Positions 1 through 41,270 of a DNA stretch of 41,270 bases are shown here, one piece after another (the stretch's first letter is position 1; the number at the start of each line of letters is the position of its first letter). The notes beneath the pieces were generated by a model that made no database searches, had not been told where the DNA came from, and saw only the letters and a program-made list of their open reading frames with translations. This DNA comes from a virus. Location of the stretch: IMG/VR virus record IMGVR_UViG_3300031920_000102, positions 1-41,270 of that record; one strand, given 5' to 3'. The position numbers were made by a program, and so were the translations under genes.

Positions 1-1
1 A

Positions 2-373
2 ATTAAAAAAATAAAACCAAATGATGGGTTTATCACTTCTTTTAGACCAGTAGAAGAATCAAAATTATTTACTTATTGTAAAGATAATGATATGTTAATT
101 AACAATGATAATATATTAAATACTAAAGCTGAAATACATCCTTGGGATTTTGGACCATATATAAAAATGTCTGATAGTTTAAAATGGTTTGTTGTTGGGT
201 ATCGAAATAAAATTTTATATTATTTTTTCTTAAGAAGAAAACAACAGATTTTAAAAAATTTTATTGGTATATATATTAATCCATTTATCTCTCAACATTT
301 TAAATTTCAAACAGCGTTTGTTAGTGGGTATTGGAAATATATTTTAAAAATAAAAAAATATAAATTTCATTAA
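2..373 (+). CDS. C-terminal end of a radical SAM/B12-type protein (partial)
   Basis: The frame is open through the left edge of the window, so only the C-terminal ~123 residues are visible. The stretch TSFRP..ESKLFTYCKDNDML resembles the end of the catalytic barrel in B12-binding radical SAM enzymes, where a TPYPGTELYEYCKENGLL-like segment is usual. The Cys triplet that would bind the iron-sulfur cluster must lie upstream of the window. The tail is Phe/Tyr/Lys-rich with no further motif. The stop is two bases before the ATG of the next gene, which carries a second copy of the same domain end. The family call is an inference from a short motif. Confidence 0.4.
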   Translation: MKKIKPNDGFITSFRPVEESKLFTYCKDNDMLINNDNILNTKAEIHPWDFGPYIKMSDSLKWFVVGYRNKILYYFFLRRKQQILKNFIGIYINPFISQHFKFQTAFVSGYWKYILKIKKYKFH

Positions 374-375
374 AT

Positions 376-984
376 ATGATAAAAAATTATAACAATTGTT
401 ATGTTACACACAATGCTGCTTATTATTCAAATTATAATTTAATATACGAATCAATAAGAATTGTTAATAATGATCATGTTAATTGGTGGGCAGGTATTAA
501 TAAAAAAATTACAGTTACTGAAATAAAAGAACAAATTTTAAGAATAAAAAGATTATTAATTGAAACAGGACATACTTTAGTTTTTGGATGTTCGTTTATG
601 GTTGGACAATATAATGAAACAAATCAAGACTTTAAAAAAACGATAAAATTATTTAGATTTATAATGAAAAATATGGATACTGTTTCTTGTTTCTTTTTTC
701 CGATGACACCTTATCCGGGTTCGGATGTATATGAAATAATAAAAGAAAAATACCAATTTACTGATTTGGATTTTTATAATGAATTTTTCAAAGACAATGA
801 AAGATTAAAAATTATATATAATATTTCAAATATTCGTGATAAAAAAATATATATAAATTTGAAGAAGATAAAATTATTGTATTTATGGTTATATTTTCGG
901 AAACAAAATTTTTCAAATAAATTTAAATTAATTAAAGATAGAATAGATCATTATAAAAGAAAGGGTGTGTTAATTGATGTATAA
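376..984 (+). CDS. Radical SAM-like protein lacking the N-terminal cluster-binding half
   Basis: 202 residues. The middle matches the second half of a radical SAM barrel: GCSFMVGQYNETNQDFKKTI corresponds to the family's G.F.(I/V)G.P.ET..D...T segment, and MTPYPGSDVYEIIKEKY to the TPYPGT.LYE segment. The first half of the barrel with CxxxCxxC is absent. Reading upstream in the same frame meets a TAA at 361-363, so the gene cannot simply extend. It is either a truncated decayed copy or a domain acting in trans with a neighbour. It overlaps the sulfotransferase gene by 8 bases, so translation is probably coupled. Confidence 0.5.
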   Translation: MIKNYNNCYVTHNAAYYSNYNLIYESIRIVNNDHVNWWAGINKKITVTEIKEQILRIKRLLIETGHTLVFGCSFMVGQYNETNQDFKKTIKLFRFIMKNMDTVSCFFFPMTPYPGSDVYEIIKEKYQFTDLDFYNEFFKDNERLKIIYNISNIRDKKIYINLKKIKLLYLWLYFRKQNFSNKFKLIKDRIDHYKRKGVLIDV

Positions 985-2479
985 AAATGTTTTTATTGTG
1001 TCGGCAAGAAGAAGTGGAACACATCTCACTATAGATACCGTTGTTAATAATTTTAATTATAGTAAGTTAGATGATAAAATATTTTATGATGAAATTAACG
1101 ATGTTAATATTAATCAATTTTATGATGAAATCTCAGAAGGTAAAAATGTAATTTGGTCACATTCTCACGATTTTAATCTTCAGAAAGAAGATATTTTATA
1201 TAATTCACATATAATTTACGTATATAGAGATATTAGGGATATAATTACGTCTGGATATTATCGCACAATAAAAAAAATGAATAAATATATACCATTTAAC
1301 GAATATTTTTATTCAATTAATCATAATTACACAACAATTAAAAAAGATTTAACATTATTGGATTATGGGATTTTGATAGATAATCAAAAAAAATGGTTTT
1401 CTGTATATGTGGCGAAAGAATTATTAGGTTTGAATATGATGGTAATTTCATATGAAGAAATTATTAATGATTACCATAATTCAGTAAAAAAAATAGGTAA
1501 ATTCTTAAAAGAAGAAATTAAAGAAATTAAAGACGTTAGATTAAAATCTTTAACTGATATTAAGCCAGATTTAGATTATAGCTATAATGATTTTAGAAAA
1601 GGTGGAATTGGTGATTGGAAAGAAACCTTTGGATTAGAGTGGGGTGAGAAAATAAAAGAAAAATATGATAAAGAAGTTGGTGTATATGTGAATAAATATA
1701 TTAAAGACAATGATTATCTCGATAACCATGATCCTGTAAAACAATATTTCCAAAAAGATAGTAATGATTGGGTGAAACTTGAACAGGAATATGATTTAGA
1801 ATTAAATAGTAGTAAAAATGAGTTTCTTGATCCAATGGTTGAATATGGATTAACCATTGATGAATTAATTAAAAACAGATATGATTTGTGTGAAAGAAAA
1901 ACAGATGATGTTAGATATATTCATAAAGTTTTTTTCTATAAAAATTTAGTTCTGAAATTTCTTTATCCATGTAAAGCTAATTTAGATAGAGATACGTTTA
2001 ATCATATAACATCTGCTGCATCTAAAAGGAATTTATTACGTATTATTAAAACACATAAATTTTTATCCGAAAACAAAATTACACCAGAATTATACTATGC
2101 TGGTATTTATGAGAAAATATTGTTTGTGGTCCAAGAAAGAGTTCCGGATAAAGAAATATTAAAAGATTTAGTTTATCTGGATAAAAATTGGAAATGGTTG
2201 GTTGATAATAAAATATACCCTAAAATATTAAAGAAATTTTTTATAGCTATAAACAATGGTATTGTTATGTGTGATTATATTTATCATTTATCTAACAATG
2301 CCCTTATTAATGGTGAAATAGTACATTTGGATTTAGACGGTATTTTCCATTTTAATTCAGTTGAAGAAATGAAAAAATCGGAAATATATAATAAAACAAT
2401 AAAGTTGTTTAAAGATTTAGATCAATTATGGATAGAAAAACATGGATATAGTGAATTAGAAAAACATATATGCCAATAA
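977..2479 (+). CDS. PAPS-dependent sulfotransferase fused to a kinase-like domain
   Basis: 500 residues. The N-terminal half is a sulfotransferase: SARRSGTHL at residues 9-17 is the 5'-phosphosulfate loop, YVYRDIRDIITSGYY is the 3'-phosphate-binding helix with Arg and Ser, and RKGGIGDWKETF is the family's KGxxGxWK motif. From about residue 300 a second domain begins: VLKF (candidate ATP-binding Lys), VVQERV (hinge-like), and HLDLDGIF, which resembles the metal-binding Asp loop of aminoglycoside/lipopolysaccharide kinase-like folds. The likely job is sulfation, and perhaps phosphorylation, of a glycan or small acceptor. The ATG at 977 is preferred over TTG at 974. The end overlaps the next sulfotransferase gene by 10 bases. 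The sulfotransferase call is firm; the kinase-like call is inference. Confidence 0.7.
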   Translation: MYKNVFIVSARRSGTHLTIDTVVNNFNYSKLDDKIFYDEINDVNINQFYDEISEGKNVIWSHSHDFNLQKEDILYNSHIIYVYRDIRDIITSGYYRTIKKMNKYIPFNEYFYSINHNYTTIKKDLTLLDYGILIDNQKKWFSVYVAKELLGLNMMVISYEEIINDYHNSVKKIGKFLKEEIKEIKDVRLKSLTDIKPDLDYSYNDFRKGGIGDWKETFGLEWGEKIKEKYDKEVGVYVNKYIKDNDYLDNHDPVKQYFQKDSNDWVKLEQEYDLELNSSKNEFLDPMVEYGLTIDELIKNRYDLCERKTDDVRYIHKVFFYKNLVLKFLYPCKANLDRDTFNHITSAASKRNLLRIIKTHKFLSENKITPELYYAGIYEKILFVVQERVPDKEILKDLVYLDKNWKWLVDNKIYPKILKKFFIAINNGIVMCDYIYHLSNNALINGEIVHLDLDGIFHFNSVEEMKKSEIYNKTIKLFKDLDQLWIEKHGYSELEKHICQ

Positions 2480-3099
2480 ATCATAAATATCAAATAATTT
2501 TCATACATATACCTAAAATTGCAGGTACAAGTATTGAAGTGTTTTTTAATATGCAGAAAAAAGAACTTTTTTATGGTGATTTTTATCAATATAATAATGG
2601 TTTTTCTACGGCATCGCAACATTTAACACCATTAGCGTTAAAAGAAAAAATTTCACCCGATACATTTAATAATTATTTTAAATTTACATTTGTTAGAAAT
2701 CCCTATGATAGAATCATATCAGAATATTATTATAAACGAATAAATAATCAAAACTTAATATCATATAATGATTTTACATATTGGTTAAATAATTTTTTAC
2801 ATAAAATAGATAGTGATCATAAATTACCACAATATAAATATGTTTACGATCACACAAATAACACAGATAAATTAATTAATTTTATTGGTAAATATGAAAA
2901 TCTATCACATGATTTTAATAAAATATTAAAATTAATAAACTATAGGGAGGATAATTTAAAATTAGGTAAACATTATGATAGTAATAATTTTTTAAATGTT
3001 CCTAAATTAAATAAAGATAAATTATTAACAAAAGAAAATAGGGATAAAATAATTGATACATATAAATTAGATTTTGAACTTTTTTCATATTCAACATAA
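2470..3099 (+). CDS. Sulfotransferase, Sulfotransfer_2-like
   Basis: 209 residues. FIHIPKIAGTSIE near the N-terminus is the hallmark 5'-phosphosulfate loop of the carbohydrate sulfotransferase family (F.HIPK.AGTS), and FTFVRNPYDRIISEYYY is the 3'-phosphate-binding motif (FVR.P.DR..S.Y). The protein is short but carries both cofactor loops. It has no signal peptide or membrane segment, so it acts in the cytoplasm. Its ATG overlaps the end of the preceding sulfotransferase, making a co-translated pair. The acceptor is unknown; a phage- or host-made polysaccharide is the natural guess. Confidence 0.75.
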   Translation: MPINHKYQIIFIHIPKIAGTSIEVFFNMQKKELFYGDFYQYNNGFSTASQHLTPLALKEKISPDTFNNYFKFTFVRNPYDRIISEYYYKRINNQNLISYNDFTYWLNNFLHKIDSDHKLPQYKYVYDHTNNTDKLINFIGKYENLSHDFNKILKLINYREDNLKLGKHYDSNNFLNVPKLNKDKLLTKENRDKIIDTYKLDFELFSYST

Positions 3100-3116
3100 A
3101 AAAATATCTATAAAAA

Positions 3117-3152
3117 CTCTTGCAATGTATAAATAAAAAGTATATTTTTATC
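3117..3152 (+). promoter_or_regulatory. Candidate bipartite promoter CTTGCA-N16-TATATTTTTATC
   Basis: CTTGCA and TATATTTTTATC are separated by exactly 16 bases, about 35 bases upstream of the VWA gene start. The same arrangement with the same spacing recurs before the gene at 21364, which supports it as a promoter type. Confidence 0.4.
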
Positions 3153-3185
3153 ACCCCATAATATTAACTTAAAAACACAGAAATA

Positions 3186-3926
3186 ATGGCAGAAAAGAAA
3201 AAAGTAAAAAAAACAGTAAAGAAAACAACAATCACAGTTGAAGAAGAAATTATTGACACTAATGAGAAAACACAAATGATTTGTGTTCTTGATACTTCTG
3301 GTTCAATGAGTAGTATTATTGAAGAAGCTCGTGGAGGTTTCAATGAATTTATAAAAAAACAAAAAGAACTTCCGGATGAAGCAACTATAACTGTTGCATT
3401 ATTTGATAGTGGGTATGAATTAATTTATGATAATATTGATATTAAAGAAGCTGAAGAATTAACAGATGCTGTTTGGTATCCAAAAGGTATGACTGCATTA
3501 AATGATGCAATCGGTAAAACAATCAATGACGTAAAGGCAACACACGCTAAAATGAAGAAGAATGATGTTCCGGATAAAGTTATTGTGTGTATTGTAACAG
3601 ATGGTTATGAAAATAACAGTAAAGAATATTCTTCTGATGATGTTAAAAATTTAATCGCTAAGTGTGAGAAAGATAATTGGACATTTATGTTTTTAGCTGC
3701 TGATCAAGATGCTTTTGCTGCATCACGTAGTTTTGGTATTAAAGACGGTAACACCATGAACTATGTTAAATCAAAAAAAGGTAATGAAGCAATGTTTAGT
3801 ACAGTAACTGCATCTGTGGGTAATATGAGAGGTGCTTCTGTAAGTGATGTAAGTTATCAAGCACAAATGGATAATCTTGTGGTAAATAATGAAGTAAAAG
3901 AATCTGAAATTGAAGATGATGATTAA
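3186..3926 (+). CDS. von Willebrand factor A domain protein
   Basis: 246 residues. A Lys-rich, acidic N-terminal tail of ~28 residues precedes a VWA domain with all three parts of the metal-dependent adhesion site: DTSGS at 36-40, Thr in GMTALNDAI near 102, and Asp in VTDGYENN near 139. Such domains bind a protein partner through a divalent metal. There is no signal peptide, so it works inside the cell or virion. It forms its own unit with an upstream promoter-like element and a downstream hairpin terminator. A much larger VWA protein lies on the other side of the nrdJ-like gene. The partner is unknown. Confidence 0.8.
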   Translation: MAEKKKVKKTVKKTTITVEEEIIDTNEKTQMICVLDTSGSMSSIIEEARGGFNEFIKKQKELPDEATITVALFDSGYELIYDNIDIKEAEELTDAVWYPKGMTALNDAIGKTINDVKATHAKMKKNDVPDKVIVCIVTDGYENNSKEYSSDDVKNLIAKCEKDNWTFMFLAADQDAFAASRSFGIKDGNTMNYVKSKKGNEAMFSTVTASVGNMRGASVSDVSYQAQMDNLVVNNEVKESEIEDDD

Positions 3927-3963
3927 TCATATTTTTCTTTTATTATAATTCGTTAATGTAGTT

Positions 3964-3994
3964 AAAAAAAGGGTGTTAGTTCATCCTTTTTTTT
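3964..3994 (+). terminator. Rho-independent terminator
   Basis: An A-run, stem GGGTG/CATCC with a short TTAGTT loop, then a run of eight Ts follows the VWA gene by ~35 bases. Confidence 0.7.
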
Positions 3995-4062
3995 CCTAAA
4001 AATTTGTTAGTCAAATTGTTAAAAAATAGAAAAAGTTTCCAATTAATTTTATATAAATTGCT

Positions 4063-4071
4063 GTATTTATC
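4063..4071 (+). promoter_or_regulatory. GTATTTAT element upstream of nrdJ
   Basis: GTATTTATC lies 55 bases upstream of the reductase ATG. It is one of a set of near-identical intergenic elements in this window, read here as phage promoter cores. Confidence 0.4.
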
Positions 4072-4125
4072 TAAGCTGAACAGCACATTTACATTATTAA
4101 AAATTATAAAAAATTATTATTGCTT

Positions 4126-6768
4126 ATGAGTGAAAAATCATTAAAAGTTTTCCCAAGAGATGAAGTTTATGGGGAAACATTAGAGTATTTTAGTGGCGAT
4201 ACTTTAGCTACAGAAGTTTGGATTAATAAATACTGTTTAAAAGATTCTGATGGTAATCTTTACGAAAAAAATCCGGATCAGATGCACAGAAGATTAGCCA
4301 AAGAATTCGCAAGAATTGAAAATAATTACAAAAACCCCCTCACAGAAGAAGTAATCTACGAAAGATTAAAAAAATTCAATAGAATTGTTCCCGGTGGTTC
4401 ATCAATGAATGGTATCGGAAATGATTTTCAAGTTACATCACTATCTAATTGTTTTGTGATTGGTAATGAAAAAGATTCTGATTCGTATGGTGGAATAATG
4501 AAATTGGATCAAGAAATGGTACAACTTCAAAAAAGAAGAGGTGGTGTTGGTCTTGATTTATCATTTATACGTCCTGCAGGGACACCTGTAAAAAATAGTG
4601 CTATAACATCAACTGGTGTTGTTCCATTCATGGAAAGGTACTCAAATTCAACCAAAGAGGTTGCACAGGATGGTCGAAGAGGTGCATTAATGGAATCGAT
4701 ATCGATTATACATCCAGATGCTGAGAATTTTATTGATGCTAAGATGGAAAAGGGTAAAGTAACTGGTGCAAATATTTCTATTAAGATAACCGATGACTTT
4801 ATTAAAGCAGTTAAAAATGATGAATTATTTATACAACACTATCCTGTGGATTGGAAACATTTTCATCAAGATGAATTAACCGCTGGATTTATATCTGAAT
4901 TAGAAGAAGGTGATTTAAAAGAAGATAAATTATATGTATTGGGTAAGGGTTTTTACGCTAAAGCAGTAAATGCTCGTAGAATTTGGGAAAAAATTATACA
5001 TAATGCATGGGAGAGAGCAGAACCCGGTATATTATTTTGGGATACTATTATTAACGAATCAATTCCTGATTGTTATGGTGATTTAGGTTATAAAACAGTG
5101 TCAACAAACCCATGTGGTGAAATTCCACTTTGTCCTAATGATAGTTGTAGGTTATTAGCTCTTAATTTATATGGATATGTTGAAAATCCATTTACACCAG
5201 AAGCTAAATTTAAATTTGATCTATTTAAATCCGATACTATTATTGCTCAGAGGTTGATGGATGATCTTGTTACTCTTGAGATTGAAAAAATTGGTAAAAT
5301 AATAGAAAAAATTAAGAATGATCCTGAAGATGAGTTTATTAAACAATATGAGATTAATGTTTGGGAAAACATACTTAAAAAAACTACTGATGGTAGAAGA
5401 ACTGGTTTAGGTGTGACTGCTGAAGGTGATATGTTGGCAGCATTGGGTTATAGATACGGTACTGATGAAGCTAATAAATTTAGTGAACATGTTCATAAAA
5501 CATTGAAATTAAGTGCTTATCGTTCATCAGTAACAATGGCTAAAGAACGTGGTTCGTTTCCAATTTACGATGCAAAACGTGAGCCATATAATCCATTCAT
5601 TCAAAGAATAAAAGATGAGGATTCTCTATTATATGCTGATATGGTTACATATGGTCGTAGAAATCTTGCTCTGTTAACTATAGCACCAACTGGAACATTA
5701 TCTTTAATGACACAAACAACATCAGGTATTGAATGTGTTTTCCTTCCGGTGTATAAAAGATCGAAAAAAGTAAACCCCTCTGATAAAAATATTCGAGTTG
5801 ATCGAGTTGATGATGAAGGTATTGCATGGACAGAATATTCTGTATTTCATAAAAGATTTGAAGATTGGTTAGTTATTAAGGGGTATGATCTTGATGTAAT
5901 TAGAACAATGAAAGGTGAACAGATTGATGAAATAATTAAACAATCACCATACTATAAAGCAACATCACAGGATGTTGATTGGGTAAAAAAGGTTGAAATG
6001 CAAGGCATGGTTCAAAAACATGTTGATCATTCTATATCTGTGACTGTTAATTTACCTAATGACGTTTCAGAAGATATTGTTAAAGCAGTCTATGAAACAG
6101 GTTGGGATTGCGGTTGTAAAGGTATTACTGTATATCGAGAAGGTAGTAGGGAAGGTGTTTTAGCATCTGAAAAAGAAAGAGAAAGAAAAAATAGATTAGA
6201 ACTATATAGAGATAATCACGTACCTAAAAGACCTAAACGTTTGAAAGGTGATATTCATCGTTTTCAAAACAATCTTGAAAAGTGGATTGCTGTTGTTGGT
6301 ATCAATGATGATAGACCTTATGAGATTTTCACTGGTAGATTAGAGAATGGATTAAGTAAATTACCTAATTCAGTAAGTGAATGTGAGATCGTTAAAATAG
6401 TTTTTAATGATAAAGATGGTAATAGACAAAAAAGGTATGACCTTGAGTATATGGATAACGATGAAAAAATAATACTTGAAGGTGTGTCACATACATTTAA
6501 TAAAACATACTGGAATTACGCTAAATTTATTTCAGCAGTATTAAGACACGGTATGCCGATTATTTATACACATGAATTAATTGAAACATTAGATTTTGAT
6601 GAAGATCATATTAATACATGGAAAAATGGTGTTGCTCGTGTAATTAAACGATACATTAAAGACGGTGAGAAGAAAAAAGGCACTTGTCAAGTTTGTGGTG
6701 GAAGTGATTTTGAGTATAAAGAAGGTTGTCTTTTATGTATTGGTTGTGGTTGGTCAGCATGTAGTTAA
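4126..6768 (+). CDS. nrdJ: Adenosylcobalamin-dependent (class II) ribonucleoside-diphosphate reductase
   Basis: 880 residues. It reduces ribonucleotides to deoxyribonucleotides with a cobalamin-derived radical, in the cytoplasm. Visible landmarks: LSNCFVI with the N-terminal redox Cys109; NPCGEIPL with the Asn328/Cys330/Glu332 catalytic triad; and APTGTLS, the substrate phosphate loop. The C-terminal cysteine-rich tail (CQVCGG...CLLCIGCGWSAC) is typical of NrdJ, and no small subunit gene is nearby. Length fits the family. The ATG at 4126 is chosen over TTG at 4120. Codon use matches the neighbours. Being oxygen-independent and needing no second subunit, it suits a phage, but it ties replication to host cobalamin. 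Confidence 0.92.
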   Translation: MSEKSLKVFPRDEVYGETLEYFSGDTLATEVWINKYCLKDSDGNLYEKNPDQMHRRLAKEFARIENNYKNPLTEEVIYERLKKFNRIVPGGSSMNGIGNDFQVTSLSNCFVIGNEKDSDSYGGIMKLDQEMVQLQKRRGGVGLDLSFIRPAGTPVKNSAITSTGVVPFMERYSNSTKEVAQDGRRGALMESISIIHPDAENFIDAKMEKGKVTGANISIKITDDFIKAVKNDELFIQHYPVDWKHFHQDELTAGFISELEEGDLKEDKLYVLGKGFYAKAVNARRIWEKIIHNAWERAEPGILFWDTIINESIPDCYGDLGYKTVSTNPCGEIPLCPNDSCRLLALNLYGYVENPFTPEAKFKFDLFKSDTIIAQRLMDDLVTLEIEKIGKIIEKIKNDPEDEFIKQYEINVWENILKKTTDGRRTGLGVTAEGDMLAALGYRYGTDEANKFSEHVHKTLKLSAYRSSVTMAKERGSFPIYDAKREPYNPFIQRIKDEDSLLYADMVTYGRRNLALLTIAPTGTLSLMTQTTSGIECVFLPVYKRSKKVNPSDKNIRVDRVDDEGIAWTEYSVFHKRFEDWLVIKGYDLDVIRTMKGEQIDEIIKQSPYYKATSQDVDWVKKVEMQGMVQKHVDHSISVTVNLPNDVSEDIVKAVYETGWDCGCKGITVYREGSREGVLASEKERERKNRLELYRDNHVPKRPKRLKGDIHRFQNNLEKWIAVVGINDDRPYEIFTGRLENGLSKLPNSVSECEIVKIVFNDKDGNRQKRYDLEYMDNDEKIILEGVSHTFNKTYWNYAKFISAVLRHGMPIIYTHELIETLDFDEDHINTWKNGVARVIKRYIKDGEKKKGTCQVCGGSDFEYKEGCLLCIGCGWSACS

Positions 6769-6787
6769 TAATTAATTATAAAAAAAT

Positions 6788-6815
6788 AAAACTCAAGTAA
6801 TTATATTTGGGTTTT
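6788..6815 (+). terminator. Terminator after nrdJ
   Basis: AAAACTCAA pairs with TTGGGTTTT (one G-U) around a 10-base loop, 20 bases after the stop codon. Confidence 0.65.
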
Positions 6816-6894
6816 ATTATAATATTTCTTATATTTACCCCTTGAAATTTTAAAAATTGTAAAATATAATTGTAAATTAATAAACTGTAAAAAA

Positions 6895-9198
6895 ATGAAA
6901 AAACATTTGAAAATTGAAGAAGGATTTAATTTGATTACTCAAATAATCCAAAATGAAACAGAAGTAGAAGTAACTACTAACACAAATCACATTTTCGTAG
7001 TCGATGTCTCAGGGTCAATGTATTATGATCTACCACTAATCCGAAAACAGTTAAAAAACAAGTTATCCAATCTAATGAGAGAAGGTGATACTATCTCAAT
7101 TATTTGGTTTTCCGGAAGAAATGATAGTGGTGTTTTAAAAGAAGAGGTTGAAGTTAAATCATTAAAGACCTTAACTGATCTTCACGATGCCATTGACAAA
7201 TGGTTAACACCTGTTGGATTAACTGCGTTCCTAAAACCACTCCAACTAACAAAGGACATGGTTGCAAGAATTAAACAAAATAGACCTGACAGTGTATTTT
7301 CGTTTATCTTTTTAACTGATGGTTACAACAATGATTGTCCTTGGAATGAAGTTATTTCTGCACTTAAAGAAATGGAAGAAGATATAACTGCATCAACATT
7401 TGTTGAATATGGTTATTATGCTGACACTCAAAAACTCACACAAATGGCTGGTGTACTTGGTGGTGAAAAAATATCAACAAGTGACTTTGATGAGTTTGAA
7501 CCTATCTTTGAGCAAAAGATTTCCAATGGTTTACAAGGTGGTAAAAAAATCGTTGTAGATATTCCAGATGATTATCTATATGATTTCGCTTTTGCTGTTA
7601 ACAGTCAAGGAAGTGTTTTCTTGTATAATATTTCTGACGGTAAAATTATGGTATCTCCTGATATTAAAGAAATTAATTTCTTTTCTAAAACACCATTTGG
7701 TGATAGAGATTATCCTAACCTTAGTGGTAGTGATGGTATTGAAGAAAAAACAGATGTTGCATTATATGGTGCTATTTATGTTCTTTCAGATAAGTTAATG
7801 AATTTTGAAGCTGAGAAGATATTTTATGCTCTCGGTGATAATTATCATTATAAGCAATTATTAAATGCTTTTGGTAAACAAAAACTAAATTCATTTAAGA
7901 ATTCAATTAAAGATTGTATTACAGACACAGCCAAAAGATTTCCAAATGGTAGAAGTGCAATTCAACCTGTTGAAGATGATGCTTATTGTTTGATGAATTT
8001 AGTTAATGATCTTGCTTCTGATGAAAATTGTTTATTCTTTCCTAATCATGAAGATTTTGAATATAATCGTATTGGTAGAAAAAGAATAGCACGTGGTGAA
8101 GATTTATCTACTGCGGATAAAAAAAGATTATCCGAAGCAAAATCTGTTGATGAAGCAAACAAAATTCTTGAAGAACTAAAAGAAAAGAATGTTGATGTTA
8201 AGTTTGAAAACACCGACAAAGAAAGAGGATATTCTTTAAAGGATTTAGTTTGGAATAGTGTACGTGCTAATCTATCTGTTAGAATTAAAATCGATGGTAA
8301 AGCAATTCTTCCGGATAATAAATTTAAGATCAATGAGGTTGCTACTTACAAATACAACACATTTACATTGGTTAAAGATGGTATTGTTAATGTTGAGAAA
8401 ATTCCAGTATTGTATACACCGGAATTAGCTAAAAAATTAACAGAAAATGCTGTTGATCATACAATAACTGAAGAATTTAGTGGTAAAGTAGATGAAAAAA
8501 CATTTGGTAGAATAATTACCATTGATATAACATCATTACCTCTCATTAATAGAGCAATGGTGAAAGAGATATCAGCAAATGAATTAGCTTCATTAGAATG
8601 GGAATTAATTAAGCAACAAGCAGAAAAGAAAGTTTATGATTTTTATCGTAAAGACCTTTTCCCAAAAACAAGTGAAAATTTTGCTGTAATGCTTGGTCAG
8701 GAGTGTGCTGATTGGTTAAAAGAAATTGGTGTTACTGATTATAATGGTTTTGCACCTAAAACAGATACTGAAGAAGCTAAAGACTTCTATATGTCTGTTA
8801 ATCTTAAAACCAAAATTGCTGGAGTATCTGCATTACCAAAGGTTCTTGATGTTGTTAAGAAGATTGAAGATAATAAATCACTTAAACTTAATGAATGGTT
8901 GTTATCAGAACATATTAAGAATTATCAAGCACAACTTGAATCTGAAATGTTTAAATCATTAAGTGAAGATCAACAAAAAGAGGTGTTAAAAACATATCTT
9001 ATTAATAAAACAGATGCATTAAATGCAAAGAAAAGAGGAACTATGCAAAAGGTTGCTGAAATTAAATTTTCTTTGATTTTATCTAAACGTTGGTTTAAAG
9101 AATTCACAACTTTTGATGAAAACACATTAGATGTGAAATTAGATGAACAAGATGTGAAGTTTACTTTCGATCTTTCAGAAAAAGAACAGAAAATTTAA
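6895..9198 (+). CDS. Large von Willebrand factor A domain protein
   Basis: 767 residues. The VWA domain spans about 30-210: DVSGSM at 37-42, a Thr in the GLTAFLKPL segment and Asp in LTDGYNND complete the metal site. The remaining ~550 residues have no motif I recognise; they are charged, with helical stretches towards the C-terminus, and include a GGxK-rich junction near 210. There is no signal peptide or membrane segment. It is a single-gene unit with its own leader and a strong terminator. By analogy with other large cytoplasmic VWA proteins it could be a scaffold for a metal- or nucleotide-dependent complex, but no AAA+ ATPase partner is visible here. Confidence 0.75.
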   Translation: MKKHLKIEEGFNLITQIIQNETEVEVTTNTNHIFVVDVSGSMYYDLPLIRKQLKNKLSNLMREGDTISIIWFSGRNDSGVLKEEVEVKSLKTLTDLHDAIDKWLTPVGLTAFLKPLQLTKDMVARIKQNRPDSVFSFIFLTDGYNNDCPWNEVISALKEMEEDITASTFVEYGYYADTQKLTQMAGVLGGEKISTSDFDEFEPIFEQKISNGLQGGKKIVVDIPDDYLYDFAFAVNSQGSVFLYNISDGKIMVSPDIKEINFFSKTPFGDRDYPNLSGSDGIEEKTDVALYGAIYVLSDKLMNFEAEKIFYALGDNYHYKQLLNAFGKQKLNSFKNSIKDCITDTAKRFPNGRSAIQPVEDDAYCLMNLVNDLASDENCLFFPNHEDFEYNRIGRKRIARGEDLSTADKKRLSEAKSVDEANKILEELKEKNVDVKFENTDKERGYSLKDLVWNSVRANLSVRIKIDGKAILPDNKFKINEVATYKYNTFTLVKDGIVNVEKIPVLYTPELAKKLTENAVDHTITEEFSGKVDEKTFGRIITIDITSLPLINRAMVKEISANELASLEWELIKQQAEKKVYDFYRKDLFPKTSENFAVMLGQECADWLKEIGVTDYNGFAPKTDTEEAKDFYMSVNLKTKIAGVSALPKVLDVVKKIEDNKSLKLNEWLLSEHIKNYQAQLESEMFKSLSEDQQKEVLKTYLINKTDALNAKKRGTMQKVAEIKFSLILSKRWFKEFTTFDENTLDVKLDEQDVKFTFDLSEKEQKI

Positions 9199-9219
9199 CA
9201 TTATATCTATATATTATTT

Positions 9220-9247
9220 AACCCTCACAGAAATGTGGGGGTTTTTT
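9220..9247 (+). terminator. Strong Rho-independent terminator with GAAA tetraloop
   Basis: CCCTCACA-GAAA-TGTGGGGG followed by TTTTTT. It separates the plus-strand VWA gene from the convergent minus-strand gene ending at 9246. Confidence 0.9.
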
Positions 9248-9935
9248 ATTCACTATAGTCAGACATATTATATCTACCTGAAATAGAACTAACTATATTA
9301 CTGTGTGGATAATTTGGGTCTTCCGGTATATCATATCCAGAAAGTTTACTTAATGAATTACTACCACCTTCAATAAACATTTCAGCAATGTCTGATCTCT
9401 GATGTACAACATTAAGCATTTTATCCATTATTGGTAATTTTTTTTCATAATCTTGTTCTTTTCTTAATTGTGCTAATAAATTAACTAGTGGTTCAAGACC
9501 GTAATCGCTTATTCGTGATTGTCCATTTGGTCCTTCAATATAATCACCAAAATCATAATCACCTTCCCAAATACTATCCATCGTTTGATCATAATAACTA
9601 AGTTCATCTTCCATTGAACTTTGTGTATGTCCAGCTAATTCAGTGTTTGCATATAGTTTAAGTATATTACGTGTAAATATATTCTCAAACATATCCATTC
9701 CTTTTGTGTCACGAACAAAACCATATTTTATCTGATCTTCCCATATTTTTTTTAATCTTGGAAATGGTATTACGCTCCAAGGTTGTTTACCACCACCTTT
9801 TTCACGTGCATTTAAAAACCCTTCAATAACTTCTCTTAATATCTCATCTTTTAATTCATATAAGGACCAATCAATATCTTCTTCATTTAAGAATTTATTA
9901 ATCTCTTCTCTTATAATTTGCTTAACTCTGCCCAT
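9246..9935 (-). CDS. Unknown protein with capsid-targeting-like N-terminus
   Basis: 229 residues, no recognised domain. The N-terminus, GRVKQIIREEINKFLNE, is a short amphipathic helix ending in Leu-Asn-Glu at 16-18. It resembles the cleaved capsid-targeting sequences of T4-type internal virion proteins, whose prohead protease cuts after (L/I)xE. The rest is mixed, acidic, with an aromatic central part. The ATG at 9935 is chosen because the longer frame (9950) would run through the GTATTTAT promoter-like element at 9941-9948. Packaging in the virion is inference, but two or three other proteins in the window share this N-terminal form. Confidence 0.65.
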   Translation of the reverse strand: MGRVKQIIREEINKFLNEEDIDWSLYELKDEILREVIEGFLNAREKGGGKQPWSVIPFPRLKKIWEDQIKYGFVRDTKGMDMFENIFTRNILKLYANTELAGHTQSSMEDELSYYDQTMDSIWEGDYDFGDYIEGPNGQSRISDYGLEPLVNLLAQLRKEQDYEKKLPIMDKMLNVVHQRSDIAEMFIEGGSNSLSKLSGYDIPEDPNYPHSNIVSSISGRYNMSDYSE

Positions 9936-9940
9936 ATATG

Positions 9941-9948
9941 ATAAATAC
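9941..9948 (-). promoter_or_regulatory. GTATTTAT element (minus strand)
   Basis: ATAAATAC on the plus strand, i.e. GTATTTAT reading towards the gene at 9246-9935, directly before its ATG; it helps decide that start codon. Confidence 0.5.
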
Positions 9949-9995
9949 ATGTGTGTTTTATAAAAAATAAAGTACTTATAATAAACTAAAATATT

Positions 9996-10283
9996 ATGAT
10001 AAACAATATTATTCTCATGTTAAAAATATTTGTTATCGTTAACTCAGTTAATTTTATAACAGATACAATTGGTGGTAAAGTGTATGATAAAAATACAAAA
10101 AATGAGTTAGCTGGTGTTCAAATTATATGTGGTTCGGATACAACATATAGTGATATTAATGGTAATTTTATATTTAAATCAAAAAAAGATACGAATATTT
10201 TATACTTTAATTATAGCACGTATGAATCTGATACTCTTTTATTTATATTGAATGATGATCGATTTGTAAACATTAATAAATAA
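9996..10283 (+). CDS. Small secreted carboxypeptidase-regulatory-like domain protein
   Basis: 95 residues. A hydrophobic N-terminal segment (about 4-20) acts as a signal peptide or membrane anchor. It is followed by GGKVYDKNTKNELAGVQI, then TYSDINGNFIF and LYFNYSTYES. This is the beta-sandwich pattern (G.V.D..T...L.GV.I......T.sD.nG.F.i) of the CarboxypepD_reg-like domain that begins many Bacteroidota TonB-dependent receptors. A free-standing copy in a phage could be displayed in the periplasm or outer surface, for example in superinfection exclusion or receptor masking; that role is inferred. Confidence 0.65.
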   Translation: MINNIILMLKIFVIVNSVNFITDTIGGKVYDKNTKNELAGVQIICGSDTTYSDINGNFIFKSKKDTNILYFNYSTYESDTLLFILNDDRFVNINK

Positions 10284-10299
10284 AATAAGTGAAAATATT

Positions 10300-10330
10300 T
10301 TTGGTATTTATGTAACATTTTATACCTTTG
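10300..10330 (+). promoter_or_regulatory. Bacteroidota-type promoter (TTTG-N19-TACCTTTG)
   Basis: TTTG at 10300-10303 and TACCTTTG at 10323-10330 match the -33 TTTG / -7 TAnnTTTG consensus of Bacteroidota with 19-base spacing. A GTATTTAT element sits between them at 10304-10311. It would drive the small gene at 10371. Confidence 0.65.
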
Positions 10331-10370
10331 TTACGTATTTAATAATAGTACAATTTAAAATTAAATAAAA

Positions 10371-10508
10371 ATGAAATTATTTGTAGAACATATGACCGAT
10401 TTTATATCATCGACACCAAGTCGCATAGGGATTGCTATATTCTGTGGCAACACGAATATTAGAAATTCTAAGATGATCGGGTTAAACTGTGATACTAATA
10501 GTGGATAA
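10371..10508 (+). CDS. Small hypothetical protein
   Basis: 45 residues starting ATG AAA TTA, placed 40 bases after a good promoter and followed within 25 bases by a terminator, so it looks like a complete transcription unit. The peptide (MKLFVEHMTDF...) has no signal peptide and no known motif. GC content is higher than in its neighbours, so the transcript may instead act as a non-coding RNA. Confidence 0.4.
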   Translation: MKLFVEHMTDFISSTPSRIGIAIFCGNTNIRNSKMIGLNCDTNSG

Positions 10509-10531
10509 TTAAAATCCAATATAAAGCATCA

Positions 10532-10566
10532 AAAAAACCCGGTCTCGAATAAAGATCGGGTTTTTT
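10532..10566 (+). terminator. Strong Rho-independent terminator
   Basis: AAAAAACCCGGTC pairs with GATCGGGTTTTTT across a 9-base loop; it ends the unit at 10371-10508, ahead of the tRNA cluster. Confidence 0.9.
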
Positions 10567-10602
10567 GTTTTATATAATGTTCTTTGACGTATTGAATAAC
10601 TT

Positions 10603-10685
10603 GTCGGGTTTCCTGAGTGGTTGAAGGGGGTGGTTTGCAAAACCATTTGCGTAAGCACACGTGGGTTCGAATCCCTCACCCGACT
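10603..10685 (+). tRNA. tRNA-Cys(GCA) with a long variable arm
   Basis: Acceptor GTCGGGT/ACCCGAC, anticodon loop TTGCAAA (T33, anticodon GCA, A37), T-arm GTGGG-TTCGAAT-CCCTC with one mismatch, discriminator U73 as expected for tRNA-Cys, no encoded CCA. The variable region (TGC-GTAA-GCA hairpin) is of class II length, normally found only in Ser, Leu and Tyr tRNAs. Confidence 0.75.
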
Positions 10686-10688
10686 CAA

Positions 10689-10723
10689 TTTTGTCACAAA
10701 TATATACTATATTTGTGACAAAA
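10689..10723. repeat. Perfect 16-bp inverted repeat
   Basis: TTTTGTCACAAATATA and its exact complement are separated by TAC, directly downstream of tRNA-Cys. As RNA it is a terminator-like hairpin usable on either strand; as DNA it could be an operator. Confidence 0.7.
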
Positions 10724-10787
10724 AGTTTAAATATTGTCTTGTAGTTCAGTTTACTATAACACAATGTTAAGTTTTTCTAACTTTCGA

Positions 10788-10796
10788 GTATTTATT
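10788..10796 (+). promoter_or_regulatory. GTATTTATT element upstream of the HNH gene
   Basis: GTATTTATTATAAATA lies 21-29 bases before the ATG of the homing endonuclease gene and fits the recurring element. Confidence 0.5.
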
Positions 10797-10816
10797 ATAA
10801 ATAAAATGATAATAAT

Positions 10817-11422
10817 ATGATCAAAAGTATGAAAACAAAAGATAAAGTAATAGAACTTAGATTATTAGGAAAAAGTTATGGTGATATTAGTAAAAAATTA
10901 AACATTTCAAAACCAACGGTTTCATATCATTGTATTAATGCTGGGTTGAATGAACCAATTGATGGTCGAAAAATATTAACGAAAGATGAGATTGTGGAAC
11001 TTAATTACTATTATAAAACACATACTATTCTCGAAACAGCAAATAAATTTAATGTATCTCGAACAACTGTTCTTGCAAATACTGAAAATAAAAGGATTGT
11101 TTTAAATGAAATTGAAAAGAGGAAAAGAAATTACGAAAGAGTAAAAAATAGAAGACAAAAATTAAAAGAAAAGGGTGTTGAATATTTGGGTGGTAAATGT
11201 ATGAAATGTGGTTATGATAAATGTATTGCTGTGTTAGAGTTTCACTATAGAAATCCAGAGGATAAAGAATTTGGTATTTCACGATATCAAAATTTGAGTT
11301 GGATGAGAATAATGGTAGAACTTGATAAATGTGATTTATTGTGTTCAAATTGTCATAAAGAAAAACATTATGAGGAACATTGGGATGTATCTCCTCACGC
11401 TGATAACGTGTTGAAAGAGTAA
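10817..11422 (+). CDS. HNH homing endonuclease with N-terminal helix-turn-helix domains
   Basis: 201 residues. Two helix-turn-helix segments come first (GKSYGDISKKLNISKPTVSYH, about 19-39, and a second near 65-85). They are followed by a basic linker and a zinc-bound HNH module (CMKCGYDKC...LEFHYR...CDLLCSNCHKEKH). It would nick or cut DNA at a homing site. It lies inside the tRNA cluster with its own promoter-like element, as expected for a free-standing homing endonuclease. The last ~14 codons run through the 5' half of a tRNA-like sequence, so its natural end was probably nearer codon 187. ATG 10829 is an alternative start. Confidence 0.8.
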   Translation: MIKSMKTKDKVIELRLLGKSYGDISKKLNISKPTVSYHCINAGLNEPIDGRKILTKDEIVELNYYYKTHTILETANKFNVSRTTVLANTENKRIVLNEIEKRKRNYERVKNRRQKLKEKGVEYLGGKCMKCGYDKCIAVLEFHYRNPEDKEFGISRYQNLSWMRIMVELDKCDLLCSNCHKEKHYEEHWDVSPHADNVLKE

Positions 11423-11458
11423 TTGGTTACATGTGAGTTCAATTCTCACCTTCCCAAC
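11381..11458 (+). tRNA. tRNA-Ile(GAT)-like gene, D-arm degenerate
   Basis: Acceptor TGGGATG/CTTCCCA (one mismatch), discriminator A, and an encoded CCA are present. The loop CTGATAA (anticodon GAT) sits on a CACG/CGTG stem, and the T-arm GTGAG-TTCAATT-CTCAC is perfect. The D-arm lacks its loop and 3' strand, and the variable region holds an extra GTAA-TTGG-TTAC hairpin. It may be a decayed tRNA or an unusual one; the HNH reading frame overlaps its 5' half. Confidence 0.45.
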
Positions 11459-11547
11459 CACAGTACTGGTAAAAAATGGATCAGGTTTACACAATATACA
11501 TGTCACTATGTGTAAAATGAGAGTGAAACCCTCTCTACAGTGAGCAT

Positions 11548-11632
11548 GGAAGGATGGCAGAGTCTGGCTTATAGCGATAGTCTTGAAAACTATTGGGGGT
11601 AACCTCCGGGGGTTCGAATCCCTCTCCTTCCG
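11548..11632 (+). tRNA. tRNA-Ser(TGA)
   Basis: Class II tRNA: acceptor GGAAGGA/TCCTTCC, loop CTTGAAA (anticodon TGA), long variable arm, T-arm GGGGG-TTCGAAT-CCCTC, discriminator G73 as required for serine; CCA not encoded. Confidence 0.9.
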
Positions 11633-11820
11633 CAAACAAGTAAATAGGTTAACTGCAGTGATTTTTTACTTGGGTTTTTGATTTGGATAATACACTGCCC
11701 TAATGTTCTGTATGGTGGTTATAGTTTAAAGGTAAAATATTAAACATTATGATCATTTTCTGAGACATTTTAGAATTTTGAAATACTTTCGGGGATCGTG
11801 AGTGGGAGGCTCACATCAAA
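11633..11820. other. Non-coding spacer with hairpins in the tRNA cluster
   Basis: No open frame or complete tRNA. Visible are AAGTAAA/TTTACTT and GCAGTG/CACTGC pairings near 11638-11700, GTTTAA/TTAAAC near 11728-11750, and GTGAG-tgggag-GCTCAC near 11799-11815. A D-arm-like string at 11720-11740 suggests tRNA debris. Confidence 0.4.
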
Positions 11821-11922
11821 AACCATTGATTTGGAATTGTAGCTCCAACTGGTAGAGCACCTGAGTGAAGTTCAGGGTGTTGGCAGTTCGAATCTGTCCA
11901 ATTCCACTTCCCACCAATGGTT
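11821..11922. repeat. 8-bp inverted repeat enclosing tRNA-Phe
   Basis: AACCATTG (11821-11828) and CAATGGTT (11915-11922) are exact complements that could pair in the precursor RNA and enclose tRNA-Phe, like a processing stem. Confidence 0.45.
11833..11906 (+). tRNA. tRNA-Phe(GAA)
   Basis: Acceptor GGAATTG/CAATTCC, D-arm GCTC...GAGC, anticodon stem CCTGA/TCAGG with loop GTGAAGT (anticodon GAA), T-arm GGCAG-TTCGAAT-CTGTC, discriminator A; no encoded CCA. Confidence 0.9.
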
Positions 11923-11934
11923 ATACGATAATCC

Positions 11935-11962
11935 TATCATCTTCACCACCATTAAGATGATA
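11935..11962. other. Hairpin between tRNA-Phe and tRNA-Gly
   Basis: TATCATCTT and AAGATGATA are perfect 9-bp arms around a 10-base loop; possible processing or transcription-pausing structure. Confidence 0.5.
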
Positions 11963-11974
11963 AAAATCGTAACT

Positions 11975-12045
11975 GCGAGATGTAGCTTAATGATAAAGCA
12001 TCAGATTTCCAATCTGAGGACGGGGTTTGATTCCCACATTTCGCT
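11975..12045 (+). tRNA. tRNA-Gly(TCC)
   Basis: Acceptor GCGAGAT/ATTTCGC (one G-U), anticodon stem TCAGA/TCTGA with loop TTTCCAA (anticodon TCC), T-loop TTTGATT, discriminator U typical of tRNA-Gly. Confidence 0.88.
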
Positions 12046-12089
12046 CACATCCGGGATGATCCATTGCTGAATCGCAGTGCCCGGTCCAT

Positions 12090-12161
12090 GCCAACCATAG
12101 CTTAACTGGCAAAGCACCTGATTTGTAATCAGGGTATGCGGTTCGAATCCGATGGTTGGCT
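12090..12161 (+). tRNA. tRNA-Thr(TGT)
   Basis: Class I tRNA: acceptor GCCAACC/GGTTGGC, anticodon stem CCTGA/TCAGG with loop TTTGTAA (anticodon TGT), T-loop TTCGAAT, discriminator U. The 35 bases before it fold as CCGGG..CCCGG around CATTGC..GCAGTG. Confidence 0.92.
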
Positions 12162-12174
12162 CAAATATAACTAG

Positions 12175-12256
12175 CAACATATTACTAGTTAAGTGTAAAA
12201 ATGCTACTTAAGTAGCAATATATTACTAGTTAAGTGTAAAAATGCTACTCAGGTAG
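12175..12256. repeat. Two tandem copies of a 41-bp repeat
   Basis: Copies at 12175-12215 and 12216-12256 differ at three positions. Each ends in a GCTACTyArGTAG palindrome, perfect in the first copy. TAACTAG/CTAGTTA overlaps the left boundary. It lies between tRNA-Thr and tRNA-Met. Confidence 0.85.
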
Positions 12257-12263
12257 TAATTAT

Positions 12264-12338
12264 TGTCCCATAGCATAGTCTGGTCAATGCGGTTCGCTCA
12301 TAACGAAAAGATCGGGGGTTCAAATCCCTCTGGGACAA
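12264..12338 (+). tRNA. tRNA-Met(CAT) (or CAT-anticodon tRNA-Ile)
   Basis: Acceptor TGTCCCA/TGGGACA, loop CTCATAA (anticodon CAT), T-arm GGGGG-TTCAAAT-CCCTC, discriminator A. A lysidine-modified Ile tRNA also carries CAT, and the sequence alone does not decide. The outermost anticodon-stem pair is mismatched. Confidence 0.85.
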
Positions 12339-12355
12339 CAATATAATAAATATTT

Positions 12356-12427
12356 GCTTGGATAGCTCAGAGGTAGAGCGTTCGCCTGTTAAGCGAAGGG
12401 TCGGGATATCGTAATTCTCTCCAAGCG
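12356..12427 (+). tRNA. tRNA-Asn(GTT)
   Basis: Acceptor GCTTGGA/TCCAAGC, D-arm GCTC..GAGC, anticodon stem TTCGC/GCGAA with loop CTGTTAA (anticodon GTT), discriminator G. The T-arm is irregular (GGGAT-ATCGTAA-TTCTC), lacking the usual TTCRA loop. Confidence 0.82.
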
Positions 12428-12429
12428 CA

Positions 12430-12543
12430 AATCAATATATTAAAGAAATTGAAGAAACATCATATTCAGTAATTGGACGTAAATATGGTGTTAGTGGTAA
12501 TACTGTAAAAAAATGGATTAAATATTATGAAAAAATTAATTAA
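12430..12543 (+). pseudogene. C-terminal remnant of a homing endonuclease (helix-turn-helix piece)
   Basis: With no start codon, the frame reads ...EETSYSVIGRKYGVSGNTVKKWIK..., the DNA-binding tail common at the end of HNH-type homing endonucleases. It runs straight out of the 3' end of tRNA-Asn, so an endonuclease gene that once sat beside or in this tRNA has been deleted except for its last ~37 codons. Confidence 0.6.
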
Positions 12544-12579
12544 ATTGATTATATTTACCAATTAATTAAAAACAATTAT

Positions 12580-12945
12580 ATGAGAACTTTAGGTAGTAGA
12601 AAAATTAACGTAAAAAAAGACAAATTGATTGAAACAATCAAGGAAAATAAAACAAATCATATTGTGGAATATGAAAAAGCTGTTGTTGCTTATAAAGAAG
12701 AAGCACTTTGTCAATTATCTGAATTAACTGGTAAAGTAAATGCTGGTGAGTTAGATGTTCGATTGGATTTAATCACACCAATCAATAATGTAGATAATTA
12801 TGATAAAATAATTCAAATGTTTGAATGGGAAGTTAAGGATGTTGTTGAACTAGAACAAGATGAGTTCAGAGAATATGTTCAGGATGAAACTGAATTTGCT
12901 GTAAGTGCTAAATTTTCAAACTCTGTATATTCTCTAGGAAGATAA
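12580..12945 (+). CDS. Hypothetical phage protein
   Basis: 121 residues, no recognised domain. It begins with a basic stretch (MRTLGSRKINVKKDKLIETI) and continues as a charged, mostly helical chain with two acidic stretches, without signal peptide or membrane segment. A TATATTTACC string 20-30 bases upstream of the ATG may be its promoter -7 region. Its stop codon touches the A-run that opens the structured RNA at 12946, so that RNA could be its 3' untranslated region. Confidence 0.6.
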   Translation: MRTLGSRKINVKKDKLIETIKENKTNHIVEYEKAVVAYKEEALCQLSELTGKVNAGELDVRLDLITPINNVDNYDKIIQMFEWEVKDVVELEQDEFREYVQDETEFAVSAKFSNSVYSLGR

Positions 12946-13158
12946 AAAAAAAGTTAATTGGATGTGCTGTGAAATCAATTGTAGATATACAATTAGAAAG
13001 GTGAGTTTCGAAACTCGTGTAATAATTCAAGGTGAATAAGCCAAGGTGAAGCCAAGTAATAGAATAACACATCACACACCATCTGCTGGTGCACAATAAA
13101 ACTTATAAAGCAGCGAAGAATAGGGGATAATATGGTGTCCTATCAATTAACTTTTTTT
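12946..13158 (+). ncRNA. Structured RNA of ~210 nt closed by a long-range stem
   Basis: AAAAAAAGTTAATTG (12946-12960) can pair with CAATTAACTTTTTTT (13144-13158). Enclosed are AATTGTA-GATA-TACAATT, GAGTT-TCGA-AACTC, CACCA-TCTGC-TGGTG and ATAGG...CCTAT hairpins. There is no open frame of note. The class is unknown; it could be a free RNA, a 3' structure of the upstream gene, or a leader controlling the deoxyribosyltransferase gene at 13175. Confidence 0.6.
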
Positions 13159-13174
13159 AAAAAACAAAAACAAT

Positions 13175-13753
13175 ATGAAAAAATCAATTTATTTAGCTGG
13201 TCCTGATGTCTTTTTATCAAATGCAATCGAGGTTGGTAAACAAAAAGTAGAACTATGTGAAGAATATGGTTTTATTGGTCACTACCCCCTTGATAATGTC
13301 ATAAAAGAACTCTCGGATAAAGATTTGGATTTATATTCAAAAGGTCTTTTAATATCTAAAGTAAATGAAGATACTATTAGGAAATCTGATATTGTTCTAG
13401 CTAACTTAACCCCCTTTAGATCACCAAGTGCTGATGTTGGTACTGTTTATGAATTAGGGTTTGGTAGAAGTTTAGGTAAATTACTTTGTGGTTATAGTAA
13501 TGTATCTAAATTATATTCAGATAGAGTAACAAACAGTGGATTATCTGATCATATTTTAATTGCTGATGATGGGATGGAGATAGAAGAATTCCAAATGGTA
13601 GATAATTTAATGATTGTTGGGGGTATTGTTGCAAGTGGTGGTTTTATTGTAATTAATGACGTTGATCATATTTATACTAATTTAAAAATGTTTGAAGATT
13701 GTTTATCTGAATTAAAGATACGTCTTGAGAAATACCCAGAGTATTTAATATAA
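13175..13753 (+). CDS. Nucleoside 2-deoxyribosyltransferase
   Basis: 192 residues. IYLAGPDVF at the N-terminus, DIVLANLTPFRSPSADVGT and the catalytic-Glu segment VYELGFG are the landmarks of the Nuc_deoxyrib_tr family, which exchanges bases between deoxynucleosides or hydrolyses deoxynucleotides. Length is slightly above the usual ~160. It is cytoplasmic. Its role here would be recycling host deoxynucleosides for phage DNA, alongside NrdJ and the diphosphohydrolase-nucleotidase fusion. A small membrane protein follows after 6 bases and is probably co-transcribed. Confidence 0.85.
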   Translation: MKKSIYLAGPDVFLSNAIEVGKQKVELCEEYGFIGHYPLDNVIKELSDKDLDLYSKGLLISKVNEDTIRKSDIVLANLTPFRSPSADVGTVYELGFGRSLGKLLCGYSNVSKLYSDRVTNSGLSDHILIADDGMEIEEFQMVDNLMIVGGIVASGGFIVINDVDHIYTNLKMFEDCLSELKIRLEKYPEYLI

Positions 13754-13759
13754 AAAGAT

Positions 13760-13990
13760 ATGGGAAATTTAAAAGAAACATTAGTTAGTAGTTTAAAACT
13801 AGGATTAAGAATTTTAGTTAGTTTAATACCGTACATTGTAATAATTTTAATAGGGGTTGTAGTTGGATTAATATTTAAAAACTCTGTAGTTGGGGTACTT
13901 ACATTTTTCGGACTCTTAGCAGGTTTTATCATTTATATTATGATTCGAACTTTAGTCCAGAAAATCAAAGATAAAAGAAAAAAAGAATAA
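13760..13990 (+). CDS. Small membrane protein with two transmembrane helices
   Basis: 76 residues. Two hydrophobic segments, about 17-35 and 43-62, are separated by a short KNSVVG turn and end in a Lys/Arg-rich cytoplasmic tail. The topology resembles phage holin-like or small inner-membrane proteins, but there is no lysis cassette nearby, so no function is assigned. Confidence 0.6.
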   Translation: MGNLKETLVSSLKLGLRILVSLIPYIVIILIGVVVGLIFKNSVVGVLTFFGLLAGFIIYIMIRTLVQKIKDKRKKE

Positions 13991-13994
13991 TAAT

Positions 13995-14079
13995 GCCGGG
14001 TTCGCATAGTGGTCGATTGCGCTGGATTTGTAATCCAGATTCATTTATGAACACGTCAGTTCGAATCTGACACTCGGCT
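13995..14079 (+). tRNA. tRNA with Thr anticodon (TGT) but a long variable arm
   Basis: Acceptor GCCGGGT/ACTCGGC, anticodon stem CTGGA/TCCAG with loop TTTGTAA (TGT), variable arm containing TTCA-TTTA-TGAA, T-arm GTCAG-TTCGAAT-CTGAC, discriminator U. A normal class I tRNA-Thr(TGT) is already present at 12090. A Tyr reading (GTA) would break the anticodon stem. Confidence 0.75.
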
Positions 14080-14107
14080 CAAAAATATTAATTTAAATTT
14101 TATTGTT

Positions 14108-14503
14108 ATGACATTACAAGAACAGATTAGAGAAGACATGATCCAAGCAATGAAGGATAAGAATGTCGAAGTTAGAGATATTCTTCGTGTTGCTGCTGGT
14201 GAATTTGGTAGGGTAGGTAAAGACCTCACTAATGAACAAGTTATTAAAGTGATAAAAAAAATGGTTGAAAACGCTAAAGAACTTGAAAACCTTTCTGAAG
14301 CAAAAATTCTTGAAGTATATTTACCAAGTATGATTGGTGAAGGTCAGATTAAGATAATTGTTGCTAATATTATAAATGAACATAACTATTCCGGAATGCA
14401 AGACATGGGAAAAGTGATGGGTGAGATTAAAAAATTACCAACAGCATCCCAAATTGATGGTAAAACATCAAGTGGTATCGTTAAACAATTGTTGAGTCAA
14501 TAG
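14108..14503 (+). CDS. YqeY/GatB-like domain protein
   Basis: 131 residues. The pattern matches the GatB/YqeY family: an N-terminal MTLQEQIREDMIQAMKDKN helix, ILEVYLPSMIGEGQI, and the MGKVMGEIKK...DGKTSSGIVKQLL C-terminal helix, with length close to the family's ~148. Bacterial YqeY resembles the tRNA-binding tail domain of the GatB amidotransferase subunit. Its exact role is unsettled, but a tRNA-linked function suits its place between two tRNA genes. A 6-bp hairpin (14491-14509) spans its stop codon. Confidence 0.75.
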   Translation: MTLQEQIREDMIQAMKDKNVEVRDILRVAAGEFGRVGKDLTNEQVIKVIKKMVENAKELENLSEAKILEVYLPSMIGEGQIKIIVANIINEHNYSGMQDMGKVMGEIKKLPTASQIDGKTSSGIVKQLLSQ

Positions 14504-14509
14504 CTCAAC
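14491..14509 (+). other. Hairpin spanning the YqeY stop codon, before tRNA-Arg
   Basis: GTTGAG/CTCAAC around the stop codon, five bases upstream of the tRNA-Arg acceptor stem; may separate the mRNA from the tRNA. Confidence 0.4.
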
Positions 14510-14514
14510 TAAAT

Positions 14515-14588
14515 GCCCTCGTAGCTCAACTGGATAGAGCACCAGATTTCTAATCTGGATGTTGTGGGTTCGAGTCCCTCCGGGGGTA
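14515..14588 (+). tRNA. tRNA-Arg(TCT)
   Basis: Acceptor GCCCTCG/CGGGGGT (with G-U pairs), anticodon stem CCAGA/TCTGG with loop TTTCTAA (TCT), T-arm GTGGG-TTCGAGT-CCCTC, discriminator A. It decodes AGA, a codon much used by AT-rich genomes such as this one. Confidence 0.9.
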
Positions 14589-14590
14589 CT

Positions 14591-14923
14591 ATGACAAAAG
14601 AAGAATTGTATATGGAAGTTGGTGCTAAACTTGACCCAAAATTTGGGTGTATGTTTATAAGTATTGTCAACTTAAAGAAACATAAGAAATTTGAGAAGTT
14701 CTTAGTGAAAAGAGGATTTCAAAAAGAAGTACATAGACCGGGTTTTATGCATGGTGTTTATGTGACATTTTTTGATGGTGATGGAAGGTATATGAATAAC
14801 TCTGTCTTTAGATTTAGAAGAGGTGCTAGAGGTCGTTGGAAAAAATCATTATCTAATCAATGGCTTCAAAGTTCACAAAAAGATGATAATATTATTAAGG
14901 AATTTATAAAACAGAAAAAATGA
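14591..14923 (+). CDS. Hypothetical protein, coupled to NADAR gene
   Basis: 110 residues, no recognised family. The ATG at 14591 follows the tRNA-Arg end by two bases; a longer frame from 14564 lies inside the tRNA and is rejected. It has a hydrophobic GCMFISIVNL segment, Lys/Arg-rich stretches and an RFRRGARGRWKK basic patch suggesting nucleic-acid or phosphate binding. It overlaps the NADAR gene at ATGA, so the two are translationally coupled and perhaps act together. Confidence 0.65.
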   Translation: MTKEELYMEVGAKLDPKFGCMFISIVNLKKHKKFEKFLVKRGFQKEVHRPGFMHGVYVTFFDGDGRYMNNSVFRFRRGARGRWKKSLSNQWLQSSQKDDNIIKEFIKQKK

Positions 14924-15405
14924 AAAAACCAGAAGATTACACAGATTTAACTTTATTCTATAGAGGACCTTTTTCTCAATGGCATAAGAAGAATTTTGAA
15001 GAAGATGGTATTATTTATAATTGTTGTGAACAATATATGATGTATCATAAAGCAATTTTATTTAATGATAGACATACAGCACAACATATTATTATGGCTG
15101 AACATCCAAGGGCACAAAAATCATTAGGAAGAACAATAAGTGATTTTAATAATAAAACTTGGGACGATCATAAAATTAAAATAGTTACACGTGCAAATGA
15201 ACTTAAATTCGGTCAAAATTTTGATTTAAAATTTGAATTGTTGGGTACTGCTGGGACAAGATTAGTTGAAGCATCACCATATGATAGAATTTGGGGTATT
15301 GGTTTAGATGAGAATAATCCAAATACAATGGATGTTAAAAAATGGAGAGGTCAAAATTTACTCGGTGATGTATTAACAACTGTTCGAGATAATTTATTGG
15401 TGTAA
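14920..15405 (+). CDS. NADAR (YbiA/DUF1768-type) ADP-ribose-processing protein
   Basis: 161 residues. The family pattern is clear: FYRGPFSQWHKKNF (usual fy...fSnf), NCCEQYMMYHKAILFND, a conserved ELKFGQN segment, then WGIGLDENNPN and WRGQNLLGDVLTTVRD (usual WGig...n.....GkN.LG..Lm.vR..L). NADAR proteins act on ADP-ribose derivatives and some remove ADP-ribose from guanine in DNA, countering DarT1-type toxins. In a phage this suggests anti-defence or NAD-pathway function. It overlaps the preceding and following genes by 4 and 1 bases, in one operon. Confidence 0.85.
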   Translation: MKKPEDYTDLTLFYRGPFSQWHKKNFEEDGIIYNCCEQYMMYHKAILFNDRHTAQHIIMAEHPRAQKSLGRTISDFNNKTWDDHKIKIVTRANELKFGQNFDLKFELLGTAGTRLVEASPYDRIWGIGLDENNPNTMDVKKWRGQNLLGDVLTTVRDNLLV

Positions 15406-15587
15406 TGAAAGAAAGAAAAATATTTGTAGGTAAATTTGATTATGTTATAGAACATAAGAACACAAAATATCAAGGTTATGTATTTACTACTGAATGTAAT
15501 CATACAATGATAATCTGTTACGGTGAATCAAGAAAGAAGTCATTGATTGAAATGTATTCGAAGAATGCAACAGTAATTAGATTATAA
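15405..15587 (+). CDS. Small hypothetical protein in the NADAR operon
   Basis: 60 residues; its ATG shares a base with the TAA of the NADAR gene (TAATG), so it is translated by reinitiation. The sequence is a short beta-rich pattern with Tyr and His (FDYVIEHKNTKYQGYVFTTE...). Function unknown. Confidence 0.6.
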   Translation: MKERKIFVGKFDYVIEHKNTKYQGYVFTTECNHTMIICYGESRKKSLIEMYSKNATVIRL

Positions 15588-15592
15588 AAAAT

Positions 15593-15664
15593 GCCCCCGT
15601 AGTTCAACGGATAGAACAATCGGCTACGGACCAATAGATGCGGGTTCGAATCCTGCCGGGGGTA
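15593..15664 (+). tRNA. tRNA-Arg(ACG)
   Basis: Acceptor GCCCCCG/CGGGGGT, loop CTACGGA (anticodon ACG, needing A-to-I editing by host TadA), T-loop TTCGAAT, discriminator A. The anticodon stem ATCGG/CCAAT has one C-A mismatch. Confidence 0.87.
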
Positions 15665-15679
15665 CTAAAATTATTAATT

Positions 15680-15889
15680 ATGAGAAAAATTATATTATTT
15701 CTGGTTTTATTATTATCTTTGATATCTTGTACTACTTATAAAGTATTTTATGTAATGCCTTTTGATAATGGAACGTATGAATATATGTTTAAGCGTGGTG
15801 ATGATTATATTGGAATTATGACTGATTCTCTTTATTATCAAGTATGGGATAAAGTAAAATTAGAAGATATTGAAAAACTAAAAAAATAA
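15680..15889 (+). CDS. Small phage-encoded lipoprotein
   Basis: 69 residues. The N-terminus, RKIILFLVLLLSLISC, is a type II signal peptide with lipobox LISC; Cys near residue 17 would be lipidated. The mature part is ~52 residues, acidic and aromatic. The ATG at 15680 is chosen because the longer frame begins inside tRNA-Arg. Phage lipoproteins often block superinfection at the envelope; that role is inferred from the type of protein only. Confidence 0.7.
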   Translation: MRKIILFLVLLLSLISCTTYKVFYVMPFDNGTYEYMFKRGDDYIGIMTDSLYYQVWDKVKLEDIEKLKK

Positions 15890-15895
15890 TTTATT

Positions 15896-15922
15896 ATGAA
15901 AAATCTATTTAATTCTTCTTAG
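15896..15922 (+). CDS. Possible 8-codon leader peptide
   Basis: ATG AAA AAT CTA TTT AAT TCT TCT TAG (MKNLFNSS), whose stop codon lies in the 5' arm of the hairpin at 15915-15947. A ribosome on it would open that hairpin and free the next start. Translation is not shown. Confidence 0.3.
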   Translation: MKNLFNSS

Positions 15923-15947
15923 TTCGATTGACTATCGAAATAAGAAG
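15915..15947 (+). promoter_or_regulatory. Hairpin directly upstream of a start codon
   Basis: CTTCTTA-G-TTCGAT and ATCGAA-A-TAAGAAG pair over 13 bp with one mismatch and a 5-base loop, ending two bases before the ATG at 15950; it probably limits initiation there. Confidence 0.6.
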
Positions 15948-15949
15948 TG

Positions 15950-16156
15950 ATGAAAAAACACAAGAAAAAACAAGTCGAAAACCTTCCAATGAAATATTGG
16001 TTGGTGGAGTTCACGCTTACGAGTGGTGAAACTCTGGAATTTTATTTATCAGCAATTAATCAACACGAAGCTTATGAAAAAGCTGACGGTTATAAATTTT
16101 TTGTTGAGAACACACAATTAAGGAATAAATTGGAACAATTTCAATTACTTCCTTAA
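15950..16156 (+). CDS. Small hypothetical protein
   Basis: 68 residues; basic start (MKKHKKKQVENLP) then YWLVEFTLTSGETLEFYLSA, a compact beta-hairpin followed by a helix. No known family. The ATG at 15950 is preferred to GTG 15947, which is the end of the hairpin stem. Expression is probably controlled by that hairpin. Confidence 0.6.
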   Translation: MKKHKKKQVENLPMKYWLVEFTLTSGETLEFYLSAINQHEAYEKADGYKFFVENTQLRNKLEQFQLLP

Positions 16157-16159
16157 AGG

Positions 16160-16256
16160 GTGGAAAAGTCATATGTATGAAGTTCAATGTCTGCCTCCGG
16201 ATGATTGAAACTGCGGTAACGATGCAGAGACCGATGGTGCTTCACATGACTTTTGA
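16160..16256 (+). ncRNA. Structured RNA of ~95 nt before tRNA-Gly
   Basis: AAAAGTCA (16164-16171) pairs with TGACTTTT (16247-16254), extended by TGT/ACA and GAAG/CTTC. Inside are TTCAAT..ATTGAA and CTGC-GGTAACGAT-GCAG hairpins. GC content is higher than the surrounding genes. There is no open frame. It ends two bases before tRNA-Gly and may be a separate small RNA or a leader removed during tRNA maturation. Confidence 0.55.
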
Positions 16257-16258
16257 AT

Positions 16259-16330
16259 GCAGAATTAGCTCAGTGGTAGAGCACAACCTTGCCAAGGTTG
16301 GGGTCGTGGGTTCGAGTCCCATATTCTGCT
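16259..16330 (+). tRNA. tRNA-Gly(GCC)
   Basis: Acceptor GCAGAAT/ATTCTGC, anticodon stem CAACC/GGTTG with loop TTGCCAA (GCC), T-arm GTGGG-TTCGAGT-CCCAT, discriminator U. Confidence 0.93.
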
Positions 16331-16354
16331 CTAATTTTATAATAGATATTAATT

Positions 16355-16639
16355 ATGAGAGCAACAAAACAAGAAGAAAAACACATTTTAGATTGTTTCC
16401 GGGAATTATATAAAAAATCAACACCAAGTGGTGATTTCGATTTATTAATGGAAAATGCAACCTTTAATGAACGTGGAGAAAAAGAAATACCAATGAATGA
16501 TTATATTATTGATCGTGAATTATTTAAAGAAATTGTTGATAAATATAAAAAGAAAATCAAAGGTCCTGAATATAGAAAAAATGCATTTAGTACTACCGTA
16601 TATTTAGGGGGTTCACCAAGTACTAAAAAACCAGAATAA
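16355..16639 (+). CDS. Hypothetical protein upstream of the RNase P RNA locus
   Basis: 94 residues, charged and helical (MRATKQEEKHILDCFRELYKK...), no recognised family. The start follows tRNA-Gly by 24 bases. The longer frame from 16177 (in another phase) is spurious. Its stop codon lies inside the first copy of a 17-bp direct repeat whose second copy begins the RNase P RNA at 17180, so the gene and that RNA were probably adjacent before an endonuclease gene came between them. Confidence 0.65.
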   Translation: MRATKQEEKHILDCFRELYKKSTPSGDFDLLMENATFNERGEKEIPMNDYIIDRELFKEIVDKYKKKIKGPEYRKNAFSTTVYLGGSPSTKKPE

Positions 16640-16651
16640 ATTTCTCAGAGG
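16635..16651. repeat. 17-bp direct repeat, left copy
   Basis: AATAAATTTCTCAGAGG, identical to 17180-17196. The two copies flank the endonuclease VII-type gene; the left one overlaps the stop codon of the gene at 16355. Confidence 0.85.
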
Positions 16652-16702
16652 GATGATTCTGTGTTTAATATTTACGTTTGTTCAGTGCCAATGATCATTC
16701 GA

Positions 16703-17131
16703 TTATATTGAACTTAAATATTTAATCGCTGAATATAATATATTAATATCATCTTGTAATTTACCAATACCAGAGTTACAATTGTTACAAAGCAACCCTC
16801 TTACTTTATTTGTTTTATGACAATGGTCAACAAGTAATCCAGAATTTGAACCTAATTGTTTAGATGTTTTACAAATTGCACATTTACCATTTTGTTTATT
16901 ATATAATTCAACGTATTCATCATAAGTTAAATTATATCTATATTTTAACATTCTAATTAATGCTTTATGTTTATTGTATGGTTGTCGTTTTTTCTTTGGT
17001 TTTGGTTTATATCTTTTTTTACTTGCGATTTTTTCACATTCTTTACACCAAGAATGATAACCCCTTTTTAGTGATTTTCTTTCTCTAAATTCACTAACGT
17101 CTTTATCTTTTCTACATTTAGTACAATACAT
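16703..17131 (-). CDS. Endonuclease VII-type (HNH) homing nuclease
   Basis: 142 residues. The N-terminal zinc finger is YCTKCRKDKDVSEF...WCKECEK. The C-terminal domain, GKCAICKTS...LLVDHCHKTNKVRG then LLCNNCNSGIGKLQDD, is the recombination endonuclease VII fold with its HNH-like His/Asp and two zinc CxxC pairs. The start at 17131 is chosen because the extended frame to 17179 would cross the GTATTTAT element at 17141-17148. It sits between 17-bp direct repeats beside an RNase P RNA. That position suggests a mobile nuclease rather than the phage's general resolvase. Confidence 0.82.
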   Translation of the reverse strand: MYCTKCRKDKDVSEFRERKSLKRGYHSWCKECEKIASKKRYKPKPKKKRQPYNKHKALIRMLKYRYNLTYDEYVELYNKQNGKCAICKTSKQLGSNSGLLVDHCHKTNKVRGLLCNNCNSGIGKLQDDINILYSAIKYLSSI

Positions 17132-17140
17132 CTTTTTAAG

Positions 17141-17148
17141 ATAAATAC
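17141..17148 (-). promoter_or_regulatory. GTATTTAT element (minus strand) before the endonuclease VII gene
   Basis: ATAAATAC on the plus strand; reads AGTATTTATCTTAAAAAG towards the ATG at 17131, ten bases away. Confidence 0.55.
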
Positions 17149-17179
17149 TAAATTTTTGAACAAAAACATTAATGAACAA

Positions 17180-17196
17180 AATAAATTTCTCAGAGG
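17180..17196. repeat. 17-bp direct repeat, right copy
   Basis: AATAAATTTCTCAGAGG, identical to 16635-16651; it supplies the 5' strand of the closing stem of the RNase P RNA. Confidence 0.85.
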
Positions 17197-17401
17197 AATG
17201 GTAGCTTGTTTATAATGAACAAGAGGAACTTCCGGACATCATTGCTTAAGACAGGAGATTCAACGTTAATCAGGATCGATTGTACTGCCAAGGATGCAAG
17301 CCAAATTTGCTTAGACGGTGAGCAAGTCAATAATAGCGTGGTTGGTGCATAGATAAATTATCATATAAAACAGAATTCGGGGTACGCTCAAGGAATTTAT
17401 T
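17180..17401 (+). ncRNA. rnpB: RNase P RNA, short form lacking a recognisable specificity domain
   Basis: The stem AATAAATTTCT (17180-17190) with AGGAATTTATT (17391-17401) forms P1. A CTTGTT/AACAAG hairpin sits where P3 is expected. GAGGAACTTCCGGAC (17223-17237) matches the universal GAGGAAAGUCCGGGC region. GCAAGCCAAATTTG (17296-17309) matches GCAAGGCCAAAUAGG. TAGATAAAT (17350) and ACAGAATTCGGGGTA (17370-17384) match UAGAUGAAU...ACAGAACCCGGCUUA. UUCCGGA pairs with UUCGGGG to make helix P4. The RNA would process tRNA 5' ends with the host protein subunit. At ~222 nt it is far below the usual 350-400, and only ~55 nt separate the first two conserved blocks. Confidence 0.75.
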
Positions 17402-17458
17402 AATATCTTTATTGTAACAAAATTATAATTTTTTCGTATATTAAAAAAATATAATATT

Positions 17459-17710
17459 ATGGATGACAATCAAAAAAAAGAATTAGAAGAAGCAGTAAAT
17501 GCTCATTTATTTAAAATTGATAAACAAGTAGGTAAATTTATTGATGATGGTATAAATGATAAAACCATTTCTAAAGATGATTTTACCAAAAATCCTGAAA
17601 CTGGACATGAATTATATAAATTTAATGATCAAGGTGGTGTGGAAATTATTTTTAATTATACATTAGGTAAGGTATTTAGATATGGTGGTAATATAAACAC
17701 TATTACTTAA
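17459..17710 (+). CDS. Small hypothetical protein
   Basis: 83 residues, acidic, helical first half (MDDNQKKELEEAVNAHLFKI) then a short beta-rich end. It lies between the RNase P RNA and tRNA-Ser. A TTTTTCGTATATTA string upstream (about 17430-17443) resembles the promoter before the nucleotidyltransferase gene at 26172. Function unknown. Confidence 0.6.
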   Translation: MDDNQKKELEEAVNAHLFKIDKQVGKFIDDGINDKTISKDDFTKNPETGHELYKFNDQGGVEIIFNYTLGKVFRYGGNINTIT

Positions 17711-17728
17711 TTTTAAAGTAAAATTATT

Positions 17729-17817
17729 GGAAGGATGGGTGAGTGGCTTATACCACCAGTTTGCTAAACTGACGTGCGGGTTAAACTGTACCGGGGGTTC
17801 GAATCCCCCTTCTTCCG
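17729..17817 (+). tRNA. tRNA-Ser(GCT)
   Basis: Class II tRNA: acceptor GGAAGGA/TTCTTCC, anticodon loop TTGCTAA (GCT), long variable arm, T-arm GGGGG-TTCGAAT-CCCCC, discriminator G73 (serine). It shares its acceptor start with tRNA-Ser(TGA) at 11548. Confidence 0.9.
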
Positions 17818-17833
17818 CTTAAAATTCTAACGA

Positions 17834-17842
17834 GTATTTATA
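17834..17842 (+). promoter_or_regulatory. GTATTTATA element
   Basis: GAGTATTTATAATAAAAT, almost identical to the one before the GIY-YIG gene at 23120. No gene starts within 100 bases, so its target is unclear. Confidence 0.4.
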
Positions 17843-17919
17843 ATAAAATACTTATGTTTGGATTTATTATTTAGTTATTCAATACGAAGAAAACATTTCT
17901 TTTTTTCATGAAATTTATC

Positions 17920-17927
17920 TATATTTG
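17920..17927 (+). promoter_or_regulatory. Bacteroidota -7 element TATATTTG
   Basis: TATATTTG matches TAnnTTTG, with T-rich DNA in place of a clear -33 TTTG; probable promoter of the genes from 17993. Confidence 0.45.
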
Positions 17928-17992
17928 AAAATTAAATAAAAATCTGTAACTTTTATACATTATTATCGTATAATTAAGAAAAGAAGATAATT

Positions 17993-18274
17993 ATGAAGAA
18001 AATGAAACATGCAAAAATATCAATAAATAGTGGTTATACTGTCACTGGTGAAAAGATATATATCGGTAATGGATATTTCACTGATTCAGAGGGTGGTGTT
18101 GTTGTATGTTCTAATAATGAAACCGAAGTAATGGAATATCTTAATGTATTAATTATGTTACATGCTAGTGGTAAGATACATAATACCTCCGGAAAACAAA
18201 AAAAGTTACTTGATCATAAGCACACTATAGATGGTGTCAATTTATCAGAAGATATTATATTGCATTATAATTAA
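17993..18274 (+). CDS. Hypothetical protein
   Basis: 93 residues; small mixed alpha/beta protein (NSGYTVTGEKIYIGNGYFTDSEGG...) without recognised motif. First gene of a three-gene unit; its stop overlaps the next ATG (TAATG). The long leader contains two promoter-like elements. Confidence 0.6.
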   Translation: MKKMKHAKISINSGYTVTGEKIYIGNGYFTDSEGGVVVCSNNETEVMEYLNVLIMLHASGKIHNTSGKQKKLLDHKHTIDGVNLSEDIILHYN

Positions 18275-18567
18275 TGGGAACAAATTTTGAACTATTAAAA
18301 AGAACTTATCCTGTATCTGAATTTGATCGAATCTGTGACGGTTATCAATATATTTTAGATAATACAACACCCCGGCAAAGAAGAAAATGGGGAATCGTTA
18401 AAAAAAGATTAAGATTAACCATTAAAAAAAGTGAAAAATACATCTATCAAGTGGCTAAAGAAGATAATGAGTTTAAAACAATGTGTTTAAATTTTGATAA
18501 TTATAGAATAATAAGAAAATATATATATGGGATTAATGATGATGATCCCATGATTCAAAATCAATAA
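18274..18567 (+). CDS. Hypothetical basic protein
   Basis: 97 residues, strongly basic centre (RQRRKWGIVKKRLRLTIKKS), acidic tail. No known family; charge pattern suggests nucleic-acid contact. Coupled to the gene before it by TAATG and followed after one base by the nucleotidyltransferase-like gene. Confidence 0.6.
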   Translation: MGTNFELLKRTYPVSEFDRICDGYQYILDNTTPRQRRKWGIVKKRLRLTIKKSEKYIYQVAKEDNEFKTMCLNFDNYRIIRKYIYGINDDDPMIQNQ

Positions 18568-18568
18568 G

Positions 18569-19168
18569 ATGAACAAACTTTTAATTAAAGAAAATTTCGA
18601 TTCAACTAATCTCTTTGAAAAGATTGGTAAATTAAATGAGAATCAAATAGCAGATATTGCTACTGGACTTGATTGGACCACAACTAATATATCAAATGCT
18701 GTTTTAATAGGTGGTACTGCATTAATTCATTATTTATCTAATAGTAGGGATTTAACTCCTGACATTGATTTTATGGTTGGTAATGTTAACGAGGTTAAAA
18801 CCAAATTAGCTAATGATAATATTGAATATAAAGAACTTATGGATGGTAATATTGGGGTCTTAGGTGTTACAGCAGATCAATTTAATACCGACTATCTTGA
18901 TTCAAATGTTGGTAACATCGTTATCAATAAAATGATCCTTAAAACATATAAAAGTGCAAACATTGGTGGTGAACAGGTTAAAATAATTAACCCGGAACTC
19001 CTTGCAATAATGAAAATTGAATTGGGGAGGGATAAAGATACTGAAGATGGTTTTAATTTAATAACGTCCGGAATATTAAATAAAGAATATTATTTAAGTT
19101 TATTGGAGTTAATGAAACATAATCTTCAGGATTATAAATCTCTTTTAAGTTATGTTGATATGATATAA
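18569..19168 (+). CDS. Nucleotidyltransferase-fold protein with capsid-targeting-like start
   Basis: 199 residues. GGTALIHYLSNSRDLTPDIDF (about 49-69) is the nucleotidyltransferase signature GG.aL..y....R.T.DiDf, with the paired metal-binding Asp residues. A basic-helical C-terminal half follows, including IINPELLAIMKIELGRDKD. This is the arrangement of AbiEii/MNT-type enzymes, which transfer NMP to protein or tRNA. The N-terminus (MNKLLIKENFD...KIGKLNE) contains LNE at 22-24, like the candidate capsid-targeting segments elsewhere in the window. Its substrate is unknown; packaging is speculative. Confidence 0.65.
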   Translation: MNKLLIKENFDSTNLFEKIGKLNENQIADIATGLDWTTTNISNAVLIGGTALIHYLSNSRDLTPDIDFMVGNVNEVKTKLANDNIEYKELMDGNIGVLGVTADQFNTDYLDSNVGNIVINKMILKTYKSANIGGEQVKIINPELLAIMKIELGRDKDTEDGFNLITSGILNKEYYLSLLELMKHNLQDYKSLLSYVDMI

Positions 19169-19169
19169 T

Positions 19170-19299
19170 TATAAGGACGAGCAAATGTTCTTCTATTCTT
19201 GCGAAGGTAAACTGAAATAACAGTCTATGTCTGAAAGAGAGTCCTTCGCTGACTGAGACAAATGGAAAAAAAGACTCCCTCTCAATTTGGGAGGGGTTT
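19170..19299 (+). ncRNA. Structured RNA with its own terminator
   Basis: GCGAAGG (19201-19207) pairs with CCTTCGC (19243-19249), enclosing ACTG-AAATAA-CAGT. AAGGAC (19173) can alternatively pair with GTCCTT (19241). A CTCCC/GGGAG hairpin and T-rich tail at 19274-19299 end it. No open frame is present. It lies between the nucleotidyltransferase gene and the tRNA with anticodon TTA, so it could be a 3' region or a separate small RNA. Confidence 0.5.
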
Positions 19300-19301
19300 A
19301 T

Positions 19302-19375
19302 GGGCGTGTAGCTCAGTTGGTCAGAGCACCGGATTTTAACCCCGGTAGTCACGGGTTCGACTCCCGTTATGCCCT
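19302..19375 (+). tRNA. tRNA with anticodon TTA (candidate UAA suppressor)
   Basis: All canonical lengths fit: acceptor GGGCGTG/TATGCCC, D-arm GCTC..GAGC, A26, anticodon stem CCGGA/CCCGG, loop TTTTAAC, variable TAGTC, T-arm ACGGG-TTCGACT-CCCGT, discriminator U. Positions 34-36 therefore read TTA, pairing with the stop codon UAA. Pair 31-39 is A-C. The anticodon arm resembles tRNA-Lys (CCGGA-CTTTTAA-TCCGG) shifted by one base. It may be a suppressor derived from tRNA-Lys or a damaged tRNA-Lys. Confidence 0.7.
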
Positions 19376-19400
19376 CTAAATAAATATAAATTTGTATATT

Positions 19401-19607
19401 ATGACAGATAAAGTAAAAGGTTTTACCGTAACATTATCGAATGATATTCGAGAAGATGATTTTCAAGCAATACTTGAAGCAGTTAATATGATTAAAGGTG
19501 TTGGTCATATTGAACCATCGTTAGTAACATCTGTAGATCATATGAATCGGACAAAAATAAAAATGGAACTAATGTCAGATATTTATGAACTCATAGATAA
19601 AAAATAA
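19401..19607 (+). CDS. Small conserved-looking hypothetical protein
   Basis: 68 residues starting at ATG 19401 (TTG 19392 rejected). VKGFTVTLSNDIREDDFQAI then LEAVNMIKGVGHIEPSLV has the beta-alpha-beta look of a small ferredoxin-like fold. No specific function. It follows the TTA-anticodon tRNA by 25 bases. Confidence 0.6.
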   Translation: MTDKVKGFTVTLSNDIREDDFQAILEAVNMIKGVGHIEPSLVTSVDHMNRTKIKMELMSDIYELIDKK

Positions 19608-19623
19608 TTTTGTAGTCGAAAAA

Positions 19624-20112
19624 ATGAAAAAACCAAGAGGTTATTGGACAAAAGAAAGGTGTCAAGAAGTAGCACTAAAATATAAAACAAGAAATGAATT
19701 TGCTATAAATAGTCGTGTTGCTTATAATGTTACATTAATAAACAATTGGTCTAATGATGTTTGTCACCATATGGGTGAATTAAATCGAAAATCCATAGGT
19801 TATTGGACAAAAGAAAGGTGTCAAGAAGAAGCATTAAAATATAAAACAAGGGGTGTTTTTTATAAAAATAGTGGTAGTGCTTATGGTGCTGCTTTTAGAA
19901 ATGGTTGGTTAGATGAAATCTGTTCTCACTTGATTTTAAAAAATAAACCAAATGATTATTGGACAAAAGAAAGGTGTCAAGAAGAAGCATTAAAACATAA
20001 AACAAGAACTGAATTTCAAAAAATGGGTAAAGGTGCTTATAGTATAGCACTAAAAAATTGCTGGTTAGATGATTTATTCCCAATAAAAAGAAATAATTTG
20101 GTAATTATGTAA
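19624..20112 (+). CDS. Protein of three ~50-residue WTKERC repeats, endonuclease-associated type
   Basis: 162 residues made of three copies of YWTKERCQEEALKYKTR..F.....AY..A..N.WLD..C.H (starting about residues 7, 60 and 116). Repeats of this W..E.C...A..y....eF...s..AY..A...gWL..i form are DNA-binding modules often attached to phage homing endonucleases. Here no nuclease domain is present, so it is either a DNA-binding remnant or a stand-alone recognition protein. The gene duplication is also visible in the DNA, with ~40-bp near-identical stretches. Confidence 0.7.
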   Translation: MKKPRGYWTKERCQEVALKYKTRNEFAINSRVAYNVTLINNWSNDVCHHMGELNRKSIGYWTKERCQEEALKYKTRGVFYKNSGSAYGAAFRNGWLDEICSHLILKNKPNDYWTKERCQEEALKHKTRTEFQKMGKGAYSIALKNCWLDDLFPIKRNNLVIM

Positions 20113-20181
20113 CCTTTTATTATCTTTGACGTATATATAATAAAGAAGACAATTATTTAGTATTAATTAAAATTTTTAAAA

Positions 20182-20523
20182 ATGACTTAAATTAAATTAG
20201 TTACAGTAACAAGGGAAGACCTGAATCCCGGATACCAATTGGTACAAAGCGGTCATTCAATAGGTAGATTCGCCTACCACCATAACGATAAATTCAATTA
20301 TTGGATGGAAAACAGCGAATATTTAGTTTCATTATCAATCGATAATGAAAAAAAACTCAAAAGATTATATCAGAAATTACAGGACAATGGTGCTGATGTT
20401 GTTGCGTTCACTGAACCCGACATTGGAGATCAATTGACTAGTATTTGCTATTATGGTACTCCAGAGATGAGAAAAATCACAAACAAATTAAATTTAGCAT
20501 TATGGAAAAAAACAAATGGTTAA
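20182..20523 (+). CDS. Peptidyl-tRNA hydrolase 2-like protein with in-frame UAA at codon 3
   Basis: Codons read ATG ACT TAA ATT AAA TTA GTT..., then LVTVTREDLNPGYQLVQSGH, FTEPDIGDQLTSICYY and ITNKLNLAL. These match the PTH2 family (LviVtR.DL.PG.qavQ.gHa...fte.di..qlTai......r.lt..LpLAL). PTH2 frees tRNAs from stalled peptidyl-tRNA. The conserved domain starts two codons after the TAA, so translation needs UAA readthrough, an AUU start at 20191, or the late ATG at 20281-20307, which would lose the active site. A tRNA with anticodon TTA lies 0.8 kb upstream. AAA-to-TAA mutation (MTK to MT-stop) is the simplest origin. Confidence 0.75.
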
Positions 20524-20765
20524 TGTTTAAAAATTACATGCATAATGATCTTGGTATTACTAAGGAAGATATCCGTGAGTGGGTTATTGATGCAGTGAAA
20601 CAACAAGCAGAAAAAATGTTGAAGAATGAATTTGAATCCTTTGATGTTAAAGATGTGGTTAGAACTATAATAATGGATAAAAAGTATTTTGGTTCTGAAT
20701 CATTGAAAAGTGAAATTACTTATGAATTAAGTAAACAATTATTAGAACGAATTAAATTTGAATAA
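20523..20765 (+). CDS. Hypothetical protein coupled to PTH2
   Basis: 80 residues from ATG 20523, which shares a base with the PTH2 stop (TAATG). An in-frame ATG at 20502 is an alternative. MFKNYMHNDLGITKEDIREW continues as a helical, charged protein. The coupling implies that the PTH2 frame upstream is really translated up to its own stop. Function unknown. Confidence 0.65.
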   Translation: MFKNYMHNDLGITKEDIREWVIDAVKQQAEKMLKNEFESFDVKDVVRTIIMDKKYFGSESLKSEITYELSKQLLERIKFE

Positions 20766-20767
20766 TC

Positions 20768-20846
20768 ATGAAAGAAACATAAATTAAAATTAGGTCACCG
20801 TAATAAGTGGAATCCTCGATTTGCGAATCGCATATCACGAATTTAA
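20768..20846 (+). pseudogene. Possible 25-residue basic peptide gene with a one-base frameshift
   Basis: ATGAAAGAAACATAA is a 4-codon frame. Removing one A from the run after ATG gives MKKHKLKLGHRNKWNPRF..., a strongly basic peptide ending at TAA 20844-20846. The composition looks protein-like, but the region also forms the hairpins at 20817-20878. Low confidence. Confidence 0.25.
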
Positions 20847-20878
20847 TACCCAATATCGCAAATCGCAATGTGCGATAT
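20817..20878 (+). promoter_or_regulatory. Two mutually exclusive hairpins upstream of the gene at 20922
   Basis: CGATTTGCGA (20817-20826) pairs with TCGCAAATCG (20856-20865); ATATCGCA (20853-20860) pairs with TGCGATAT (20871-20878). They share bases 20856-20860, so only one can form, as in attenuators and riboswitch-like leaders. Confidence 0.55.
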
Positions 20879-20921
20879 TAAGAATAAAAAATTATTATAT
20901 AAATTTAAAAATACATTTATT

Positions 20922-21248
20922 ATGGAAACAATAGAAAAAATTAACGTAAGTAAAATAAAAGAAGATATCAAAGTATTGGCTAATAGTCAAAAAGAATTAA
21001 AAAATCAGAGAAAAACTGAAAAATTAGTAGGTGAAAGATATATGTCACCATCGGATGCAACATACGATCATCAGGTAAATAGAGAAAAGTTACGTGTGAT
21101 GTATGCAGCATACGGTTTAGCCAGAGGAAAAAGTTTCTCACAAATTGAGAATCATTATCCGGAAGAAAATCATCCACTTAATGAATATCAAAATAGAATT
21201 GATAAATTACTGGAAGGTTATATGATAAAAGTAGAGGTCGATGTTTAG
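20922..21248 (+). CDS. Hypothetical helical protein
   Basis: 108 residues from ATG 20922; the longer frame from 20868 would cover the regulatory hairpin and is rejected. Lys-rich coiled-coil-like start (METIEKINVSKIKEDIKVLA) followed by ATYDHQVNREKLRVMYAAYG and GLARGKSFSQIENHY. No family recognised. It ends 8 bases before a strong terminator. Confidence 0.65.
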   Translation: METIEKINVSKIKEDIKVLANSQKELKNQRKTEKLVGERYMSPSDATYDHQVNREKLRVMYAAYGLARGKSFSQIENHYPEENHPLNEYQNRIDKLLEGYMIKVEVDV

Positions 21249-21256
21249 CATAAACA

Positions 21257-21287
21257 AAAAAAAAGAGGGTAATTCCCTCTTTTTTTA
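21257..21287 (+). terminator. Strong Rho-independent terminator
   Basis: AAAAGAGGG-TAATT-CCCTCTTTTTTT, with A- and T-runs on both sides so it can work in both directions. Confidence 0.9.
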
Positions 21288-21296
21288 TTAAAAACA

Positions 21297-21330
21297 CTTG
21301 CATATGATAATGATGTTTTATACTTTTATC
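21297..21330 (+). promoter_or_regulatory. Candidate promoter CTTGCA-N16-TATACTTTTATC
   Basis: Same hexamer, same 16-base spacing and near-identical second box as at 3117-3152, 34 bases before the ATG at 21364. Confidence 0.45.
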
Positions 21331-21363
21331 GAAAATAACATTATTTTTATTATTTAAACACAT

Positions 21364-21648
21364 ATGGATGAGAAACTAAACATCAATCTTGAGGAAACAA
21401 ATGAAGGTGATCAAGAAAAAGTTAATGCAGAAGTTGGAAAGTTAACTAAACAAGTTGAAGAGAATATTGAAGAGGAAAAAAAGGAACTTACCGAAGAAGA
21501 GAAAAAAGAAATATATATTAAGGAATTAAAACGTTCTGTCTTGGAACGTTGTGCTCCAAAAAAACATTATGGTGTTGCTTACCATAAGAAAAGAAATTCT
21601 AAAAATAAAGCAACAAAAAAATCTCGTAGTATTAATCGTAAAAGATAA
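21364..21648 (+). CDS. Hypothetical protein with acidic N-half and basic C-tail
   Basis: 94 residues. Residues 1-55 are Glu-rich and helical (EEEKKELTEEEKKEIYIKEL); the C-terminus is Lys/Arg/Asn-rich (AYHKKRNSKNKATKKSRS), suggesting nucleic-acid binding. First gene of a unit running to ~24857. No known family. Confidence 0.6.
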   Translation: MDEKLNINLEETNEGDQEKVNAEVGKLTKQVEENIEEEKKELTEEEKKEIYIKELKRSVLERCAPKKHYGVAYHKKRNSKNKATKKSRSINRKR

Positions 21649-21652
21649 TAAC

Positions 21653-21895
21653 ATGATTCAACTAAGAAACGAAAGTAATAATATATTTCAGGATATTTCT
21701 TCTGAAGAATATCGTGAATATGAATATCTGAATGGACGTAAATTAAAAATAGATAAACCACTTTATTTAAGTGTTAGTGGGTCTGGTGGTCATCGCCTAT
21801 TAGATGCACATGGGGTTTGTTGGTATGTACAACCAGTAGAAGGTTGGTCCATTAATTGGAAAGTAACTGATGATAAACCACATTTTAGTTTATAG
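21653..21895 (+). CDS. Small hypothetical phage protein
   Basis: 80 residues from ATG 21653. A beta-rich domain, KPLYLSVSGSGGHRLLDAHG then CWYVQPVEGWSINWKV, has a Gly-rich loop. The ORF start at 21551 lies in the previous gene and is rejected. Four bases separate it from the previous stop. Function unknown. Confidence 0.65.
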   Translation: MIQLRNESNNIFQDISSEEYREYEYLNGRKLKIDKPLYLSVSGSGGHRLLDAHGVCWYVQPVEGWSINWKVTDDKPHFSL

Positions 21896-21897
21896 TT

Positions 21898-22131
21898 ATG
21901 GCAACCCCGGAATCAATAAAAGAACACAGTGATAGGTTTAAAGATGGATCGTGGAGAAATTATTCATTTGAAGAACTTTCTAATTGGGTGCACCTCTTAT
22001 CTAAAAGAGCAGCACATAGAACTGACAAATTTAAAAAGCAAAAAGATTTAGATGATGCACAAAATTATCTAGATATGATGCAGAGTAAATTAGATAAAAT
22101 TCGAAATAACTTAATAACTGAAATAATATGA
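21898..22131 (+). CDS. Small helical hypothetical protein
   Basis: 77 residues, two long helices predicted from the pattern (SFEELSNWVHLLSKRAAHRT; LDDAQNYLDMMQSKLDKIRN). Overlaps the next gene by ATGA, so translation is coupled. No family recognised. Confidence 0.6.
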   Translation: MATPESIKEHSDRFKDGSWRNYSFEELSNWVHLLSKRAAHRTDKFKKQKDLDDAQNYLDMMQSKLDKIRNNLITEII

Positions 22132-22724
22132 TTCAAGTAGTACCTAATTCCCATAGTTGGGGTAGTCTTCAAGGTGTTATATTAACACTAAAAGAACAAT
22201 ACAGAAGAAAAGATGTTATTGATATTAAGGAATATATCATTATTGGATTGGAAAATTGTCTAGAACGTGAGTGTGAACTTCGTAAAATAAAAGAACCAAA
22301 ATCAGATAAACTACCTTGTTTTAGAAACATACGACAAATTATCAATTATCTATCAATGGTTAAATTTTTTAAAGAAGATGTTTTTATTAGTAAATTGTTA
22401 CAGATAATAGAGAGTGGTTATGATATTCAACACTTATGTAAATTAGGTCGTAGAGAAGTATATGATCGTATTGATACTGAAAGAGAATATCAAGAATTAC
22501 GATGGGGGAATGAAAATAAAGAAAGGGATGTTCTTGATTATGATAAGTCACCTGCAGAGTGGTTAAATTATATGGAACATCATATGGGTGAAGCTAAAAA
22601 AGCAAATTATTTCCTCAATAAAGAAGAAACACTTGCTCAAATAAGAAAAGTGGTTGCTCTTGGTGTCCGTGCATTAGAAGTTCACGGATGTCCGGAAAGA
22701 GAACTACCAATTAAAATGGACTAA
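22128..22724 (+). CDS. Conserved phage protein with a MazG-like C-terminal region
   Basis: 198 residues. The C-terminal part, DRIDTEREYQELRWGNE, SPAEWLNYMEHHMGEAKKA and IRKVVALGVRALEVHG, has the E..YQ..RWG...(S)..EWl.Y...hl..A......r.e..KV.aLgvrale.hG layout. I associate this layout with phage all-alpha NTP-pyrophosphatase-like (MazG-type) proteins. The N-terminal ~110 residues are helical without motif. A role in nucleotide clean-up would suit the diphosphohydrolase downstream, but the metal-binding EExxE pattern is not clear, so the call is tentative. Confidence 0.5.
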   Translation: MIQVVPNSHSWGSLQGVILTLKEQYRRKDVIDIKEYIIIGLENCLERECELRKIKEPKSDKLPCFRNIRQIINYLSMVKFFKEDVFISKLLQIIESGYDIQHLCKLGRREVYDRIDTEREYQELRWGNENKERDVLDYDKSPAEWLNYMEHHMGEAKKANYFLNKEETLAQIRKVVALGVRALEVHGCPERELPIKMD

Positions 22725-22726
22725 AG

Positions 22727-23083
22727 ATGGAAATAAATCTTAAAGATACATATTGGGAAAAAATCACTGGATACGCTACAGAACATAGAGTTGATAGTAG
22801 ATGGTTATTATATAAATCTGATGACGATAGAACGTATGGTAATCTACGTATAGTATCACATCCAGATTTACCACCCGGACAACTGAGATCAATATTTACT
22901 TATATTACAACAATGGATGATAAGTCTGATAAAGAAATAATGAAAACAGTTGAAGATTATCAGATTAAAGCATCTGAATTGGAAATATTTTCAATAGATA
23001 AGGAGATAAAAACAGAAAAACTTACACATGAAGCACCGTTTAAAGAATTGGAACAATTATACGGTGTTAAAATATTCACATAA
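22727..23083 (+). CDS. Hypothetical protein
   Basis: 118 residues, charged; NLKDTYWEKITGYATEHRVD start and a SHPDLPPGQLRSIFTYITTM centre. No recognised domain, no signal peptide. It is the last gene before the inserted GIY-YIG endonuclease. Confidence 0.6.
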   Translation: MEINLKDTYWEKITGYATEHRVDSRWLLYKSDDDRTYGNLRIVSHPDLPPGQLRSIFTYITTMDDKSDKEIMKTVEDYQIKASELEIFSIDKEIKTEKLTHEAPFKELEQLYGVKIFT

Positions 23084-23119
23084 TAATTGGTGTTGTTATA
23101 ATTTTCAATTACTATTATA

Positions 23120-23128
23120 GTATTTATA
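23120..23128 (+). promoter_or_regulatory. GTATTTATA element before the GIY-YIG gene
   Basis: TAGTATTTATAATAAAAT lies 15-23 bases before the ATG at 23143, giving this homing endonuclease its own promoter-like element within an operon. Confidence 0.55.
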
Positions 23129-23142
23129 ATAAAATATGTAAA

Positions 23143-23955
23143 ATGAAAACAATTAATTATAAGGGTAATAGTGTAAAAATAGGTATTTATTGTATAAGAA
23201 ATATAATAAATAATAAAATATATATTGGAAGCACTAAATCTTCTTTTTGTAGTAGAAAAACTAAACATATAAATAAATTAAAAACACACACACATTATAA
23301 TCTATATTTACAAAATTCATGGAATAAATATAATGAAGAAAATTTTAGATTTGAAATTTTATTTATTTGCGAAAAAGAAGACGTTGAAAAATATGAAGGA
23401 ATATTTATAAAAGTATATAAATCAAACATAAAAGAATTTGGTTATAATATAGCATCGGTTAAATATTATAAATTTAACTATAAATTGGATGAAAAAAACA
23501 ATAAAGAAAAAAGTAAAAGAAAGAACATTAAAAATATAACAAAAAATGGGCATTATTCAACCGAAAGAGGATTACCTAAACCATTTAAGTTATATGATTT
23601 AAATGGTTTATTTATTGAAGGGTTTAATAGTGCTAAAGAGTATGTTGAAATAAATGGCGGGTCTAAAAGTCATATTTCGATAGTATTATCAAAAAGAAAA
23701 TTATTATATAATAAAAAAATAATTTTATTTTCTAATGATTGTTTATCAAAAAAAGATATTAAATTAATAACAAATAAAGTTATATTACCAAAAAAAATAT
23801 ATCTTTACGATTTAAATAAAAATTTTATTCGTGAATTTAATTCAGCAAAATGTTGTGCTGAATATATTGGATGTAAAGATGCTGAAGTAAGAATGTGTTG
23901 TATTAATAGAAGAAATAGAATAAAAAAATATATAACTAAATATAATAAAACATGA
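23143..23955 (+). CDS. GIY-YIG homing endonuclease with NUMOD1-like repeats
   Basis: 270 residues. The catalytic domain is at the N-terminus: GIYCIRNIINNKIYIGSTKS (GIY...YIG), RKTKHINKLKT with the catalytic Arg/His helix, and the Glu of EKYEGIFIKVYKS. Two NUMOD1-like DNA-binding motifs follow: KPFKLYDLNGLFIEGFNSAK (about 146) and KKIYLYDLNKNFIREFNSAK (about 211). This is the layout of I-TevI-like and Seg-like homing enzymes. It overlaps the following gene by 4 bases and interrupts an otherwise tight operon. Composition is even more AT-rich than its neighbours, in keeping with insertion. Confidence 0.88.
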   Translation: MKTINYKGNSVKIGIYCIRNIINNKIYIGSTKSSFCSRKTKHINKLKTHTHYNLYLQNSWNKYNEENFRFEILFICEKEDVEKYEGIFIKVYKSNIKEFGYNIASVKYYKFNYKLDEKNNKEKSKRKNIKNITKNGHYSTERGLPKPFKLYDLNGLFIEGFNSAKEYVEINGGSKSHISIVLSKRKLLYNKKIILFSNDCLSKKDIKLITNKVILPKKIYLYDLNKNFIREFNSAKCCAEYIGCKDAEVRMCCINRRNRIKKYITKYNKT

Positions 23956-24857
23956 AAAAAATAAAAGGAAAACGATATAATAAAGGTAAAATTAGATATG
24001 AATTAATTTCTAATATTGCATTAAAAGAAATAGCTGAAGTGTATACAAAAGGTGCACATAAATATACAATATATGGTGATGATGATGGCAATGAAATAAA
24101 TGGATCAGAAATACCTTTTAAAGAAAGTTATAAATATAATGTTATTAAAGATGGTGCAGATAATTGGAGAAATGGTTTTAATTGGATGGATTGTATTGCA
24201 TCAACTAAAAGACACATTGAAAAATTTATTGAAAATATAGATTATGATGAGGAATTAAATACACTACATTTAGGAAATGCTTGTTGGAATTTAATGACAA
24301 TTATTGATTTTTACAAAACATATCCACAAGGTGATGATCGACCTAAAAGATATTTAAATCAACCAAACATTGGTCTGGACATTGATGAGGTACTATGTGG
24401 TTGGGTTGAAGGTTGGATGGAAAAATTTAATATGAAAGTAGCACCAGAATCGTGGGCATTTGATTATGAAATATTTAATAGGTTCGAAGAGATGAAAAAA
24501 TCCGGTGAACTTGATGATTTTTATCTTAATCTAAAACCATTGATTAAACCAGAAGATATACCATTTGATCCACATTGTTATATTACAGCAAGACCTGTAT
24601 CAAGTGAAGTGACTATGAAATGGTTAGAAATGCATGGTTTTCCATCAAAACCAGTACACACTGTTCCATTAAGGGGTTCGAAATCTGAAGTGGCTATAGA
24701 AAACGGTGTTGAGATATTTGTTGATGATTCATATAATAATTTTCTTGATATGAATCGAGCAGGTGTTACAACATATCTATTAACCCAAAAACACAATAAA
24801 AGATTTGATGTTGGTCATTATAGAATAAACTCACTCAAAGAGTTACCAATATTATAA
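23952..24857 (+). CDS. dATP/dGTP diphosphohydrolase-like domain fused to a 5'(3')-deoxyribonucleotidase
   Basis: 301 residues in two domains. Residues 1-130 (GKIRYELISNIALKEIAEVY, TKGAHKY, DNWRNGFNWMDCIASTKRHI, LHLGNACWNLMTIIDF) match the phage dATP/dGTP diphosphohydrolase N-terminal family of MazG-like enzymes. Residues ~138-301 are a HAD nucleotidase: GLDIDEVLCGWVEGW (nucleophile and acid Asp), CYITARP (Ser/Thr motif) and EIFVDDSYNNF (metal-binding Asp pair). Together they could turn dNTP to dNMP and then to deoxynucleoside. Such a chain could deplete one purine, recycle host DNA, or purge the pool for a modified base. Confidence 0.75.
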   Translation: MKKIKGKRYNKGKIRYELISNIALKEIAEVYTKGAHKYTIYGDDDGNEINGSEIPFKESYKYNVIKDGADNWRNGFNWMDCIASTKRHIEKFIENIDYDEELNTLHLGNACWNLMTIIDFYKTYPQGDDRPKRYLNQPNIGLDIDEVLCGWVEGWMEKFNMKVAPESWAFDYEIFNRFEEMKKSGELDDFYLNLKPLIKPEDIPFDPHCYITARPVSSEVTMKWLEMHGFPSKPVHTVPLRGSKSEVAIENGVEIFVDDSYNNFLDMNRAGVTTYLLTQKHNKRFDVGHYRINSLKELPIL

Positions 24858-24910
24858 TAAATTATTAAAAAACATCAACTAGAACATTATATTTTATAAG
24901 GTTTTCATAA

Positions 24911-24919
24911 GTATTTATA
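24911..24919 (+). promoter_or_regulatory. GTATTTATA element
   Basis: AAGTATTTATATTAGGAA, 50-58 bases before the ATG at 24968. Confidence 0.5.
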
Positions 24920-24967
24920 TTAGGAACATTTAAAAAAATAACTTATAAAAATAATTAAAATATAAAC

Positions 24968-25732
24968 ATGAAGTTTTTTAATGACATATTTAGTCAAATT
25001 GAGTTTAAAGGTGATAAGGTAAATACAATAATCAAAATAATTGTTGGGGTTGCAAGTAGTGCGATTATTACTGCATTTGTGATTGGACAAGCATATGAAA
25101 AGAAAAATAATATTAATAGTGACATAAAAAAAGACCTTACGTCATTAACAACTAATGTTAAAAGTATTGATGATAAAGTTACTGCTCTTGATGATAAAGT
25201 TGATAATGGATTTAAGATTGTCGATGAAAAAATTGATAAAATTTATCTTGATGGTTTTGAAGGGTTTGAGGACTATAAAGAGTTTAATAACAAACAATTA
25301 GGTTTAATCCTTGATCATAACGGTGAAAATAATGATCTATTAAAAGAAATTATTATACTTAGAAGTGAAGAAAAAACCAAAGAGATTGAAATAGAAATTA
25401 AAAAAAGAAGAAAAATGATTAGTATTGTTGAAGAATCTAATGCCGATGATGTTACAGTAAGGAAAGTTGGTGCAATAGAAAATTTAGATACCAATGATGT
25501 TAATATAAAGAAAGTTGGTGAAATAAAATACATCAATCCTAAACATAAAGAACCTTTGTTCTTTACTGTGACTGAAATCACAAGTGGATTGGTTACTTAT
25601 TATGTTAAAGGTGCATCAAAAGCATCAATAGATTCAATTAACGCAAACAAATTTGAAATAATTGAAATTTCAAAAAACGGTAATAATAATAAACTTTACA
25701 ATTATAAATATATAGAAAGAATTATTAATTAA
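24968..25732 (+). CDS. Membrane-anchored coiled-coil protein
   Basis: 254 residues. One transmembrane helix at about 21-41 (TIIKIIVGVASSAIITAFVIG) is followed by a heptad-rich coiled coil (50-95) with repeats such as VKSIDDKVTALDDKVDNG. A helical linker and a small C-terminal beta-rich domain come next, including a duplicated (V)(R/K)KVGAIENL / IKKVGEIKYI motif. Overall layout resembles spanin-like or tail-assembly membrane proteins, but without a cysteine or lipobox no role is assigned. Single-gene unit behind a GTATTTATA element. Confidence 0.65.
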   Translation: MKFFNDIFSQIEFKGDKVNTIIKIIVGVASSAIITAFVIGQAYEKKNNINSDIKKDLTSLTTNVKSIDDKVTALDDKVDNGFKIVDEKIDKIYLDGFEGFEDYKEFNNKQLGLILDHNGENNDLLKEIIILRSEEKTKEIEIEIKKRRKMISIVEESNADDVTVRKVGAIENLDTNDVNIKKVGEIKYINPKHKEPLFFTVTEITSGLVTYYVKGASKASIDSINANKFEIIEISKNGNNNKLYNYKYIERIIN

Positions 25733-25800
25733 AAACATATCTAACTTTATAAACAAAAAGTTTATTGTTATACATCCCTTTTCTTTTCTCAAAAAAGTAC

Positions 25801-25809
25801 GTATTTATA
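25801..25809 (+). promoter_or_regulatory. GTATTTATA element
   Basis: ACGTATTTATATTCAAAA, 17-26 bases before the ATG at 25827. Confidence 0.55.
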
Positions 25810-25826
25810 TTCAAAAATTTAGAAAT

Positions 25827-26105
25827 ATGAATATTGAAGATTTATATAATTTTATTTTAGAAAGTAATCTTGAATTAAAATTAGTTGGTAGTATTGAATT
25901 GAGCGAAGATGATGAAATAAAATGGGATTATGATGGTTTAGCTGATATTCCTGATAACATGCAAACACAATTAATGGATATATATAATTGTGATTTAGAA
26001 ACACTTAATGATTTTCTCATTGATGAGAAATTAAATGATGATTTTAGAACAATACCTCCGGAGATTTCTGATAGTTATATTAGCTTCACCATTATAGAAA
26101 AATAA
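25827..26105 (+). CDS. Small acidic hypothetical protein
   Basis: 92 residues, strongly acidic (about 20 Asp/Glu in excess of Lys/Arg), with a hydrophobic helical start (NIEDLYNFILESNLELKLVG). Acidic phage proteins of this size often mimic DNA or inhibit host enzymes, but nothing specific is visible. Own GTATTTATA element upstream; monocistronic. Confidence 0.6.
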   Translation: MNIEDLYNFILESNLELKLVGSIELSEDDEIKWDYDGLADIPDNMQTQLMDIYNCDLETLNDFLIDEKLNDDFRTIPPEISDSYISFTIIEK

Positions 26106-26116
26106 GTTTCATCTTT

Positions 26117-26150
26117 TTTGTAACATAAGTGAATATTTTTCGTATATTTG
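26117..26150 (+). promoter_or_regulatory. Bacteroidota-type promoter TTTG-N22-TATATTTG
   Basis: TTTG at 26117-26120 and TATATTTG at 26143-26150, 21 bases before the ATG at 26172. It rules out the longer frame starting at 26148. Confidence 0.65.
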
Positions 26151-26171
26151 AATAGACTTAATTTATTTATT

Positions 26172-27227
26172 ATGGGTGGAAGAGCATTAAAACAACACGG
26201 TATTGAAACCGAAAGAAAATCAACTAAAGAATTCTTTGAGATTGCTTCAAAAATTGCAGTTCAATTAACATATGGATTGGGTATTACTTCATCAGTACCT
26301 GTTGAATTTAAATACAATCCATCAATCCAATCACAAATAGTTAGATGTTATCGATTAAAACAAGATCACGGTGATTTGGATGTTTTAATTAAAATTGACA
26401 ATGATTTTCACAATAGTAATATTAATTTAAAGGAATACATTGAAGAAAACTTTAAACCTCGTGTTATTCATAATAATGGTGGTGTTTATTCTTTTGATTA
26501 TGAAAATTTCCAAATTGATTTTATTCAAATTAGAGAATCTAATTGGGATATTGCACAAGTGTATTATTCATATGATCCTCTTGGTAATGCAATGGGTAAA
26601 ATTTTCCATAAATTTAATTTATCATATGGTTGGGATGGTTTAAAATATAAGTATCGTAATTTTAATGGTCGCAATTCTCGTGATATTACCGTATGTAAAG
26701 ACCCAAGAAAAATCTTCGAATTTGGTGGCTTTGATTATGATAGATATTTACAAGGGTTTAATAACATTGAAGAAATTTTCGACTATATTATTAGTGGGAA
26801 ATATTTCAATGCAAATATCTTTCGTATGGAAAATTTAAACCATGTCGATAGAAAAAGAAATCGTAAAAGAAAATCATACCATGAACTATTGAATTATATG
26901 GATGATAATTATCATGGAGAAAATAAATTTATTTTTGAAAAAAATAAGGCAGTTTATCGTCCAAAGATTAATGATGTATTTCCTGAAGCAAAATTTTTCG
27001 ATAAATTAAATGAGTTGGATAAAGCTGATGAAATTAACCGAAGATTAAGTAATAAGTTAAACGGTAAATTAATAATGAAGTGGATTCCCGGTTTAGAAGG
27101 TAAAGAATTAGGTAATGCTATTAATAAATTCCGTGAGACTTTAGGTGATGATTATAATGATGTTGTTTTACATTCTTCACCTGATTCATTAAAAAATAAA
27201 TTCATCGAGATTTATAATGAACAATAG
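26172..27227 (+). CDS. Polymerase-beta-type nucleotidyltransferase
   Basis: 351 residues. GGRALKQHGIETERK starts the protein and KQDHGDLDVLIKIDND (about 68-83) carries the GDLD metal-binding pair; FQIDFIQI (about 115-122) provides the third Asp. This GG...GDlDvL...iDfI arrangement is a minimal nucleotidyltransferase. The basic RKRNRKRKS patch near 232-240 suggests a nucleic-acid substrate. Most tRNAs in this window lack an encoded CCA, so a tRNA end-repair role is possible but unproven. Promoter position fixes the start. It overlaps the HNH gene downstream by 11 bases. Confidence 0.7.
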   Translation: MGGRALKQHGIETERKSTKEFFEIASKIAVQLTYGLGITSSVPVEFKYNPSIQSQIVRCYRLKQDHGDLDVLIKIDNDFHNSNINLKEYIEENFKPRVIHNNGGVYSFDYENFQIDFIQIRESNWDIAQVYYSYDPLGNAMGKIFHKFNLSYGWDGLKYKYRNFNGRNSRDITVCKDPRKIFEFGGFDYDRYLQGFNNIEEIFDYIISGKYFNANIFRMENLNHVDRKRNRKRKSYHELLNYMDDNYHGENKFIFEKNKAVYRPKINDVFPEAKFFDKLNELDKADEINRRLSNKLNGKLIMKWIPGLEGKELGNAINKFRETLGDDYNDVVLHSSPDSLKNKFIEIYNEQ

Positions 27228-28092
27228 GAATAATATTCTAAAAGTGGGTGGTAAAAATCTTAATTTAGAAAATTGGAAGGTTTACCACCCAAATGGAAAA
27301 CATATGTTTACCTGTAGTGGTAAAAAGGCACGTTGGTATCTTGATAGAGATTTAGCTGTACATGTTTTCAATGAAGAATTCTCTATTCAACTTACTTTTG
27401 AACCAAATGGACATGGTTTTTCTGATAATGAAGAATTTGGAAGATCAGTGAGGGAAGCAAGGTGTGTGGTAACAGGTATAAGAGTTGATCTTCAACGACA
27501 TCACATAGTACCGTATTGTTATCGTAAATATTTTCCAGAAATTTATAAATCTAAAAATCACCATGATGTTGTTTTAATTAATCACGATAAACATTCTGAA
27601 TATGAAATTGAAGCAACAAAATATAAAGATGAGTTGGCTGGTGAGTTTAAAATTAAAACAATTAAAGATTTTAATAAAGCATATGCTTTATTATTAAAAG
27701 AAAATAATGGTGATACTATTTGTGCTATAAATAATTTGAATGCTATATTTTCAGGTTATGGTAAAATACCTGTAGCGAATATTAGACGTAATTTATTGAG
27801 TGTATCTAGATATACTAATATAGATTACGATCTATTATTAAATTTTAATTATATTCAACTATATAATATCTATCAGAAATTAAAACAAGAATATGATCAT
27901 GTTTCACGACATTACCAACAACGTCATAGACAATTTTACGAGCATGGATATCATCTAGTTAGAAAATTAAATACTGAGGATAAAATGAGGAATTTTGTTA
28001 CCTTATGGAGAAGACATTTTATTGAAACAATGAATCCACAATATATGCCTGTGGGTTGGTCCATTGATTTCAGAATTAAAACTAAATTATAA
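27217..28092 (+). CDS. EXD2-like HNH domain protein without the exonuclease domain
   Basis: 291 residues. The N-terminal WKVYHPNGKHMFTCSGKKARWYL and central RCVVTGIRVDLQRHHIVPYC...YFPEIYKSKNHHDVVLI resemble the C-terminal HNH region of EXD2-type exonucleases (w.v.hP.G..m...s.kk..wYl...; HH.VPyc.R..fP......HDvvl.C). The 3'-5' exonuclease domain found in EXD2 is missing. HH plus DVVLINHDKH form the metal site, but the zinc cysteines are partly replaced. The C-terminal third is Arg/His-rich. It could process RNA or DNA with the neighbouring nucleotidyltransferase. Confidence 0.65.
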   Translation: MNNRNNILKVGGKNLNLENWKVYHPNGKHMFTCSGKKARWYLDRDLAVHVFNEEFSIQLTFEPNGHGFSDNEEFGRSVREARCVVTGIRVDLQRHHIVPYCYRKYFPEIYKSKNHHDVVLINHDKHSEYEIEATKYKDELAGEFKIKTIKDFNKAYALLLKENNGDTICAINNLNAIFSGYGKIPVANIRRNLLSVSRYTNIDYDLLLNFNYIQLYNIYQKLKQEYDHVSRHYQQRHRQFYEHGYHLVRKLNTEDKMRNFVTLWRRHFIETMNPQYMPVGWSIDFRIKTKL

Positions 28093-28097
28093 AAAAC

Positions 28098-29201
28098 ATG
28101 GGAAATATTAATACTGATATTAAATTTGATTTCAATGATATACTTATAACACCGAAACGTACAACAAAAATAGTGAGTAGGTATAAAGATATTGATTTAC
28201 CGTTAAATTTACCATTGATAACAGCACCAATGGATACTGTTGTTAATTTAGATAATTATCGTGATTTTATTAATACACGTATTACAGTATCATTACCTAG
28301 AACAATAAAACTTAGTGATTATTATAAACATTTTTATCTAGTAAAAAGTGAATATATTTTAACTTTACCACGTATAGAGTATGAAGATCATGTAATACCA
28401 AATGTTGGTTTACAAGATTTAGATGATATTTTTAATTATGACTCATATAATGTATTAAATAAAATACCTGCGATATCTATAGATGTTGCTAATGGTCATA
28501 TGGAGATTATTTTAGAAAAATATGTTAAACCAATAAAAAAAATTAATCCAAATATAAAAATAATGATTGGTAATATTGCAAACCCTAAAACATATCAATA
28601 TTATGCAGAAAGTAAAATGATTGATTTTATCCGGGTTGGAATTGGTAATGGTAATGGTTGTTTAACAACAAAACAAACTGGTGTTGGTTATCCAATGGCA
28701 TCATTAATACATGAGACTAGAAAAATAAAAGATTCAATGAATTTATGTTATTGTAATCTACCTGCCATTGTAGCAGATGGTGGTATGAAAGAATATTCTG
28801 ATATTATTAAAGCATATGGTTTAGGTGCTGATTATGTTATGCTTGGATCGTTATTTAATAAATCATTGGAGAGTGCCGGGGATAACTATTATAATGGTCG
28901 TAAGATATCAATAAAACGTGCTCAGACTCTATTTGATCAAGGTAAATCAATTCAAAAGATATTTAGAGGGATGAGTACTAAAGAGGTCCAAAAAGAATTA
29001 GGTAAGAAAAATATTCGCACATCTGAAGGTGTTGTACAATATAGAAATGTCGAATATAAATTAAATAATTGGCTGAATAATTTTAGACATTATTTAATGT
29101 CAGCTATGAGTTATTGTGATGCTAATAATTTAGAAGATTTTATTGGTGGTGTTGATTTTACTTTAATAACTGAAAAGGCATATGAACGATTTAATAAATA
29201 A
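28098..29201 (+). CDS. guaC: GMP reductase / IMP dehydrogenase family enzyme
   Basis: 367 residues, no CBS domains. FDFNDILITPKRTTKIVSRY (substrate-side start), PLITAPMDTV, GIGNGNGCLTTKQTGVGYPM (active-site loop with the catalytic Cys), IVADGGMKEYSDIIKAYGLG with GADYVMLG, and FRGMSTKE (flap) are the family landmarks. TGVGYP favours GMP reductase over IMP dehydrogenase (TGVGVP). The loop has an extra Leu between Cys and TT and Lys for Arg. GMP reductase converts GMP to IMP, shifting purines from G towards A. The ATG of the next gene lies 19 bases inside its end. Confidence 0.8.
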   Translation: MGNINTDIKFDFNDILITPKRTTKIVSRYKDIDLPLNLPLITAPMDTVVNLDNYRDFINTRITVSLPRTIKLSDYYKHFYLVKSEYILTLPRIEYEDHVIPNVGLQDLDDIFNYDSYNVLNKIPAISIDVANGHMEIILEKYVKPIKKINPNIKIMIGNIANPKTYQYYAESKMIDFIRVGIGNGNGCLTTKQTGVGYPMASLIHETRKIKDSMNLCYCNLPAIVADGGMKEYSDIIKAYGLGADYVMLGSLFNKSLESAGDNYYNGRKISIKRAQTLFDQGKSIQKIFRGMSTKEVQKELGKKNIRTSEGVVQYRNVEYKLNNWLNNFRHYLMSAMSYCDANNLEDFIGGVDFTLITEKAYERFNK

Positions 29202-29583
29202 ACTAAATCCTAATTTAATAAAAGATTGGTTAGGTAAATATCATCAATTTTTACAACATATCCATGATCCTAAAGAATTTCCATTATTCTTATATATTAT
29301 TGATAGTTCAATAAATTATATCAAAGAAAAATATCCAGATGTTTCTAGTGAATGGAAAGCATGGACAATGATTTTAATTAAAAAACTACATTCTCAGGAT
29401 ATGTTAAAGACTGAAGATGATATATTTAATAATATCAAGGGTTTTTTAAAATATAAGGAAGATAAATATGATATATATTTAAATAATGTTGGTATGTATG
29501 TTAATGAGTATTACCGGGATTGTTATTTTATTGATCAATATATAAAAGAAATGGTGGTAAATTTACCACCATTTAAAATTTGA
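29182..29583 (+). CDS. Hypothetical helical protein
   Basis: 133 residues, helical, rich in Tyr, Ile and Lys. DWLGKYHQFLQHIHDPKEFP and VSSEWKAWTMILIKKLHSQD are its clearest segments. No known family. It overlaps the GMP-reductase-like gene by 20 bases and ends in TGA, close to the convergent small gene at 29586. Confidence 0.6.
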   Translation: MNDLINKLNPNLIKDWLGKYHQFLQHIHDPKEFPLFLYIIDSSINYIKEKYPDVSSEWKAWTMILIKKLHSQDMLKTEDDIFNNIKGFLKYKEDKYDIYLNNVGMYVNEYYRDCYFIDQYIKEMVVNLPPFKI

Positions 29584-29585
29584 TT

Positions 29586-29741
29586 TTACGCTTGTAGATC
29601 AGCTAATTGCTGTTCATATCGTTCTTTTTTAGCAATTAATCTATTTCTCTTAACTTCTGATATACTATTATCAATGAATGCTGATATTTTAACATCTAAT
29701 TCAGCTATTTTATTTTCTAATATTACGATGTCTGATGCCAT
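29586..29741 (-). CDS. Small coiled-coil protein
   Basis: 51 residues: MASDIVILENKIAELDVKIS then a helical, Lys/Arg/Glu-rich chain ending YEQQLADLQA. Heptad spacing of I/L residues indicates a short coiled coil. The stop lies two bases from the stop of the convergent plus-strand gene. A GTATTTATA element lies 38-46 bases upstream on the same strand, which supports it as a real gene despite its size. Confidence 0.65.
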   Translation of the reverse strand: MASDIVILENKIAELDVKISAFIDNSISEVKRNRLIAKKERYEQQLADLQA

Positions 29742-29778
29742 GTTAATTAATGTTTTAAATAATTGTAATAATTTTTAA

Positions 29779-29787
29779 TATAAATAC
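29779..29787 (-). promoter_or_regulatory. GTATTTATA element (minus strand)
   Basis: CAGTATTTATATTAAAAA on the minus strand, upstream of the small gene at 29586-29741. Confidence 0.5.
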
Positions 29788-29843
29788 TGATTAATATTTG
29801 TTTTTATGAAAAATCTGATTAATTTTACAGTTAAAATACGAAT

Positions 29844-30050
29844 ATGAAATATATTAGATATGTAAGAATTGTTAAAACATTTAATAAAGATCAAGAAATT
29901 ACTGATTTATTTACTTCTTTAGTTGAAGAAGGTATTGAAGTAATTCACTACAGTGAAAAAAATGAGAATCCAACTGGAGCACCTGCAGATAATCACATTA
30001 ATATAACAATATTTGGTGGTGTTATTAATAAAGGTAAAGAAGTATTATAA
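29844..30050 (+). CDS. Small hypothetical protein
   Basis: 68 residues (MKYIRYVRIVKTFNKDQEIT...), a beta-alpha-beta pattern with an acidic middle; coupled by TAATG to the next gene. Function unknown. Confidence 0.6.
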   Translation: MKYIRYVRIVKTFNKDQEITDLFTSLVEEGIEVIHYSEKNENPTGAPADNHINITIFGGVINKGKEVL

Positions 30051-30238
30051 TGGAAGTATATAGTGAACATGGTTCTGGTTATTTAGTTACCACTAAAAAA
30101 GGTAAAGAAGGTAGAACATATCACTCTTTGGGTTTAATTGGTGGTAAAACCCCGGTCTTTATTAAAGATGAAAACGGGAAAGAAATTAAAATGCTTTGCG
30201 ATTTTGACACATTAAAAATAACTGGATATATTGATTAA
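30050..30238 (+). CDS. Small hypothetical protein
   Basis: 62 residues, all-beta pattern rich in Gly and Lys (GSGYLVTTKKGKEGRTYHSL; KTPVFIKDENGKEIKMLCDF), resembling a small SH3-like barrel. Its start overlaps the stop of the preceding gene, and another gene follows after 6 bases. Confidence 0.6.
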   Translation: MEVYSEHGSGYLVTTKKGKEGRTYHSLGLIGGKTPVFIKDENGKEIKMLCDFDTLKITGYID

Positions 30239-30244
30239 AAAATT

Positions 30245-30580
30245 ATGGCAGTAACTGGAAGCACAGAACAAAAAATCATATTTGAAACAGGTAAAAGGTA
30301 TTTAATTGATGGTAATTATTCTTACAATGATAAAAAACCAATGGAGGTTACTGTTCTTGAAATAAGTGAATTTGCGTATAAACTAAATTTTAATAGAAGT
30401 GATTGTACTATTTATACTGAATGGAAAATTAAAATAAATTTTCATGATTATTATAAAATTCTTGAAGAATTACCACCAATATTAAATATGGATATATTAG
30501 ATTATAATAAACCCTGTGATAAATGTGGTGGTGAGGGTTATATACTCGATGATAAAAGTACTGTGGCATACGTATACTAA
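30245..30580 (+). CDS. Hypothetical protein with a single CxxCxGxG zinc motif
   Basis: 111 residues. A beta-rich domain (RYLIDGNYSY...KPMEVTVLEI) is followed near the C-terminus by PCDKCGGEGYI, one CxxCxGxG unit as in DnaJ zinc fingers. A single unit cannot complete a DnaJ-type site, so a dimer or a degenerate motif is likely. Function unknown. A structured RNA follows 18 bases after its stop. Confidence 0.6.
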   Translation: MAVTGSTEQKIIFETGKRYLIDGNYSYNDKKPMEVTVLEISEFAYKLNFNRSDCTIYTEWKIKINFHDYYKILEELPPILNMDILDYNKPCDKCGGEGYILDDKSTVAYVY

Positions 30581-30598
30581 TATAATAAACAATGTTTT

Positions 30599-30726
30599 GT
30601 TTAGGGTTTACTTCGGTAAACGAGTGGTAAAAGACTAATTCGCTCAACACAACCCGGAGATATTGTAATCTGGTAAATTATACAGACAGCATAACAATGC
30701 CGATATATTACAATATCTCCCTAAAC
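30599..30726 (+). ncRNA. Structured RNA of ~128 nt with UUCG-capped hairpin
   Basis: Closing stem GTTTAG/CTAAAC (30599-30604, 30721-30726) encloses GTTTAC-TTCG-GTAAAC and a perfect 14-bp stem GGAGATATTGTAAT/ATTACAATATCTCC (30656-30669, 30707-30720). Within that stem lie TCTG..CAGA and GCAT-AACA-ATGC hairpins. No open frame. It ends ten bases before the ATG at 30736, so it may be a 5' leader element of that gene or a free RNA. Confidence 0.65.
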
Positions 30727-30735
30727 TTTTAAATT

Positions 30736-31128
30736 ATGACAGAAAAAAAACAATATCCCGTAATTAATGTACCTGCAGATGGTAAATCTGGATGGTATAA
30801 TGGTGCTTGGTGTATGGTATTTGTATATAGTAAAAACAAAGGTAATTTTATACTTAAAGGTTACTATAGAGAGGTCTTTAAATATCTTAAAGAAAATCAT
30901 ACACATTATTTTTATTATCTTTCTATGTGGTCACCAAAAGGTAATAGGGGTTATTGGTCATTTTGGAAAGATTGTATAAGTATATTTAGTCCAGAAAAAT
31001 CAAGAAGAAGAACTTTAAGGGAAAAATTTCAGGTTGTTAAATATACAAAAGGAACACACGATAGAATCTTTGAAAAGGAATTTAAAAGATTACCTAAAAG
31101 ATGGATACCTGAATTTAATAAATTATGA
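30736..31128 (+). CDS. Hypothetical protein behind the structured RNA
   Basis: 130 residues, aromatic and basic: GWYNGAWCMVFVYSKNKGNF, THYFYYLSMWSPKGNRGYW, SPEKSRRRTLREKFQVVKY. The compact mixed fold resembles no family I know. Its stop TGA abuts the stop of the convergent gene (TGATCA). Confidence 0.6.
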   Translation: MTEKKQYPVINVPADGKSGWYNGAWCMVFVYSKNKGNFILKGYYREVFKYLKENHTHYFYYLSMWSPKGNRGYWSFWKDCISIFSPEKSRRRTLREKFQVVKYTKGTHDRIFEKEFKRLPKRWIPEFNKL

Positions 31129-31476
31129 TCAGGTTATACCACTATGTATTTTATCACGAACTAATTTCTTAATTTTATCCCAATCATAATCGGGATATTT
31201 TTTTACAACATTATTATATATAAAATCAACAGCATTTTTATTATCATCAGTGTCAGGAGAATTATAATTCGGAAATTTCTTTGAGATATCTTTCCAATAA
31301 TCATCATCCAATGATCCTTGATATACCTTTTCAGCATCTTTAACATTATTTTCGAATAATTTAACTACTTTAGGATCAAGTCCTTGGGCGTAATATGTAT
31401 TACCCCCATTAGGATCAAATAATTCTTTCAATAATTTAGTAAATTCTTCTTGAATTATTATATTAGTCTGTTTCAT
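31129..31476 (-). CDS. Hypothetical protein with capsid-targeting-like N-terminus
   Basis: 115 residues from ATG 31476 (an ATG at 31488 also exists). The start KQTNIIIQEEFTKLLKE is an amphipathic helix ending in Leu-Lys-Glu at 16-18, the (L/I)xE form of prohead-protease sites in T4-type internal proteins; the mature part would begin LFDPNGGN. The rest is acidic and helical with YPDYDWDKIKKLVRDKIHSG at the end. It overlaps the end of the upstream repeat protein, so both are co-translated. Confidence 0.6.
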   Translation of the reverse strand: MKQTNIIIQEEFTKLLKELFDPNGGNTYYAQGLDPKVVKLFENNVKDAEKVYQGSLDDDYWKDISKKFPNYNSPDTDDNKNAVDFIYNNVVKKYPDYDWDKIKKLVRDKIHSGIT

Positions 31477-32086
31477 CAGGTTCATCACTTACATTACCAA
31501 CATAATCACCTTTTTGAAATATATTACCAACTTCATCAATAAACTCCAATCTTCGATGCCAACCAACTGGTGCATTTATAGGTTTAATATCTTCAAATAC
31601 TATAGGTTCTTCTATAATTTCTTCTGTTTCTTCAGCTACTGGTTCTTCAGGAATAATCTCTTCAACTGGTTCTTCAGGAATAATCTCTTCTTCTTTTTCT
31701 TCAACTACAGGTTTTTCAATAATTTCTTCTACAATTTCTTCAATCTCTTCAACCACTGGTTCTATTGTAATTTCTTCAACCACAATTGGTTTTTTAGAAA
31801 TAAATTGTTCTTCAACCTCAATTGGTTTTCTTGGTTTTTTAGAAATAAATGTTTCTTCAACTTTTTTAACCTCAATTGGTTCTTCAACTACAATAGGTTT
31901 TCTTGGTTTTTTAGAAACAAATGTTTCTTCAACTTTTTTAACCTCAATTGGTTTTCTAACCTCTACTGATTTACTGTATTCAGTGTCATTACCGTTTGTA
32001 AAATCATCGTATTGTTTTCTTGAGATAATTCCACTTTTAAGTAGTTTTTTTAATGTTTTAATATCAACATTTGCCATGTTCTTCAT
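31463..32086 (-). CDS. Repeat-rich acidic protein (structural-type)
   Basis: 207 residues; ATG 32077 is an alternative start. A short helical head (ANVDIKTLKKLLKSGIISRK) is followed by imperfect repeats of PIEVKKVEETFVSKKPRKP and then Glu/Pro/Val/Ile repeats (EEIIPEEPVEEIIPEEP), an extended rod-like linker. The end, GWHRRLEFIDEVGNIFQKGD, is a small conserved-looking domain. The repeats are also direct DNA repeats of ~78 bp (around 31815-31945). It is likely a virion or surface linker; function is inferred from composition only. Confidence 0.6.
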   Translation of the reverse strand: MKNMANVDIKTLKKLLKSGIISRKQYDDFTNGNDTEYSKSVEVRKPIEVKKVEETFVSKKPRKPIVVEEPIEVKKVEETFISKKPRKPIEVEEQFISKKPIVVEEITIEPVVEEIEEIVEEIIEKPVVEEKEEEIIPEEPVEEIIPEEPVAEETEEIIEEPIVFEDIKPINAPVGWHRRLEFIDEVGNIFQKGDYVGNVSDEPDETD

Positions 32087-32089
32087 TTT

Positions 32090-33076
32090 TTATATAATAA
32101 TTATGTCTTTAGGATGTCTTAAATTCCAAAATTTAACAAGAACATCCTCATCTAATAAATTAGATTCCAATAATTGTGGGTCAGTTATTATTTTACAATC
32201 TCTATTACAAGTCTCATTTAGTGTTGTTGACCATCTATTACCCCTCATTGACTTATAATTCAAAACATCTACTTTTGTAACCTTTTTTTTCTGAACATTA
32301 AACATTAACCTTAATAGGTGATTATGTTTAGATATTAAAGGTATAACTAACCAACAAAGTAATCTTTTAAATATATTATCTTTTAATATAAATACTTGCC
32401 ATGCAAAATTATGCAATGTGAATGTTGGTGTTAATATTTTACAACACAATAACTTCCATTTAGATAGGTCTTCTCTTCTTGTTTTTTTAAATTCTTCTTG
32501 TGTTTTTTCAGGACTAAAACCAGCAATTAAATTAATAAATTTATTCCAAATAATTGTTCCGAGTATAACAAAAATTGATTGAAGATAAAACAAAGGTGCT
32601 GCCCACCACTTACCAGCGAACATTTTAATCCAACACCATAATTGTGGTGTGATTTTATGACTTATGTTAAACACTAAATCATTATCCTTTTCTCTGATAC
32701 TATATTTAATGTTTTTAGCTAATTCAACAATAAATGGATCGTTTGCTAGTTTTAACGCAACAAATGTTGTTATTATATGATCCCTACTAAATGTCTTATA
32801 ATAATATTCAGGACTTGGATATCTTTGTCCTCTGTAATAATATTTCCATTTTTTGAAAAACATTTTATAATCAGAATCAATATCGATTTTAATCCAACAA
32901 TTTTTAATGCCCTGAATAAAGTTTTGGTCGTTATAACAAAAATAAGCAACCATTGATCTACCTATTGAGTCACCTTTACCTTCATCACCATTAATGTTCC
33001 AATTTGCGTTTTGAACTAACATCATTTTATCTCGTACAAAATGATATGTTGTTTTAATTTTTGAGTCGTACCTCAT
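32090..33076 (-). CDS. Hypothetical protein, helical, possibly membrane-associated
   Basis: 328 residues. The N-terminal third contains NINGDEGKGDSIGRSMVAYF and a FSRDHIITTFVALKLAND segment. These look like a conserved active-site-rich alpha-helical domain of toroid glycosidase type, but I cannot name the family. Around 150-185 (WAAPLFYLQSIFVILGTIIW) and 235-250 lie hydrophobic stretches that may be membrane helices. Own GTATTTATA element upstream; it is followed after 3 bases by the repeat-rich gene. Confidence 0.55.
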   Translation of the reverse strand: MRYDSKIKTTYHFVRDKMMLVQNANWNINGDEGKGDSIGRSMVAYFCYNDQNFIQGIKNCWIKIDIDSDYKMFFKKWKYYYRGQRYPSPEYYYKTFSRDHIITTFVALKLANDPFIVELAKNIKYSIREKDNDLVFNISHKITPQLWCWIKMFAGKWWAAPLFYLQSIFVILGTIIWNKFINLIAGFSPEKTQEEFKKTRREDLSKWKLLCCKILTPTFTLHNFAWQVFILKDNIFKRLLCWLVIPLISKHNHLLRLMFNVQKKKVTKVDVLNYKSMRGNRWSTTLNETCNRDCKIITDPQLLESNLLDEDVLVKFWNLRHPKDIIII

Positions 33077-33089
33077 AAATTTGATTTAA

Positions 33090-33098
33090 TATAAATAC
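33090..33098 (-). promoter_or_regulatory. GTATTTATA element (minus strand)
   Basis: TTGTATTTATATTAAATC, 13-22 bases before the ATG at 33076. Confidence 0.55.
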
Positions 33099-33118
33099 AA
33101 ATTAAAACCCGATAAACT

Positions 33119-35152
33119 TTAATTAGTTTTGAGAATTTTTGAGTAGTAAACCTCATTATTAGATACGATCATAATCAAAAATAGTGTATGTGTAGTGGTA
33201 AATAGATAACTACCGGGAACACTATAATGTTCTTTGTTAATTAGTTGTCCGGAAATGTTGTATATGTAAATATCACCATGTTTCGGTGATGTTATATTCA
33301 TAAAAATAATTTCATTTTTAATTAATACATCAACTAATCCACTATTATATTTGTTTTTATTTAATATAACTAATTCATCTGATTTTAATTGAATGTTTTC
33401 AGTAATTTTACAATTATTTTGGTCTGTGATTTCAAAGGAATAATTACCTTCGATAACATTAAATAAATATTTACCAATATCACCTGTAGACCATTCGATA
33501 ATATACGAATCGTCACATAATAATATAATAGAACCGTCTCTTGATATTGATTTCGATGGTTTAATTAAATCGTATTCATATTTGATACTATCTGGTTCAC
33601 TTATGGTTATTTTTTCAACAATCACATCCTTACCATCGGTAATTGTTGCAATATACTCACCAACACCTAGTGATGTTATTTTATTATCGGTTGAACCATT
33701 TGACCAATGAATTATATGTGAAGGGATACCACCTTTTGTAATAATGTTAATCATACCATCGTTATTACCTGCACAACTAACATTACTTATTTCTGTTTCT
33801 ATTGTGATTGGTTTATTGTAATGTAGAATAAATCTATCATTAACATCTAAACCGAAGAAACAATCAAATTCATATTCCGGGGATGTGTTTAAATTAATGA
33901 TAGTATCTTTAATTACATCTTCCAAATATAATGGTATGGAATTTAATTCAGTAAGACCATTAAATCTAAGTACATATTCATCAGGTAAATTCAGATCAAT
34001 ATATAAAGGAATTTCCAAATGTTGATCCGGCATAGGTTGTGTGTTAATTATTAGTTTCTTATTATCTGAAGTAACTGTATATATTTGTGGTACATGTATA
34101 TTATGTGTGAATCTTTTAAGACCATCTGAGACCTTATCATACTCATTGGTGGAATTGCTCGAAAATTTAATTATCGTTTCGTCTGTGTAACGTGAACCAG
34201 TTAATGTGATGTTTAATTGTGATATATCGTTTGATTTCAACGCACTTGATTCCTTTAACGATTTAATATCATTGGTAAATGTAACAACATTAGTACCTTC
34301 ATATGAACATTTCACAAAAAATCCTTGACCTATTGGAATGTTTTTTGTTCCACCATTAGCACCAACACCATTTATATATGTTGCCCAATTTTGTATTTTA
34401 CTATCCCACACATAAAAACCATTTCCTATTATGTCTTTATAAAAATCAGGTATTAGGTCCAAATTAATATTACACGGGTATGGATTTCCAATTAAATTCC
34501 AACCTTCATAACCCTCTAAACTATCACCAGTGGTATGTGATACATTAATATCGTAAGCACCATCGTTAAATGTGCCAGTGTATGTTATTTTATCTGTGGT
34601 TAAGTTAACATCTAGACCTTCCATAGGTACATAATTACCAGATTTATATATCCAACCTTTTTTTAATGTATCTGCAGAGTTTGGTTCATACCATCTATAT
34701 TTTATACCCGGTAATGAATCAGCAATATCCCCAGATATGGGGGATGAAATATAATGCCATTCGTTTGGTACTATTGTTGATATAAATATAGCATTACCAA
34801 ATATTGTTAACACACCATAATTAATCACTGATGCAGAAAAATCACTATTTGATTCTAAAATAAAATCTTTTAATATTGTTAAACTACCTGTTTGTTCAAT
34901 GACAATATATGATTGGGGTGATATTGTTATTTGGTTACATTTATATTTATCTGTGATGTGTGGATAATTATTAACAATGTTAGGGATTATAACAATACTT
35001 TTATTTTTTGGGACAATACCATTATCCCAATTGTTTATATCCCCCCAATCATTCGAAATATCACCATTCCAAATAAAATCTTGAGATTTTAATGGTATGA
35101 ATATCGTAATTAAAACTAAGATAAGATAAATATATTTTTTTATCGTTTTCAT
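33119..35152 (-). CDS. Secreted SprB-repeat protein with type IX secretion sorting domain
   Basis: 677 residues. Signal peptide at 1-23 (KKYIYLILVLITIFIPLKSQ). FIWNGDISNDWGDINNWDNG is the W.G..s.dW....NW..g motif common at the start of Bacteroidota surface proteins. A large beta-rich middle follows. Near 450-520 is an SprB-type repeat: NVSCAGNNDGMINIITKGGI, HWSNGSTDNKI, GVGEYIATITDG. The last ~80 residues (IYIYNISGQLINKE...YYSKILKTN) resemble a type A sorting domain recognised by the type IX system, so the protein should be exported to the host surface. It is a single gene with its own GTATTTATA element. Confidence 0.75.
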   Translation of the reverse strand: MKTIKKYIYLILVLITIFIPLKSQDFIWNGDISNDWGDINNWDNGIVPKNKSIVIIPNIVNNYPHITDKYKCNQITISPQSYIVIEQTGSLTILKDFILESNSDFSASVINYGVLTIFGNAIFISTIVPNEWHYISSPISGDIADSLPGIKYRWYEPNSADTLKKGWIYKSGNYVPMEGLDVNLTTDKITYTGTFNDGAYDINVSHTTGDSLEGYEGWNLIGNPYPCNINLDLIPDFYKDIIGNGFYVWDSKIQNWATYINGVGANGGTKNIPIGQGFFVKCSYEGTNVVTFTNDIKSLKESSALKSNDISQLNITLTGSRYTDETIIKFSSNSTNEYDKVSDGLKRFTHNIHVPQIYTVTSDNKKLIINTQPMPDQHLEIPLYIDLNLPDEYVLRFNGLTELNSIPLYLEDVIKDTIINLNTSPEYEFDCFFGLDVNDRFILHYNKPITIETEISNVSCAGNNDGMINIITKGGIPSHIIHWSNGSTDNKITSLGVGEYIATITDGKDVIVEKITISEPDSIKYEYDLIKPSKSISRDGSIILLCDDSYIIEWSTGDIGKYLFNVIEGNYSFEITDQNNCKITENIQLKSDELVILNKNKYNSGLVDVLIKNEIIFMNITSPKHGDIYIYNISGQLINKEHYSVPGSYLFTTTHTLFLIMIVSNNEVYYSKILKTN

Positions 35153-35178
35153 TATTACAAATATATAATTCTTTTTAA

Positions 35179-35187
35179 TATAAATAC
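35179..35187 (-). promoter_or_regulatory. GTATTTATA element (minus strand)
   Basis: AAGTATTTATATTAAAAA, 27-35 bases before the ATG of the secreted SprB-repeat protein. Confidence 0.55.
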
Positions 35188-35242
35188 TTTTTTTTTTGAT
35201 GTTTTATTTGTAATATTGTAATATTAACACACATTTCGCATC

Positions 35243-35911
35243 ATGGGAAAAAAGAAACATAAAATATTATTTATTTCCGACACACACGGAAAACATAAGA
35301 CATTGGAAAAGAGATTCGCACTACCTAAAGCTGATACAATTGTTCATGCTGGTGATGTTAGTAATGTTGGGCGTGATTGGCAAATAAAAGAATTTTTAAA
35401 TTGGTTTGGTGGTTTGGATCAATATAAAAATAAGATAATGATTGCCGGAAACCATGATTTTCTTTTTGAAAATAATCCAACACTTGCAAAAGAAATGATT
35501 CCGGATAATATTCATTATTTAGAAGATAGTGGTGTTGAAATTGATGGTATTAACTTTTGGGGTTCTCCCGTAACACCCCCATTTTTTGATTGGGCATTTA
35601 TGCGATCTGAAGATAAAATTAAAAAACATTGGGAATATGTTCCGGAAAATACAGATGTATTAATTACACATGGACCACCATATACAATATTAGATACTGT
35701 TTATCGTGATTATATACAAGTGGGCAGTAAATCATTATTAGCCGAGGTAATGAATAGAATAAAACCACAAATACATGTTTTTGGTCATATTCATGAAACA
35801 TATGGTGTTGAAGAACATGATGGTATTAAATATATCAATGCAAGTAATCTAAATCTTTCTTATGATGTGGTTAATAAACCAATTTTAATTGAGTTAGATA
35901 TCAAACAATAA
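35243..35911 (+). CDS. Calcineurin-like metallophosphoesterase
   Basis: 222 residues. All five metal motifs are present: ISDTHGKH (D.H), VHAGDVSN (GD), IAGNHDF (GNHD/E), LITHGPP (H) and FGHIHETYG (GH.H). The layout matches the MPPED1/2 (239AB-like) class of small cytoplasmic phosphoesterases, usually acting on phosphodiesters or nucleotides. Phage members have been linked to cyclic nucleotide or end-processing functions; which one applies cannot be read here. There is no promoter element of the GTATTTATA kind upstream; the bidirectional gap of 90 bases serves both this and the SprB-repeat gene. Confidence 0.85.
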   Translation: MGKKKHKILFISDTHGKHKTLEKRFALPKADTIVHAGDVSNVGRDWQIKEFLNWFGGLDQYKNKIMIAGNHDFLFENNPTLAKEMIPDNIHYLEDSGVEIDGINFWGSPVTPPFFDWAFMRSEDKIKKHWEYVPENTDVLITHGPPYTILDTVYRDYIQVGSKSLLAEVMNRIKPQIHVFGHIHETYGVEEHDGIKYINASNLNLSYDVVNKPILIELDIKQ

Positions 35912-35918
35912 ATTAAAA

Positions 35919-35927
35919 GTATTTATA
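35919..35927 (+). promoter_or_regulatory. GTATTTATA element
   Basis: AAGTATTTATATGAAAAT, 18-26 bases before the ATG at 35945. Confidence 0.55.
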
Positions 35928-35944
35928 TGAAAATATGAATACTT

Positions 35945-36688
35945 ATGTTATCTTTTAAAACACACCCACAAGAAATAGAAGAACTGAAAAATCAAATAAA
36001 TTCAGGTAAGTTCTATTCAATCACATTTATTAAAAAAGATGATGAATTAAGATATTTAAACGGTCAAAAAAGAATATATAACCCCGGTGAAGATGTTAAA
36101 CAATCATCATACTCACGCCCCGATAATGGTTTATTTACTGTATGGGATGCTAATGCTCCTGATTATAAAACAGGTAAAAGGGGTGCATATCGTATAGTTA
36201 CAGTTGCAAATATTCTTTACGTCAAATCTGGTGGTTTTGTAAAAGATTATACTGAGGAAAATCAAATACAAGAAAGATACGGATATACTGATGAACAATT
36301 AAATGAGATTAAGAAAAAAATGAAGATCGATTCTATGATTCAGGAAGAAATGTTAAATGTTATTTCTGAAAATACTGAAACATATGATATCAATGGTCTA
36401 CTTGAACTCATTAATAGATTCTTAAAAGGTGATGCTGTTAAACAATGGGCAACTCATGTACTCCAAACTGCTCAAAAACAAGGATATGAAAAAATACCTG
36501 CAGGTGATCAAGCAATAATTGCAGCAATGAAAGATATTACTGGTATTGATCTTAAACCAATTGGTGGTGGTAAATATCAATTAGATTTTAGTGCAGGTGC
36601 TGAATATACACCACAAGCAAAAAGCGGTGTGAGTCCTGACAGTAATAAAATATATCAAACTGGATATACTGGTCAAAGCGATGAGTAA
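35945..36688 (+). CDS. Hypothetical phage protein with SH3-like N-terminal domain
   Basis: 247 residues. Residues ~20-95 (KFYSITFIKKDDELRYLNGQKR, LFTVWDAN, GAYRIVTVANILYVKSGG) form a small beta-barrel pattern (I.F.KkdGelR.mn......vyD....yR.v....I) seen in many large phages. The middle is helical and acidic; the C-terminus is Gly-rich and probably disordered. It could be an internal virion or replication-associated protein. Single gene behind a GTATTTATA element; convergent with the next gene, one base apart. Confidence 0.55.
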   Translation: MLSFKTHPQEIEELKNQINSGKFYSITFIKKDDELRYLNGQKRIYNPGEDVKQSSYSRPDNGLFTVWDANAPDYKTGKRGAYRIVTVANILYVKSGGFVKDYTEENQIQERYGYTDEQLNEIKKKMKIDSMIQEEMLNVISENTETYDINGLLELINRFLKGDAVKQWATHVLQTAQKQGYEKIPAGDQAIIAAMKDITGIDLKPIGGGKYQLDFSAGAEYTPQAKSGVSPDSNKIYQTGYTGQSDE

Positions 36689-36689
36689 T

Positions 36690-37121
36690 TTATAGTGCTG
36701 AACCAATCCGATCACTTATAGTATGTACCGAATTACCACACTCTAACCCCACTAAAATAATAATTATCAATGACCAATTTAAATGTTGTGGATATGTTAG
36801 ATTTAATAACATTCCAAGACCTATAATAAGGGGTGATATGTAGACTAACCTCACAACCGTACCCACAATTAAACCATGTGTCCAATAACTCCGGTGTTCG
36901 AAGATTTTTTGATATGGTTTCCAAATAATTCTCAATATCCACCATCTTCTATAGGGTCTACTATTGATATCTAAATCACCATTAAACATCAATGATGAGA
37001 ATAAAAATGCTACAATAAAGATTGCTGTCATTTTAATGTCACCACTTATTACATTGAAAACAAACCCTAATATAGGGGTAGTGACTGCTGTTATGATATC
37101 GTGAGTTCTTCCGCTTGGCAT
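36690..37121 (-). CDS. DUF2227-like membrane protein
   Basis: 143 residues. MPSGRTHDIITAVTTPILGF, SSLMFNGDLDINSRPYRRWW, HRSYWTHGLIVGTVVRLVYI and ECGNSVHTISDRI are the signatures of the DUF2227 family of cyanobacterial/Bacteroidota proteins, with conserved His/Asp residues that probably bind metal next to four transmembrane helices. Related YdjM-type proteins are phospholipid-like hydrolases, so an envelope-active enzyme is possible. It follows the zinc-ribbon gene by 5 bases on the minus strand. Confidence 0.7.
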   Translation of the reverse strand: MPSGRTHDIITAVTTPILGFVFNVISGDIKMTAIFIVAFLFSSLMFNGDLDINSRPYRRWWILRIIWKPYQKIFEHRSYWTHGLIVGTVVRLVYISPLIIGLGMLLNLTYPQHLNWSLIIIILVGLECGNSVHTISDRIGSAL

Positions 37122-37126
37122 AATTA

Positions 37127-38086
37127 TTATTTATAATGTTTTTTACATACAAAACCTTGATTTCTAAGATCACCCTTATGTCCTGTTTCATCTACAAAAC
37201 CACCATTATATCCCTCCATAATCATAATGTATTTTCTACATCCTTCATGATCGCAATATAATCGCTTTTCAATATATACTTCTTCTGAATCTCTTTTCGG
37301 TTCTTCATAATCATCACCCTTATCAGTATATTCTTTGAATGGTATATCAACTGACTTTTTGAATGAGTAATTAAATGGGTCACCTTGACCACCTCCGGTT
37401 CTACGAGTTAAAATACCATCACAATCACCACAGAATCTTTCACCCATAGCCATTTTTGTAGGTAAAGAACCATAATCAATGACTTCACCACAATGTTCAC
37501 ACATCCAACTAACATTCCTTAGTCTCTCTGATGCTTCCCATCTTCTATTATGATTAAGTTTTTTAAATTCTTCAGGTGTAAGTTTCGCATCTTTATCTAT
37601 TCTCCATACGACTTTAATCTCACCAATTAATGATTGTAATTGTTTAAGACTAACATCACATAATTTATACATTTTCAATAATTGATGTGGTGTACCGTGA
37701 TATTTAAGTATCATATTGGTCAAATGATTATTATACAATATACCATCTACAAATATTGGTTCTTCTGAAATATACACAGCTAGAAATATTTCCAATGATG
37801 TTATTTGTTCATCTTTTGAGTCTGGGTGTGATCTATATTCACTCGGTAATGTTATATATTCAGGATATTCTAAATTAGTTAACCCTTCAACAAATAAATT
37901 AGGTATGTTATTTTTACCACTGTAAGAAATACCAATATTAGATATTTTTAGATTAGATCGTTCAATTTCATCAGCTAATTGGTGTAGATGTTGTACAATC
38001 CAAGTATTATCAGACCAATCTTCATTTCCGATCAATGGCATATCGTATTTGATACCATTCTTTGTTTTACCTATACCTAATCCCAT
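37127..38086 (-). CDS. Hypothetical zinc-ribbon protein
   Basis: 319 residues. Two zinc-binding segments: MCEHCGEVIDYG...RFCGDCDG (CxxC...CxxC, about 195-228) and YCDHEGCRKYI...FVCKKHYK at the C-terminus. The N-terminal 190 residues have no known motif. Multiple zinc sites suggest nucleic-acid or protein binding. First gene of a two-gene minus-strand unit with the DUF2227-like protein. Confidence 0.6.
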   Translation of the reverse strand: MGLGIGKTKNGIKYDMPLIGNEDWSDNTWIVQHLHQLADEIERSNLKISNIGISYSGKNNIPNLFVEGLTNLEYPEYITLPSEYRSHPDSKDEQITSLEIFLAVYISEEPIFVDGILYNNHLTNMILKYHGTPHQLLKMYKLCDVSLKQLQSLIGEIKVVWRIDKDAKLTPEEFKKLNHNRRWEASERLRNVSWMCEHCGEVIDYGSLPTKMAMGERFCGDCDGILTRRTGGGQGDPFNYSFKKSVDIPFKEYTDKGDDYEEPKRDSEEVYIEKRLYCDHEGCRKYIMIMEGYNGGFVDETGHKGDLRNQGFVCKKHYK

Positions 38087-38438
38087 AATATATTTTTTAG
38101 TTTCATTGTATGATACGAAAAAAAATCAAAATAGTTACAAAAAGTCTTGGAAATTGTAAAAATTTATAATAAATTAGTGATTCATTTCAATTTTTAATTA
38201 CTAATTCTTTTTTAGTGAGTATGAAATGGGTTATTTTTGTTCCATTAGAAGGGGGGGGTTCTTATTTTTTTTGTTAATAATTTTGCGTTGAATACTATTT
38301 TTATATACTTCAATCCCTCCCTTCTTATTAAATATATCACACATATATTTTGTAATTCTAAATATTTAAATTAAATTTGATCTCTTATTTATGTAACCTT
38401 ATATAAATTGATTCGTATAATCCATAAAAACATAACAT
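38087..38438. other. Intergenic region between divergent units
   Basis: 352 bases with no credible gene. It is AT-rich with an unusual run of eight Gs at 38252-38259 and T/A tracts, and should hold the divergent promoters for 37127-38086 (minus) and 38439 (plus). An 18-codon ATG frame at 38221 is probably chance. I see no GTATTTATA or clear TAnnTTTG element. Confidence 0.6.
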
Positions 38439-38987
38439 ATGGTATTAGAAATCTCGACATTTGGAACAATAACTTTGACTGTGATTATTACAATTGTTTT
38501 TGTTGTTTTCTTATTCTTTGTAGTTCTGATTTACTTTATGAATAAAGATTCTAAAGAAGATGCTAAACTAAAAAAAGAAGAAGATGAAAAAGGTCATCAA
38601 GCAATAACACATGTTCACGCATTCGAACCCGGTTCATTCGATTCCAACAAAATCACTGATATGGATTTTGATAGTCTGTTTAATGAATTTTCACCTAAAA
38701 AAACAATACGTGATAATTTATCTATATTATTTACACATATGGAATTTCTCAAAAGAGAAAATAATATATATAATATTGATAGATATATTAGTGAGTTCAT
38801 GAATAAAAAAGGTTATCCCCTTGATTTACATATAAAATTATATGAATTAACCCACAACATTAAAGATGAATTACCATCCAGAAGAATACTAAAAGAATAC
38901 TGTATTAAATTAGGAAGGGAAATGGATGTTGAATTTAATACAAGAATATTGTTAAAAAGAGTTGAAAATAATATTAACATATTTTAA
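38439..38987 (+). CDS. Membrane-anchored hypothetical protein
   Basis: 182 residues. One transmembrane helix (about 9-33, TITLTVIITIVFVVFLFFVV region) is followed by a charged linker (KDSKEDAKLKKEEDEKG) and a helical cytoplasmic or periplasmic domain. No family recognised. First of a short plus-strand series; the next gene starts 12 bases after. Confidence 0.6.
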   Translation: MVLEISTFGTITLTVIITIVFVVFLFFVVLIYFMNKDSKEDAKLKKEEDEKGHQAITHVHAFEPGSFDSNKITDMDFDSLFNEFSPKKTIRDNLSILFTHMEFLKRENNIYNIDRYISEFMNKKGYPLDLHIKLYELTHNIKDELPSRRILKEYCIKLGREMDVEFNTRILLKRVENNINIF

Positions 38988-38999
38988 TATATAATAATT

Positions 39000-39335
39000 A
39001 TGGATTTTAACATTGATGATGTATATAATAGTGAAGTGTATAGATTTAGAAATAGATTTTTCACTACTAAAGTGATAGATTTAATTGGTAGAGATTTAGA
39101 TAGAAATGATCACCCTCATGAGTTCATGAATAAAATGACAGATCAGGAAATAGATACATTCGTTTCAGAGGTCCAAAACCAAATAAAAGAAATTGGTATT
39201 AAGGTCGGTTTCAACATATATCAATTTAATCTTGCAGTTAAACAGAGAATAAATGAACGTGAAGAACTCTATCAAAGTTTAAAACAAATCGAGATCGAAG
39301 CACGTAGTTATGAAAAAATAATATTAGACATATAA
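39000..39335 (+). CDS. Hypothetical helical protein
   Basis: 111 residues, helical throughout (TFVSEVQNQIKEIGIKVGFN; ELYQSLKQIEIEARSYEKII), probably oligomeric. Its TAA overlaps the ATG of the next gene (TAATG). Function unknown. Confidence 0.6.
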   Translation: MDFNIDDVYNSEVYRFRNRFFTTKVIDLIGRDLDRNDHPHEFMNKMTDQEIDTFVSEVQNQIKEIGIKVGFNIYQFNLAVKQRINEREELYQSLKQIEIEARSYEKIILDI

Positions 39336-39550
39336 TGGGAAAATTCACAGAAGTAAAAATAGACAGAAAGACATTACCGCCAGATGGTAGTGTTGTTGAA
39401 TATTATGTTTTTGATTGTGAGGGTGTTGATAATGGTAAAAGATATGGTGTTTTTAATGAAAAAGAAGATATGTTTTGGTCAACACCGAGTGAATTTCATT
39501 TTTCACAAGACGTAGATAAGTGGAGAACGATTGAAGAACAAAAAAAATAA
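39335..39550 (+). CDS. Small hypothetical protein
   Basis: 71 residues; compact beta-rich pattern (GSVVEYYVFDCEGVDNGKRY; DMFWSTPSEFHFS). Translationally coupled to the gene before it. No known family. Confidence 0.6.
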   Translation: MGKFTEVKIDRKTLPPDGSVVEYYVFDCEGVDNGKRYGVFNEKEDMFWSTPSEFHFSQDVDKWRTIEEQKK

Positions 39551-39552
39551 TT

Positions 39553-39561
39553 GTATTTATT
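39553..39561 (+). promoter_or_regulatory. GTATTTATT element before the ADP-ribosyltransferase-like gene
   Basis: TTGTATTTATTTATAG, only 8-16 bases before the ATG at 39569; shows that the upstream in-frame start at 39551 is not used. Confidence 0.5.
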
Positions 39562-39568
39562 TATAGTT

Positions 39569-40258
39569 ATGAGTAAAGATATTAGAAAACAAATAGACAC
39601 AATTAAGAACCTCTCTAATTCATTAAATGAGGATTGGTATCATGGGAGTCCTGATGCTAGAGAAATTGAAAAATCAATGGGTTTTACCGATAATGTAATA
39701 TCAGTAGAATATGTTGAAGACCCAATTAAGTACAAACAAATACAAGTTGATTTAAAAACAACTCGTGAAAGTGGTGATATGGATAAATATCATGAAATTT
39801 TAAATCAAGTTAGTTCATATAAAAAAAATTACAAATATAATAAACCTGTGTTTTTATCAGATAAACATTCTGTTGCAAAAACATATGCTGATCCACAAAG
39901 ATCATTTGACTATCAAAATGCTGAAGAGAAAATATATTCCGTTGATGTTGACTGTAATAAAATATTGAAAATATTAGCACCGGGAGAAAGATTTAGATTC
40001 CTAAATGTAGATAGTGTTAAAAATGGATTTATTTCTGCAGGTGTGGATGAAAATGAAATCGATAAACTTATTTCAATGTTTAATTTTTACGTTCAAGATA
40101 ATAAAGGTATTAAAACAGATGTTATTGGGGCAATTGGTAGTTGGTTACATTTTGATTGTATTGATGTAATTGGGGTATTAGATTCATATCATGGGGGATC
40201 AACAAAAAGTACAGTTAAGATGGTCCTAAACCCAAAAAGTATTAAGATTAAAAAATAA
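39569..40258 (+). CDS. Candidate virion-packaged ADP-ribosyltransferase
   Basis: 229 residues. SKDIRKQIDTIKNLSNSLNE (2-21) is a helical segment ending in Leu-Asn-Glu, like the capsid-targeting peptides of T4-type internal proteins, cleaved after (L/I)xE. Directly after comes DWYHGSPD, the His-Gly-Ser start of ARTs and PARPs, and later KPVFLSDKHSVAKTYAD, matching the (v)yf.d....A..Y strand-helix of the fold. T4 Alt, an injected ART, has the same logic. The catalytic Glu is not certain; candidates lie in the EEKIYSVDVD and C-terminal regions. Placement behind a GTATTTAT element fits late expression. Confidence 0.6.
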   Translation: MSKDIRKQIDTIKNLSNSLNEDWYHGSPDAREIEKSMGFTDNVISVEYVEDPIKYKQIQVDLKTTRESGDMDKYHEILNQVSSYKKNYKYNKPVFLSDKHSVAKTYADPQRSFDYQNAEEKIYSVDVDCNKILKILAPGERFRFLNVDSVKNGFISAGVDENEIDKLISMFNFYVQDNKGIKTDVIGAIGSWLHFDCIDVIGVLDSYHGGSTKSTVKMVLNPKSIKIKK

Positions 40259-40262
40259 AATT

Positions 40263-40745
40263 ATGGGATTAAATTTATTAGGTTCGTTTAGTACTCACGA
40301 TAAGAAATCATCGGGTATTTTTTCAAAGTGGAAAGATAATGAAGAACCAAAAATTATATCACCCGGTCCGGGGGGTTCAATTATTGTACCTAATATATTG
40401 TCACCAGATGTTCGAAAAGAAATTATTTCAAAGTGGAAAGCTGCAGGTTTAATACCACAAGGTCTACCAAATCCAAACCCCAGTAATTATAAAATATTAA
40501 GAAATAAAAAAGTAATGAACTTTTTAATCCTTGATATTAAATATCATGATTGTACCAACTATGAAGGGAATAAAATATTAGTCTTCGAAAATTGTACTTT
40601 GGTGGAACTACAGGAACAAAAATATATTGACCCCCATTTTAGTGAGAATAAAAAATATCATTCTCCAATAGCCAGATTCGAACCTACAGAAAGGGGATGG
40701 AGAATGGCATCTCATTTTGCTCTACACTTTAATAAGATAATATAA
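40263..40745 (+). CDS. Hypothetical protein
   Basis: 160 residues; Gly/Pro/Ser-rich N-terminal part (GSIIVPNILSPDVRKEIISK, NPNPSNYKILRNKKVM) and an aromatic C-terminal part (TERGWRMASHFALHFNKI). No known family, no signal peptide. Starts 4 bases after the ART-like gene, so it is in the same transcript. Confidence 0.6.
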   Translation: MGLNLLGSFSTHDKKSSGIFSKWKDNEEPKIISPGPGGSIIVPNILSPDVRKEIISKWKAAGLIPQGLPNPNPSNYKILRNKKVMNFLILDIKYHDCTNYEGNKILVFENCTLVELQEQKYIDPHFSENKKYHSPIARFEPTERGWRMASHFALHFNKII

Positions 40746-40760
40746 ACAAAAACTAATGTT

Positions 40761-41057
40761 GTGGGAATAGTTAATGAAGTACTTGCTGAAATAACGGCAA
40801 AAAGATTAGAAACAGTGATACTCGATTCTACTAAGAATTGGTCATCCGGTTGTCCTAAAAAATTTACACGTATTCATCTATTACAATGGTATCTTGATGC
40901 AATAAAAGATACTCGTGGAATAATGAGACCACATATTGATATTCTTATTGCCTTTGATGTAAATATAGAAGGTGATGGTCAAATGAGAAACAGTAAACAA
41001 AAAAAGAAATTAAGAAAAGAATACCAAGAATGGGAAGAAGAAAAGGAATCCAAATAA
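40761..41057 (+). CDS. Hypothetical protein (GTG start)
   Basis: 98 residues from GTG 40761; no ATG is available in frame before conserved-looking sequence. EVLAEITAKRLETVILDSTK, GIMRPHIDILIAFDVNIEGD, then a basic/acidic helix (KQKKKLRKEYQEWEEEKESK). Overlapped by the next gene by 28 bases. Function unknown. Confidence 0.5.
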   Translation: MGIVNEVLAEITAKRLETVILDSTKNWSSGCPKKFTRIHLLQWYLDAIKDTRGIMRPHIDILIAFDVNIEGDGQMRNSKQKKKLRKEYQEWEEEKESK

Positions 41058-41270
41058 TAAAATATAAATTCGAGACAGTTGATGGTATAATAACTTCAGA
41101 AATTGTTCCGGATTCAAATATTTTTATTATCTTGTACAAGAAATTTATGGTCTGGTTATTCCGGACTATTAATTATAGACATTTTCATGGTAAGGAAGAT
41201 GATGATTTAAAAAAAGGAAAAGTAATTCAAATTACTGGAATTAGATCATGCCTTATGGATGAGTGTAGTG
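41030..41270 (+). CDS. Hypothetical protein, cut by the window edge
   Basis: Frame open from ATG 41030 to the right edge (80 residues visible): GRRKGIQIIKYKFETVDGII, SNIFIILYKKFMVWLFRTIN, KKGKVIQITGIRSCLMDECS. Mixed beta pattern with a hydrophobic stretch near 31-43. It starts inside the previous gene in another phase. No family recognised. Confidence 0.5.
   Translation, partial: MGRRKGIQIIKYKFETVDGIITSEIVPDSNIFIILYKKFMVWLFRTINYRHFHGKEDDDLKKGKVIQITGIRSCLMDECS

Follow-up and report, generated by a model that had tools for sequence, protein, structure and literature searches.

A RemA/RemZ-like gene of the type IX secretion cargo type, with SprB modules, in a large phage of Bacteroidota

The gene and its phage context

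A 41-kb fragment of a metagenomic virus record (41,270 nucleotides; hereafter the window) contains, on its minus strand, a gene that we call P0001. The open reading frame runs from 33119 to 35152, exactly as the preliminary description had it, starts with ATG and continues uninterrupted for 677 codons. The gene and its parts are as follows, T9SS standing for the type IX secretion system.

33119 to 35152, minus strand: whole gene (P0001), RemA/RemZ-like T9SS-type cargo (open reading frame; collinear at full length with the cellular protein L022)
35158 to 35165, minus strand: TATATTTG, candidate -7 box, 13 to 6 bases 5′ of the ATG (fits TAnnTTTG)
35084 to 35152, minus strand: Sec signal peptide, residues 1-23, predicted cleavage between KS and QD (sequence, Q-rule, helix in the model)
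34763 to 35083, minus strand: beta domain with W.G..S.DW..NW (NW domain), residues 24-130 (sequence, RemA profile alignment, model)
33809 to 34762, minus strand: core with GWNLIGNPYP, residues 131-448 (RemA/RemZ profile search)
33587 to 33796, minus strand: SprB module 1, residues 453-522, with the Pfam match at residues 454-488 (PF13573, E 6e-8)
33392 to 33508, minus strand: degenerate SprB-like module 2, residues 549-587 (16 bits with our own SprB profile)
33122 to 33340, minus strand: divergent type A T9SS sorting domain, residues 605-677, seven strands (profiles, conserved residues, AlphaFold)

The window is part of a large phage of Bacteroidota. It encodes an adenosylcobalamin (B12)-dependent ribonucleotide reductase (4120-6768; TIGR02504, E 6e-155) that is 59% identical to that of the huge phage LR745206, and it contains a match to phrog_2426 (E 4e-149), homing endonucleases and 12 tRNA calls. 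Comparison of synteny with LR745206 around the reductase revealed nothing besides the reductase within 400-450 kb. No capsid or tail genes were recognised among the window ORFs scanned. Relatives of the neighbouring frames at 32090-33076 and 37127-38086 were not found in viral contigs, and those of the frame at 32090-33076 were likewise not found in phage records. Adjoining sulfotransferase genes lie at 974-2479 and 2470-3099 (PF00685, PF03567), the second of which matches phrog_3347, galactose-3-O-sulfotransferase; they are possibly another means of altering surface sugars. The tRNA that ARAGORN called at 19302-19376 has the anticodon TTA and would read UAA. TAA is the stop codon of 47 of the 55 listed window genes, and this tRNA is probably no working suppressor.

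On the same contig, P0001 has phage-type genes on both sides, with matches to phrog_2267 at 35945 (E 8e-8) and to phrog_8376 at 31129 (E 0.002), which upholds the earlier description of the gene as phage-encoded. Since its base and codon composition (28.3% GC, GC3 0.186) is like that of its neighbours, P0001 does not have the look of a recent arrival. These flanking genes and the shared base composition, together with the T9SS cargo genes that we also found in huge phage genomes, argue against the possibility that the locus is an assembly chimera or host DNA instead of a phage gene. Although the record is a metagenomic fragment and the relatives with the full layout are all cellular, we regard such an origin as extremely improbable.

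Upstream of P0001, the sequence TATATTTG fits TAnnTTTG, the consensus of the Bacteroidota -7 box; no clear -33 box was seen upstream of the gene. Because a -7 box occurs within 60 bases upstream of 2 of the 55 listed window genes, which is about the background rate, the match is weak, and we rejected it as evidence for a promoter.

Domain architecture of P0001

By inspection, the N-terminus, MKTIKKYIYLILVLITIFIPLKS followed by QDFIW, has a basic n-region, a hydrophobic core and Gln at +1, and residues 2-16 form a helix in the AlphaFold model. Residues 1-24 thus carry the Sec signal peptide expected of T9SS type A cargo, and the signal peptide reported in the preliminary description is borne out. 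The predicted site also agrees with the rule that in Bacteroidota signal-peptide cleavage exposes Gln (Q-rule) (PMC5837995).

Residues 28-42, WNGDISNDWGDINNW, fit the pattern W.G..S.DW..NW, as had been claimed. This had been read as a surface motif; the motif stands, but the bulk of the protein proved to be a RemA/RemZ-type domain instead of a bare motif. In a search with a profile of 39 sequences, P0001 at their head, residues ~28-448 (NW domain and core) were homologous to RemA 879-1349 (E 6.6e-57) and to RemZ 577-1026 (E 1.1e-48). The NW domain, modelled with pLDDT mostly >88, is aligned inside the match that starts at RemA residue 879. The next profile matches were mostly PKD-type domains and fell on alignment columns past the core, and a single-sequence phmmer search with P0001 against PDB sequences gave no match. 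RemA, which has a type A domain, serves Flavobacterium johnsoniae as a gliding adhesin, and its homologue RemZ was found trapped in the SprA-PorV translocon of F. johnsoniae (PMC10994853). With a homologous NW domain and GWN core ahead of a sorting domain, P0001 belongs with the RemA/RemZ-like proteins. By the profile search, it is this domain that really ties P0001 to gliding adhesins, and not the SprB repeat.

The SprB-type repeat proposed earlier is present. PF13573 matched residues 454-488 with 32.6 bits (E 6e-8; cut-off 28 bits), which places P0001 in the SprB-repeat family, and the same search of 14 control genomes gave no match. Module 1 scored 89 bits with a phage SprB-repeat profile to which it is itself a contributor. 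Module 2 was absent from the preliminary description; the two-module layout is shared by L022. The type B sorting domain found in SprB proper (TIGR04131) had no match in the window, and a search for the SprF/PorP partner (TIGR03519) gave none in the window or related phages, with the controls equally silent. The part of the model that holds the SprB-type modules (residues 449-594) aligns with pieces of the Aureispira grappling hook protein GhpA (139 residues aligned, Z 8.0, rmsd 3.3).

Phage virions commonly bear Ig-like modules, and a viral contig encodes a 1314-aa SprB-type protein without a signal peptide (L004:5754-9698). Both observations fit a reading in which P0001 is a virion fibre or decoration that attaches to the host surface through its SprB-type modules, and its hydrophobic N-terminus and C-terminal domain are relics. 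However, the signal peptide is intact, with a Q-rule site, and would remove a virion protein from the cytoplasm. Moreover, P0001 is collinear throughout with L022, a cellular protein of secreted type, and no structural gene was recognised in the scanned window ORFs. A role in the virion is therefore distinctly unlikely.

The C-terminal sorting domain

A type A sorting domain had been described as visible at the C-terminus. The evidence supports the domain, but library thresholds do not reveal it. Neither Pfam nor NCBIfam gave a sorting domain for P0001 at E<=1, and PF18962 did not match. In a six-frame search, positions 9-71 of the 72 in TIGR04183 fell on residues 614-675 with 18.1 bits, so the proposed check with this model failed at its cut-off of 23 bits and the C-terminus lies below both curated type A cut-offs. 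We also scored it with an independent profile built on the C-terminal 85 residues of the cellular relatives. This profile gave 18.2 bits on the P0001 C-terminus, 13.0 on the best of 5000 shuffles of that C-terminus, and <=4.0 on every other window ORF. By the shuffle test, homology to T9SS sorting domains is beyond chance. Together with the Q-rule signal peptide, this result sustains, on sequence evidence, the earlier assignment of P0001 to T9SS-type cargo.

Conserved residues and the predicted fold also point to a type A domain. In an alignment of 37 domains, Gly635 is the one invariant column and Lys672, in the last strand, is a nearly invariant Lys; P0001 keeps both. Lys672 aligns with RemZ Lys1110, which contacts PorV (PMC10994853), and Gly635 with the β3-β4 loop glycine whose change to Arg abolishes export of RgpB (PMC11285876). 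Motif D (GxY) is lost, with TLFLIMI in its place and the Tyr gone, and the domain also lacks the N-terminal NP motif. An alignment that includes the P0001 C-terminus, but is dominated by its relatives, matched T9SS domains in the PDB at E 1e-9 to 1e-6. AlphaFold produced the anticipated C-terminal domain, an Ig-like β-sandwich with seven strands at residues 607-674 of the whole-protein model (pLDDT 86.2) and again seven when the domain was modelled alone (pLDDT 86.9). Among its best matches was the translocon-bound RemA sorting domain (Z 9.0, rmsd 2.2, 72 aligned), and comparison with RgpB gave Z 8.7. Since unrelated Ig-like domains score nearly equal to T9SS domains against this model, the fold adds little specificity and alone proves nothing.

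With a sorting domain below threshold, periplasmic retention, even jamming of the translocon, is possible. P0001 could be a captured host gene with a decayed sorting domain, its product exported by Sec but kept in the periplasm, or functionless. The low score and the loss of motif D agree with such decay, as does a comparison with HBP35, in which the last 22 residues suffice for export and hold motifs D and E (PMC10202324), whereas P0001 keeps only E intact. Decay is nonetheless unlikely, as the frame of 677 codons is uninterrupted, its codon composition is like that of the neighbours, and Gly635 and Lys672 are kept. Retention of these docking residues together with loss of motif D is also the basis of a very improbable variant, in which P0001 is a poor substrate that occupies SprA-PorV and slows the export of host adhesins, a viral inhibitor of type IX secretion derived from a gliding adhesin. 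If this were true, phage receptors and gliding would be removed from the infected cell.

Cellular relatives and origin

In one scan of 84,980 genomes, relatives of the core numbered at least 264, virtually all of them in Bacteroidota/Chlorobiota and spanning Bacteroidales, Cytophagales, Flavobacteriales, Chitinophagaceae and Chlorobiota. The preliminary description had held that the protein identifies the host group and had traced SprB repeats to Flavobacteria. A host among Bacteroidota with a T9SS stands; Flavobacteria in particular do not, since the core relatives extend across several orders and into Chlorobiota. Assigning the host through the family of the nearest cellular relative was dropped because a strong relative was present in 3 of 23 genomes, which is too sparse. 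By inspection, nearly all complete cellular relatives end in sorting-domain-like C-termini, and 7 of 8 sampled relatives passed the TIGR04183 cut-off.

The sister of P0001 in the core tree (support 99/91) is L022, a 1372-aa protein from Bacteroidota bacterium MAG bin37 (JAJUGM010000212.1). The two are collinear and 32.6% identical over 660 aa (E 7e-99), and L022 likewise has the NW domain, the core, two SprB modules and a sorting domain. Unlike P0001, it is cellular, adjoins a reading frame resembling an ABC transporter with a peptidase domain, is twice as long and has intact sorting motifs. The homology of the core to RemA and RemZ, together with this collinear Bacteroidota protein, indicates that P0001 is a captured RemA/RemZ-like T9SS cargo gene.

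The huge phage LR745206 (634,780 bp) encodes a second phage-borne protein with an NW domain and GWN core, which we call P0002 and whose type A domain is weak (E 0.0018); unlike P0001, it has no SprB module. P0002 lies elsewhere in the core tree, and the two were united in 0% of bootstrap trees. We therefore rejected a single phage origin and conclude that two independent captures took place. The RemA-type core is rare in the viral contigs of IMG/VR, in which no close phage relatives of P0001 were found; the searches yielded no more than an SprB match and, separately, a single doubtful protein of 1362 aa that has no sorting domain.

Proposed function and comparison with known T9SS cargo

We consider it likely that P0001 is a captured gene for a Bacteroidota RemA/RemZ-type surface protein that is exported by the host T9SS and modifies the surface of the infected cell. 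Once infection has begun, the protein would be made with its signal peptide, Sec would carry it across the inner membrane, and the peptide would be removed ahead of Gln24. The host SprA-PorV translocon would then take up the C-terminal type A domain in the periplasm, so that P0001 ends on the exterior of the infected cell, either anchored to it or released. In that position, its RemA-like domain and its pair of SprB-type Ig-like modules would form an adhesive or covering surface, and the exposed protein would most likely alter the contact of other phages, neighbouring cells or surfaces with the infected cell.

From its type A domain, P0001 would be expected to depend on PorV and to be anchored at the surface or released. 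In F. johnsoniae, where a protein ends up depends on its sorting domain: when SprB is given RemA's type A domain, it is exported, yet immobile or released (PMC12618676). The SprB modules of P0001 are thus not expected on the gliding track. By analogy with what Bellas et al. proposed for other phage T9SS cargo (PMC7468147), superinfection exclusion or receptor masking is probably the likeliest benefit; altered gliding and a decoy role, both suggested in the preliminary description, are further hypotheses. Given the kinship of P0001 to adhesins and its secretion tag, the virus probably furnishes the surface of its host with this protein in the course of infection.

Other huge phages carry T9SS cargo genes, among them LR745206 and LR756502 (642,428 bp), whose genomes are two of the largest known from phages. 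LR745206 has three type A matches (two above cut-off) and four type B matches (three above). LR756502 has a single type A match and three of type B, and the 1670-aa protein that bears one of these matches contains 14 SprB repeats. The two phages, of 634 and 642 kb, have at least four T9SS cargo genes each. In a third huge phage, LR756500.1, a frame of 378 aa on the minus strand at ~36.9-38.0 kb (L010) combines a signal peptide and an NW-like motif with a type A sorting domain. Al-Shayeb et al. assigned phages of 634- and 642-kb size to the Mahaphage clade, for which Bacteroidetes were the predicted hosts, and suggested that phage proteins predicted at the cell surface may influence infection by other phages (PMC7162821).

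Scanning IMG/VR with the type B domain gave 120 stretches, of which we kept 78 loci, several of them near-identical and some possibly misfiled bacterial contigs. By our own criteria, 72 of the 75 complete ORFs among these loci begin with a signal-peptide-like stretch, followed by Gln in 60, and SprB repeats occur in 33 of the 78. A recurrent phage family has QYCPxLGPDQxLPCGV after the signal peptide, a length of 650-820 aa, often SprB repeats, and a type B domain. It is found in many viral contigs (L113-L190 from IMG/VR, e.g. L138:4066-6279, L122 and L177) and in LR745206 (L103:529-2727); the two members tested, L138 and L103, had no PHROG match. The contig that encodes the 1314-aa SprB-type protein also encodes, nearby, a protein of 790 aa whose type A sorting domain is clear (L004:11929-14301). 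Considering the cargo sets of the huge phages and the SprB/type B family in dozens of viral contigs, T9SS surface remodelling looks general.

Phage-encoded T9SS cargo was already reported in 2019-2020 (PMC7468147, PMC6949934). Like P0001, the cryophage cargo is phage-encoded and has type A sorting domains, but none of it is a RemA/SprB adhesin. It comprises a GH39 hydrolase, an endoglucanase and a PA14 protein, and its authors suggested that it serves superinfection exclusion and competition (Bellas et al., 2020; PMC7468147). A crAss-like phage ORF also combines BACON repeats with a T9SS sorting domain, and neither the RemA core nor SprB was reported for the BACON proteins (PMC6949934). Phages of P. 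gingivalis encode Q-rule secreted proteins (PMC10367356). Within the open-access literature, a scope that leaves out most subscription journals, we found no RemA/SprB-type adhesin as phage T9SS cargo, and SprB repeats together with phage led only to work on Bacteroidetes toxins. As the earlier reports lack the RemA/SprB form, this adhesin design looks new among phage T9SS cargo. Large Bacteroidota phages thus carry adhesin-type as well as enzyme-type cargo, and whether a phage-borne T9SS adhesin excludes other phages or alters gliding becomes a directly testable question.

The known systems most like P0001 in layout are RemA (PDB 8gl6) and RemZ (Fjoh_0803; PDB 8gl8), in which the NW motif and GWN core span ~420 residues, are arranged as in P0001 and lead up to a type A sorting domain. 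They are T9SS substrates, and P0001 is T9SS-type cargo by sequence. Unlike the F. johnsoniae proteins, P0001 is phage-borne and about half as long (677 versus 1114-1436 aa). It lacks their long N-terminal part, its sorting domain is divergent from theirs, and it carries two SprB-type modules between the core and the sorting domain.
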